Source: a virus
Reading direction: 5' to 3' (one strand)
Virus record (IMG/VR): IMGVR_UViG_3300012354_000007
Location: 1 to 38,265 of that record
DNA: 38,265 nucleotides
Positions 1 through 38,265 of the stretch are shown here, in pieces (the first letter of the stretch is position 1; each line of letters begins with the position of its first letter). The notes under the pieces were generated by a model. The model was not told where the DNA came from, ran no database searches, and was given only the letters and a program-made list of their open reading frames with translations. The translations under genes were made by a program, and so were the position numbers.

Positions 1-1887
1 CATCATGTACAGGAACGAGCCCCATCCCCACTCGACGAGCCGACGCCAGGCCAGCACGAGTAGATCACGCTGACTGCCCTGCGTGACGTAGTTCAGGCCC
101 TTCCGGCTGGCCCGCGGCCTCACCAGCAGCTGGCCGGAGTCGCCGACCGTGTACCGGTCCCAGAGCGGGCACTGACGGCCGGACTCCAAGGTCACCACGG
201 CCTGCGCGTTCAGTGTATCCGCGTAGGCCGAGAGCACCGGGAACAAGCGACGCCAGCTGTTCAGCGTCTCGGCCGCCTTCGCCGTGCTCACGCCGAGCGT
301 GGACGCGATCCGGCCGATACCGGCGCCGTAGCACCAGGCCAGGAACGCCGCTTTGGCCTTCTGCCGGAGCAGGTAGCTCGTGGTGCCCGCTGTCTTGCCG
401 TCTCCGGGCAGGAAGCCGTCCCCGAAGGTGGCCGCGGCCACCGTGCTGTTCAGGTCGCCTTCGAGCAGCACACGCAGCAGCTCGCGGTCTCCGGACAGAC
501 CGGCCATGGTCCGCGGCTCGCCCTGGCTGAAGTCGCACGAGACGAGCACATGGCCGGGCAGCGCTGTGTAGGCCGCACGCACCCGGGTGTCCTTCTTCGG
601 AAGGTTCTGGAGCGCCGGGTCCCGGCCAGCCATGCGACCGGTGACCGTGCCGAACACACGCAGGTCGGCGTGCACCCGGCCGTCACGCGTCAGCGCGGCC
701 AGCATGGGGTTGCAGTACGCGGCAATGAACTTGGCCGCCTTACGGACGGTCTGCAAGGCCAGGGCGAGCGCGGACACCTGCGGGTTCTCGTGGTCAACGA
801 GCCCGGCGATGACTTCCTTATCCCACGACGCATTGCCGTCCGGATTGCTGTCCGTTGGCTTTGTCCTCTTTGGACTGGTCAGCCCCATCCGCTCGAACGC
901 GGCCCCGACCGCCGGACCCATGCCCGACTGCTTGATCGCGTAGCCGCCGAGGTAGGACGCATTGAACGTGACCACGTCGGCGAGCTGGCCTTCGAGCCAG
1001 ACCGCGTAGGGCCCGTCCACGGGTAGGCCGCGGAACATCGATTGATCGGCATCCCATTGCGTGCGTAGGTCCGCCTTGAGCACGGGGCCCTGTCCGTGCG
1101 CGGTGACGACCGGCAGCATCTTGTGCCACAGGCGGATGGTCATCAGCGGGTCGAGACCGGCGTAAGCCAGGTATACCGGATCGTGACTGCTGATGTTCGC
1201 GAAGCCCCATGCAATCGCTTTCTTCGGTGTCCGGTGGCCGACCGGCGCGAGCTCCTTCCAGCGTGCATGCATCAGCTTTTCGATCCAGGCCAGCACCGGT
1301 GACAGCTCGCGCTCGGTGGTTTCCTTCAGACCGCGCTTGTGCGGTATCCGCGGGTCGATGCCTTCCTTGGTCTCCGGCATGACGGTCCGCGGGTCGTAGT
1401 AGCCAAGCAGCGGCTGTGTATCGGCGATGTGTGGATCGATGTCGCCAAAGCGCCAGGCGAAGTCGGGCAGCCCGCGGCCGATGTAATTGATCTCTGACCG
1501 GGCGTAGTGACCGATCCATAGCGGATGCTCACGGATGGTCTGGGAGAGCAGCGCCAGGCCTGCGCGGTCCAGATCTTCGACCACCACCACCCACGTCGTC
1601 GACGGATCCGCAATCTGAACGGTGCGCAGCCGGAACGCGGCGTCCCAGGCGTCCTCGGCGTTGGTCTCACTGTCCATCCCGAGCGGCTCCGTGGTGCGCG
1701 CCGCCACCCAGGCAGACAGTGCTTCGAGCCCGGCGCCGTCGCGCACCACGATCAGCTCCGCGCCACGGTCGGCCACACACCCGGTATCGAGCCACCAGGA
1801 CTCCATGCCCGGGATGACCTCGGTACCTGTCTTCGGCGCCAGGCACGCCGGCAGCGCGTCCGGGACCACGGCCAGTGCGGTGCTCAC
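1..1887 (-). CDS. polA: DNA polymerase I-like (family A), 3' end missing
   Basis: Family A replicative polymerase with a 3'-5' exonuclease domain and no 5' nuclease domain, as usual for phages. 629 residues are inside the window. Exonuclease motif I is DSET (D72, E74) and motif III is YAGLD (D246). In motif II (near residues 126-132) the usual aspartate is apparently replaced by SE. Polymerase landmarks follow: TGRM, then motif A DFSQGEP (D452), then motif B with R508, K512 and a CYG. Motif C (HDE) would lie just beyond base 1, so the gene is cut by the window edge. The start is GTG at 1887, overlapping the upstream stop as GTGA. It is the last visible gene of a translationally coupled minus-strand operon. 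The exact activity of the exonuclease is inference. Confidence 0.93.
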   Translation of the reverse strand, partial: MSTALAVVPDALPACLAPKTGTEVIPGMESWWLDTGCVADRGAELIVVRDGAGLEALSAWVAARTTEPLGMDSETNAEDAWDAAFRLRTVQIADPSTTWVVVVEDLDRAGLALLSQTIREHPLWIGHYARSEINYIGRGLPDFAWRFGDIDPHIADTQPLLGYYDPRTVMPETKEGIDPRIPHKRGLKETTERELSPVLAWIEKLMHARWKELAPVGHRTPKKAIAWGFANISSHDPVYLAYAGLDPLMTIRLWHKMLPVVTAHGQGPVLKADLRTQWDADQSMFRGLPVDGPYAVWLEGQLADVVTFNASYLGGYAIKQSGMGPAVGAAFERMGLTSPKRTKPTDSNPDGNASWDKEVIAGLVDHENPQVSALALALQTVRKAAKFIAAYCNPMLAALTRDGRVHADLRVFGTVTGRMAGRDPALQNLPKKDTRVRAAYTALPGHVLVSCDFSQGEPRTMAGLSGDRELLRVLLEGDLNSTVAAATFGDGFLPGDGKTAGTTSYLLRQKAKAAFLAWCYGAGIGRIASTLGVSTAKAAETLNSWRRLFPVLSAYADTLNAQAVVTLESGRQCPLWDRYTVGDSGQLLVRPRASRKGLNYVTQGSQRDLLVLAWRRLVEWGWGSFLYMM

Positions 1888-2060
1888 GCGCCGGGCACCG
1901 TGGCGAAGGCAGAGAACACCATCAGCACCAGCCCACCGGACATCCCGATCAGCCCGGCAACCGCGCATGGAGTGGAGTCCAGGCGGGCGGCGCCGTAACC
2001 GAGCAGACCGGCCAGCGCGACCAGCATGGCGCCGAGGATCAATAGCTGCGTGCCGATCAC
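1884..2060 (-). CDS. small membrane protein, two TM segments
   Basis: 58-residue protein consisting almost entirely of two hydrophobic segments (about residues 5-25 and 32-55) joined by a short polar turn containing RLDST. It sits between the 78-aa gene and DNA polymerase, with GTGA overlaps on both sides. A longer in-frame ORF extends upstream, but that part is arginine-rich shadow sequence. The GTG at 2060 fits the coupling pattern. No family recognised; an inner-membrane location is predicted from hydrophobicity only. Confidence 0.7.
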   Translation of the reverse strand: MIGTQLLILGAMLVALAGLLGYGAARLDSTPCAVAGLIGMSGGLVLMVFSAFATVPGA

Positions 2061-2293
2061 GCCGACCGTCCCTTCTCGACCATATAGCGGCGAGTGCCGT
2101 CCTTCGCCCGGCGGCACCACACCGCGAACAGTTCCTCGTCTTCGAGCCTGTGATACGGCACGGTGCGCGAGGTGAGGTACTTCGATCCGTCGTACCACGG
2201 CTTCCGCACCGTGCCGTCGCCAGTCGACACGGAGACCCGCTCGCCATCGGCCGGACCGCCGAACAGCTCGATGGTTTCCTTGTACGCGGTCAC
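2057..2293 (-). CDS. hypothetical protein, 78 aa
   Basis: Small soluble protein starting with GTG at 2293, which overlaps the preceding stop by GTGA. It contains a FGGPADGER motif near residues 10-18, a KPWYDG turn and a basic C-terminus. The opening pattern (E-x-x-GGP-x-DG) recurs in short actinophage proteins of unknown role. Function not assignable. The ORF could be extended 34 codons upstream, but that stretch overlaps the neighbouring gene in another frame and looks non-coding. Confidence 0.72.
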   Translation of the reverse strand: MTAYKETIELFGGPADGERVSVSTGDGTVRKPWYDGSKYLTSRTVPYHRLEDEELFAVWCRRAKDGTRRYMVEKGRSA

Positions 2294-2445
2294 TTCGGGC
2301 CTACCCGGGTCCAGTCCTGCTCGACAACCTGGATCTCCTCCACGGTCAGGTGATTGCCGTCCAGCATGTACAGACCCCCGTCGCCGTTGTCCCACTCGAT
2401 CGCGAGATGCGCACAGTCAGGGCTCATGAAGATAGCGGTGATCAC
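2290..2445 (-). CDS. hypothetical protein, 51 aa
   Basis: Short acidic protein (begins VITAIFMSPD, ends RVGPK) read from GTG at 2445. Its start overlaps the methyltransferase stop as GTGA and its stop overlaps the next gene's GTG in the same way. The sequence alternates hydrophobic and acidic residues (IEWDNGDGG, VEEIQVVEQDW), suggesting a small beta-rich fold. No family recognised. Evidence for reality is the perfect coupling on both sides and the lack of any competing ORF filling the gap. Confidence 0.65.
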   Translation of the reverse strand: MITAIFMSPDCAHLAIEWDNGDGGLYMLDGNHLTVEEIQVVEQDWTRVGPK

Positions 2446-3239
2446 GAAGTACCTCCATACACGCGGTCAGCCGCGATAGCGGCGTACTCAGGATTCAGCT
2501 CCACGCCACTCCAGCGACGCCCTAACAGACTGGCTACGGCAAGCGCGGTGCCACTGCCGGCAAACGGGTCCGGGACATGACCATCAGTCGGGCAGTAGTC
2601 GGTGATGATGCGTCCAGCAAGTGGTTCGGGAAACACGGCCGGATGCTTACGTCCTTTCGGATCCCGGTATCCGGACACCCCGAAGTCCCACACATCATGA
2701 CCGAGCTCTCCGCCGCGTGTGACCTTTCGTGCGTACGGCTTATTGGTCAGTGACAAGTGAAGGATGGTCTCATGCGCACGCTGACAGCGGCTGCGCACCG
2801 ACTCCGGGAGGGGATTAGGCTTACGCCACACGATCTCCTGCCGCCACACCCAGCCAGCGTCAATCGCGGCCAGCGCGACACGGAACGGCAGACCGACCAG
2901 CGATCCGTCCCTGACTCCGGGTACGCCGCGCTGAACAGGACGCCCGTGCGCCCGCCCCCCGGGGTCGTCACCCTCCCCGCGAACCTTGCGGTCGACGCCA
3001 CCAGTACGCGCGTACTTGTCGCCGATGACCAGAAACACCGAACCATCGGCGACAAGTAGACGTCGCATCTCGTCCAGGACCTCAACCATGGCCTTGACGT
3101 ACTCCGCCGGCGTGCTCTCGCTGCCGATCTCACCGAGCAGGCCATAGGTCCGGAGGCCGAAGTATGGCGGACTCGTCACGACGAGATTCACGCTGCCATC
3201 CGGTAGTGGAACATTGCGTGCATCACCGATATGGATCAC
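2442..3239 (-). CDS. DNA methyltransferase, beta class (N4-cytosine or N6-adenine)
   Basis: 265-residue amino-methyltransferase. The catalytic motif IV is TSPPY (residues 22-26) and the AdoMet-binding motif I is DPFAGSGT (224-231). The order catalytic motif first, AdoMet motif last defines the beta class. SPPY rather than DPPY is seen in many N4-cytosine enzymes but also in N6-adenine ones, so the modified base is not settled. No restriction endonuclease lies beside it, so it is an orphan, probably used to mask phage DNA from host restriction or to mark it. Start GTG at 3239, overlapping the upstream stop. Confidence 0.92.
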   Translation of the reverse strand: MIHIGDARNVPLPDGSVNLVVTSPPYFGLRTYGLLGEIGSESTPAEYVKAMVEVLDEMRRLLVADGSVFLVIGDKYARTGGVDRKVRGEGDDPGGRAHGRPVQRGVPGVRDGSLVGLPFRVALAAIDAGWVWRQEIVWRKPNPLPESVRSRCQRAHETILHLSLTNKPYARKVTRGGELGHDVWDFGVSGYRDPKGRKHPAVFPEPLAGRIITDYCPTDGHVPDPFAGSGTALAVASLLGRRWSGVELNPEYAAIAADRVYGGTS

Positions 3240-3424
3240 GACTCGACCACCTCATGGCCGTAGCTGCACGAGTTGATAAACATGGTGTAGGCCAGCTCAC
3301 TTACCAAGTCATCACGTTGACTCGGCGTCATGGCGCGCCACTCGATCTCCTCGGCGGCACTAAGTTCGTACTCGTCGGTGATCGGACCCGTTGGCGTCTT
3401 AATGTGACACAGAATCTTGATCAC
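3236..3424 (-). CDS. hypothetical protein, 62 aa
   Basis: Small protein beginning with a beta-like MIKILCHIKTPTG segment followed by a helical acidic part (SAAEEIEWRAMTPSQ) and a C-terminal NSCSYGHEV. It is linked to both neighbours by GTGA overlaps (start GTG 3424). No recognised family. Immediately upstream of the methyltransferase in the operon, so it is probably co-expressed with it. Confidence 0.75.
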   Translation of the reverse strand: MIKILCHIKTPTGPITDEYELSAAEEIEWRAMTPSQRDDLVSELAYTMFINSCSYGHEVVES

Positions 3425-3729
3425 GGCGTCGGTCCTTTCCAGGGCACTGGCTTGACCACGTGCCGCACGTTGTGCTGGTCCACAATGGACAGCTCCATGA
3501 GGCCGCTTTCCGGCATGTACCGAAAGACCAGGTACATCGCCAGGTCCAGATCATCGGTGCGGTAACGCATGTCGATCGTCCGCGACTCCGGGTGCGCGAA
3601 CACAACGGCGAACCACTCGTATTCTTCACGGTGGCCAAGACGAGCGACCCGGCGCGACCGCATGGCGATCGGTCGGCTGGGCAGTGCATCGGACACGTCG
3701 AATCGGTCGATCTCCGGCGTGGTGGTCAC
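3421..3729 (-). CDS. hypothetical protein, 102 aa
   Basis: Start GTG 3729 overlaps the stop of the membrane-anchored gene. The N-terminal third is basic (RSRRVARLGHREE), followed by alternating hydrophobic strands (EWFAVVFAHPE, LAMYLVFRYMPE, LMELSIVDQHN) that suggest an alpha/beta fold. No motif that names a family. Part of the coupled minus-strand operon. Confidence 0.75.
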   Translation of the reverse strand: MTTTPEIDRFDVSDALPSRPIAMRSRRVARLGHREEYEWFAVVFAHPESRTIDMRYRTDDLDLAMYLVFRYMPESGLMELSIVDQHNVRHVVKPVPWKGPTP

Positions 3730-4433
3730 GAGAAGTCGCCGTGCTCATCCTCGGCGACGTCGTACGGATCGGGGTCCGCCGCGGTGGGGTTGACCATGTC
3801 GGCGAGTCCACGGTAGCGGGTACCGTCAGCCAGCTGCCCACTCACCTCGGTGAGCTCTGCTTCCGTGGCAGCCTGATCCGGCCAGAAGCTTCCCGACCGA
3901 ATCGTCAATCCTCTCGGCGGCGTCGCCGGCTGGCGCTCGTACTCGGCGCGCACGGTGGCCGCCAGCTCGCCGGCGCTGGGCATGATGTTCGTGACATCGA
4001 CCCCCGAGCGAACCGCGTGCGTCAGCGGATCCATGCCCGCCGGGCGTAGCGTCCGGCCGATCTGCTGATCCTTGATCAGCGGATGCGTGCCAGGCATCCG
4101 CGGGATCGTCAGAGTGACCTCGGTATCCGTGTTCGCGTGCTTCGGTTCTCGTGACTTGGACATCTGGTAATGATCGAATTCGTACGTCTCATCCATGGTG
4201 ATCGGTTCGGCACTGTGACCACGGCGACCGGTCGGTGACACCCCCTGACGGGCAAAGCTCCGGAATACCTCACGCTGCCAGGGCGCGATCTTGGGCAGGC
4301 CGAGAGAGCGCAGCCAGTCGACATCGATCAGCGGCTTTCGGCGACGCTTGACGGCCTGGACGAGCACCACGATGGCGATCACCGTGGACATCAGCGCGGA
4401 CCAGATGGCCAGCGCGATCAGTACGAGGTTCAT
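3726..4433 (-). CDS. membrane-anchored protein of unknown function
   Basis: 235 residues with one N-terminal transmembrane helix (about residues 3-27) followed by a KRRRK stop-transfer cluster, so the bulk is predicted to be cytoplasmic. The soluble part has a WLRSLGLPKIAPWQREVF segment and a proline/acid-rich C-terminus ending DEHGDFS. The APWQ segment loosely recalls phage terminase lead-in sequences, but no Walker motif follows. Start ATG 4433, two bases after the preceding stop. Unknown function; a membrane platform for early events is only speculation. Confidence 0.72.
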   Translation of the reverse strand: MNLVLIALAIWSALMSTVIAIVVLVQAVKRRRKPLIDVDWLRSLGLPKIAPWQREVFRSFARQGVSPTGRRGHSAEPITMDETYEFDHYQMSKSREPKHANTDTEVTLTIPRMPGTHPLIKDQQIGRTLRPAGMDPLTHAVRSGVDVTNIMPSAGELAATVRAEYERQPATPPRGLTIRSGSFWPDQAATEAELTEVSGQLADGTRYRGLADMVNPTAADPDPYDVAEDEHGDFS

Positions 4434-4435
4434 GG

Positions 4436-4684
4436 TCAGCTTCCCTCTGAGGTGGCGGCAGGCCGTACCTCGTTCAACTCGGCCAGCAGTGCATCGAACT
4501 CCGCCTGGCTGACGTGGGTGACGTTGCGCATGCCGCGGGCAGACTCGATGCGACGCAGGTAGGTGTGCAGGTCACCGCGGTCACGCCAGCGGTACACGGT
4601 GCGCACGTGAACCCCCGCCTTCTCGATTGCTTCGATAAGCGGGATCAGGTCCCGCGGGGTGTTGTCCCGGATCGGCTCGCTCAT
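4436..4684 (-). CDS. small DNA-binding protein, MerR/excisionase-like HTH
   Basis: 82 residues from ATG 4684. A helix-turn-helix is visible around residues 12-40 (LIEAIEKAGVHVRTVYRWRDRGDL), resembling the helix arrangement of MerR-type and phage excisionase-type wHTH proteins. The rest is helical with an acidic tail. It is the first gene of the leftward operon and lies at the divergent promoter, so it could be a regulator of that promoter. The ATG sits 6 bases after a TATGGT -10 element, so the mRNA may be leaderless. An ORF extension to 4720 would run through the promoter and was not used. No integrase is present, so an excisionase role is not supported. Confidence 0.72.
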   Translation of the reverse strand: MSEPIRDNTPRDLIPLIEAIEKAGVHVRTVYRWRDRGDLHTYLRRIESARGMRNVTHVSQAEFDALLAELNEVRPAATSEGS

Positions 4685-4690
4685 GGGACG

Positions 4691-4743
4691 ACCATAGCTT
4701 GGTATGGCATCCGTTGACAAGTATTGGCGTCATATGGCACCGT
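4691..4743. promoter_or_regulatory. divergent promoter pair with overlapping -35 elements and 10-bp repeats
   Basis: Rightward: TTGACA 4714-4719, 18-bp spacer, CACCGT 4738-4743, predicted start at about 4750, one base before the ATG at 4751. Leftward: TTGTCA 4720-4715, 18-bp spacer, TATGGT 4696-4691, predicted start at the ATG of 4684. The two -35 hexamers overlap by five bases. Four 10-bp units (TGGCATCCGT, TGACAAGTAT, TGGCGTCATA, TGGCACCGTG) run through the region without gaps from 4704 to 4743. Positions are read directly; promoter activity is inferred. Confidence 0.65.
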
Positions 4744-4750
4744 GTCTCCC

Positions 4751-5011
4751 ATGACAAAGAAGAAAGAGGGCAGTCACGGCCGCGAGATCAAGGCCACACG
4801 GGGAAAGCCGGTCGGTCTGGGCGCCGGCGTGGATCACCGCAAGGTATCCGGGAAGACGGTCGGCGACGCCGCGACCGAGAAGGCGCAACACACGGGCAAG
4901 TACCACGGCGGCATGGGTGGTCGTCACGACAAGGTGACCGAGGAGACGCCCTCACCGCCGGTACCTCCCGCACACGGCGCGGGTCGACCGGGGCACACCG
5001 AGGGGAGCTGA
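4751..5011 (+). CDS. small basic, glycine-rich protein, 86 aa
   Basis: Begins MTKKKEGSHG at 4751 and is rich in Lys, Gly and His, with a Pro-rich C-terminus (PSPPVPPAHG). It looks largely disordered and could bind nucleic acid, but no family is recognised. First gene of the rightward operon; its ATG falls on the predicted transcription start, with no Shine-Dalgarno, consistent with leaderless translation. Composition resembles the two small basic proteins at 37836 and 38021, without clear homology. Confidence 0.7.
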   Translation: MTKKKEGSHGREIKATRGKPVGLGAGVDHRKVSGKTVGDAATEKAQHTGKYHGGMGGRHDKVTEETPSPPVPPAHGAGRPGHTEGS

Positions 5012-5017
5012 CAGGAA

Positions 5018-5260
5018 GTGGACAAAAAGGTGACACGCAGGCGGATCGACAGGCGGACGTGGGAGTTTTACGCGGACGGCGATGCGATCGGCGTGGCACG
5101 TCTGACGGGCACGAGGGGCGTCCGGATCGGTCCGCATCGTCAGCGCTGGATCCCTCGAGCGCGCGGTGACCGTGCCTACGTTCTGCTGCCCACCGAGGAC
5201 AGCGGTATGGACGCCCAGCGCGCCATCGTGGCGTGGCAGGCCAGGCGGCAGACGTGCTGA
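5018..5260 (+). CDS. hypothetical basic protein, 80 aa
   Basis: Starts at GTG 5018 with AGGAA just upstream. Basic N-terminus (KKVTRRRIDRR) followed by short strand-like segments (WEFYADGDAIGVARL, AYVLLP) and a helical C-terminus. No recognised motif. The gene follows 6 bases after the previous stop and overlaps the next gene by 7 bases, so it is part of the same operon. Confidence 0.7.
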   Translation: MDKKVTRRRIDRRTWEFYADGDAIGVARLTGTRGVRIGPHRQRWIPRARGDRAYVLLPTEDSGMDAQRAIVAWQARRQTC

Positions 5261-5796
5261 CCGCGGACGAGCATCGACGGGGCGCCGAGTGGTTCGACTG
5301 GTACCGGCGCCAGCTGATGTCCGGTGCAGTCGCCTGCCCGCCGCCGGACGTCACCGCGCGCATGGTGTACGAGCACACATGCGGCATCGGCACACTGGAG
5401 CATGTCACCCGGGCGCATGCCGAACTGGGCGCCTATCCGCAACGGGTGGCTATGATCGATCTCCCGGACCGCTTGACAACGCAGCAGGTGGGTGACTTCA
5501 GGAAGGCTTGGCTGGCTTCATTCGCCGAGGTCAAGCGTCACGCAGTGCTCGAACCGATCCTGACCGCCGTGCGCCCGCCAGCCGGCTGGCGATGGGCCGA
5601 TAGCGTCGACCCCGTCCAGTGGTGGTCACCGATCGGCAGGATTGATCACCGTGGCCCGCTGGTACCGCTTCGGCGTTGCGCGGCGTCTGGCTTGATGGTC
5701 GCGCCTGCATTCGTCGTCTCGCTGCTAGTCGCCACCGCGGTGCTGCTTGTCCTCGGCTATCGCCGGTTTGGCAGGCTCTGCGTTGGTGACTGGTAA
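5254..5796 (+). CDS. hypothetical protein with C-terminal TM helix
   Basis: 180 residues from GTG 5254, overlapping the previous gene's stop. Residues about 1-125 are soluble and helical (EWFDWYRRQLM, QQVGDFRKAWLASFAEV). Near the C-terminus there is one strong hydrophobic helix (LMVAPAFVVSLLVATAVLLVL) followed by basic residues, predicting a tail-anchored protein. No family recognised. The last 60 codons have lower similarity to the surrounding style, so a frame problem there cannot be excluded. Confidence 0.62.
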   Translation: MLTADEHRRGAEWFDWYRRQLMSGAVACPPPDVTARMVYEHTCGIGTLEHVTRAHAELGAYPQRVAMIDLPDRLTTQQVGDFRKAWLASFAEVKRHAVLEPILTAVRPPAGWRWADSVDPVQWWSPIGRIDHRGPLVPLRRCAASGLMVAPAFVVSLLVATAVLLVLGYRRFGRLCVGDW

Positions 5797-5800
5797 ACCT

Positions 5801-5830
5801 CTGGCATCCGTTGACATCCTCTGCTAAGGT
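5801..5830 (+). promoter_or_regulatory. promoter with 10-bp repeats
   Basis: CTGGCA 5801-5806, 18-bp spacer, TAAGGT 5825-5830, with TTGACA nested in the spacer at 5811-5816. The 10-bp units TGGCATCCGT and TGACATCCTC are adjacent (from 5802), and a TGGCAC-type unit follows at 5832. The start predicted 7-8 bases after the -10 coincides with the ATG at 5838. It would drive the helicase/nuclease part of the operon internally. Confidence 0.6.
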
Positions 5831-5837
5831 ATGGCAC

Positions 5838-6062
5838 ATGGAAGACGCCGAACGGAGAGCCCGTATGACCGCACGCATCGTCGTGACGCTGGCCCTGGTG
5901 GTCTTCCTGACCACCGCCTACGCACTGCCCGGCGCCCGGGCCGCCGGCGCGCTCGTCATCGGATCGATGATGATCGTCGCGCTGGCTGGCTATGGCCACG
6001 AGGTCATCGAGCTGCGCGACCGTGAGGCCGCCCAGCGGAGCAGGAAGGAAGTGTCCGCGTGA
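5838..6062 (+). CDS. small membrane protein, 74 aa
   Basis: Two hydrophobic helices (about residues 11-26 and 33-50) with a charged C-terminus (ELRDREAAQRSRK). Two starts compete: ATG 5838, which sits on the predicted transcription start (leaderless), and ATG 5865, preceded by GGAGA at a good distance. I list the longer form; the 65-aa form is equally possible. The stop overlaps the next gene's GTG. Function unknown. Confidence 0.68.
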   Translation: MEDAERRARMTARIVVTLALVVFLTTAYALPGARAAGALVIGSMMIVALAGYGHEVIELRDREAAQRSRKEVSA

Positions 6063-6409
6063 AAACCTCGAGTGAGATTCGACCATTGTTGATCGTCACG
6101 AACAACATCCGCGATGCCGAGGACGAGGTACGTCGTAACCTGCGTCTCCCCCGGCATGCCGTCGACCTGGTCACGAGAGGCGAGGCACTGCGCGGACTCA
6201 ATGACCGAGTGTATCGCATCATCATTGCCCCCAGTACCCGGCAGAACGGCCGGAATACCACGTCAGACACACTGAACCAACTGCGTTACCTCGAAGCATG
6301 CCGCGCAGTACATCGCGCCACTGACGAGGAAATCGACACAATCCGTCACTACTTCACGGAAGGACCCGGGGCCCGTGGCACGCGGCGTATCCAACGACCA
6401 GAACAGTGA
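6059..6409 (+). CDS. hypothetical protein, 116 aa
   Basis: Starts GTG 6059, overlapping the previous stop by GTGA. A Rossmann-like opening (PLLIVTNNIRDAEDEVRR) and a strand YRIIIAPSTR are followed by a helical acidic section (ATDEEIDTIRHYF) and a basic tail. The pattern of a short alpha/beta domain looks genuine, but I do not recognise a family. Confidence 0.72.
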   Translation: MKTSSEIRPLLIVTNNIRDAEDEVRRNLRLPRHAVDLVTRGEALRGLNDRVYRIIIAPSTRQNGRNTTSDTLNQLRYLEACRAVHRATDEEIDTIRHYFTEGPGARGTRRIQRPEQ

Positions 6410-6431
6410 TCGGCGCTATCGCGGACGCCCG

Positions 6432-6554
6432 ATGAGCGAGACGAGCTCGAACGTCTGCGGAGTCTGCGGGGGCCATGGCGGCGTTCACCTCCCGTCGTGC
6501 CGTCACTACGTCAGCCCGCAGGAGGCACCGCCCGTGGAAAAGGATCCCCGATGA
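6432..6554 (+). CDS. tiny Cys-rich protein, possible zinc knuckle
   Basis: 40 residues from ATG 6432 containing CGVCGG and, ten residues later, SCRHY, so the Cys-Cys-Cys-His set could hold one zinc. The stop overlaps the next start as ATGA. A GTG at 6376 in the same frame would add 18 residues and overlap the previous gene; the ATG form is listed because the Cys motif follows it directly. Function unknown. Confidence 0.55.
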   Translation: MSETSSNVCGVCGGHGGVHLPSCRHYVSPQEAPPVEKDPR

Positions 6555-6712
6555 CCGTCGCCGAATTGATTGCTCGACTGTCCGAACTGGACGGCAACCT
6601 GGAAGTACAGACGGATGGGTGCTGTTGTCGGGGTCACGATATCGCCAGTATCACCAGTGTCGTTACCGATAACCCCGACTTCCCGGACATCGCCCTGATC
6701 CAGGCGGGCTGA
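6551..6712 (+). CDS. hypothetical protein, 53 aa
   Basis: Begins MTVAELIARLSELDGNLEV, a pattern common to many short phage and bacterial proteins in which one helix with a LxxLDGxxEV motif precedes small strands. A CCC cluster is at residues 24-26. ATG 6551 overlaps the upstream stop. No assigned function. It lies directly before the helicase gene. Confidence 0.72.
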   Translation: MTVAELIARLSELDGNLEVQTDGCCCRGHDIASITSVVTDNPDFPDIALIQAG

Positions 6713-6715
6713 CCG

Positions 6716-8335
6716 GTGAGCAATCTGCCCATGCGCGACTACCAGCGTGAGGCCGCCGCGGCGCTCTGGAACGGCTGGCTGACCGGTGGTCGACGTCTCG
6801 CCGTTGTGCTGCCCACCGGGTCCGGTAAAACCGTGATCATGGCGCACCTGGCCGTCGAGCGGGCGAATGCCGGAGAGCGTGTGCTGATCCTGGTGCACCG
6901 TGACGAGCTGATCGATCAGACGGCAGCGAAGCTGCGCAAGCTGGAGCCATCCATCAACATCGGTGTGGTCAAGGCCGAGCGCAACGACACACTGGCGCGC
7001 GTGGTCATCGCGTCGATCCAGACACTGGCCCGCGCCCGCCGGCTCGATCAGCTGATCTCGCGTGGCCGGTTCGGGCTCGTGCTCGCCGACGAGATCCATC
7101 TGTCCGTGTCGGATTCGTGGGTGCGCGTGCTGAAGGCCGTGGGGTGCTGGCAGGCAGACGGACCGCGACTCGGCGGCTTCACGGCCACGTTCAGCCGCGC
7201 GGACCGGCGCGGACTCGCGGACGTCTGGGAAGACGTGGTCTATACCAAGGGAATCAAGTGGTTCATCGAACGCGGCTACCTCGTCCCGCCGGTCGCGCAT
7301 GCAGTCACAACCGGTGTCGACTTCGACAACCTGAAGGTCAAGGGTGGCGACTACGACGCCGGCGACATGGACGTCAAGCTGGCCACCGACACTGCGCGTG
7401 ACGCGATCATTGAGGCGTACCAGACCTTCGCGTCCGGCCGGATCGGCGTGCTGTTCGCGCCCACGGTGGACAGCGCCCGCTACTTCGCCGAGGGTCTGAC
7501 GAGCGCCGGGATCCGTACCGAAGGTGTGTTCGGCGAGACCAGTCGCCCGCAGCGTGCCGAGATCTACGCCCGGCAGCGCAAGGGCGAGACGCAGTGCCTG
7601 GCGACCTGTACAGCGCTCGCAGAGGGGTGGGACGCGCCCTGGACGTCTGTCGGTATCCTCGTGCGCCCCACGCTGCATCAGGGCCTGTTCGTCCAGCAGA
7701 TCGGCCGGACGCTGCGTCCGTGGCCGGACAAATCGGATGCGGTCATCCTGGACGCCGCGGGCGCGACCCGGCGACACAGCCTGCATGCCGTGATCGAGCT
7801 GAACGAAACCGAGGAGAAGACGGCCTGGAACGACACCGGGGATGAGGAAGAACCCGAGGAGCGCGGACCCAGCGATGCGCCGGAGTACCGCGGACCGGTC
7901 GGATTCGAGCAGGTGGACTTGTTCGCCGGTACCGGGGCGCGCTGGCTGACCACCGCCGGCGGCGTGCTGTTCGTGGGCATGTCCACCGGATTCATCTTCC
8001 TGCATGAGCAGGACGGCGCGTGGAGTGTCGGGTTCATGGAGAAGTACCAGCAGCGCGGCCAGTGGCTGGCCGAAGGCCTGGACGCTGAAGAGGCCATCAC
8101 TGAGGGTGCCGACTACGCGATCCGCGAGGATCCCACGGTGGCCAGCTCGACGGCGTCATGGCGCAAGGGCAGGCGGGCGCCGAGTGACGCACAGATCGGC
8201 TACGCCGCAAAGCTCGGTATCTCCGCAGACGGAGAGTCGAAGGACAGTCTCTCGGACAAGATCACTATCAAGCTGGCCAGTCGTCAACTGGCCAGGTTCG
8301 CGCGAGCGAACTCACTGGAAGGGATCGGCGCATAG
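6716..8335 (+). CDS. superfamily 2 DNA helicase (DEIH type)
   Basis: 539 residues from GTG 6716. Walker A is GSGKT (residues 35-39), followed by LVHRDEL (Ia region), the DEIH box (125-128), a GGFTAT motif III, and motif VI QQIGRTLRPW near residue 330. The opening MRDYQREA is the Q-motif-like start seen in phage UvsW/RecG-like and type III restriction-type helicases. The C-terminal 170 residues carry an acidic linker and a helical segment (SDAQIGYAAKLG) that recurs in phage helicases. Likely role: remodelling branched or replicating phage DNA together with the downstream nuclease and SSB-like protein. Substrate polarity cannot be read from the sequence. Confidence 0.92.
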   Translation: MSNLPMRDYQREAAAALWNGWLTGGRRLAVVLPTGSGKTVIMAHLAVERANAGERVLILVHRDELIDQTAAKLRKLEPSINIGVVKAERNDTLARVVIASIQTLARARRLDQLISRGRFGLVLADEIHLSVSDSWVRVLKAVGCWQADGPRLGGFTATFSRADRRGLADVWEDVVYTKGIKWFIERGYLVPPVAHAVTTGVDFDNLKVKGGDYDAGDMDVKLATDTARDAIIEAYQTFASGRIGVLFAPTVDSARYFAEGLTSAGIRTEGVFGETSRPQRAEIYARQRKGETQCLATCTALAEGWDAPWTSVGILVRPTLHQGLFVQQIGRTLRPWPDKSDAVILDAAGATRRHSLHAVIELNETEEKTAWNDTGDEEEPEERGPSDAPEYRGPVGFEQVDLFAGTGARWLTTAGGVLFVGMSTGFIFLHEQDGAWSVGFMEKYQQRGQWLAEGLDAEEAITEGADYAIREDPTVASSTASWRKGRRAPSDAQIGYAAKLGISADGESKDSLSDKITIKLASRQLARFARANSLEGIGA

Positions 8336-8769
8336 TGGAATTCAGGACGGCAAGACTGCGAGCCGCGGTCACGCAGGCCATGAAAGACGACGAGGCATTG
8401 CACAATGCACGGGAATCGGAACGGGAACTGGCCTACCTGAAGGCGGTCAGTGAGTGGAATGACCAACATGCGGCAGCCTGGACCGCGGTACTCCCGGAAC
8501 TGAAGCTCAAACTTCGCAAGGGCCAGCCGATCACGGCGAGGGACGTGCCGAACAGCGGCAGGTACGGCAGCCACTACGCGGCATTCTTTGACACCATCAA
8601 GTCGGATAGTCGCGCGCATAAACCGGCGCCGGATCTGCACACACTGGCCAATGTGCTGGATCTGATCGAAGACGAGACGGTCACCACGTCGTCACTGCGC
8701 CATCTCGGTATCACGGCCACGACACTCCGGCGGCTCGCGGAGATCCTGCAATCGGCGGTGCCGAAGTGA
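8335..8769 (+). CDS. hypothetical helical protein, 144 aa
   Basis: GTG 8335 shares its first base with the helicase stop codon TAG. The N-terminal half is strongly helical and charged (RAAVTQAMKDDEALHNARESERE), suggesting a coiled coil. The C-terminus has an HTH-like LRHLGITATTLRRLAEIL. No family recognised. Tight spacing implies co-translation with the helicase. Confidence 0.75.
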   Translation: MEFRTARLRAAVTQAMKDDEALHNARESERELAYLKAVSEWNDQHAAAWTAVLPELKLKLRKGQPITARDVPNSGRYGSHYAAFFDTIKSDSRAHKPAPDLHTLANVLDLIEDETVTTSSLRHLGITATTLRRLAEILQSAVPK

Positions 8770-8948
8770 AACGCGAACGCTACAGCAAGATCGTGTTCGG
8801 AAATAGCAGCCCGAGCGTGAATGACCTGCGCACTGCGCTCGACACGATCGAAGCAGACCTGAGTGCCGATGCGGAGATTACCGTGCACAGCACCGGATCC
8901 GGGCACATCTCGGCCATCGTCGGCCTGACCGTTGAGGGGGACGAATGA
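8766..8948 (+). CDS. hypothetical protein, 60 aa, paralogue of the next gene
   Basis: Short protein with a helix (NDLRTALDTIEADLSADAEITV) and a final strand. The next gene has the same helix-strand pattern (ELRDAMAILEGQLGTDCHIRF), suggesting an old tandem duplication. GTGA overlap upstream (start GTG 8766), ATGA overlap downstream. Function unknown. Confidence 0.75.
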   Translation: MKRERYSKIVFGNSSPSVNDLRTALDTIEADLSADAEITVHSTGSGHISAIVGLTVEGDE

Positions 8949-9208
8949 AGACGGTACGGCATCTGGAAGTCTACGTGGGCAATGGACATGGGTGCACGCT
9001 GACCGAGCTACGCGACGCGATGGCCATACTCGAAGGCCAGCTGGGAACGGACTGCCACATCCGTTTCCGGGGGACTGATTGGCAGACGGCCACCGTGGAG
9101 ATGCCGGACGGACCGCGCATCAACATCGGCGTATTGCTCGGATCGGCTGAAGTCGAAGTGGACCGATACGGTTCGCCTGTATCCCCAAAGAACAGTGAGA
9201 AGTCATGA
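8945..9208 (+). CDS. hypothetical protein, 87 aa, paralogue of the previous gene
   Basis: Starts ATG 8945 with a GAGGGGG purine stretch upstream. Contains the TELRDAMAILEGQLG helix shared with the preceding gene, then strands and a short basic, Ser-rich tail. No family recognised. Coupled by ATGA overlaps at both ends. Confidence 0.75.
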   Translation: MKTVRHLEVYVGNGHGCTLTELRDAMAILEGQLGTDCHIRFRGTDWQTATVEMPDGPRINIGVLLGSAEVEVDRYGSPVSPKNSEKS

Positions 9209-9405
9209 GCGGCCACGACTGCCCGTGTGGCTGCGGTAGCGTGATCTCGTCGACCATGCTGTCCTGCAAACCATCCTGGTTCAGGCTGCCCAAGACACTG
9301 CGTAACGAGATCTGGGCAGCCTATCGGAATCACGACGTCGACACGCACGCCGATCTGGTCCGTGAGGCCATCGACCGGATCGCGGCGGGAGGGAAGCAGC
9401 AGTGA
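9205..9405 (+). CDS. zinc-binding small phage protein (CPCGCG)
   Basis: 66 residues starting MSGHDCPCGCG, with a further Cys in SCKPSWFRLP and a helical C-terminus (HADLVREAIDRI). The sequence CPCGCG, a later LxCxxxWxxLP, then Arg-Asn helix is a widely seen actinophage family of unknown function that probably binds one zinc ion. Often encoded beside replication and recombination genes, as here. Confidence 0.8.
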   Translation: MSGHDCPCGCGSVISSTMLSCKPSWFRLPKTLRNEIWAAYRNHDVDTHADLVREAIDRIAAGGKQQ

Positions 9406-9521
9406 CCGCACGTATCACCTGCGCCAGTTGTGGCGGATCGGTGCACCCTGGCAAGTGCTCGAAGCCCAAGCCGACGCAGTCCCCGTCCAAGCCCCAGAAG
9501 GAAGAGAAGAAAAACAAGTGA
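9402..9521 (+). CDS. tiny Cys-containing basic protein, 39 aa
   Basis: Reads from GTG 9402 (VTARITCASCGG...) to TGA 9521. It has CASCGG and a later Cys (PGKCSK), followed by a Lys/Pro/Glu-rich tail. It is connected to both neighbours by GTGA overlaps. Possibly a zinc-ribbon fragment; function unknown. Confidence 0.6.
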   Translation: MTARITCASCGGSVHPGKCSKPKPTQSPSKPQKEEKKNK

Positions 9522-11329
9522 CCACAGTGGACGAACAGCAGGCCGCACTCTTCGCCGACCTGAACGCCGATCCCGGCGCCGCGAACAAGAACGAGCCGCC
9601 GCGCGACCAGTACGGCCGGTACCTCCTGCCCGACCTGCGCGGTGGCAAGGTGTCCGGACGCACCCGGGCAACCACGATCGCGAAGGCCCTGGACGATGGC
9701 TACCACCTGTCGCTCTGGGCGCAGCGGCAGGCCGTCTTCGGTCTCTCTCGCCGGCGTGATCTGCTGGCCCTGGTGGACTCCTGCCCGGACCCGTCCACAC
9801 CGGACGGCAAGAATCTACTGAACGATGTCGTCGAGCGGGCGAAGGACACTGTCCAGTCCGGCGGCGGCGCCAGCTACGGCACAGCTCTGCACGCGTTCAC
9901 CGAGCGCATGGTGACCGAGGGGGACGCCGCACTGGCGACCATCCCCGCCGAGTACCACGGCGACCTGATGGCCTACCGGGAGAAGCTGACCGAGTACGGC
10001 TTCCGCGAGTTCCCGAGCATGCTCGAACGGACAATCTACAACTCCGGCGTGAACTCCGCGGGTACGTTCGATCGCATCATCATGATGCCGGACGGCACGT
10101 TGGCAATCGCGGATCTGAAGACGCAGAAGACCATGGAGTTCGGCGGCCTGGCCGTCGCGATCCAGCTGGCCATCTACGCCAACGCAGACGCCGTCTACAA
10201 CTTCGAGACCGGTAAGTACGACCCCATGCCGAACGTATCGAAGGACAAGGCATACGTCTTCCATCTGCCGGTCGGACAGAAGCTCTGCAAGATCTACGAA
10301 GTCGACATCCGGATCGGGTGGGTGGCCGCACTCGAAGCCGTCCGGGTGCGCGAGCTCCGTTCGATCAAGACGTTGGTACAGCCCTACGCCCCAGGTGTCC
10401 GGCCGGGCGCCGGTCTGCCGGGCTCCGGCCACCCGCAGCAGGATCCGACGATCCAAATGGGTGACCCGTTCGCCAGCCTGAACACTGCTGCCGCCGCGGA
10501 CATCCCGCTGGCCGGTCTCGCCAATGACCTGCGCGCGGCCAACCCGAGCATGGATACGCCGGTCAGTGACGCCGCGATCACGGCGGTGAGCAACGGCCAC
10601 GCGGTCACGGAGGCTGCGCTGGCCCTGCCCGCGTCCGGCGTCCAGCCACCGCCCAGCGGTCACCCCGCCTGGTCGTCTGCGCAGCAGGCGAACATCATGC
10701 TCAACTCGGACGGTACTGCGCAGGCGACGGCCCACAGTGGCACGCCGTCACTCGTCGCTCACGTCGATCAGGTGGCCGCCGGACGCAAGCTACTGTGGGA
10801 CAACGAGACCGCCATGTCCACGCTGTCCAAGGCCGAAATGCAGGAGGTGGCTCGTCAGCACGGTGTCACTGATCTGAAGCGGTACAAGGCGAAGCTGATC
10901 GCAGACGTGCTGGCCGCACGTGCCGCCGGCGTCCTGCCCGAGCTGGACGGCCCGTCCACCGAGGCCGCCACGTCCGCCGCGGTAGAGGGTGTCGCGCAGG
11001 CATCGGAGATCGGCGGCGCGGGTGTGCCGAGCGAGCCGATCACGCCGCCGGAGCAGCCTCTCACCACGGCCACCGCAGGTGACGGCACTGTACCCGTGGC
11101 CGCGGCGGGCCAGCTCGGTACGTCGGTGCACAACCCATTCGCCACGGGCATGCCCGCAGCCGCCGAGACACCGCCGGAGGACTTCGTGGCGTCCATGCAT
11201 GCCGCGGGGTCACTGGCCGAACTCGGCGCCGTGTGGGACCGGGCGGGCACTGCCGGGCAGAGCGCCGAACTCTATGCCGCGGGCGACACCCGCAAGGCGG
11301 AGCTGGCCCGAATGGGCGTACGCGGATGA
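9518..11329 (+). CDS. RecB/Cas4-like PD-(D/E)XK nuclease with long tail
   Basis: 603 residues from GTG 9518. The nuclease core lies in residues ~110-290: GTALHAF, then GTFDRI (D185) and IADLKT (D199, K201), the D...DxK arrangement of RecB-family exonucleases. The rest (about 300 residues) is Ala/Pro/Thr-rich and probably disordered, interrupted by a compact helical piece near residues 425-470 (LSKAEMQEVARQHG...). The tail contains DPFA and NPFA motifs, also present in the SSB-like protein two genes downstream. Likely a 5'-3' or ssDNA exonuclease in phage recombination or replication; polarity is not determinable here. Confidence 0.85.
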   Translation: MTTVDEQQAALFADLNADPGAANKNEPPRDQYGRYLLPDLRGGKVSGRTRATTIAKALDDGYHLSLWAQRQAVFGLSRRRDLLALVDSCPDPSTPDGKNLLNDVVERAKDTVQSGGGASYGTALHAFTERMVTEGDAALATIPAEYHGDLMAYREKLTEYGFREFPSMLERTIYNSGVNSAGTFDRIIMMPDGTLAIADLKTQKTMEFGGLAVAIQLAIYANADAVYNFETGKYDPMPNVSKDKAYVFHLPVGQKLCKIYEVDIRIGWVAALEAVRVRELRSIKTLVQPYAPGVRPGAGLPGSGHPQQDPTIQMGDPFASLNTAAAADIPLAGLANDLRAANPSMDTPVSDAAITAVSNGHAVTEAALALPASGVQPPPSGHPAWSSAQQANIMLNSDGTAQATAHSGTPSLVAHVDQVAAGRKLLWDNETAMSTLSKAEMQEVARQHGVTDLKRYKAKLIADVLAARAAGVLPELDGPSTEAATSAAVEGVAQASEIGGAGVPSEPITPPEQPLTTATAGDGTVPVAAAGQLGTSVHNPFATGMPAAAETPPEDFVASMHAAGSLAELGAVWDRAGTAGQSAELYAAGDTRKAELARMGVRG

Positions 11330-11574
11330 CGGAGGTGGACGACGGACACACGCACCTGGTAGTTGATGGCGTCACATCGGACTACTACTTGCGCGGACCG
11401 GGAACCGTCCGGGCAATGATCGAGATCTTCGACGACGTCGTCGAACACGAACTCAAGGGCGACGGCACTCCCCGATACTGCTATTGCTCGATGACTACCG
11501 GCATCCGTTGGGCCGACGTGATGTCCGCTCACCCGGACCACGATCGTGCCTTGACATCCGATGGCAACCACTGA
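11326..11574 (+). CDS. hypothetical protein, 82 aa
   Basis: Starts ATG 11326 overlapping the nuclease stop (ATGA). Contains an acidic strand-helix section (AMIEIFDDVVEHEL) and a YCYCSMTTG motif. No family recognised. The 3' end carries the 10-bp repeat promoter for the next gene inside its coding sequence (from 11551), so promoter and codons are shared. Confidence 0.72.
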   Translation: MTEVDDGHTHLVVDGVTSDYYLRGPGTVRAMIEIFDDVVEHELKGDGTPRYCYCSMTTGIRWADVMSAHPDHDRALTSDGNH

Positions 11575-11580
11575 CACGCT
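11551..11580 (+). promoter_or_regulatory. promoter with 10-bp repeats for the SSB-like gene
   Basis: TTGACA 11551-11556, 18-bp spacer, CACGCT 11575-11580, with units TGACATCCGA, TGGCAACCAC and TGACACGCTG in register from 11552. Predicted start about 11587. The transcript would carry a ~90-base leader with the hairpin at 11591-11624. Confidence 0.55.
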
Positions 11581-11590
11581 GACAGGCAAG

Positions 11591-11624
11591 CAGGCAGCCC
11601 GACTTACCCGTGCCGGGCTGCCTG
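11591..11624 (+). terminator. perfect 11-bp hairpin in the leader of the SSB-like gene
   Basis: CAGGCAGCCCG (11591-11601) pairs perfectly with CGGGCTGCCTG (11614-11624) around a 12-base loop. There is no T-run after it. It lies after the upstream gene's stop and a few bases after the predicted start of the downstream gene, so it can be read either as a terminator of the long operon or as a leader structure controlling the SSB-like gene. Confidence 0.6.
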
Positions 11625-11675
11625 CGCACCACAACCGTTCTATAGCTTCGAAGTTCCACGGCGAAAGGTAAGAAA

Positions 11676-12407
11676 ATGACGACACCCGACCCGTTCGACC
11701 AACTCAATCAGGACTCGAAGAAGGGTGCGCCGGCGATCAGCTTCGCTACGCTGTTCGGCCAGAACCACCCGCGCGCCGGTCAGCCCACCGGTTTTAAGGG
11801 TGTCGCCAAGGGCGGAACCGTGATCTCGGTGGCCAAGCAGCAGTCCACGGACCCGGACAACAAGCTCAAGTTCTGGCCGATCAAGCCGGGCCAGGCACAG
11901 GGCGATCCGGTGATGGTGTGGGTGTTCACGCTCCAGACCACCGAGAAGGACCCGGCCAATGCGTTCGACAATGGCGTCCGCTCGCTTTGGGCCGAGGAGG
12001 GCACCGAGCTGTACAAGACGATCATGGGTGCCATCCGGGAGTCTCAGATCAAGGTCGGCCCGGGCGTCGGCGTGTACGCGGCCTGGATCGGCGAGCGGCC
12101 GAGCAAGAAACCGGGCGCGCAGCCTGCCAAGCTGTTCGCAGCCAAGATCGTACCCGCGGAACAGAGCGCCTTGGCTGCCGATGCGGCAGCGTTTCAGCCG
12201 GCACAGCAGGCAGCTCCGCCCCAGGCACCCGTCCAGCAGCAAGCTGCACCCCCGCAGTACACGCCTCAGCAGCCGATCCCGGCCGCGCCTGTCCAGCCGG
12301 CAGCCGGAAACCCGTTCGCGGCGGCTGTGCCCGCACAGGCTGCCACTCAGCCCGTCCAGCAGCCGGCCCCGGCGCAGCCCGCCGGGAATCCGTTCGCGAA
12401 CATCTGA
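11676..12407 (+). CDS. probable single-stranded DNA-binding protein
   Basis: 243 residues from ATG 11676. Residues 1-160 form a compact beta-rich domain with aromatic residues (FATLFG, LKFWPIKP, VWVFTLQT, VYAAWIG). The last ~80 residues are Gln/Pro/Ala-rich and disordered, ending GNPFANI, with a second GNPFA earlier. OB-like core plus low-complexity tail plus a conserved hydrophobic tip is the architecture of SSBs. The position behind a RecB-like nuclease and a helicase also fits. The family assignment is inference from architecture and context, not from a signature motif. It has its own promoter and a structured leader, suggesting separately tuned, high expression. Confidence 0.65.
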   Translation: MTTPDPFDQLNQDSKKGAPAISFATLFGQNHPRAGQPTGFKGVAKGGTVISVAKQQSTDPDNKLKFWPIKPGQAQGDPVMVWVFTLQTTEKDPANAFDNGVRSLWAEEGTELYKTIMGAIRESQIKVGPGVGVYAAWIGERPSKKPGAQPAKLFAAKIVPAEQSALAADAAAFQPAQQAAPPQAPVQQQAAPPQYTPQQPIPAAPVQPAAGNPFAAAVPAQAATQPVQQPAPAQPAGNPFANI

Positions 12408-12418
12408 TAGATGATCTT

Positions 12419-12477
12419 CCGGCCAATCCCTCGAACGGCCGGTTGTGGGCCCGTCCGCTCCTCCCCCGACGACGGGC
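12419..12477 (+). terminator. two consecutive hairpins after the SSB-like gene
   Basis: Hairpin 1: CCGGCC (12419-12424) with GGCCGG (12437-12442). Hairpin 2: GCCCGTC (12449-12455) with GACGGGC (12471-12477). They begin 12 bases after the stop codon. No U-tract follows, as is common for actinobacterial terminators. Likely terminates the rightward operon just ahead of the tRNA-like element. Confidence 0.55.
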
Positions 12478-12478
12478 A

Positions 12479-12560
12479 GTGTCTGTAGCTCGAAGAGAAG
12501 TACGGCGAGAGCGTGCGTCATGGCGACGTAAGGTTGTGGGTTCGAGCCCCACCAGACACA
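12479..12560 (+). tRNA. tRNA-like element, atypical D-arm and anticodon loop
   Basis: The ends fold as a tRNA: acceptor GTGTCTG (12479-12485) pairs 7/7 with CAGACAC (12553-12559), and the T-arm is GTGGG / TTCGAGC / CCCAC (12536-12552). The spacer TA, D-stem GCTC/GAGC, anticodon stem TGCGT/ACGTA and 5-base variable loop also fit. Two things do not. The D-loop is 17 bases, and the 7-base anticodon loop CATGGCG has A rather than T at position 33, giving UGG (Pro) only by position. Discriminator A 12560; CCA is not encoded. Either a degenerate tRNA, a tRNA mimic, or a real tRNA with an odd D-loop. Confidence 0.6.
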
Positions 12561-12562
12561 CA

Positions 12563-12650
12563 GGGAGTCGACCGGCGACCGCAGGAAATACGCGGACGGT
12601 TTCGGGTTCATGACCGGAGCGGCAGCCGTGGCCTTCACCGGTCGATCTCC
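12563..12650 (+). ncRNA. possible structured RNA with 12-bp closing stem
   Basis: GGAGTCGACCGG (12564-12575) pairs with CCGGTCGATCTCC (12638-12650) with a single bulged base, enclosing a 62-base loop that has its own short complementary segments (ACCG/CGGT). No ORF with coding character is present. The sequence CTAGAACC follows at 12652. The other strong hairpin in this gap (12730-12785) is followed by the same eight bases. Presence of the stem is read from the sequence; that it is transcribed is inference. Confidence 0.35.
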
Positions 12651-12729
12651 ACTAGAACCCAGTCACTCACCACGCCTAATATCCGGACGGCGTCGGGATA
12701 GCGCGTCCTGACATGGGTGGTGACTGGTA

Positions 12730-12785
12730 GGCGGGACGGCCAAGCTGAAGGGGCTTCGGGATCCTGAATGCGCAGCCGTCCCGCC
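12730..12785 (+). ncRNA. possible structured RNA, 11-bp perfect stem upstream of the LuxR-type gene
   Basis: GGCGGGACGGC (12730-12740) pairs perfectly with GCCGTCCCGCC (12775-12785). The 34-base loop has an inner AAGC/GCTT helix. CTAGAACC follows at 12787, and the regulator gene begins 35 bases downstream, so this could also be a 5' leader structure of that gene. A smaller hairpin (GGACG/CGTCC) lies between the two stems at about 12684-12707. Confidence 0.4.
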
Positions 12786-12819
12786 GCTAGAACCACACCA
12801 TGAGCGAAGGGACTCCGGG

Positions 12820-13299
12820 ATGGTGGACACTGACCAACGGCTCGTCAGGCTGACAGAGCACGAGTGGAAGATCACAACACTGATCGCGCTCGGTCACTCG
12901 AACCGGATGATCGCGCAGGCGCAGTTCATCTCGCCGGATACACTCCGGCACCACCTGAAGAACATCCGCTACAAGTTCGGTGTCCGGACCACGCAGGAAG
13001 CCGGCCGACTGGCCCGCAAGGCAGGGATCCTGTCCACGTACGTGGCGAGCCCTGTGCTCGAGCGACCGGTGTTCCGCGAGGAGGTCGACGAGCTGGCCGC
13101 CGAGTTGTTCCGATGCATGGCCAGGGAGCCACGAGCCCGGTCGACGCGCACATGGCGGGATGTCGACGACGCCACCCGGGCGACGTATCGACGGCTGGCC
13201 ACGCACTCACTGGCCTATTACCACCACATGGTGAGAGCAGACCGAGACGGCACCGCACAGGAGCATGGGACAGGCGCCGTCTCGGCCGGATTAGCCTAA
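12820..13299 (+). CDS. LuxR/GerE-type HTH transcription regulator
   Basis: 159 residues from ATG 12820 (GAAGGGA upstream). Residues ~10-65 are a LuxR-type HTH: LTEHEWKITTLIALGHSN, the turn, then SPDTLRHHLKNIRYKFGV and TTQEAGRLARKAG. No receiver or ligand-binding domain precedes it. The C-terminal ~70 residues include a WRDVDDATRATYRRLA motif that recurs in actinobacterial and phage proteins. The gene ends tail-to-tail with the late operon (TAA/TAG overlapping at 13296-13299). Position after the early operon suggests a timing regulator; its target is not known. Confidence 0.8.
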   Translation: MVDTDQRLVRLTEHEWKITTLIALGHSNRMIAQAQFISPDTLRHHLKNIRYKFGVRTTQEAGRLARKAGILSTYVASPVLERPVFREEVDELAAELFRCMAREPRARSTRTWRDVDDATRATYRRLATHSLAYYHHMVRADRDGTAQEHGTGAVSAGLA

Positions 13300-13568
13300 G
13301 GGATCTTCGGGCTGTTCTTCGGCCCCCAGAGCACGGCCAGCGTGCCGAGCGCCAGCGTGATGAGCCCGGTCCACTTCACGTCCAGGTGGACGCCATTGGC
13401 CTCGAGCACTGTGAACACCGCGGCGGGCGTGAGCGTGCCCAGGAACGCCATCAGGGCCTTGGCGTACCGCTTGTACCACGGCGACACATCCTCCTGCCAG
13501 CCCGGAGCGGCTCCGCCGGCGGGGATGGGTTCCGGCGAGTCGCCCTCGGCCCATTCAACCGGGCTCAC
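13296..13568 (-). CDS. holin-like membrane protein
   Basis: 90 residues, start GTG 13568 overlapping the endolysin stop. A soluble Pro/Gly-rich N-terminus (about 30 residues) is followed by two hydrophobic segments (YAKALMAFLGTLTPAAVFTVL and WTGLITLALGTLAVLWG) with a charged PKNSPKIP end. Size, two-TM topology and direct coupling to the lysozyme gene are typical of actinophage holins. Holin activity is inferred from context; it is the last gene of the late operon. Confidence 0.75.
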   Translation of the reverse strand: MSPVEWAEGDSPEPIPAGGAAPGWQEDVSPWYKRYAKALMAFLGTLTPAAVFTVLEANGVHLDVKWTGLITLALGTLAVLWGPKNSPKIP

Positions 13569-14518
13569 TGGACGGCGCCTTTCATCAGCTCGGCCACGCG
13601 GTCGGTGACGGCCTTGGCGAACTGCTCCGGATCGTCCGCCTGGACGTTGGCCAGTGCAGCGCTCACCACAGGCGTGAGCCCTGTGACGAGTGCTGCGGAC
13701 AGCTCCGCGGCGGTCACGCCGGAGCCGGCGCGTACCAGCGCGATGAGTTCGGCCGTGGTCTTGGACAGACTCGACAGCGCCGCCCGAATCGAGATGTGCC
13801 CGGCGCCCGGATAGATCGGCGCCGCGGCGTCGGTCAGCTCCACGTGCACTTCACGGAGAAGCTGATCCTGATTGCTGTCCATATCGCCGTTCCCTTCTCC
13901 GCCAGGCGTGGCGCCCGGCACGTCGTTGCCTACCGAGCGGTCCAGGTCCACCGTGTCGCCGCCGCGGATCCCGCCGGACGTGAATTGATGGACATCGTAG
14001 CGACCGAGGTACTGGGCCGATCCCGGTGCCTCCGGCGTGTTCCCGTAGCGCGCGATCACGATGACCAGGTCTGGCACGTCCCACAGGTCCGGACGGATGG
14101 CCTTCGCCGATGAGCTGTTCATGTAGACCGCCGGTCGCCAACCGAGCGAGGCCAGGTGCTTCGCGGCGCGCTCGCCGAAGTACCTGGACACCGTGCCCAT
14201 CTCTTCCAGGTCCAGCATGGGCGCGACGCCGCGCAGGTTCAGCCTGGTGCACTCCATGGCCAGCGTTTGGGCCTGGTGCTCCGGCGTACCACCAATGCTC
14301 TCCGGCTGGCAGTACGCGTAGCCGCCGGCCGGGATCCCGCGCGATGCAGCACCTGCCACCAGGCGTGCCTTGTTCTTCTCCCAGTCGTACGCTGCGCCAC
14401 CATCGGACACCTTGATCCAGACAAAGCGGAGTCCGCGGTCCGGATCGTCGGAGTGATCGACCAGCGGCCAGCTGAAACCGGCCTGCCAGCGGGGTGAGAT
14501 GTCTGCGCCTATCGCCAT
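13565..14518 (-). CDS. endolysin, GH25 muramidase
   Basis: 317 residues from ATG 14518. The GH25 domain spans about residues 1-205: GADIS (D6), PMLDLEE with catalytic D103 and E105, and the C-terminal VHQFTSGG...VDLDRSVG strand typical of the family. It cuts the beta-1,4 bond between MurNAc and GlcNAc. A Gly/Asn-rich linker (GATPGGEGNGD) leads to a ~100-residue helical C-terminal part (LLREVHVELTDAAAPIY...), probably a cell-wall attachment or oligomerisation domain. No signal peptide, so export needs the holin. Confidence 0.92.
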   Translation of the reverse strand: MAIGADISPRWQAGFSWPLVDHSDDPDRGLRFVWIKVSDGGAAYDWEKNKARLVAGAASRGIPAGGYAYCQPESIGGTPEHQAQTLAMECTRLNLRGVAPMLDLEEMGTVSRYFGERAAKHLASLGWRPAVYMNSSSAKAIRPDLWDVPDLVIVIARYGNTPEAPGSAQYLGRYDVHQFTSGGIRGGDTVDLDRSVGNDVPGATPGGEGNGDMDSNQDQLLREVHVELTDAAAPIYPGAGHISIRAALSSLSKTTAELIALVRAGSGVTAAELSAALVTGLTPVVSAALANVQADDPEQFAKAVTDRVAELMKGAVQ

Positions 14519-14530
14519 GGTCGAGTCCCT

Positions 14531-14869
14531 TCAATCGGCCGATTCAGAGTGTACGGCCTGCCCGCGTCGCGGGCGCCGGATCAGCAGTATCAGTCGCCAG
14601 ACGATGGCCGCGGTCATGATCGTGAAGAGGACCATCCGGACCGTGTTGAACACACTCGGCGTGGCGCCGGGGCCCGTGGATGGATCGGCGACCGTGCGGC
14701 CGAGATAGAGCAGGTAGAACGCGGCGGTGTTGGCTGAGAACGTGAACAGGTGTGCTCGGTGCTCCTCGTGCCACCACGGCGTCCGGATCGAGTACAGGAC
14801 CACAAACCAGACGCCCGCCACCGTGCCGATGATCAGCTCAATCAGGCTGATCAATACCAGAGTGCTCAT
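14531..14869 (-). CDS. membrane protein of the lysis region
   Basis: 112 residues with three hydrophobic helices: residues 3-25, a central segment (FTFSANTAAFYLLYLG) and FNTVRMVLFTIMTAAIVWRLILLI, then a basic cytoplasmic tail. The RTPWWHEEHRAHLFTFS motif between helices 1 and 2 is characteristic of an actinophage membrane family found next to lysins. It may be an accessory holin. ATGA overlap with the coiled-coil gene upstream. Confidence 0.75.
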   Translation of the reverse strand: MSTLVLISLIELIIGTVAGVWFVVLYSIRTPWWHEEHRAHLFTFSANTAAFYLLYLGRTVADPSTGPGATPSVFNTVRMVLFTIMTAAIVWRLILLIRRPRRGQAVHSESAD

Positions 14870-15066
14870 GTTGGACGCTCCCTGCGTGCACGAAATGCCG
14901 CTTCCATCTGCTGGCCGAACCGATCCGCCGCGAGCCTGCGTTCGATACGGTCCGTCTTCGCCCGTAGCTGACGTACCTCCTCCTGCTCCGCCCGGGCCTC
15001 TGCTATCTGCGCGTCCAGCTCTGCCGTGTCGTAGTGCCGCCGAAGCAACCTGCGCAGCCTCTTCAT
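14866..15066 (-). CDS. small coiled-coil protein, 66 aa
   Basis: Entirely helical, highly charged protein (LDAQIAEARAEQEEVRQLRAK...) with basic ends (MKRLRRLLRRHY, RARRERPT). This is a widespread actinophage family of unknown function, normally encoded next to membrane and lysin genes. ATGA overlaps on both sides. Confidence 0.78.
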   Translation of the reverse strand: MKRLRRLLRRHYDTAELDAQIAEARAEQEEVRQLRAKTDRIERRLAADRFGQQMEAAFRARRERPT

Positions 15067-15332
15067 GGTCCCGAGCTCCCTTCAGCCGGGGGCAGCGTCT
15101 GCGTCCTGGGTAGCGCCGAGAACGTCCGGTCTGCGATCATGTCCAGGCGATTGGTCAGCGTATGCACCTGAAGCTTCAGATCCCAGTTCGAATCACGCAG
15201 CAGCTGATTCGCTACCCGGTACTTCTCGATCTCCACGCGCTGACGGTCCGACCGTCTCAGCGCGAACGGTACGACCGCCACCAGGGTTGTGGCCACCCCC
15301 AGGCCGAGGGCAATCCACTCCGCGGGTCCCAT
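15063..15332 (-). CDS. TM-anchored coiled-coil protein of the lysis region
   Basis: 89 residues: an N-terminal TM helix (WIALGLGVATTLVAVVPFAL), a basic stop-transfer, then a long helix (IEKYRVANQLLRDSNWDLKLQVHTL) and a short Pro/Ser-rich end. The topology recalls inner-membrane spanin-type proteins, but no outer-membrane partner is expected in an actinobacterium, so the role is unclear. Coupled to the next gene by ATGA. Confidence 0.72.
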   Translation of the reverse strand: MGPAEWIALGLGVATTLVAVVPFALRRSDRQRVEIEKYRVANQLLRDSNWDLKLQVHTLTNRLDMIADRTFSALPRTQTLPPAEGSSGP

Positions 15333-15337
15333 GCTGG

Positions 15338-15913
15338 CTACACACCCTCGTCTCGAACGATCCAGTACACGCCGCCATCGGACCGGATCGTGCCGCCGGC
15401 GGATTGAGCCGACCAGCCGACCGTGAACGTGCCACTGGACGGCGCGACGAACTCGCCGTACACGTACTGGTGAGGCTCGAAGTTGCCCGTGACGGCGATG
15501 CTGGACGTCACGGCAGAGTCCTGGGTGCCCGCGGTGGTCACGGTGCCGCCCGACGCGTGCCGGACACGCATGGTGTAGCTGATGCCGTTGCCGGCACCCA
15601 CGCCGACCATGGCCGCGTTGATCGAGAACGAGTACCGCCGCCCGGACACACAGGAGATGCTCGACGAGTCCAGGATCGTCTCCGCGGTGAACGTACCGCT
15701 CGCGCCCGATCGCGTACTGCTGGCCATCCTGCCGCGCGGCGTGCCCGAGCTGAGTCCGGCAGCCGTGATGGATGCCTGCGCGGCGGAGATTGCCGAGTCG
15801 ACCGTGACTAACTTGGCTTCGACATCGAGCGCCAGGTTCTGCATATCGACCGGGACGTTCGGGCTGACCGAGCTGGCCGGGTATCGGAATGCGTATACGG
15901 GTGTGGTGCCCAT
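15338..15913 (-). CDS. minor tail protein (C-terminal beta domain)
   Basis: 191 residues. Opens with TTPVYAFRYPASS, a typical start of short actinophage tail-tip proteins, then a helical stretch (LDVEAKLVTVDSAI) and a Ser/Thr/Gly-rich beta domain (SGRRYSFSINAAMVGVG, GTFTVGWSAQSAGG). Probably a trimeric distal tail or fibre-tip component. Position at the end of the tail operon, before the lysis genes, agrees. Confidence 0.75.
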   Translation of the reverse strand: MGTTPVYAFRYPASSVSPNVPVDMQNLALDVEAKLVTVDSAISAAQASITAAGLSSGTPRGRMASSTRSGASGTFTAETILDSSSISCVSGRRYSFSINAAMVGVGAGNGISYTMRVRHASGGTVTTAGTQDSAVTSSIAVTGNFEPHQYVYGEFVAPSSGTFTVGWSAQSAGGTIRSDGGVYWIVRDEGV

Positions 15914-15926
15914 TGACCCGGTCCTC

Positions 15927-16664
15927 TCAGTAGGGGAAAGCGAAGATAAAGGGACTACTGGCCTGTATCGATACGCCGTTGTTGTACAGCGTCAGCTTGA
16001 ACTTCAGGGTGAACGTGTTGACGCCGTACCGGAACCGGGACCCTGACGTACCGAACCCATCTCTGAAGTTGTAGAGCCCGAAAGGGTTCTGAAACCACGA
16101 TGGCCCGCCGTTGGCAACGTTGTTCTGTCCGGATTGGATGGTCATGCCGGGAAGCGACCCGGCCGCCATCGTGGACGCCCCCGAGACCTGCGGACCCATT
16201 TCGATGTTCGAGTTGTTGCCGCTGACCGTCGAGCCGTAGAAGATCATGCAGTTGCCGCCGGCCGGAGCGCGCACGGTGACAGACGGCGAGACGGTGGCCC
16301 CTGCGTCCAGGTCCCGCCACGTCCCTACCGCGCCGGACAGGTTGCCGCCGCCCTTGTAATCCGATGCCGGGCGAGACATCTGCGAGCCCCCCACCTGCGA
16401 GATCCGGCCCATGATCACATACTGCGTGGCACGACGCATGATCAGTACCGTATCGCCGGACTGGTAAGACGTGCCGACGCCGGCACCCATCGCGCGCAGA
16501 TTGTTCAGTACGGCGCCATTGACCAGGATCTGGTTAGTGGGCGGATCGGAGAAGTCATCCCAGGAGACCACAGACCCGGTCATCATGGTGAGGTCGGAAG
16601 CACCCCTCGGCCCTGCCATGGCCTGCGCAAGCATCTGCGCCATGGCAATCGCACTAGCGTCCAT
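15927..16664 (-). CDS. minor tail protein
   Basis: 245 residues, beginning with a Met/Ala-rich helix, then MTGSVVSWDDFSDPPTNQILVNG and TSYQSGDTVLIMRR, a beta barrel-like pattern common in actinophage baseplate-hub proteins (an OB-like domain that follows the DUF5047-type hub protein). The C-terminal half is Asn/Ser/Gly-rich (SGNNSNIEMG, FQNPFGLYNF). ATG 16664 has a GGAGG upstream. Confidence 0.78.
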   Translation of the reverse strand: MDASAIAMAQMLAQAMAGPRGASDLTMMTGSVVSWDDFSDPPTNQILVNGAVLNNLRAMGAGVGTSYQSGDTVLIMRRATQYVIMGRISQVGGSQMSRPASDYKGGGNLSGAVGTWRDLDAGATVSPSVTVRAPAGGNCMIFYGSTVSGNNSNIEMGPQVSGASTMAAGSLPGMTIQSGQNNVANGGPSWFQNPFGLYNFRDGFGTSGSRFRYGVNTFTLKFKLTLYNNGVSIQASSPFIFAFPY

Positions 16665-16679
16665 CGTGGCTACCTCCTC

Positions 16680-17846
16680 TCACAGGAACTGTTTACGGGT
16701 GTCGATGGACATGGGGGTCTCAACGTCCAGCGGGTAGGTAATGCGGTCGATCACGTGTGTCTCGGTAACCGCCGTATCGGCATAGGTGACGTTGACGACG
16801 TCGTAGCCTTCGAGCGCCGGATTAGGGACGGTACCGAGTCCCACGCTGTAGGGGAGACCACGCTGCCGGAGGAACATCCCCGCGGCAGCGACGGCGCACT
16901 GATCGGCCGTGGTCAGAAACGCCGATTCCAGGAAGGTGGGCACGAAGCCAAAGGTACCGGTGTAGGTCGGAGACAGCGGATTGCTGTCAGTCACGATCGC
17001 CTGTACCGGTGCCGATTCGCCGATCGGCTGGCCCTGTGCCACGAACACATTGGACACACCTTCACGCGACAGCTCTCGGTTCATGGTGGACAGCACGCCG
17101 TTGCGTCCGTGGTTCAGTATGAACACCGACTTCAGCTTGGATGTATCCGGGATGGCCTTGACATAGAACTTACCATCGTATCCAAAGTACCCGTACTTGC
17201 CGTACGCCTGAAGAATGTCCTGAACGAATGCCAGTCGATCGCGGTCAAGAATGTGCTCACTGACAAGGGGAGTCTGGTAGGCCGTCAGTCCGTTGTAGAA
17301 GTTGGCCTCGTAGACACTGACAAACCCCGGTACCACGGCGCCGATCACGGCGTCCAGCACATCGCCGACGAACGCGGAACCAGGGTACTGGACCGGCACG
17401 ATGTTCCGGCCGTCCCGGATACGCGCCATTCGATCGGAGCCGGTTATCTTGATCGGGCCGTCAGGGACGACCGACTGCGAGATCTTGTCGATGCGGAAGT
17501 AACCCAGGCCGACCAACTCCCGGGTACCGTTGCCGTAGATCAGGCCGCGCTCTACGTAGATCTCCTGGCCGTACGGCGTGCCTGGCTCCGTGGAGTCCTG
17601 CGGCCACGGATAGGTTGCCGTCAGATCCATTGTGGACTGAACATCAGCTGTCATGTCCGTGGTGACGTCGCCTGACTCCGGCAGCAATGTACCCCACGTC
17701 GAGGCAGGCTGGTCGGAGCTGTCGGTAGGAAGGAATAGGCCAGTGGGCTGCGTGCCGGTCTGGCCCGGCGGAACGATGCGCGCGCGAACAGCCACCTGGT
17801 GCGATCCGCGTACTGCCTTCAGAAAGCTCGTGCTGGCTCCGCGCAT
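16680..17846 (-). CDS. minor tail / baseplate hub protein (DUF5047-like)
   Basis: 388 residues. Opening FLKAVRGSHQVAVRARI and the section GDVTTDMTADVQSTMDLTAT are hallmarks of the actinophage minor tail family with a DUF5047 region. It later contains KITGSDRMARIRDGR and a C-terminal VVNVTYADTAVTETHVIDRI. This protein family resembles tail hub proteins (gp27-like). It follows the 477-aa tail gene by one base. Confidence 0.85.
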   Translation of the reverse strand: MRGASTSFLKAVRGSHQVAVRARIVPPGQTGTQPTGLFLPTDSSDQPASTWGTLLPESGDVTTDMTADVQSTMDLTATYPWPQDSTEPGTPYGQEIYVERGLIYGNGTRELVGLGYFRIDKISQSVVPDGPIKITGSDRMARIRDGRNIVPVQYPGSAFVGDVLDAVIGAVVPGFVSVYEANFYNGLTAYQTPLVSEHILDRDRLAFVQDILQAYGKYGYFGYDGKFYVKAIPDTSKLKSVFILNHGRNGVLSTMNRELSREGVSNVFVAQGQPIGESAPVQAIVTDSNPLSPTYTGTFGFVPTFLESAFLTTADQCAVAAAGMFLRQRGLPYSVGLGTVPNPALEGYDVVNVTYADTAVTETHVIDRITYPLDVETPMSIDTRKQFL

Positions 17847-17847
17847 C

Positions 17848-19281
17848 TCAGGGCACCACCACTTCGTTATCGCTGACCTTATCGATCAGACTGGCATACG
17901 TCGGGTTGGCCACGATCATGTCTGCGTAGGTGGCGTAGTCGAGCACCAAGTCTGCATAGGTGTAGGTGGCCGAGAACACAGCAGAACTTGGCGCCGCGCA
18001 TTCGGTCAGCGGAAGATCGATGTACCGGCGCATCGACCTCTTAGAGCCGCTGGGCTGCTTGCGGTCGACGTCACCGATCACGGCGTACATCGTCGGAATG
18101 GCACAGTCACTGTTCGGTCCCTGAAGGAACACCGGGCCGCCAAGGGCTAGCTTGTTCTTCAGGTCCAGCTCGTCGGACTTATTCGCTACCATGACCGTCA
18201 GCGTGAAGCGCTGGCCGAGTCGAACGTCTGTGGTCGCGACTTCCCGGGACCGGCCGATGATCGGGTGCAGACCCATCCGGGCAGGTTCGGTGATATCGCT
18301 GATATTGGTGATGACCAGCGGTGTGTTGAGCGACGGCCGTCCGATATTCTTCAGCCACACGTTCGTGAGTGTCGGCGTAACCGTGGCCGTCGCCTGCCCG
18401 ATGTTATCGACTACCGGTAGCTGTATCCAGCTGGAGCGCGAGACCGCCGCGGCGCCGCCTGTGACGAGTACCGTGGCGCCACCGAAAGGAAGTCCGTCAT
18501 TGCTCCGCGGAACCTGGTAATAGAACCAGGACATCGACGCGTCATCGCCTGCCGTCGAGCTCGTATCAGCAACCTTTGTCGCGAATGTCGGTGTAGTGGT
18601 GGACGTCATGTCGTCCTGCTTCCACAGAGCTTCCAGAAGCAGGCTCGCACCGATCTGGAAGAACCCCGCAGTTGCAATGTCCTGTGCGGCTATCGCATTG
18701 AGCAGTGTTGCCGGCGTGCCACTGACAGAGTCCTTACTATTCCGAACGCTGATCATCTGCGCGATCGTGTCGGCGTTGGCCACGCCACCTGCAAACGTGA
18801 CGTTCGGCGTGGGATCGCCACCAACATGGCGCTTCGCCAGCATCGCCATGTTGCCGAACTCGAAGATCTTTACCCACGCCCCGGTGCCCCCCGTGGCGCC
18901 AGCGACGCTGCCCGCCCCCGAGTTACGGATGGTCGCCAGAATCACCTTGAGATCCCCGGCAGCCATGCCGGACGCAGGAGGTGGCGGGTTGAGCGCAGCG
19001 TTGTTGCCTGTGACTGCCGCACCAACACCGGTCACCGTGGGCAGTAGCGCTGAGTTGACGTAGCTGGCGCGGTAGGTGTTCAGCACGCCGGCGTCGAAGA
19101 AGTAGTCATCGACAAATCCGGTGCCTGCGGTGATCGTGACAGCGTCACCGCCGGACACAGTCGTCCACGTGATGCCATCCGTCGACCGTTCGACCAGGGC
19201 GCTATCCGTACCCGCAGGCGCCGCGGACATCGCCACGCGTACCCGGGACAGATCGCCCATATACGTTGCCGTGATGGTCAC
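17848..19281 (-). CDS. minor tail protein, 477 aa (distal-tail-like)
   Basis: Begins MTITATYMGDLSRVRVAMS, then a fibronectin-like region in which values are compared (VERSTDGITWTTVSGGD), a Gly/Ala-rich jelly-roll-like middle, and a C-terminal section on trial strands (RFTLTVMVANKSDELDLKNKL). It directly follows the tape measure gene (4-base overlap), the usual place for distal-tail proteins. The N-terminal 300 residues look like an added carbohydrate- or receptor-binding module, inferred only from composition. Confidence 0.82.
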   Translation of the reverse strand: MTITATYMGDLSRVRVAMSAAPAGTDSALVERSTDGITWTTVSGGDAVTITAGTGFVDDYFFDAGVLNTYRASYVNSALLPTVTGVGAAVTGNNAALNPPPPASGMAAGDLKVILATIRNSGAGSVAGATGGTGAWVKIFEFGNMAMLAKRHVGGDPTPNVTFAGGVANADTIAQMISVRNSKDSVSGTPATLLNAIAAQDIATAGFFQIGASLLLEALWKQDDMTSTTTPTFATKVADTSSTAGDDASMSWFYYQVPRSNDGLPFGGATVLVTGGAAAVSRSSWIQLPVVDNIGQATATVTPTLTNVWLKNIGRPSLNTPLVITNISDITEPARMGLHPIIGRSREVATTDVRLGQRFTLTVMVANKSDELDLKNKLALGGPVFLQGPNSDCAIPTMYAVIGDVDRKQPSGSKRSMRRYIDLPLTECAAPSSAVFSATYTYADLVLDYATYADMIVANPTYASLIDKVSDNEVVVP

Positions 19282-22004
19282 TGGGATATCCCCGATCCGC
19301 TACCGGCCAGGCGCCTGACCGCGATGTTGTTCCCTGCCACCTCGGCCTTGACGAGCGCCTGTACCGGCTTGCCGTCCAGCATCACCGTGACGTAGACATC
19401 CGGTGCCGCCGGGACCGTGGGCGCTGTCGCCGTGTTCCCGGCGTTGAGCATGTCCGTGAAGGCCGTGCCCGCCCCCGTGGGGATCAGCGCGGGGAGCTGG
19501 CCACCCATGGCGCTGAGATCGCTCCTGACGCCAGACCAGCCCTCGGCCAGGCCCTTACCGAGTCCAGCCATGATGAGACGGCCAGCGGGTCGCAGGAGTC
19601 GCCGGTCCTTCGCGGGCGGTCCCTTCTGCTGCGGTATCTGGGCGGAGAAGCCACCGAGCAGTGACTTGATCCCGCCCCAGGCCGCGCGCAGGCCGTCGCC
19701 GAGCGACTGCATGATCGAGCGCCCGGCGCCGAACAGTGAGACACCGCTGAACTCGCCATTGATCCAGCTGGGCAGGCCGCCCGTCTGGTTCTTGACGTCG
19801 CCGATACCCGCACGCGTGCCGTTCTGCATGCTGCCGATCGCGCTGCCCCACGATCCCGCCATGGCGCCGCCGGCCCCCGCGGCGTCACTGGCCGCGCCAC
19901 GCAGCGCACCGGAGAGGTTGCCACGGATGGCCACGCCCCCGGCCTGTGATTGACCCTGCATGGCCCCGAGCTGCGTCTGCATCGTCGAGCCCATCGCCCC
20001 CCACGCCGTAGTCGTATCGGACTGCATACCGCCGAGCGCGCTACCCCAGTTCGCATGCTGTTGGCCCGCGCTGTTCTTCACAGCGTTGTCGGTGGTGGTC
20101 GTACCGTTCAGCACGTCGTTCGCCATCCGCGACCAGTCGGTGTCGGTGACCGTCTTCATGGAATCCATGCTGGTTTCCCATGCGTTCTTCATGGTGTCGG
20201 CAGCGCCGCTGAAGTTGCCCACCAGGGCCTGCCCGGCGGCAATCAGTACGGACACCCAGAAGTTCGTTGCCACCGCCAAACCGATGAACACGGGCGTCAG
20301 CAGGACCAGGCCCGCACCGAATATCTTGAACAGGCTGACAATCCCGGGCAGGGCGGGACCGAGCGACTTCACGAACTCATCGACGAACATGCCGATGGCT
20401 GTGACTACTGGCTTGAGCGACGGACCGAGCTCGTCGATGGCGGGGCCGAGGATATCCGCCAGCGTGCTGGCAACGTTGGCGAATGCCTCGCCTGCCGGCT
20501 CGATCAGTGGGCCGATCACCCTCAGCGCCGGACCAAGAACACGATTCACGGCGTCGCCGACTTTGGCCAGCGTCTCACCCAGTGAGCGGAATGCCTGCTG
20601 TCCCTCGGGCGTCTTGAGAAACGCTTTCACCGCGTCGATCGCAGGCTGGAGCACGGGCGCCACCGTGCCCGCGCCTTCCTTGATGAGACTGAAGACGTCG
20701 ACGACAATCCCGCCGATATCCTTAATCACACCGAAGAAGTCCCGGAACGCACCGATACCCTTGGTGATCCACTCCCGCAGATCCCCGCTGTTCTTCAGCC
20801 CCCGGATCCAGTCGGCGAACTTCTGCCCCACACCACCGATTCCGGTGGACATGTCATTGAGCACGCCGAGACCGACATCAGCGATGTCCAGGAACCCCCG
20901 GATCACCGGAGCGATGAAGTCACCGAGCTTTCGAATCAGGGAGCCGGTCTTGTCCAGGATGCCGTTGACAACACCCATGTTGCCGCCGGTCTTCAGCATG
21001 CTGACAATCTTGCCGATCACGCTGGACACTGCCGACGCGATGCCCTGAAAGTGGCCGGTAGTCTGCGGTAGCAGCTTATTCAGGTCCCGGACTGGTGCCT
21101 TCAGTTCTTTCTCGAAGGTACCGCTGACCGATTTCTTGATCTTGTCCAGCACATCAACTGTGGGCTTGAACGCGTTGGTCAGCCCCTGGGCACCGAGCTT
21201 GAGCGTGACCATGGCTGCCGCACCCGCGGCAATCGCACCGGGAATCAGACCGAGCACGCCGGAGGCCAGCGACGCGAAGTGAAGCACGCCGACCAGTGCC
21301 GTGAGCAGCGTGCTGACCGTGCTGATGTTGTTCGCCCAGACAGCGAATGTCTTGAGCGACGTGCCAGCTATCGATCCGATATCATCACGCAGCTTTTTGA
21401 AAAGCCTGCTGCGGTTATTGGATCGATCCTCCTCTTCCTTATCCCGCTTTTTCTCGGCCTCATCAGCTTGCCTACGTAGTCGGACAATCTCGCTTTGAGC
21501 ATCTCGTTCGGCCTTGACCCGTGCCTTGACCGCAGTCTCGTATTCCCGTTGCCGGGTCTTCGTGCGCCGGATGTCTTCCTGGTACGCGGCCTCTTCGAGA
21601 CGGCCCTGCGCCCGGATGGCCTCCGCGGCGGCTTTCGTGCGCCGGCTGTCTTCCTGGTACGCGGCCTCTTCGAGACGGCCTTGCCGGAGCAGGTCATCTT
21701 CGTGCGCCTTGGCTCGACGCGCGTCTTCCTTGTACGCGTCGTTCTCGAGCTTGCCCCGGCGTACCAGGGCATCCTCTTCGGCCTGTAGCTGCCGGATGTA
21801 GTCGTCGTGGGCCTTCGCACGTTCGCGATCGAGCATGGCCTGACGTCGCTCAGCCGCGGCATCCCGGCGCTCCTGTTCGGCGTAGGCCGCGGCCTCTGCG
21901 CGCTCGACTTCCTTGATCAGGCTCTTGGTCTCCGCGGCAGCGCGTGCCAGGCCCTTGGCCGACCCGTCGAACTTCATGCGCAGCGTGCGCTCATTGCCCG
22001 CCAT
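19278..22004 (-). CDS. tape measure protein
   Basis: 908 residues, start ATG 22004 (MAGNERTLRM) overlapping the previous stop by one base. Residues ~10-200 are an extremely charged coiled coil with a 25-residue repeat (see repeat entry). Residues ~225-300 include hydrophobic helices (LLTALVGVLHFASLASGVLG, IPGAIAAGAAAMVTLKLG). The rest is helical with many Gly/Asp and WG... segments and a C-terminal PDVYVTVMLDGKPVQALVK domain typical of tape measure proteins. At roughly 0.15 nm per residue the tail would be about 135 nm long. An upstream in-frame extension to 22103 overlaps the previous gene and was not used. Confidence 0.93.
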   Translation of the reverse strand: MAGNERTLRMKFDGSAKGLARAAAETKSLIKEVERAEAAAYAEQERRDAAAERRQAMLDRERAKAHDDYIRQLQAEEDALVRRGKLENDAYKEDARRAKAHEDDLLRQGRLEEAAYQEDSRRTKAAAEAIRAQGRLEEAAYQEDIRRTKTRQREYETAVKARVKAERDAQSEIVRLRRQADEAEKKRDKEEEDRSNNRSRLFKKLRDDIGSIAGTSLKTFAVWANNISTVSTLLTALVGVLHFASLASGVLGLIPGAIAAGAAAMVTLKLGAQGLTNAFKPTVDVLDKIKKSVSGTFEKELKAPVRDLNKLLPQTTGHFQGIASAVSSVIGKIVSMLKTGGNMGVVNGILDKTGSLIRKLGDFIAPVIRGFLDIADVGLGVLNDMSTGIGGVGQKFADWIRGLKNSGDLREWITKGIGAFRDFFGVIKDIGGIVVDVFSLIKEGAGTVAPVLQPAIDAVKAFLKTPEGQQAFRSLGETLAKVGDAVNRVLGPALRVIGPLIEPAGEAFANVASTLADILGPAIDELGPSLKPVVTAIGMFVDEFVKSLGPALPGIVSLFKIFGAGLVLLTPVFIGLAVATNFWVSVLIAAGQALVGNFSGAADTMKNAWETSMDSMKTVTDTDWSRMANDVLNGTTTTDNAVKNSAGQQHANWGSALGGMQSDTTTAWGAMGSTMQTQLGAMQGQSQAGGVAIRGNLSGALRGAASDAAGAGGAMAGSWGSAIGSMQNGTRAGIGDVKNQTGGLPSWINGEFSGVSLFGAGRSIMQSLGDGLRAAWGGIKSLLGGFSAQIPQQKGPPAKDRRLLRPAGRLIMAGLGKGLAEGWSGVRSDLSAMGGQLPALIPTGAGTAFTDMLNAGNTATAPTVPAAPDVYVTVMLDGKPVQALVKAEVAGNNIAVRRLAGSGSGISQ
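21558..21745 (-). repeat. 75-bp tandem repeats inside the tape measure gene
   Basis: Two copies are nearly identical (the TCTTCCTGGTACGCGGCC core occurs at about 21574 and 21649, offset 75 bases) and a third, diverged copy follows about 72 bases later. They encode a 25-residue unit with the core QGRLEEAAYQED-RRTK. Recent internal duplication within a coiled coil, so this part of the gene is probably prone to length change. Confidence 0.8.
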
Positions 22005-22489
22005 CAGGCTGCCTCCGTCCAGTCCCGGACCACCTTGTCGGCAGCACGATCGAACCACCGATTGATCGCCGGACGCTGGCTCTCCAGCAGTGGGAAGAAC
22101 CAATACGCGGACTGGCCGCCATGCGGCCGGTACTGCCGCCCGGCAGACGGCCGGTACCGTGGGCGCCCATACCAGCCATACCGGCCATTGGCGCCGAACA
22201 CAGAGCCGTACAGCACGCCATACGCCGGAGCTCGCCGGCGACCGACACGCTTCGAGCCACCGACCTGGACCGTGGGCGTCCGGCCACGTACGGCCCTGAC
22301 CGTGGGGGCGAGCAAGCTTCCTTGCGGACCGCCGCCGGTAACCGCGTCGCCGCGAGCGACCTGCGCGATGTACTTCGAGATCTGCTCACTGGCGTTCTTG
22401 AGCTGGACCTCTGCATCCTTCGGAAGCACACTCAGTACGGCGATGGCCTCACGTGCGCCCTGAAGGTGCGAATGAACTGTGAGTGCCAT
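22004..22489 (-). CDS. unknown protein between tail chaperones and tape measure
   Basis: 161 residues from ATG 22489. A helical N-terminus (GAREAIAVLSVLPKDAEVQLKNASEQI) is followed by a Gly/Arg/Tyr-rich segment (GANGRYGWYGRPRYRPSAG) and a C-terminal helix FFPLLESQRPAINRWFDRAAD. The helix-loop-helix with a central Gly/Arg region vaguely recalls HK97 gp10-type tail-completion proteins, which are usually encoded before the major tail gene. Its placement after the chaperones is unusual. Function not established. Confidence 0.7.
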   Translation of the reverse strand: MALTVHSHLQGAREAIAVLSVLPKDAEVQLKNASEQISKYIAQVARGDAVTGGGPQGSLLAPTVRAVRGRTPTVQVGGSKRVGRRRAPAYGVLYGSVFGANGRYGWYGRPRYRPSAGRQYRPHGGQSAYWFFPLLESQRPAINRWFDRAADKVVRDWTEAA

Positions 22490-22508
22490 CGCCGTACCTC
22501 CCGATCCG

Positions 22509-22993
22509 TCAGCCGCTGTACTGGATCGGGCCGCCGGCCCCGGGTGCACGACTGGCGCTTCCGCCACCGCGTGCCGCGGTCTCTGCGTGGATCTTACGTC
22601 CCTGGATCTCCATCGCGGTCCGGATGGTCTGTGGATCCTCGGCGAACCACCACGACGGCATCGTGCCCGTGAAGACAGCGAGTTCGACTATTCGCCGGAT
22701 GTAGCTGTCTTCCGGGTAGGGTTTTCGTCCTCACCCCAACCGGCGTTCTCGAAGTCGACCTTGATCGCGTAGTCCGTCTGGAATTCCTCAGGCTCGATAC
22801 CCCGGAGCAGACCGAGACGCTTGCAGGCGAACCACGCGATCTTGTACAGATCGGTGATACGCGGATCGTTGGCCAGCCGCCCGATCGACGCACCCGACTT
22901 CGCGTTGGTCTTTTCCCACAACATGACATCCCGGGAGTCCGCGGTGATGGGGAACGGCTCGCCGCCTTCGGGGGTGATCTCGATTTCGAACAT
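22509..22993 (-). CDS. tail assembly chaperone fusion by -1 frameshift (GT-like)
   Basis: Reading 22993-22718, then -1, then 22718-22509 gives 161 residues. After ...EN-P the product continues YPEDSYIRRIVELAVFTGTM, PSWWFAEDPQTIRTAMEIQ and ends GGPIQYSG. The PSWWFAEDPxT sequence is a hallmark of the shifted half in actinophages. Without the shift, this region has no credible start codon of its own. The ratio of short to long product sets tail assembly in the lambda model. Confidence 0.9.
22688..22993 (-). CDS. tail assembly chaperone, unshifted (G-like)
   Basis: 101 residues from ATG 22993, encoded between the major tail gene and the tape measure gene. Begins MFEIEITPEGGEPFPIT, with a central DVMLWEKTNAKSGASIG helix motif typical of the first tail chaperone in actinophages, and ends WGEDENPTRKTATSGE. 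It would bind the tape measure during tail assembly. A slippery heptamer near its 3' end makes the longer GT-like product. Confidence 0.9.
   Translation of the reverse strand: MFEIEITPEGGEPFPITADSRDVMLWEKTNAKSGASIGRLANDPRITDLYKIAWFACKRLGLLRGIEPEEFQTDYAIKVDFENAGWGEDENPTRKTATSGE
22718..22724 (-). promoter_or_regulatory. -1 ribosomal frameshift site A AAC CCT
   Basis: On the coding strand the codons are GAA AAC CCT, so the heptamer is A AAC CCT, fitting the X XXY YYZ rule exactly (X=A, Y=C, Z=T). It lies 10 codons before the zero-frame stop and opens precisely the frame that carries the PSWWFAED segment. No strong downstream stem was identified by eye. Confidence 0.88.
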
Positions 22994-23021
22994 GATGCGT
23001 CAATCCCTTCCTAGATGACGA

Positions 23022-23471
23022 TCAGCTACCAGAGACCCGCTCGAAGTCCAGGCCGTCGCCGACCGTACCGAGGACCTGAAGTGTGATCTCCGTGATTTCC
23101 GTGGTGCGCACGTCGCCACCGACAGCCGGCGGCTTGAGCAGTACCTTACCCGTCCAGCGCACGTGTTCGAGCGCGATGTCAGGGTGGTGGTCGAGTACGA
23201 ATGCCGCGGTGACATTCGGGTTGCTCCACAGGTAGTCCGAAATACCGGTGGATCGCCAGTCGGAGAAAAACGTCAGCGCAAGCGTCGGCTGATCGTCCGT
23301 CTCTTCGACAAAGCTATTGTCCTGCAACGGGTCGTCACAGTACGTGTACTGACGATCGCCCTCCTGCGTGCCGGGGTCCAGCGTCCAGCTTTTGAGCTGG
23401 CACTGAAACTCGGTCGTACCGATGGACAGTGACAGGGTCTTGAGCCTGCGCTGATGCACTGGCGTGGTCAT
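23022..23471 (-). CDS. major tail protein
   Basis: 149 residues from ATG 23471, overlapping the previous stop (ATGA). Beta-rich sequence (LKTLSLSIGTTEFQCQLKSW, TLALTFFSDWRSTG, TAAFVLDHHPDIALEHV) ending in VLGTVGDGLDFERVSGS. Length and position before the tail chaperones fit a siphovirus tail tube protein. An in-frame extension of ten codons upstream overlaps the previous gene and was discarded. Confidence 0.85.
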   Translation of the reverse strand: MTTPVHQRRLKTLSLSIGTTEFQCQLKSWTLDPGTQEGDRQYTYCDDPLQDNSFVEETDDQPTLALTFFSDWRSTGISDYLWSNPNVTAAFVLDHHPDIALEHVRWTGKVLLKPPAVGGDVRTTEITEITLQVLGTVGDGLDFERVSGS

Positions 23472-23845
23472 AGCGAGACCTCCACGGTGATCGTGTAGCA
23501 AGGACTCTCCGTGGCACTGAATTGACTGTAGATCCCCGGAAAGGCTTGCGTCACAACGGCGTCCTCATAGTTCTGTTCGATGGCCGAGACCACGGGGTCC
23601 ACAAAGGACAGCAACTTCGTGATCACGGTACCCACCTGGTCATTCGGCCCGACGACAAAGACACTGAACTCGGCGTTGGTCGGCTGACCGATGGCCGGGT
23701 AATGCTCCCATGTCAAAGCCGGCGGGCTGACCAGTACCCCAAGGCGTTCTACGGGCTCGCCGACGAGATAGCTCCGCAACCCATCGACAGCGCCAACGAC
23801 GGATCGGAGTGTCTCCCAGGCGGCTTGCGCGGTGCTGATGCTCAT
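23468..23845 (-). CDS. tail terminator-like protein
   Basis: 125 residues, ATG 23845. Sequence (AWETLRSVVGAVDGLRSYLV, EFSVFVVGPNDQVG, ITKLLSFVDPVVSAI) shows helix 1 followed by alternating strands, as in tail terminator/gpU-like proteins. It lies directly before the major tail gene, the normal place for a tail terminator. Assigned from position and pattern. Confidence 0.7.
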   Translation of the reverse strand: MSISTAQAAWETLRSVVGAVDGLRSYLVGEPVERLGVLVSPPALTWEHYPAIGQPTNAEFSVFVVGPNDQVGTVITKLLSFVDPVVSAIEQNYEDAVVTQAFPGIYSQFSATESPCYTITVEVSL

Positions 23846-24195
23846 GCGCTGGCCGCCTGACGGAACCGTCCGATACGGAGCTGTCGATCGATGTCGGGGT
23901 CATATGTCGTCACGCGAGCGGAGCCCATCTCGCCCATGCTGATCAGCCCGTCCGGGCTCATGCGGCGCTGATACCACCGCCGCGCAAGGGCGAGCGTGCC
24001 CAGCCAGAGCCGGTCGGTCGGTAGGCGCGTCTGATCGCCGCCCGACCAATCGATGTCTTTGCGGACGTCCTCCACAAAGGACACGGCCGAATCGAGCCGG
24101 AGCTGAAGGATGCTCTCGTCCAGATCGTCATCGACACTCATGTCGTTCGTGAGGTCCGTCAAGACCGGCGGCCACACTCGCCCTTGCGTCAGCAT
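23842..24195 (-). CDS. head-tail connector (adaptor-like)
   Basis: 117 residues from ATG 24195, right after the capsid gene. It is largely helical (LDESILQLRLDSAVSFVEDVRKDIDW, RLWLGTLALARRWYQRR), the pattern of HK97 gp6/gp15-type adaptors that dock on the portal. No other connector ORF fits between capsid and tail terminator, so the neck set looks short; this could perform the gp6-like role. Assigned from position and secondary-structure pattern. Confidence 0.7.
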   Translation of the reverse strand: MLTQGRVWPPVLTDLTNDMSVDDDLDESILQLRLDSAVSFVEDVRKDIDWSGGDQTRLPTDRLWLGTLALARRWYQRRMSPDGLISMGEMGSARVTTYDPDIDRQLRIGRFRQAASA

Positions 24196-24197
24196 GA

Positions 24198-25631
24198 TCA
24201 GCTACCCGAACCGGCGGCGGTGACCTGGAAGCACTTGGTACTACGGTGACCCTGGCGCACCAGGACCGCCGTGTACCCCCAGACACCGAGCTTGATCGTC
24301 TCGGGGCCATCCGGCTCCTCGTACCGGAACCGCATCACGGCCGATTCGAAGAACAGCGTGTCCGCCGCCCGGGCAACGACCACCTTCTGTGGGTAGGTGA
24401 GACCGGTGCCGGCGCCCGCGGTGCCGAGCAGGTCCAGGCCTTCGACCTCGGCGCTCTGCTGCGTGATGACCTGGCCCGCGGCGTTCTGGAGCGAGTAGCG
24501 GGTCATCGGAACGATCGGACGCCCCTGAAGATCCTTCAGCTTCCGGAACTTACCGAACCGCCGGATGTCACCGAAGACCAAGTCGGCCGGGGCGAACTGA
24601 TTCGCCCAGACCTCAATCGACGTGTCGATGACAGCATCGATCGCGCCATCGATCTGGTCCTGGAACGCGTCCTCGTTGAGCAGCGTGACCACCGGTGCGC
24701 CCGCGGCTGCGATCATCGCTGCGCACACCTTGAGCTCAACCTTGTAGTCGTACACCGACATCAGATCCGAGTAGATCAGCGAGTCGATCGCCGGATTGTC
24801 CATGTCGATCATCTGGCGCGACACCTTCTGCGCACCGCTGGTCGGCTTGGGGGTGACCGTCTCGACGTCGCTGTCGTACGCGTCGGTGTCGGTCACAGGA
24901 TCGTTTTCCGCGGCCTGCTCGCCGACCACGGCGTCCGTACCCGCGGTCTGCTTGGGCAGGGTCATCGGCCGCGGGTCGTCGCCGAGATCGATCCGCCGGA
25001 CCTTCTCGGCGACCGCGCGAATCTGGCGCGGGATCTTCTCGTACTCCTCGGTCAGCCACTTGGGCGGGACCAGGCCCACGCCGGCGCTGGCGTTGGACAG
25101 CGCACGGGTGTGCTTGCCCCAGTCGGCGAGCCGGACGCCGGAGGGCGAGCTCGTGCCCTCCTCCTTCGCCTTCGCCATGTCGGAGAAGAACGAGTGCTGG
25201 CCGCCCTCGCGGACCGAGCGGTAGTGCCCCGGGTCGCGATCCTGCGTGGTGGTGTTGCCGGTCAGGTTCTCGCCCTTGTCGCCGGCGGCTGCGCGGGTCT
25301 GCGTGCCGTTCGCGTCGACGGTCGGGATGTCGGTGCCGCTGTCCGCCGAAGCCTGCCCGATGGTGCCGAGCGCGGCCGAGAGGTTGGCAACGGCGGCCGA
25401 GCGCGTCTCGAGGCTGCTCAGCTCGGTGATCTCATCACCGAGGGCTGACAGCGTCTGCGCGCTGGTCTTGATCGTGGCCAGTTCCTCGTCCGTCAAGTCG
25501 CGCTGCTCCCTGGCCGCGCGCAACTGGACTTCGCGGGTCTCGCCGAGCAGCTTGGTGTAGCGCTCCTGGCGTGCCGTGAGGTACGGATTGCCGCTGGCCT
25601 GGCCGGCGACGTCGACCGTGGTCTTATTCAT
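24198..25631 (-). CDS. major capsid protein, HK97 fold, with N-terminal scaffold-like region
   Basis: 477 residues from ATG 25631, chosen because GGGAGGG lies just upstream; an in-frame extension to 25769 lacks this. Residues ~20-100 are a charged helix (ELATIKTSAQTLSALGDEI), the delta/scaffold domain that is normally cut off by the prohead protease. The rest has the HK97 pattern: KVRRIDLGDDPRPMTLPKQ, DAYDSDVETVTPKPTSGAQKVSRQ, and the C-terminal LVRQGHRSTKCFQVT. No separate scaffold gene is present. Confidence 0.93.
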   Translation of the reverse strand: MNKTTVDVAGQASGNPYLTARQERYTKLLGETREVQLRAAREQRDLTDEELATIKTSAQTLSALGDEITELSSLETRSAAVANLSAALGTIGQASADSGTDIPTVDANGTQTRAAAGDKGENLTGNTTTQDRDPGHYRSVREGGQHSFFSDMAKAKEEGTSSPSGVRLADWGKHTRALSNASAGVGLVPPKWLTEEYEKIPRQIRAVAEKVRRIDLGDDPRPMTLPKQTAGTDAVVGEQAAENDPVTDTDAYDSDVETVTPKPTSGAQKVSRQMIDMDNPAIDSLIYSDLMSVYDYKVELKVCAAMIAAAGAPVVTLLNEDAFQDQIDGAIDAVIDTSIEVWANQFAPADLVFGDIRRFGKFRKLKDLQGRPIVPMTRYSLQNAAGQVITQQSAEVEGLDLLGTAGAGTGLTYPQKVVVARAADTLFFESAVMRFRYEEPDGPETIKLGVWGYTAVLVRQGHRSTKCFQVTAAGSGS

Positions 25632-25782
25632 GATCCCTCCCGTGTCGGGGGCGAATGGTGTCTGCTCCTGCTCACACGGGGTGTCGTCGGGCGGATCGGG
25701 GTGCTGGCTTGCGGCCAGGGTGTCGATCATGCGCGCGGCGGGGTGCCGGTCTCGAACGCAGAGTAGCACCCCACCGTGACAC

Positions 25783-26640
25783 TCAGTGCATCCCGCCGCC
25801 GTGGTGCGCCTTGAACAACGCCCGCCCGGCGGGGGTGGCCATCATGATGTTCGTCGCCAGTCCACCCGCCTGCGTGGCTGGCACGCCTTCCTTGATCAGC
25901 GCATCGCGTAGCGTCGTCCAGGGGTGCGTTGCGTGTGCGTAGCGTGCGAAACCCTCCGGCCCCGTCCAGTACGCCCAGAGCTTCGAGCCGCGGCCCACCT
26001 GCAAGCCGGACACGTCACGCAGCTCCGGCAGGCCGAGCAACGGCACCATGGCCATGAGCTGATCGGCCTGCGCCATGCGGCTGCGATCACCGGTGTCCGC
26101 GGCGCGCTGTTCGGCGCTGATCTCGCCCACATGGCCACAGGCGATACAGGCCGCGGCACGGACATGCGCGATGACCGCTCCGGCGCCGTAGGCACCCTTG
26201 GGGACCACGGCCACCTCGGTCAGGTTCGCCTTGCGTCGCTCGACGGCGCCGGACTCCCGCCGGTACTGCGGGAACTCGGGGGCGGTGAATCCGATCGAGA
26301 GGTCACGCAGCCTGCCGTCCTTGACCTTCTCCAGGGTGGCATCACCTTCGCTGGTCTTGTCCACTCGCCCCCGCCAGAACAGCCCGGCTGCGTCGTCGTG
26401 AGCGGCCACGGTCCGTCCGATTCGCACCCCACCGTGCGGTTGGTGGTCGCGGAAGAACTCGACCCGGTGAATAGCCCGAAGCTGATGATCGAACGCTCCA
26501 CGGATGAACACTTCCGTCAGACTGTCGTTGATCCGCTGCTCGCGGTCGTACGGCACCGCGATACCCTCCACGGTCCGGCCGTCGCCGTCCGAACGGACTT
26601 CGAGCTCCGGCGTGAACGTGCGGTATTCGATGTTGGTCAC
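25783..26640 (-). CDS. prohead maturation protease (S78-like)
   Basis: 285 residues from GTG 26640 (AAAGGGG upstream); an alternative GTG at 26655 overlaps the portal stop. N-terminal protease domain: EGIAVPYDREQRI, FFRDHQPHGG with catalytic His66, and DLSIGF with Ser115; a third residue may be E142 in NLTEVAVV. A CIACGH motif near residue 160 is an added Cys pair. The C-terminal ~100 residues (LWAYWTGPEGFARYAH, TQAGGLATNIM) are a separate small domain, of the kind seen fused to actinophage proteases. It would process capsid and portal in the prohead. Confidence 0.88.
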   Translation of the reverse strand: MTNIEYRTFTPELEVRSDGDGRTVEGIAVPYDREQRINDSLTEVFIRGAFDHQLRAIHRVEFFRDHQPHGGVRIGRTVAAHDDAAGLFWRGRVDKTSEGDATLEKVKDGRLRDLSIGFTAPEFPQYRRESGAVERRKANLTEVAVVPKGAYGAGAVIAHVRAAACIACGHVGEISAEQRAADTGDRSRMAQADQLMAMVPLLGLPELRDVSGLQVGRGSKLWAYWTGPEGFARYAHATHPWTTLRDALIKEGVPATQAGGLATNIMMATPAGRALFKAHHGGGMH

Positions 26641-26651
26641 GGGGACCCCTT

Positions 26652-27926
26652 TCACTGTCCGCTCGGAAGGGCGCCGGCCACGTGGCCGGACGGGCGGGGT
26701 GTATCGAGCCGCTGTGCCTTGGCAGCGACAGGCAGGCCGGGTGACGGCGCCGCGGGGGGTGACGGCTTGAGTGCGTCCATCTCGGCCTGCTGCGTGGGTG
26801 TGAAGGCCTGCCGGTCTTCGATCTGACGAGCCTCACTCGGCGCGAGGAAGCCGGCCGTGATACCGATCTGGTGCGCCTGGTAGCGCGCCAGCGTGTCGGC
26901 CCGGAGCATCGCGTCCAGGTTCGCTTTCACCTGCGTCCCGCGTGGGAACATCAGCGAATAGACCTGCTCGAACCGGTCGAGATGGCCACCGAGAGAGAAC
27001 TTAAGCAGGTTGAGTGCGTCCTGCTCGATGTTCGAGTAGACCCGACTGGACGTTTCCGCGTTGATAAAGCTGGCCGGGACACCGAAGATATTTGCAATCT
27101 CGATATCCGTGTACTTACGTGCTTCGACCAATTCCATCTCATCCGGATTCCAGCTGATCGGCTGGAACTCCATCGCCGTGTTGAGTACGGCGATGGTGCG
27201 GGCACGCTGCGACTCCAGCCAGCTTGCCTTGATATCCCTCAGCTCGTCGGGTGTGGCGTCGGGATCGGTCACATTGATCACGCCAGTCGGAACGCCGTGA
27301 TGTGCGATATCAGCGGCTTGCTCTTTCTGCTGACGTGCCAGCTGAAGTGTGGCAAGGTGATGCTCCAGCACGCCCATGCCGCGCAGCGCACCGGGCGCGC
27401 ACGAGCCCTTGATATGCAGAATGTCGTGCGAACCGAACTGACGGCCACCGATATCGTAGATGTAGTTCCCGTACGAGATCGGCGCAAAGTCGGTCATGTT
27501 CGCCCGGCGCACGCTGACCTGCGTCGCGCTTACCGGCAGATAGCTCGTCGGCGTGCCCGTGCTGCTATTCCGGCTGGCCACCACGGCGATACCGTTACCA
27601 TGCCAGATCAGATCGAGCGCCAGCTGTGTGACGGTCACGATGCGGGTGTCCGGCGGGCATGGCTGCTCCAGCACGGGCGGGGTGGGCCTGATCTTGACCA
27701 GGACATCATCGGCACCCATGCGGAACGCGTTCCAGGGCGCACGTCCCAGGAGATCAGATAGCAGTACCGCCGCGCGCCATGCGCCCGGGATGGACATCCC
27801 GCCGTAGTACGTGGTGGCCGGAGTGATCACCGGACGGCCGTCGATGACCACCTGGAAGCCGCCGAGACCGGCGACACGATGGTGCACCTGCTCCGGCTGC
27901 TTACGGAATGCCTTACCCAGACCCAT
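26652..27926 (-). CDS. portal protein (HK97 type)
   Basis: 424 residues from ATG 27926. Contains the portal signatures LALDLIWHGNGIAVVASR, HDILHIKG, LEHHLATLQLARQQ and EARKYTDIEIANIFGVPASFI, followed by LKFSLGGHLDRFEQVYSLMF. Forms the dodecameric DNA channel at one capsid vertex. The C-terminal 60 residues are Pro/Ala-rich and disordered. It precedes the protease gene, as usual. Confidence 0.95.
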   Translation of the reverse strand: MGLGKAFRKQPEQVHHRVAGLGGFQVVIDGRPVITPATTYYGGMSIPGAWRAAVLLSDLLGRAPWNAFRMGADDVLVKIRPTPPVLEQPCPPDTRIVTVTQLALDLIWHGNGIAVVASRNSSTGTPTSYLPVSATQVSVRRANMTDFAPISYGNYIYDIGGRQFGSHDILHIKGSCAPGALRGMGVLEHHLATLQLARQQKEQAADIAHHGVPTGVINVTDPDATPDELRDIKASWLESQRARTIAVLNTAMEFQPISWNPDEMELVEARKYTDIEIANIFGVPASFINAETSSRVYSNIEQDALNLLKFSLGGHLDRFEQVYSLMFPRGTQVKANLDAMLRADTLARYQAHQIGITAGFLAPSEARQIEDRQAFTPTQQAEMDALKPSPPAAPSPGLPVAAKAQRLDTPRPSGHVAGALPSGQ

Positions 27927-27929
27927 GGC

Positions 27930-28088
27930 CTACACCTTCCCCAGTTCGACGAGCACGCCGAACACGAACAGCAGCGTCATGCCGAGCAGTACGCCCCACC
28001 ACAGACCGGCCAGGAAGCCTACGGCGACCGCGGCACCCGGTGCCCCGACCAACTGGCAGACCGTGGCCAGCAACTGGCGCCGGCTCAC
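27930..28088 (-). CDS. small membrane protein, 52 aa
   Basis: Reads from GTG 28088, overlapping the preceding stop by GTGA. Almost entirely hydrophobic (VCQLVGAPGAAVAVGFLAGL, WWGVLLGMTLLFVFGVLVE), predicting two membrane helices, with a basic N-terminus (VSRRQ). Unknown function; placed between the Acb2-like gene and portal. Confidence 0.65.
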   Translation of the reverse strand: MSRRQLLATVCQLVGAPGAAVAVGFLAGLWWGVLLGMTLLFVFGVLVELGKV

Positions 28089-28327
28089 CCGGTCTCCTCG
28101 ACGGCATAGACCGCCGCACGCACAGCCGAGTCCTTCGATTCGAGCAGCTTGCGCAGCGCCACGGTGGTCTCCGGACCATCCGGCAGCCGGACGAGCAGCT
28201 GTTCGACGAGATCCGCGTAGCTGACCACGATCCCACGCAGGTCCTCCCGCAGGTGCCCGATGCGGAATCCCTTCAGTACCTGAACGGTCCCGGGGTGCCG
28301 ATCGGTATAGCGTTCGTGAAGCTCCAT
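28085..28327 (-). CDS. small helical protein, Acb2-like (candidate anti-CBASS)
   Basis: 80 residues from ATG 28327. The pattern is a short HP-containing N-terminus (RYTDRHPGTV), two helices (VLKGFRIGHLREDLRGIVV, YADLVEQLLVRL) and then PDGPETTVALRKLLESKDSA followed by VRAAVYA. The motif [L/C]P-x-x-xE-x-x-x-AL-x-x-LE-x-x-x-x-x-A-x-A is that of phage helical-hairpin proteins annotated in the Acb2/Tad1 hairpin group, which sequester cyclic nucleotides and block CBASS defence. The assignment is by pattern memory only; the protein might be another member of that fold with no binding role. It is next to the terminase gene. Confidence 0.5.
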   Translation of the reverse strand: MELHERYTDRHPGTVQVLKGFRIGHLREDLRGIVVSYADLVEQLLVRLPDGPETTVALRKLLESKDSAVRAAVYAVEETG

Positions 28328-28343
28328 TGTGGTGTGTCCCTTC

Positions 28344-30014
28344 TTAGCTGATCGCGGCCTTGACGCGTGTCAGCGGTGGCAGCGTACGGACAGTATGGAC
28401 GGCACCCGCGGCGGCGTAGCTGGCCGTGACGTGGCCGACGCCGCCACGCCGGGCAAAACGCCACTTGTCGCCACGAGACAGCTTGACCGTCCCAGAGATG
28501 TGCGCGTTCAGGAGCGGGTCATCCGAGTGAAGCAGACGACGTGAATCGACCAACTCGGCAAACTCGGCACACGCTTCATCGGTCTCAGTCCCGGTGAGCT
28601 CGATCAGTTGCTCCTCGGTCAGGAGTGGCCGCCGCTCGCCGGCCGGCGGCCTGGTCAGATTGCGGATATCCGCCGCCATAGCGACCGCCGGTCCATCGCT
28701 GAACCAGCAGAACGCACGCGGACCGACCATTTTGATGTCGTCACGCAGGTCCTTGCGGCACTCTTCGGTTGAGGACCACGAACTGATCGGCTCGACGCGG
28801 TAGACCTCGGGTGCAACTTCGACCGCGGCGTACAGCACGACGTGATCGTTGTCCGGCGCGACGTCAAGACAGAGCACCACACCTTCGCGGTGATCGGACA
28901 TGGTGCCGCTGGAGTCCGCGCACGCCTTCCATGCGTCCCGGTTGAACACACCGTCCAGCGTGTCGACCTTCTGACACAGAACCTCGGTGCGGAACACGTC
29001 CGGCGGGTCTGTGCCGAGCGCCGAACGGATGGCCGCAATGCTGACCGTAATCCCCATCGCGGGGTTGGCCTGCGCCCAGGCGTCCTCATCGTCGATCTCG
29101 CAGCCTTCGACTGCTGACCATTCGAAGATGCCGATCGAGCCATCCCGAGCGTCGCCCATGTACGACACACCGCCGGAGTCCTGCCGGACGCCCGCGGCGG
29201 CGCGCAGGTGGTTGAGCACCACGCTGGCCTCATCGCCGGCATTCGAGAGTGCCCAGATCTGCCCCATGAGCCGGGCCATGATCGTCTTGGACAGAGCCGA
29301 CCAGGCCAGCCAGTCGCGTTGTTCGCGGATCTCGTCCATTGTGAGGTGGTCGACGGACAGACCACGGCCGGCGCCACGCGTGCTCGCGGTGATCTTGTAC
29401 CGGGCACCATTGATCAGCTTCAGGAACTCGTCGCCGTTGGTCCTGCGCAGCGTGAGGACCTCGGCGGCGAGGTCCGGCACGTCCATGGCCATGTCGTGCG
29501 CAGCGTTGAGTACTTCGCGCGCGATCGAGACATCCTGGGCGGCGCCGAGCACGAGCCGCGCGCCGTCGATGTAGAGCCGCCACAGGGCCAGCGTGCGAGA
29601 GAGACTGGTCTTCCCGTTCTGCCGTGCGACCAGGGCAAGGATAGTCCGAAACCGATAGGTGCCGTCCGGCAGCAGCTCCATGGCATGGATGACGAGCCAC
29701 TCCTGCCAGGGCAGCAGTGGCTCACCGAGCACATCACGGGCAAAGTCGATGACCTCGTATCCGCGAGTGGTCTCGCGGGTGAGCGGGCGCAGCGGTGGCG
29801 TGGCCAGGCGAGGTTCAGTCCGGCCGATATTGCCTGCCTGCTGACCGGCGTGACGACCGGCTGCCGCGGCGCGGGCACTGACCAGCGTGGTACTACCCGG
29901 CTGCGCTTCCTGCGCGAGCAGCTCCGCCCGGATACGCCGGGCCATCTCGACCGCGCGATAGTCGTCCTCGGTCAAGTCCAGCTGCACACCCGGCGCCGGC
30001 TTGCGCGGCTGCAT
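28344..30014 (-). CDS. terL: terminase large subunit
   Basis: 556 residues from ATG 30014, 10 bases after the small subunit's TAA; longer forms start inside that gene. The ATPase has Walker A ARQNGKT (130-136), Walker B DHLTMDEI (D227, E228) and ALSNAGDEAS as the coupling motif. The nuclease half shows VLCLDVAPDND and CWFSDGPAVAMA. It packages DNA through the portal and cuts concatemers. The style matches the actinophage TerL group with an RQNGK P-loop. Confidence 0.95.
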   Translation of the reverse strand: MQPRKPAPGVQLDLTEDDYRAVEMARRIRAELLAQEAQPGSTTLVSARAAAAGRHAGQQAGNIGRTEPRLATPPLRPLTRETTRGYEVIDFARDVLGEPLLPWQEWLVIHAMELLPDGTYRFRTILALVARQNGKTSLSRTLALWRLYIDGARLVLGAAQDVSIAREVLNAAHDMAMDVPDLAAEVLTLRRTNGDEFLKLINGARYKITASTRGAGRGLSVDHLTMDEIREQRDWLAWSALSKTIMARLMGQIWALSNAGDEASVVLNHLRAAAGVRQDSGGVSYMGDARDGSIGIFEWSAVEGCEIDDEDAWAQANPAMGITVSIAAIRSALGTDPPDVFRTEVLCQKVDTLDGVFNRDAWKACADSSGTMSDHREGVVLCLDVAPDNDHVVLYAAVEVAPEVYRVEPISSWSSTEECRKDLRDDIKMVGPRAFCWFSDGPAVAMAADIRNLTRPPAGERRPLLTEEQLIELTGTETDEACAEFAELVDSRRLLHSDDPLLNAHISGTVKLSRGDKWRFARRGGVGHVTASYAAAGAVHTVRTLPPLTRVKAAIS

Positions 30015-30024
30015 CTTGCCATGT

Positions 30025-30423
30025 TTATGCCGGACGGCCTGCCCGGAGCGCCGAGAGCTTGCTTGTCGACGGGACACTAGAACCACCCCCCGCGGCCTTC
30101 ACCATGGCCGCGCGTGCTTTCGGCGTGGCACCGAGCTCTACCAGCAGCGCCGTCAGCTTGGGCCCGAGATCCGCCAGCGTCTGCCGGGCGGAGAGTTTGT
30201 TCCGCAGCGCCTGGACGGCCTGCAACGTGTCGATCTCGGTCTCCGGATCGTCTTCGACCAGGCGAATGATCTTCTCCGCGGTACGGCCGATCCATTCCGC
30301 GCCGTCCAGTTCTCGGGCGTACTTGACCGCTAGCTGATGCGTGGCAGCGTCGGCAGACGTCGAGTGCTCGTCCAGCGCCCCGAGCGTCGCCGCTACCGCG
30401 GTCGCCATGTTGTCGTGTTGCAC
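30025..30423 (-). CDS. terminase small subunit-like protein
   Basis: 132 residues; starts GTG 30423, with an ATG five codons later (30408) as an alternative. A helical protein (HQLAVKYARELDGAEWIGRT, EIDTLQAVQALRNKLSAR) with a long C-terminal helix and a Ser-rich end (GGGSSVPSTSKLSAL). Position just before TerL and the helical, DNA-recognition-like character support a small terminase subunit. No sequence signature is decisive. First gene of the late operon. Confidence 0.75.
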   Translation of the reverse strand: MQHDNMATAVAATLGALDEHSTSADAATHQLAVKYARELDGAEWIGRTAEKIIRLVEDDPETEIDTLQAVQALRNKLSARQTLADLGPKLTALLVELGATPKARAAMVKAAGGGSSVPSTSKLSALRAGRPA

Positions 30424-30505
30424 CCCGCATCCTTCCCTTCCGTCGATCGCTCCGGCTCAGGCTACAGTCTGTGTTCTTGGAAGGGTCGGATCGGGGAAAC
30501 ACACC

Positions 30506-31912
30506 ATGACGCATCACATCGGAATCGGCATCACCACGCACAACCGGCGAGACGTGTTCGTGACATCGCTGGCTGCCCAGCAGCGGTACCTCCCGCCAGG
30601 CGCGAAGCTCGTAGTGGTCGACGACGCCAGCACATCACCGACACCGGAGGCTGACTTCACGTTCAAGACCAACGCCGGTATCGCTCGCGCGAAGAACAAG
30701 TGTCTCGAGTTACTCGCTGACTGCGAGCACATTTTCCTTTTCGACGATGACGCATACCCACTGATCGACAGATGGTGGTTGCCCTATGTGGACTCGTCGG
30801 AGCCGCACCTGATGCGGATTTTTCACGATCTCGCCGGACGTCGGAAGATGAAAGACATTGACATCATGTTCGACGATGGCCGGCACGTCGCCTATACCGG
30901 CGCCCGCGGCGCGATGCTGTACGCCCACAGGTCGGTACTGGACATCGTCGGTGGCATGGACCCCGGTTACGGCCGATGGGGATATGAGCATGTCGACTGG
31001 TCGCGCCGGATCCACAACGCCGGGCTGACCACCTGGCCGTTTGCCGATGTCGCCGAATCAGCGCAGCTCATACGTTGCGAGGACGAGTTCGAGACCGTCG
31101 ACCGCTCGGTACCCGGCTTGACACGCGAGCGCGCCGTGAAGACCAACCATGCACGATATCGACGAACGCTGGCCACGCGATCGACCGCATATCACGAATA
31201 CCGCGAAGCGCGCGACGTGGTGATCACGTCACTGTTCACCAGTCAGCCCGATCCTCAGCGCGGCGTGAAGTGGGAACCGGATATCGATCGTCTGGGCACC
31301 CTGCGTGCGTCGCTGGGCGCGCAGCCGCTCGTGGTTCTGCACGATGAACTGACCGAGACGGACGACGAGGTCACGGAGTTTGTCCGGCACCGACAAGCAA
31401 TCCAACCGTACTTCCAGCGCCACGTGTCCGCCTGGCAGTACCTGCGCGACCACCCCGAGGTGCGCTACGCCTGGTGTGTGGACGGTACGGACGTCGAGCT
31501 ATTCCGCAGTCCGTTCCCGGACATGGTGCCGGGCCTGCTCTACCTCGGTTGTGAACCCACCACCGTGGGCGATGATTGGATGCGTCGCAACCACCGCGCC
31601 GCACACATCGCCGACTGGCTGACTGCGAACGCCGGGCGGCAGCTTCTCAACGCCGGGCTGATCGGCGGGGACCGGGAAACCGTGATGACGTTCTTGCACG
31701 AGATCATCCGTGAATACGCCGATCAGCATGCCCGGGTCTTCTATCGCGAAGATCGGCACAATCACGGCACCGGGGACATGGCCGTGCTGAACTACGTCGC
31801 GTACGAGCGGTTCAGTGAGTCGATCCGTACCGGTCCGCAGGTGTGCACGCTGTTCCGTGCCGAGCAGACCCGGCAACAGGCCGCGCCGCACACCTGGTGG
31901 CGGCACAAGTGA
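30506..31912 (+). CDS. glycosyltransferase, GT-A fold, two domains
   Basis: 468 residues from ATG 30506. Domain 1 (residues 1-230) is a GT2-like fold: THHIGIGITTHNRR, LVVVDDAST, an acidic LFDDDAY (D80-D82, candidate metal-binding DxD) and GYEHVDWSRRIHNAGL. Domain 2 (about 240-468) has a second GT-A-like CVDGTDVELFRSPFP and a DVAVLNYVAY-like section, so this may be a bifunctional enzyme. On the opposite strand to the late operon, just upstream of the terminase genes. Likely target: virion protein or host envelope glycan; not determinable here. A TACAGT (30463-30468) is a possible -10. Confidence 0.82.
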   Translation: MTHHIGIGITTHNRRDVFVTSLAAQQRYLPPGAKLVVVDDASTSPTPEADFTFKTNAGIARAKNKCLELLADCEHIFLFDDDAYPLIDRWWLPYVDSSEPHLMRIFHDLAGRRKMKDIDIMFDDGRHVAYTGARGAMLYAHRSVLDIVGGMDPGYGRWGYEHVDWSRRIHNAGLTTWPFADVAESAQLIRCEDEFETVDRSVPGLTRERAVKTNHARYRRTLATRSTAYHEYREARDVVITSLFTSQPDPQRGVKWEPDIDRLGTLRASLGAQPLVVLHDELTETDDEVTEFVRHRQAIQPYFQRHVSAWQYLRDHPEVRYAWCVDGTDVELFRSPFPDMVPGLLYLGCEPTTVGDDWMRRNHRAAHIADWLTANAGRQLLNAGLIGGDRETVMTFLHEIIREYADQHARVFYREDRHNHGTGDMAVLNYVAYERFSESIRTGPQVCTLFRAEQTRQQAAPHTWWRHK

Positions 31913-32625
31913 ACGTAGAAAGGTACCCCGCGCGGGTGAGTATCGCCGTGTGCGGCCACCACAGACGCGCCGCGCAGGCACGTGAGCTCGCAGACCGCGT
32001 CGGTGGCCGGCTGGCACTGGACGACGGCACCTACGGTGAGCTGGCCAACCATGACCGGGCCTGGGCGCGGGCGCTCGAAGCTGACGCGCAGATCTGGCAG
32101 CATGCCCGTGCTACGCGGTGGAACCTGGACGCGGTCCGTGACCGGTGGTGCATCGTGCTCGAAGACGACGCCGTGGTGCCGGACGACTTCGCCGAGCAGG
32201 CCACGCGTGTACTGACCGGCGTGGCCGATGAGCGCGACACCCTGGTGTCGTTCTACCTCGGCGCCGAGCGGCCTACAGAGTGGCAGAGTCGCATCACCCG
32301 GGCGGTAGGTGTTGCCGAAGCTACCGGCGCGTCCTGGATCACCTCACGCTGGCTGCTCTGGGGCGTCGCCGTCGCGCTGCCGTCCTCGGCCGCGGCGCGC
32401 ATGCTCGAACAGATCCCGGAACGGAAGTACCGGCCGTACGATGAGCGGTTGGGCGCGTGGGCGCGCCGGGCCCGGATCCCGGTGCGCTACACCTGGCCGT
32501 CGCTGGCCGACCACGCCGAGGGGCCGACGCTGATTCACCACGCGGACGGCCAGCCACGAGACGCGCCGCGCCAGGCCTGGGCGACCGGCACCCCCATACC
32601 CGGGGGTCCGGCCGTCGAGCTCTAG
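31909..32625 (+). CDS. glycosyltransferase, GT25-like
   Basis: 238 residues from GTG 31909 with a GTGA overlap on the previous gene. A small Rossmann-like opening (VSIAVCGHHRRAAQA) is followed by CIVLEDDAVVPDDF (LEDDA at 84-88), the acidic motif of GT25-type enzymes, and by FYLGAERP and WLLWGVAVALP. Co-translated with the two-domain glycosyltransferase, so the two probably act in sequence on the same substrate. Pairs of such enzymes are known in actinophages that glycosylate capsid or tail proteins. Confidence 0.75.
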   Translation: MNVERYPARVSIAVCGHHRRAAQARELADRVGGRLALDDGTYGELANHDRAWARALEADAQIWQHARATRWNLDAVRDRWCIVLEDDAVVPDDFAEQATRVLTGVADERDTLVSFYLGAERPTEWQSRITRAVGVAEATGASWITSRWLLWGVAVALPSSAAARMLEQIPERKYRPYDERLGAWARRARIPVRYTWPSLADHAEGPTLIHHADGQPRDAPRQAWATGTPIPGGPAVEL

Positions 32626-32665
32626 CGCAGCATTCGTTACGCCCAGGCTGGGGCGAACGCTGCGC
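32625..32665. terminator. long hairpin between convergent genes
   Basis: GCGCAGC (32625-32631) pairs with GCTGCGC (32659-32665). Inside, TTCG (32633-32636) pairs with CGAA (32654-32657) and CCC with GGG near the loop. It begins at the stop codon of the glycosyltransferase and lies between it and the minus-strand gene ending at 32675. Likely a bidirectional terminator; no U-tract is needed on the minus side. Confidence 0.7.
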
Positions 32666-32674
32666 GCCGATGAA

Positions 32675-33364
32675 CTACCAGCCCTGCTTGTCCGCGCAGA
32701 CCGGGCCGATACCACGCTCAATCGACTCTTCGTTGCTCAATCGCGCCGAGCAGATACAGCAGACCCCGTAGAGCTGGCCGAACTCGGCGGCCTGCTCCTC
32801 GGTGAGCCGCATGGCCGCGGTGAGCTGGCGGAGCGCGCCCGGCGCGTACGTCCAGGTGGCCACGTAGTGCATTGGCTCGTCATCAGTGGCCGGGATCAGC
32901 TCGGTGACCAGTTCCTTGGCGTACAGGTTGGCCCCGGTCTGGTTCCAGACCACCTTGAAAATCCGCGCGCCGTCAGCGGACAGACGACGGTAGAAGCCAT
33001 CAGTGAGCGGCTTCACAGCTTCACGCTCGACGTGCACCCGGGCCGGCGTCGTCGGCGTGTCCAGGCACGGCCGCGGCTGCTTGGTGGTGATCATCGGCTC
33101 GATCGGCCGCGGGCTGCCGGATCCACACGCGCTGCGCAGGCTGGCCGCCGGCGTGTGGTCCAGCCACTCACTGACGGTGCTGCTCGGTGCGGTCACCTTT
33201 TCGGCCGGGCGGTGGCCATACCCCTGGGGCCATTCAGCCACCGACTTCTCGGCAGTCCGTTGCTGCTGTTCGCTCTGTAGCGACATCAGCGTGCGACGTG
33301 CGGCGTCCAGCTCCGCGGACAGGCGCTCGGGCGTGTAGTGGCGGTAGGGACGGCGCTCGCTCAT
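32675..33364 (-). CDS. protein with C-terminal zinc ribbon-like domain (DUF6011 type)
   Basis: 229 residues from ATG 33364 (GAGAGGACC upstream). N-terminal ~40 residues are helical and charged (RLSAELDAARRTL), then a Ser/Pro-rich linker with SEWLDHTPAA, a central domain (GFYRRLSADGARIFKVVW, YVATWTYAPGALRQLT), and a C-terminus with CCICSARLSNEESIERGIG followed by PVCAD. The Cys-Cys...SIERGIGPVC pattern is the small zinc-binding DUF6011 module widespread in actinophages. Function unknown; a promoter with 10-bp repeats lies upstream. Confidence 0.8.
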   Translation of the reverse strand: MSERRPYRHYTPERLSAELDAARRTLMSLQSEQQQRTAEKSVAEWPQGYGHRPAEKVTAPSSTVSEWLDHTPAASLRSACGSGSPRPIEPMITTKQPRPCLDTPTTPARVHVEREAVKPLTDGFYRRLSADGARIFKVVWNQTGANLYAKELVTELIPATDDEPMHYVATWTYAPGALRQLTAAMRLTEEQAAEFGQLYGVCCICSARLSNEESIERGIGPVCADKQGW

Positions 33365-33398
33365 GGTCTGGTCCTCTCGTCGGCTGGTGACGAGATGA

Positions 33399-33428
33399 AC
33401 TATGCCACCGGATGCCAGAGGATGTCAA
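33399..33428 (-). promoter_or_regulatory. promoter with 10-bp repeats for the DUF6011-type gene
   Basis: TTGACA 33428-33423, 18-bp spacer, CATAGT 33404-33399, predicted start about 33391, 27 bases before the ATG. Three 10-bp units TGACATCCTC, TGGCATCCGG and TGGCATAGTT are in register. Confidence 0.65.
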
Positions 33429-33457
33429 CGGTTGTAGTAGAACTGTGACATAAGAAC

Positions 33458-33633
33458 GAGGGACGCGCTGACGCGATCGGAGCACGCAGTACCTCCGCGG
33501 GCCAGCGCGTCCCTCTCGCCCGTACCTGCGCGCACGGGCTGCCTGTGGTCCGGCGGCGGGGCGGGTAGGTGGTCAAGGACTCCCGCTCCCGCCCCGCCGG
33601 GGCTTGTCCGTGCTGCCTGTGACAACGGCACGG
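33458..33633. other. four consecutive hairpins in a gap without genes
   Basis: H1: GAGGGACGCGCTG (33458-33470) with CAGCGCGTCCCTC (33503-33515). H2: GCCCGT (33518-33523) with ACGGGC (33534-33539). H3: 12 bp, 33554-33565 with 33588-33599. H4: CCGTGC (33608-33613) with GCACGG (33628-33633). The 13-base sequence CTGTGGTCCGGCG occurs at 33543 and 33638, and with one mismatch at 33688. No convincing ORF. Together with the DUF6011 promoter this fills 33365-33650. It may be stacked terminators for the minus-strand genes at 33651-34353 or a non-coding RNA. Confidence 0.6.
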
Positions 33634-33650
33634 CTATCTGTGGTCCGGCG

Positions 33651-33734
33651 TCAGAGACGTAGTCGGTCGAATGGCCGGATGCCTGCACTGTAGTCCGGCG
33701 CGACGATGAATAGCACCAGGCCCAGGAAGCTCAT
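33651..33734 (-). CDS. possible 27-aa hydrophobic peptide
   Basis: ATG 33734 overlaps the upstream stop (ATGA) and reads MSFLGLVLFIVAPDY...FDRLRL to TGA 33651. The first half is a single membrane-like helix. The evidence is the coupling only. It may be a chance ORF. Confidence 0.3.
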   Translation of the reverse strand: MSFLGLVLFIVAPDYSAGIRPFDRLRL

Positions 33735-33997
33735 CGGACGTCGTCGACGTGCGAGTGCGGCTCGACGGCGTTGGCGGGATCGGCCGGGTCATCCTCGGCC
33801 CGATAGTCCAGCGGTACCTCCTGCGTGCACTGCGTACACACACGGACGTCCACGACGATCTGCCTGCCCTCGTCGTCCACGTCGCCGGGTGTCGCGCGCT
33901 GCGTCGGGATGGTCGTCCAGTGCGGCGGGCAGACCGGCGTGTCGTAGACACCGCTGATCGCCTGTACGCCATCGGCCGCGGGTACCTCAGTCGTCAT
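33731..33997 (-). CDS. CPPHW / CxxC small protein, paralogue of the next gene upstream
   Basis: 88 residues from ATG 33997 (in frame also from ATG 34065). Contains CPPHWTT, an acidic DVDDEGR turn, VCTQCTQEVPLDY and DDPADPANAV. The upstream gene shares CPPHW, the CxxC and the DPANPA repeat in the same order. Four Cys/His ligands suggest a zinc ribbon. Unknown function. Confidence 0.72.
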   Translation of the reverse strand: MTTEVPAADGVQAISGVYDTPVCPPHWTTIPTQRATPGDVDDEGRQIVVDVRVCTQCTQEVPLDYRAEDDPADPANAVEPHSHVDDVR

Positions 33998-34065
33998 GAT
34001 CCTTGCCTCATCTCGGTTGTGGTGCATGTAACCAGGAAGCTGCCAGGCCGGCCGTGACAGCGCCA

Positions 34066-34353
34066 TCAGCTGGGCGGCACGTACGCGGGGTTGGCCGGGT
34101 CCAGGGCGGGATCGTAGTCGTACGGAACGTCGATGCCGCATGCCTGGCACGTCTTGACCTGAATGGCAATCGGGTTCTTGTCCTCGTCCTTCTCGCCGGT
34201 CTCGCGCCACGTGCCGTTGGTCACCCAGTGCGGCGGGCAAATCGGCGTCGGCACGTCGCTGGCCACCTGCGTCTGTTCGGCGAGCCGGGCCTTGTGCGCC
34301 TCCGTGGCAGCCTGCTGCTCCGGACCATCCTGGCCTTCGGGAATCGTTCCCAT
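34066..34353 (-). CDS. CPPHW / CxxC small protein, 95 aa
   Basis: ATG 34353 with GAGGAG 9 bases upstream. Residues 1-35 are Gln/Ala-rich and helical; then CPPHWVTNGTW, TGEKDEDKNPIAIQVKTCQAC and VPYDYDPALDPANPAYVPP. The core matches the downstream neighbour, so the pair arose by duplication. Probable zinc-binding module. Controlled by the strongest-looking promoter in the window. Confidence 0.75.
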   Translation of the reverse strand: MGTIPEGQDGPEQQAATEAHKARLAEQTQVASDVPTPICPPHWVTNGTWRETGEKDEDKNPIAIQVKTCQACGIDVPYDYDPALDPANPAYVPPS

Positions 34354-34412
34354 GATCCACTACTCCTCAGCTTTGGGTGCCGGTCGCTGACGCGTGACGA
34401 CCGGCATTATGG

Positions 34413-34442
34413 ACTGTACAACAATGCGCCAACGGGTGTCAA
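34413..34442 (-). promoter_or_regulatory. promoter with 10-bp repeats and near-consensus -10
   Basis: TTGACA 34442-34437, 18-bp spacer, TACAGT 34418-34413; predicted start about 34406. Upstream units TGGCATCCTT, TGACACCCGT and TGGCGCATTG are in 10-bp register. Drives the CPPHW pair. Confidence 0.7.
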
Positions 34443-34449
34443 AGGATGC

Positions 34450-34658
34450 CATTCTTTAATTGCATTCAGCAATCTGGTAATCACGCTTATCAGCTCTGAC
34501 CTGCGGTTATAGGGGAGAGAGAAAGCTAATTGCTGAGATCTAGATGAGCAAGATCATCCGTAAAAAATGAATTGATTGAGTCCTGTGTGGACACACATTT
34601 ATACGCGCAGATCTCGCAATTCTTTCATTCAATTGTTTGTGCATTTATCCATTTGTTT
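34450..34658. other. AT-rich intergenic stretch without genes
   Basis: Roughly 40% GC by eye, in contrast to the surrounding DNA. It has several AATTG/CAATT words, a TGTGTGGACACACA-like palindrome near 34587-34600 and imperfect short inverted repeats (TTGCT/AGCAA), but no ORF I trust and no strong terminator. Could be an easily melted origin element or a recently acquired segment. Confidence 0.45.
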
Positions 34659-34814
34659 TCAATGGATGACACCAAGACCGATGAGCACTGCCACGATGGC
34701 ACACACCATGCCGATGACAGCTAGGCTTGTGCCCCACCCACGCGAGGCACGCTCGGTCACTGATCCACCGACACACACCACCGCGATACCAAGCATGATG
34801 ATCGCCACGTTCAC
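34659..34814 (-). CDS. small membrane protein, 51 aa
   Basis: GTG 34814 overlaps the HNH stop (GTGA). The sequence VNVAIIMLGIAVVCVGGSV ... LAVIGMVCAIVAVLIGLGVIH predicts two membrane helices with a short charged linker (TERASRG). Function unknown; last gene of this minus-strand group. Confidence 0.65.
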   Translation of the reverse strand: MNVAIIMLGIAVVCVGGSVTERASRGWGTSLAVIGMVCAIVAVLIGLGVIH

Positions 34815-35137
34815 GATATCTCCATGCTCATCCATTGGGTACGTCGCACAGGAGCAGGGTCACGCATACCAGGCCTACCCTCTCTGGTGTTGCATGGCTT
34901 ACATGCGGCCACCATCACATTGGTATCGCACAGGTTGGCATCCGACACACCACCTTTGTGGTGCACCGTGTTGGCCTTACGCACACACCCGTCGAGCCCC
35001 ATCTGACAGGTCCAGTGGTCACGGTTCAGCACGAACAGACGCGCCGCTTTGTACAGCGGGTTGTTCCGCCAGGGTACTGCCCCCGTACGCGCGGCCTCCC
35101 GCTTGTTCGCATTCCAGCCACCCGGCTGCGCGCCCAT
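34811..35137 (-). CDS. HNH endonuclease
   Basis: 108 residues from ATG 35137. The HNH module covers the second half: RLFVLNRDHWTCQM, a GCVRKANTVHHKGGV (HH) and NVMVAACKPCNTREG, with Cys pairs to hold zinc. In HK97-type phages such an enzyme usually sits next to the terminase and helps cleave DNA at packaging; here it is separated from terminase by the glycosyltransferases. A GTG start at 35233 (VPELADALACG...) would give 140 aa and overlap the upstream gene by 94 bases. Neither start has a strong Shine-Dalgarno. Confidence 0.85.
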   Translation of the reverse strand: MGAQPGGWNANKREAARTGAVPWRNNPLYKAARLFVLNRDHWTCQMGLDGCVRKANTVHHKGGVSDANLCDTNVMVAACKPCNTREGRPGMRDPAPVRRTQWMSMEIS

Positions 35138-35139
35138 GG

Positions 35140-35601
35140 CTACCAGCCGCCGGCGAGCAGCACGCAGTACAGCGACGGCATCGGACACACGCAGCGGTAG
35201 CCCGCATGCCAGGGCGTCGGCGAGCTCGGGCACGGCCGATCTCGCGGCGGGACGTAGTCGGCCAGCTGCGTAAGCCGAAGCGGATCGTTCGAGGTCGGCA
35301 CAAGCTTGGACCAGCGCCGTCGCCCGGACTTCTCCGTGGTGAGCTCGACAAGCCAGAACCAGCCTGCCGGCGTGACGCCGTCGACGTCGGTGGCCGGGAC
35401 ATTCAGTTCGAACGTGCCCGCCACGATCGTCGCCGTGAGACTCAGCTCCCCGGCAAGCACGCTGAAGTCGTCAGGCGGCACACTCAGCGCCAGTACGCCC
35501 GCGCTGGGCCAGAACGTCACGGTGCCCGTGGCCAGCGTGCCGTCCAGCTCGAACAGCTCATCCGTGACCGTGGTGCGCGTGAATGCCGCGGGAATCGCCA
35601 T
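35140..35601 (-). CDS. tail-fibre/minor-tail-like protein, 153 aa
   Basis: ATG 35601 overlaps the previous stop by one base. Residues 1-110 match the beta-sandwich N-terminus of many actinophage minor tail proteins: LDGTLATGTVTFWPSAG, a VLAGELSLTATIVAGTFELN stretch, PATDVDG and GWFWLVELTTEKSGRRR ... LTQLADYVPP. The final ~30 residues (Cys/Pro-rich, ending VLLAGGW) are unlike the family and overlap the possible long HNH start. It stands alone, away from the tail operon. Confidence 0.65.
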   Translation of the reverse strand: MAIPAAFTRTTVTDELFELDGTLATGTVTFWPSAGVLALSVPPDDFSVLAGELSLTATIVAGTFELNVPATDVDGVTPAGWFWLVELTTEKSGRRRWSKLVPTSNDPLRLTQLADYVPPRDRPCPSSPTPWHAGYRCVCPMPSLYCVLLAGGW

Positions 35602-36128
35602 CAGCCGACCCTTTCGTCCTGGTCAGCCGAGGATAGGCCGTAGCCGTTCGCGTGAAGCAGGTCGATCAGGTCATCAACGACCAGGCGTACCGGCATCCGC
35701 TCGGTGATCGTGAGCGTATCGAACGAGTTGAACGGCCCACTAGCCAACTCCGCGAGATCGCCCAGCCAGAGCCAGGCCCACCACGACGTAGGCAGCCGCC
35801 CCTTACGCCGCTCAACCAGGATGCCGACCGCCCCATCGCCGCTCTCGTGCCGCATAGCCGCGGTCTCGTCCAGCAGGACTGTGGCGCGATTCTGTGTCAG
35901 ATCGTCCACGAGGTACTTCAGGGACCAGATGAGCCCAGGGCACCCGCGGATGTCCCCCGGATCCGCAGAGGACCTCTCAGCCGTGCGGAAGGCCGTCCTG
36001 ACGGCTCGCTCCGCATCCGGCCAGCCGCTCACACGGAGCAGACCGGCGAACATCCGCTCGCTTTGGTTGCCCCGGGCTCGTGCCGACCGGCCACGTGCCG
36101 ATCGTTCCGGGTCCACCGTGCCTGCCAT
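35601..36128 (-). CDS. PD-(D/E)XK resolvase-like protein
   Basis: 175 residues from ATG 36128 (GAGGGG upstream). The core is SERMFAGLLRVSGW, then DPGDIRGCPGLIWSLKYLVD and GILVERRKGR...WWAWLWLGDL, the layout of phage Holliday-junction resolvase-like nucleases: Asp in GDI, the Lys in SLK and a late KR-like pair. The residue that is normally acidic two before the Lys is Ser here, so catalysis is uncertain. A TTG at 36152 would add 8 residues. Confidence 0.62.
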   Translation of the reverse strand: MAGTVDPERSARGRSARARGNQSERMFAGLLRVSGWPDAERAVRTAFRTAERSSADPGDIRGCPGLIWSLKYLVDDLTQNRATVLLDETAAMRHESGDGAVGILVERRKGRLPTSWWAWLWLGDLAELASGPFNSFDTLTITERMPVRLVVDDLIDLLHANGYGLSSADQDERVG

Positions 36129-36161
36129 GTCCAGATCCCCTCGCCCGTCCAACGGACCCGA

Positions 36162-36191
36162 AGATTAGCAGAGGATGTCAATGGATGTCAT
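36162..36191 (-). promoter_or_regulatory. promoter with 10-bp repeats for the resolvase-like gene
   Basis: ATGACA 36191-36186, 18-bp spacer, TAATCT 36167-36162, with a second TTGACA in the spacer (36181-36176). Units TGACATCCAT and TGACATCCTC are in register, followed by TGCTAATC. Predicted start about 36154, 26 bases before the ATG. Confidence 0.68.
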
Positions 36192-36209
36192 CGGTAGTTC
36201 GTTTATCTA

Positions 36210-36436
36210 CCTGCCAACCTGCCGGGGCTTCTGGCAAGTGGGGGGTCCTCCGGACACCCCCACCCACTTGCCCAAGACAAGACCGAGGTGGGATTTTTTA
36301 CTTGCCAGTTGCTTGCATGTACCTGCCACTGCTGGTCACAGGCTTGCACGCTACCTGCCAGCCTTGCCAGTTTGATCTCCATTTACCTGCCAGATTGCTT
36401 GCCAGTCATGATCAACTAGCTTGCCAGCCTTGCCAG
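36210..36436. repeat. CYTGCCAG repeat cluster (iteron-like)
   Basis: Exact CTTGCCAG/CCTGCCAG copies on the plus strand start at 36301, 36354, 36363, 36386, 36398, 36420 and 36429; one copy is on the minus strand (36231-36238). Degenerate copies are at 36210, 36218, 36267 and 36322. The 17-base unit CYTGCCAGCCTTGCCAG occurs twice (36354 and 36420). A G/C hairpin (about 36238-36263) and a T-run (36294-36299) lie on the left. A GGCACGGTGCC palindrome (36446-36456) follows on the right, before the gene at 36481. Confidence 0.82.
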
Positions 36437-36480
36437 ATTTTGCCCGGCACGGTGCCAAGCTCATCTGCTACTGTCATGCC

Positions 36481-36897
36481 ATGACAACCAAGTCAGACAT
36501 CGATAAGTGCATATCAGAGCTAGTGCAGATCAAGGCCGATCTACGCAGTGCGATGCGTCAGACAGACCGTGCCATTCAGAGACTGGCACACCCCCATCAG
36601 GGGCCCTGGTGCGCCGTCGAGCTGCCCGATGACGTCCGGCGGTACGATGGACCGGCGTCGTCCGTTCTGCACGAATTGTCGCAATTGCTCATCTGGCATG
36701 CCCAATCATCGCCGCCCGGTCAGGTAACCCGCGCCGAGTCGGCCATCCGCCTGGGCAGGGCTCGCAGCGACGGATCCGTACGACGCGCCTGGTCTGCTCT
36801 GACCGAGCTCGCCTGGATCCGGCCCGTCAATCCGTTCGCCCCCGAGGGAGCCGTCACATACTGGCGCTGGTCGGGCCCGTTGGTCACTAATGAGTAA
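36481..36897 (+). CDS. putative winged-helix DNA-binding protein
   Basis: 138 residues from ATG 36481. A charged N-terminal helix (LVQIKADLRSAMRQTDRAIQR) is followed by a WCAVELPDDV strand, then LHELSQLLIWHAQSSPPGQV and a TRAESAIRLGRARSDGSVRR/AWSALTELAWIRPV section that reads as helix-turn-helix plus wing, like replication-initiator or phage repressor domains. It starts 6 bases after TACTGT (36469-36474), a possible -10, and 45 bases after the last CYTGCCAG. Candidate for binding these repeats; not a recognised family. Confidence 0.68.
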   Translation: MTTKSDIDKCISELVQIKADLRSAMRQTDRAIQRLAHPHQGPWCAVELPDDVRRYDGPASSVLHELSQLLIWHAQSSPPGQVTRAESAIRLGRARSDGSVRRAWSALTELAWIRPVNPFAPEGAVTYWRWSGPLVTNE

Positions 36898-36903
36898 CGA
36901 CCA

Positions 36904-36933
36904 TTGACATCCATTGGCGTCCTATGACATCCT
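36904..36933 (+). promoter_or_regulatory. promoter with 10-bp repeats
   Basis: TTGACA 36904-36909, 18-bp spacer, CATCCT 36928-36933. Units TGACATCCAT, TGGCGTCCTA and TGACATCCTT are in perfect 10-bp register. A GTCAGCAG sequence follows, as at the next promoter. Gene starts at 36970. Confidence 0.65.
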
Positions 36934-36969
36934 TCAGAGGTCAGCAGCACCGCTTCGAAGGGATCCGAG

Positions 36970-37335
36970 ATGATCGAACAGACCGCAGTCCATCAGCTCT
37001 ACCCGGCCAGCCGCCTCGCCGCGATGACCACGCACACCCTGAACGATGTCGCGAAGTACGTGGAGTCGGATGCCGCGAACGGCACGACCTACAGTGGGTT
37101 GACCCGCGAGGAGACCATCGCTGCTGCACAGCGCAGCCACCGCGACGTGATGGGTGAGCTCGAGTCTCGGGCCGCCCTCGAGAACACCGCCCGTGCGATA
37201 GCCACCGAAGATCTGCGGGAGATGCTGCCGGACTTCGAGCGTGTCGCCGCGCTGTGCGGCATCAGCCCGAAGCGCACTGCGCGCAACACGCAGATCGTGA
37301 AAGACGAGCTGGCCCGGCGCGACACCATCAGTTGA
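36970..37335 (+). CDS. hypothetical helical protein, 121 aa
   Basis: ATG 36970, GAAGGGATCC upstream. All-helical and acidic (HTLNDVAKYVESDAANG, AALENTARAIATEDLREML, DFERVAALCGISPKRTAR), with a Cys and a basic end that could be HTH-like. No family recognised. Confidence 0.72.
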   Translation: MIEQTAVHQLYPASRLAAMTTHTLNDVAKYVESDAANGTTYSGLTREETIAAAQRSHRDVMGELESRAALENTARAIATEDLREMLPDFERVAALCGISPKRTARNTQIVKDELARRDTIS

Positions 37336-37354
37336 CGCTCCGACTGGCCGGCAA

Positions 37355-37410
37355 GGGATGTCACGGTTATATCACAACCGTTGACATCCCTTGCCTTCCT
37401 ATGGCATTCT
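37355..37410 (+). promoter_or_regulatory. promoter with 10-bp repeats inside an inverted repeat
   Basis: TTGACA 37381-37386, 18-bp spacer, CATTCT 37405-37410. Units TGACATCCCT, TGCCTTCCTA and TGGCATTCTT are in register. The first unit is also the right arm of an inverted repeat: GGGATGTCACGGTT (37355-37368) against AACCGTTGACATCCC (37376-37390), one bulged base, 7-base spacer. Gene start 37452 has GGAGGG upstream. Confidence 0.65.
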
Positions 37411-37451
37411 TTAGAAGTCAGCAGGAGCAGCACAGACCACGGAGGGCACTG

Positions 37452-37796
37452 ATGAGCGAGCCGATCCAGATCACCAAGGGCGCTACCGCCGCCGAACTGG
37501 CCGAGAGTCTCGCATCGGTCGGTGAGGAGATCCAGGCACGTGCAGAGGCACAGACCCGCGAAGACGTCGCCGACGCCCTGCGCGATCAGTTCGTCGACCG
37601 CAGTCAGAGCCACTGCACGTTCAACAACACCCCGGATGACTCGATCAGGGCGACCCTGCGGATCTCCGGCGAGACCAGCGATCGGCGATTCCAGGCCCTG
37701 GCCGACCGGTTCGACGTTGAGAGTGTGTCGGCTGATTTCCGTCTCGGTCTTCAGTTCGCCATCGCGATGATCCGGGACCCGGAGTTCGAGCTCTGA
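37452..37796 (+). CDS. hypothetical helical acidic protein, 114 aa
   Basis: ATG 37452. Very acidic N-terminal half with helices (ATAAELAESLASVGEEIQ, REDVADALRDQFVD), then an alpha/beta part (TLRISGETSDRRFQALADRF, LGLQFAIAMIRDPEF). No family recognised. Preceded by its own promoter, so it is probably separately timed. Confidence 0.72.
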   Translation: MSEPIQITKGATAAELAESLASVGEEIQARAEAQTREDVADALRDQFVDRSQSHCTFNNTPDDSIRATLRISGETSDRRFQALADRFDVESVSADFRLGLQFAIAMIRDPEFEL

Positions 37797-37835
37797 CGCG
37801 CCATCCATCAGCCCCATGAAAGGAAGGCAAGCACC

Positions 37836-38018
37836 ATGGCCAAAGACAACCTCGGTCACAAGGCCACACACGGCGAGGGCAGAGGTCGCCAGAAAGGCGA
37901 GTCACTCGGCTCACGTGAGGACCGGATGGACGGCAAGGGCGAGATCACCAGTGATTCGCTGAAGCACTACGGGTCCGAGCTGCGCGGCCCGAAGGAAACG
38001 GACAAGGAAGGGAAGTAA
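37836..38018 (+). CDS. small basic, low-complexity protein, 60 aa
   Basis: ATG 37836, GAAAGGAAGG upstream. Lys/Gly/Glu-rich and without hydrophobic core (HKATHGEGRGRQKGES, GSELRGPKETDKEGK), so probably disordered. Composition resembles the proteins at 4751 and 38021. Function unknown. Confidence 0.65.
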   Translation: MAKDNLGHKATHGEGRGRQKGESLGSREDRMDGKGEITSDSLKHYGSELRGPKETDKEGK

Positions 38019-38020
38019 CC

Positions 38021-38173
38021 ATGCCGATCAAGAAACAGGGCGACATCCCGGTCAGCAAGACCGACACCAAGGCGAAGCGCCAGGGTGAGGACAAACTCAG
38101 CGAGGTACTCACCGAGTCCACGCGCGACATCCGCACCACGCCGAACCAGTCCACCGACCAGAAGAAGGACTGA
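38021..38173 (+). CDS. small polar protein, 50 aa
   Basis: ATG 38021 with AAGGAAGGGAAG upstream, reading to TGA 38173. Polar, Lys/Asp/Thr-rich (VSKTDTKAKRQGEDK, TESTRDIRTTPNQSTDQKKD). Disordered by composition. Function unknown. Confidence 0.55.
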   Translation: MPIKKQGDIPVSKTDTKAKRQGEDKLSEVLTESTRDIRTTPNQSTDQKKD

Positions 38174-38192
38174 CCGGTGACCACCTACCCGA

Positions 38193-38265
38193 CTGAACTT
38201 ACTTGCCGATCTCGAAGATTTGGCCTTACCGGCAGCTGACCACCGCATAAACGAAGACCCCCTCC
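38193..38265 (+). CDS. partial ORF at the window edge
   Basis: From 38193 the frame reads LNLLADLEDLALPAADHR and then INEDPL to the window end, with leucine/aspartate periodicity that looks like a genuine helix. No standard start codon is in frame: a GTG at 38177 lies in the other frame and stops after 20 residues. A frame error or an unusual CTG start is possible. Confidence 0.3.
   Translation, partial: MNLLADLEDLALPAADHRINEDPL

Follow-up and report, generated by a model that had tools for sequence, protein, structure and literature searches.

The closest described relatives of the locus analysed here come from the O-glycosylation of mycobacteriophage virions. Published accounts, both citing Freeman et al. 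2023, describe Che8 gp110 and Corndog gp38 as essential to the glycosylation of the viral capsid (PMC12363180) and locate the glycans at the C-termini of the capsid and tail tube (PMC12619734). Immune shielding, an effect that an earlier note on this DNA had considered, has published support from mycobacteriophages only. The window, by which we mean the whole analysed stretch of 38,265 bases from a virus record, encodes a homolog of Che8 gp110, here called GT2 (37% identity, E 3e-38). The Corndogvirus TelAviv was used as a stand-in for Corndog, and its enzyme, gp33, shares 47% identity with Che8 gp110 and 31% with GT2.

In Che8 and in a Corndogvirus, as in the window, the capsid and the tail tube both end in Ser, and the mycobacteriophage enzymes, like those of the window, are encoded as a multi-gene cassette. 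Che8 gp110 is a homolog of GT2 and not of GT1, the two-domain partner of GT2 in the window. The position of GT1 is taken in Che8 by two other glycosyltransferase genes, gp108 and gp109; their products were considered as homologs of GT1 and rejected, as neither gave a match. The window's cassette also differs from that of the mycobacteriophages in being inverted relative to the terminase genes and in having no HNH gene in between. Sugar decoration of the virus particle is the most likely role of the pair, because it lies beside the packaging genes and because capsid and tail tube carry a C-terminal Gly-Ser tag that elsewhere mostly accompanies GT2.

Organization of the cassette and its relatives

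The left and middle parts of the window encode a polymerase, a methyltransferase, an exonuclease, an endolysin, and tail and head proteins; a tRNA-Leu gene with anticodon GAG (12479-12561, plus strand) lies inside the phage record. The late genes are on the minus strand in the order TerS, TerL, portal, protease, capsid, connector, tail tube and tape measure. A nucleotide similarity search with the right quarter of the window (28000-38265) found no close DNA relative among deposited phages. The terminase small subunit, TerS (30025..30423, minus strand), matches PF23931 (E 1.7e-9), and the large subunit, TerL (28344..30086, minus strand), matches phrog_9 (E 3e-71). The longest reading frame of TerL shares 62 bases with TerS, and no terminase profile matches the first ~70 residues that it encodes; the true start is probably further in. 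The two proposed acceptors of glycosylation are the major capsid protein (24198..25769, minus strand; phrog_2263 major head protein, E 1.5e-20) and the major tail protein or tail tube (23022..23501, minus strand; phrog_4574, E 4e-9). The longest capsid reading frame begins at GTG 25769; the likelier start is ATG 25631, which is preceded by a GGAGGG ribosome-binding site and gives 477 residues.

GT1 (30506..31912, 468 aa, starting with ATG 30506) and GT2 (31909..32625, 238 aa) are on the plus strand, opposite TerS and TerL on the minus strand, as the earlier note had read them. The distance of about 80 bp from the terminase start that was given there corresponds to an 82-bp gap between the divergent starts of TerS and GT1 (30424..30505), in which a sigma-70-like promoter was looked for and none was found. 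Both genes are real, being full-length reading frames with matches far beyond chance, GT1 to phrog_1579 over its whole length (E 8e-186) and GT2 to phrog_854 (E 8e-55). Co-translation of the two is plausible, since there is a 4-base overlap between GTG 31909 of GT2 and the GT1 stop. GTG 31936 is an equally good start, however, and GT2 may begin there because its homologs start near residue 10 of GT2. The terminator claimed for the cassette was not borne out. A GC-rich hairpin (~32625..32666, plus strand) does lie between the convergent genes, with -27.5 kcal/mol for a 66-nt stretch (z -2.0; 10 of 200 shuffles were as stable), but it lacks a U-tract and its stability exceeds that of shuffled sequence only modestly, and an intrinsic terminator is therefore not supported. 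The convergent neighbor of GT2 (32675-33364, minus strand) encodes a protein with a C-terminal DUF6011 domain (PF19474, E 3e-12).

Relatives of GT1 that span at least 80% of the query were found in 372 phage records, mostly of mycobacteriophages, and relatives of GT2 in 706. The phages mEp390 and AsXd-1 and giant Klebsiella phages have relatives too, as do prophage-like regions of Enterobacterales, Brucella, Puerhibacterium, Brevibacterium and others, several actinobacteria among them. The phrog_1579/phrog_854 pair is adjacent in the window, on one strand and in the order GT1-GT2, and it has relatives in the same order; at other loci the usual arrangement is GT1-GT2-(HNH)-TerS-TerL on one strand. 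This recurrence in phages and prophages agrees with the description of the pair as a cassette. GT1 and TerL are co-directional in all 36 of the other loci that show both (some of which share a contig), and in most of these the cassette heads the packaging genes, whereas the cassette of the window is not on the TerS-TerL strand and is the only such inversion seen. We treat the sharing of a strand with TerS-TerL as the usual arrangement and not as a condition of function.

Among the named relatives, phages related to Cheoctovirus carry a full-length GT1 homolog (~50% identity to that of the window), and Mycofy1 carries one of 46% identity within the same two genes, which show the same 4-base overlap as in the window. 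Their pair sits at the right end of the genome and shares a strand with the packaging genes, whereas that of the window is on the opposite strand. OlympiaSaint has a small gene between GT1 and GT2, where the window has none. In OlympiaSaint the product of gene 1, which lies immediately upstream of TerL, is annotated as a minor tail protein, likely a misannotation, whereas in Che8 it is annotated as the terminase small subunit. GT1 is apparently broken or truncated in the genomes of a Pantoea stinkbug symbiont and of an Enterobacter. At seven loci in Micromonospora, Mycolicibacterium, Mycobacterium and Bacteroidota genomes, GT1 occurs without a detectable GT2 and no tagged late reading frames were seen; GT1 may have a different acceptor there.

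Predicted structures of the two enzymes

Sequence searches with GT1 and GT2 against the PDB gave no useful match, and the likenesses described here come from comparing predicted folds. The GT1 model, built from 37 homologs and confident (pLDDT 91), consists of two GT-A domains, in each of which an Asp motif follows a strand of that domain. In domain 1 this is the putative metal/nucleotide-sugar motif D80-D81-D82 (30743..30751, plus strand), right after modeled strand 75-80. Structure prediction for the second domain, which had been proposed earlier as a check, returned a GT-A fold with D326-G-T-D329 (31481..31492, plus strand) right after strand 319-325, a second putative active site. The residues invariant in the 37 homologs are D80-D82, E161-H162, D326, D329, N382 and G384/387/388. 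The model and this conservation thus support the reading of the large enzyme as a two-domain GT-A protein that may have two active sites. Its best PDB fold matches, heparosan synthase 2 and the chondroitin polymerase K4CP (E 2e-11 to 5e-9), are bifunctional GT-A polymerases that also have two GT-A domains per chain. GT1 is only ~10-12% identical to them and has a smaller chain, and the likeness is one of fold. The single-domain fold matches were GT6 enzymes, which also speak for the second putative site, and ppGalNAc-T2.

The GT2 model (pLDDT 87) resembles POMGnT1, the mimivirus proteins R655 and R699, and the GT25 enzyme COLGALT1. Its EDD motif (E85-D86-D87; 32161..32169, plus strand) includes D87, which is invariant in 18 homologs. 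The "GT25-like" assignment made in the earlier note holds at the level of fold, where COLGALT1 and R655/R699 are among the top PDB matches, but does not extend to sequence families, as a Pfam search gave no GT25 match.

A C-terminal tag that accompanies GT2

The capsid protein of the window ends in AAGSGS and the tail tube in RVSGS, so that both terminate in -Gly-Ser-COOH; none of the 11 other late proteins of the window that were checked ends this way. Seven of the 249 window reading frames of at least 80 aa end in GS by composition, and the two tags alone are therefore not proof. Gly-Ser ends on both capsid and tail tube are also found in Che8 (NKTGS and YSDGS), mEp390 (SSGS and ASGS) and AsXd-1. 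In Mycofy1 and TelAviv both proteins end in Ser, and in one of the two the preceding residue is another small or an acidic one. Across 37 regions fetched around GT1, 43 of 465 late reading frames end in GS, and most regions that bear GT2 have one capsid-sized and one tail-sized frame with this ending, from several unrelated capsid and tail families. A third late protein with a GS end (PEEGS, DERGS), of 108-110 aa and encoded just after the capsid gene, was seen in some HK97-type prophages that carry the cassette (three loci).

The co-occurrence of tag and GT2 was then counted across viral contigs. An earlier control, chosen by tail protein, contained almost no untagged tail proteins and could not discriminate for the tail tube; it was replaced by control contigs picked by capsid similarity with the last ~15 residues trimmed, and the count took in contigs in which the cassette region was covered. 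The capsid ends in [GT]S in 68 of 68 contigs with GT2 and in 2 of 57 without (Fisher p 1e-33), and the tail tube in 61 of 64 with and 8 of 46 without (p 4e-18), p-values that overstate independence because the contigs are related to each other. Restricting the count to unique capsid tails gave 22/22 with GT2 and 1/14 without. Within one family of closely related capsids (at least 80% identity to the query) the tag is present in 10 of 10 with GT2 versus 0 of 54 without, the untagged relatives ending in GGQ, GGA, GGE and similar. When 11 linear HK97-type records, checked whole, were pooled in, the capsid counts became 71/71 with GT2 and 8/65 without. In a third capsid family all 69 members with GT2 end in [GTS]S, which adds no contrast because only one relative lacks the cassette. 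The tag goes with GT2 rather than with GT1, since the capsid is tagged in all three cases of GT2 without GT1, whereas none of six prophage regions with GT1 alone has late reading frames ending in GS.

The rule has exceptions in both directions. In HK97 and five relatives, which have no GT2, the capsid is tagged and the tail tube untagged, and one tail-protein family is tagged regardless of the cassette. Conversely, the capsid of the Gordonia phage Sephiroth is untagged although this phage has GT2, and several prophage regions with GT2 (e.g. L239, L242) have no late reading frame ending in GS. These cases are compatible with loss of the cassette, exchange of modules or a different type of virion; they could also mean that the tag has a second role.

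Function of the cassette and its implications

We assign a probability of roughly 0.82 to the view that GT1 and GT2 form a cassette for virion glycosylation whose targets are the C-termini of the capsid and tail-tube proteins, with GT2 starting or building the glycan and GT1 extending it. The role that the earlier note had suggested, glycosylation of capsid or tail proteins, is thus supported by the homology of GT2 to Che8 gp110, by tags in the window that track GT2 elsewhere, and by the recurrence of the cassette. On this view, GT2 would recognize [Gly/Thr]-Ser-COOH where it is exposed at the C-terminus of capsid and tail-tube subunits and would be required for starting or building an O-linked glycan at that site. 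GT1, by means of its two GT-A active sites, would add one or two further sugars, and each of the many capsid and tail-tube subunits per particle would then carry a short surface glycan. That GT2 acts first and GT1 then extends is an order we infer at only somewhat better than even odds, because domain 1 of GT1 also resembles polypeptide GalNAc-transferases. We likewise infer the chemistry, the sugar, the terminal Ser as the attachment point and activity in the phage of the window, while the cassette reading itself is based on homology, the predicted two-domain fold, the conserved catalytic motifs, the tags of the window and the co-occurrence of tag and GT2. The inverted orientation in the window, which bears on the time of expression, was counted against it.

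Phage glycosyltransferases of other families glycosylate DNA, as in T4. A role of this kind, in which the enzymes would add sugar to modified phage DNA bases as a protection against restriction, has been raised for Tweety gp104 (PMC2884959). For the present pair it is hardly credible: the window genes scanned (part of the reading frames) include no gene for making a hydroxymethylated base, the best-known relative of GT2 modifies a capsid, and the protein tags would be left unexplained. It is also very unlikely that the association of tag and GT2 merely reflects co-inheritance of lambdoid modules, with a purely structural C-terminal Gly-Ser. Phage modules are indeed co-inherited, and the tail-protein family and several HK97-type capsids that are tagged without GT2 speak for such an explanation, but among cassette carriers the tag is found in capsid and tail families unrelated to each other, and capsids ~80% or more alike lack exactly this end in the absence of GT2 (SGS versus SGGQ or AGGA).

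Lysogenic conversion, in which enzymes expressed from a prophage would modify a host surface polysaccharide and block the adsorption of other phages, draws on the divergence of the window's cassette from the late genes, which would suit independent expression, and on the many cassette carriers that are prophages. Modification of the host surface has also been proposed for a Tweety glycosyltransferase different from the present pair (PMC2884959). We nonetheless consider this unlikely, given the co-directional placement of GT1 and TerL at all 36 other loci that show both, the action of the Che8 homolog on virions, and tags on virion proteins that track GT2.

The cassette of the window belongs to a kind known from mycobacteriophages; what would be new is the general tag and the spread beyond mycobacteriophages. 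A published description of either was not found in the searchable literature, outside of which lies Freeman et al. 2023 itself. It is reasonably probable that [Gly/Thr]-Ser-COOH is a general acceptor of GT2-type (phrog_854) enzymes on unrelated capsids and tail tubes, and that temperate siphophages widely glycosylate their virions, among them HK97-type phages of Enterobacterales and prophages of Brucella and Brevibacterium. If the tag rule is true, glycosylated virions would be predictable from sequence, and HK97-type E. coli phages such as mEp390 would offer simple laboratory models of a modification known from mycobacteriophages. For protein O-glycosylation by small stand-alone enzymes, the tag would also supply an acceptor that can be tested directly, and one could ask why phages glycosylate their particles outside the setting of phage therapy.
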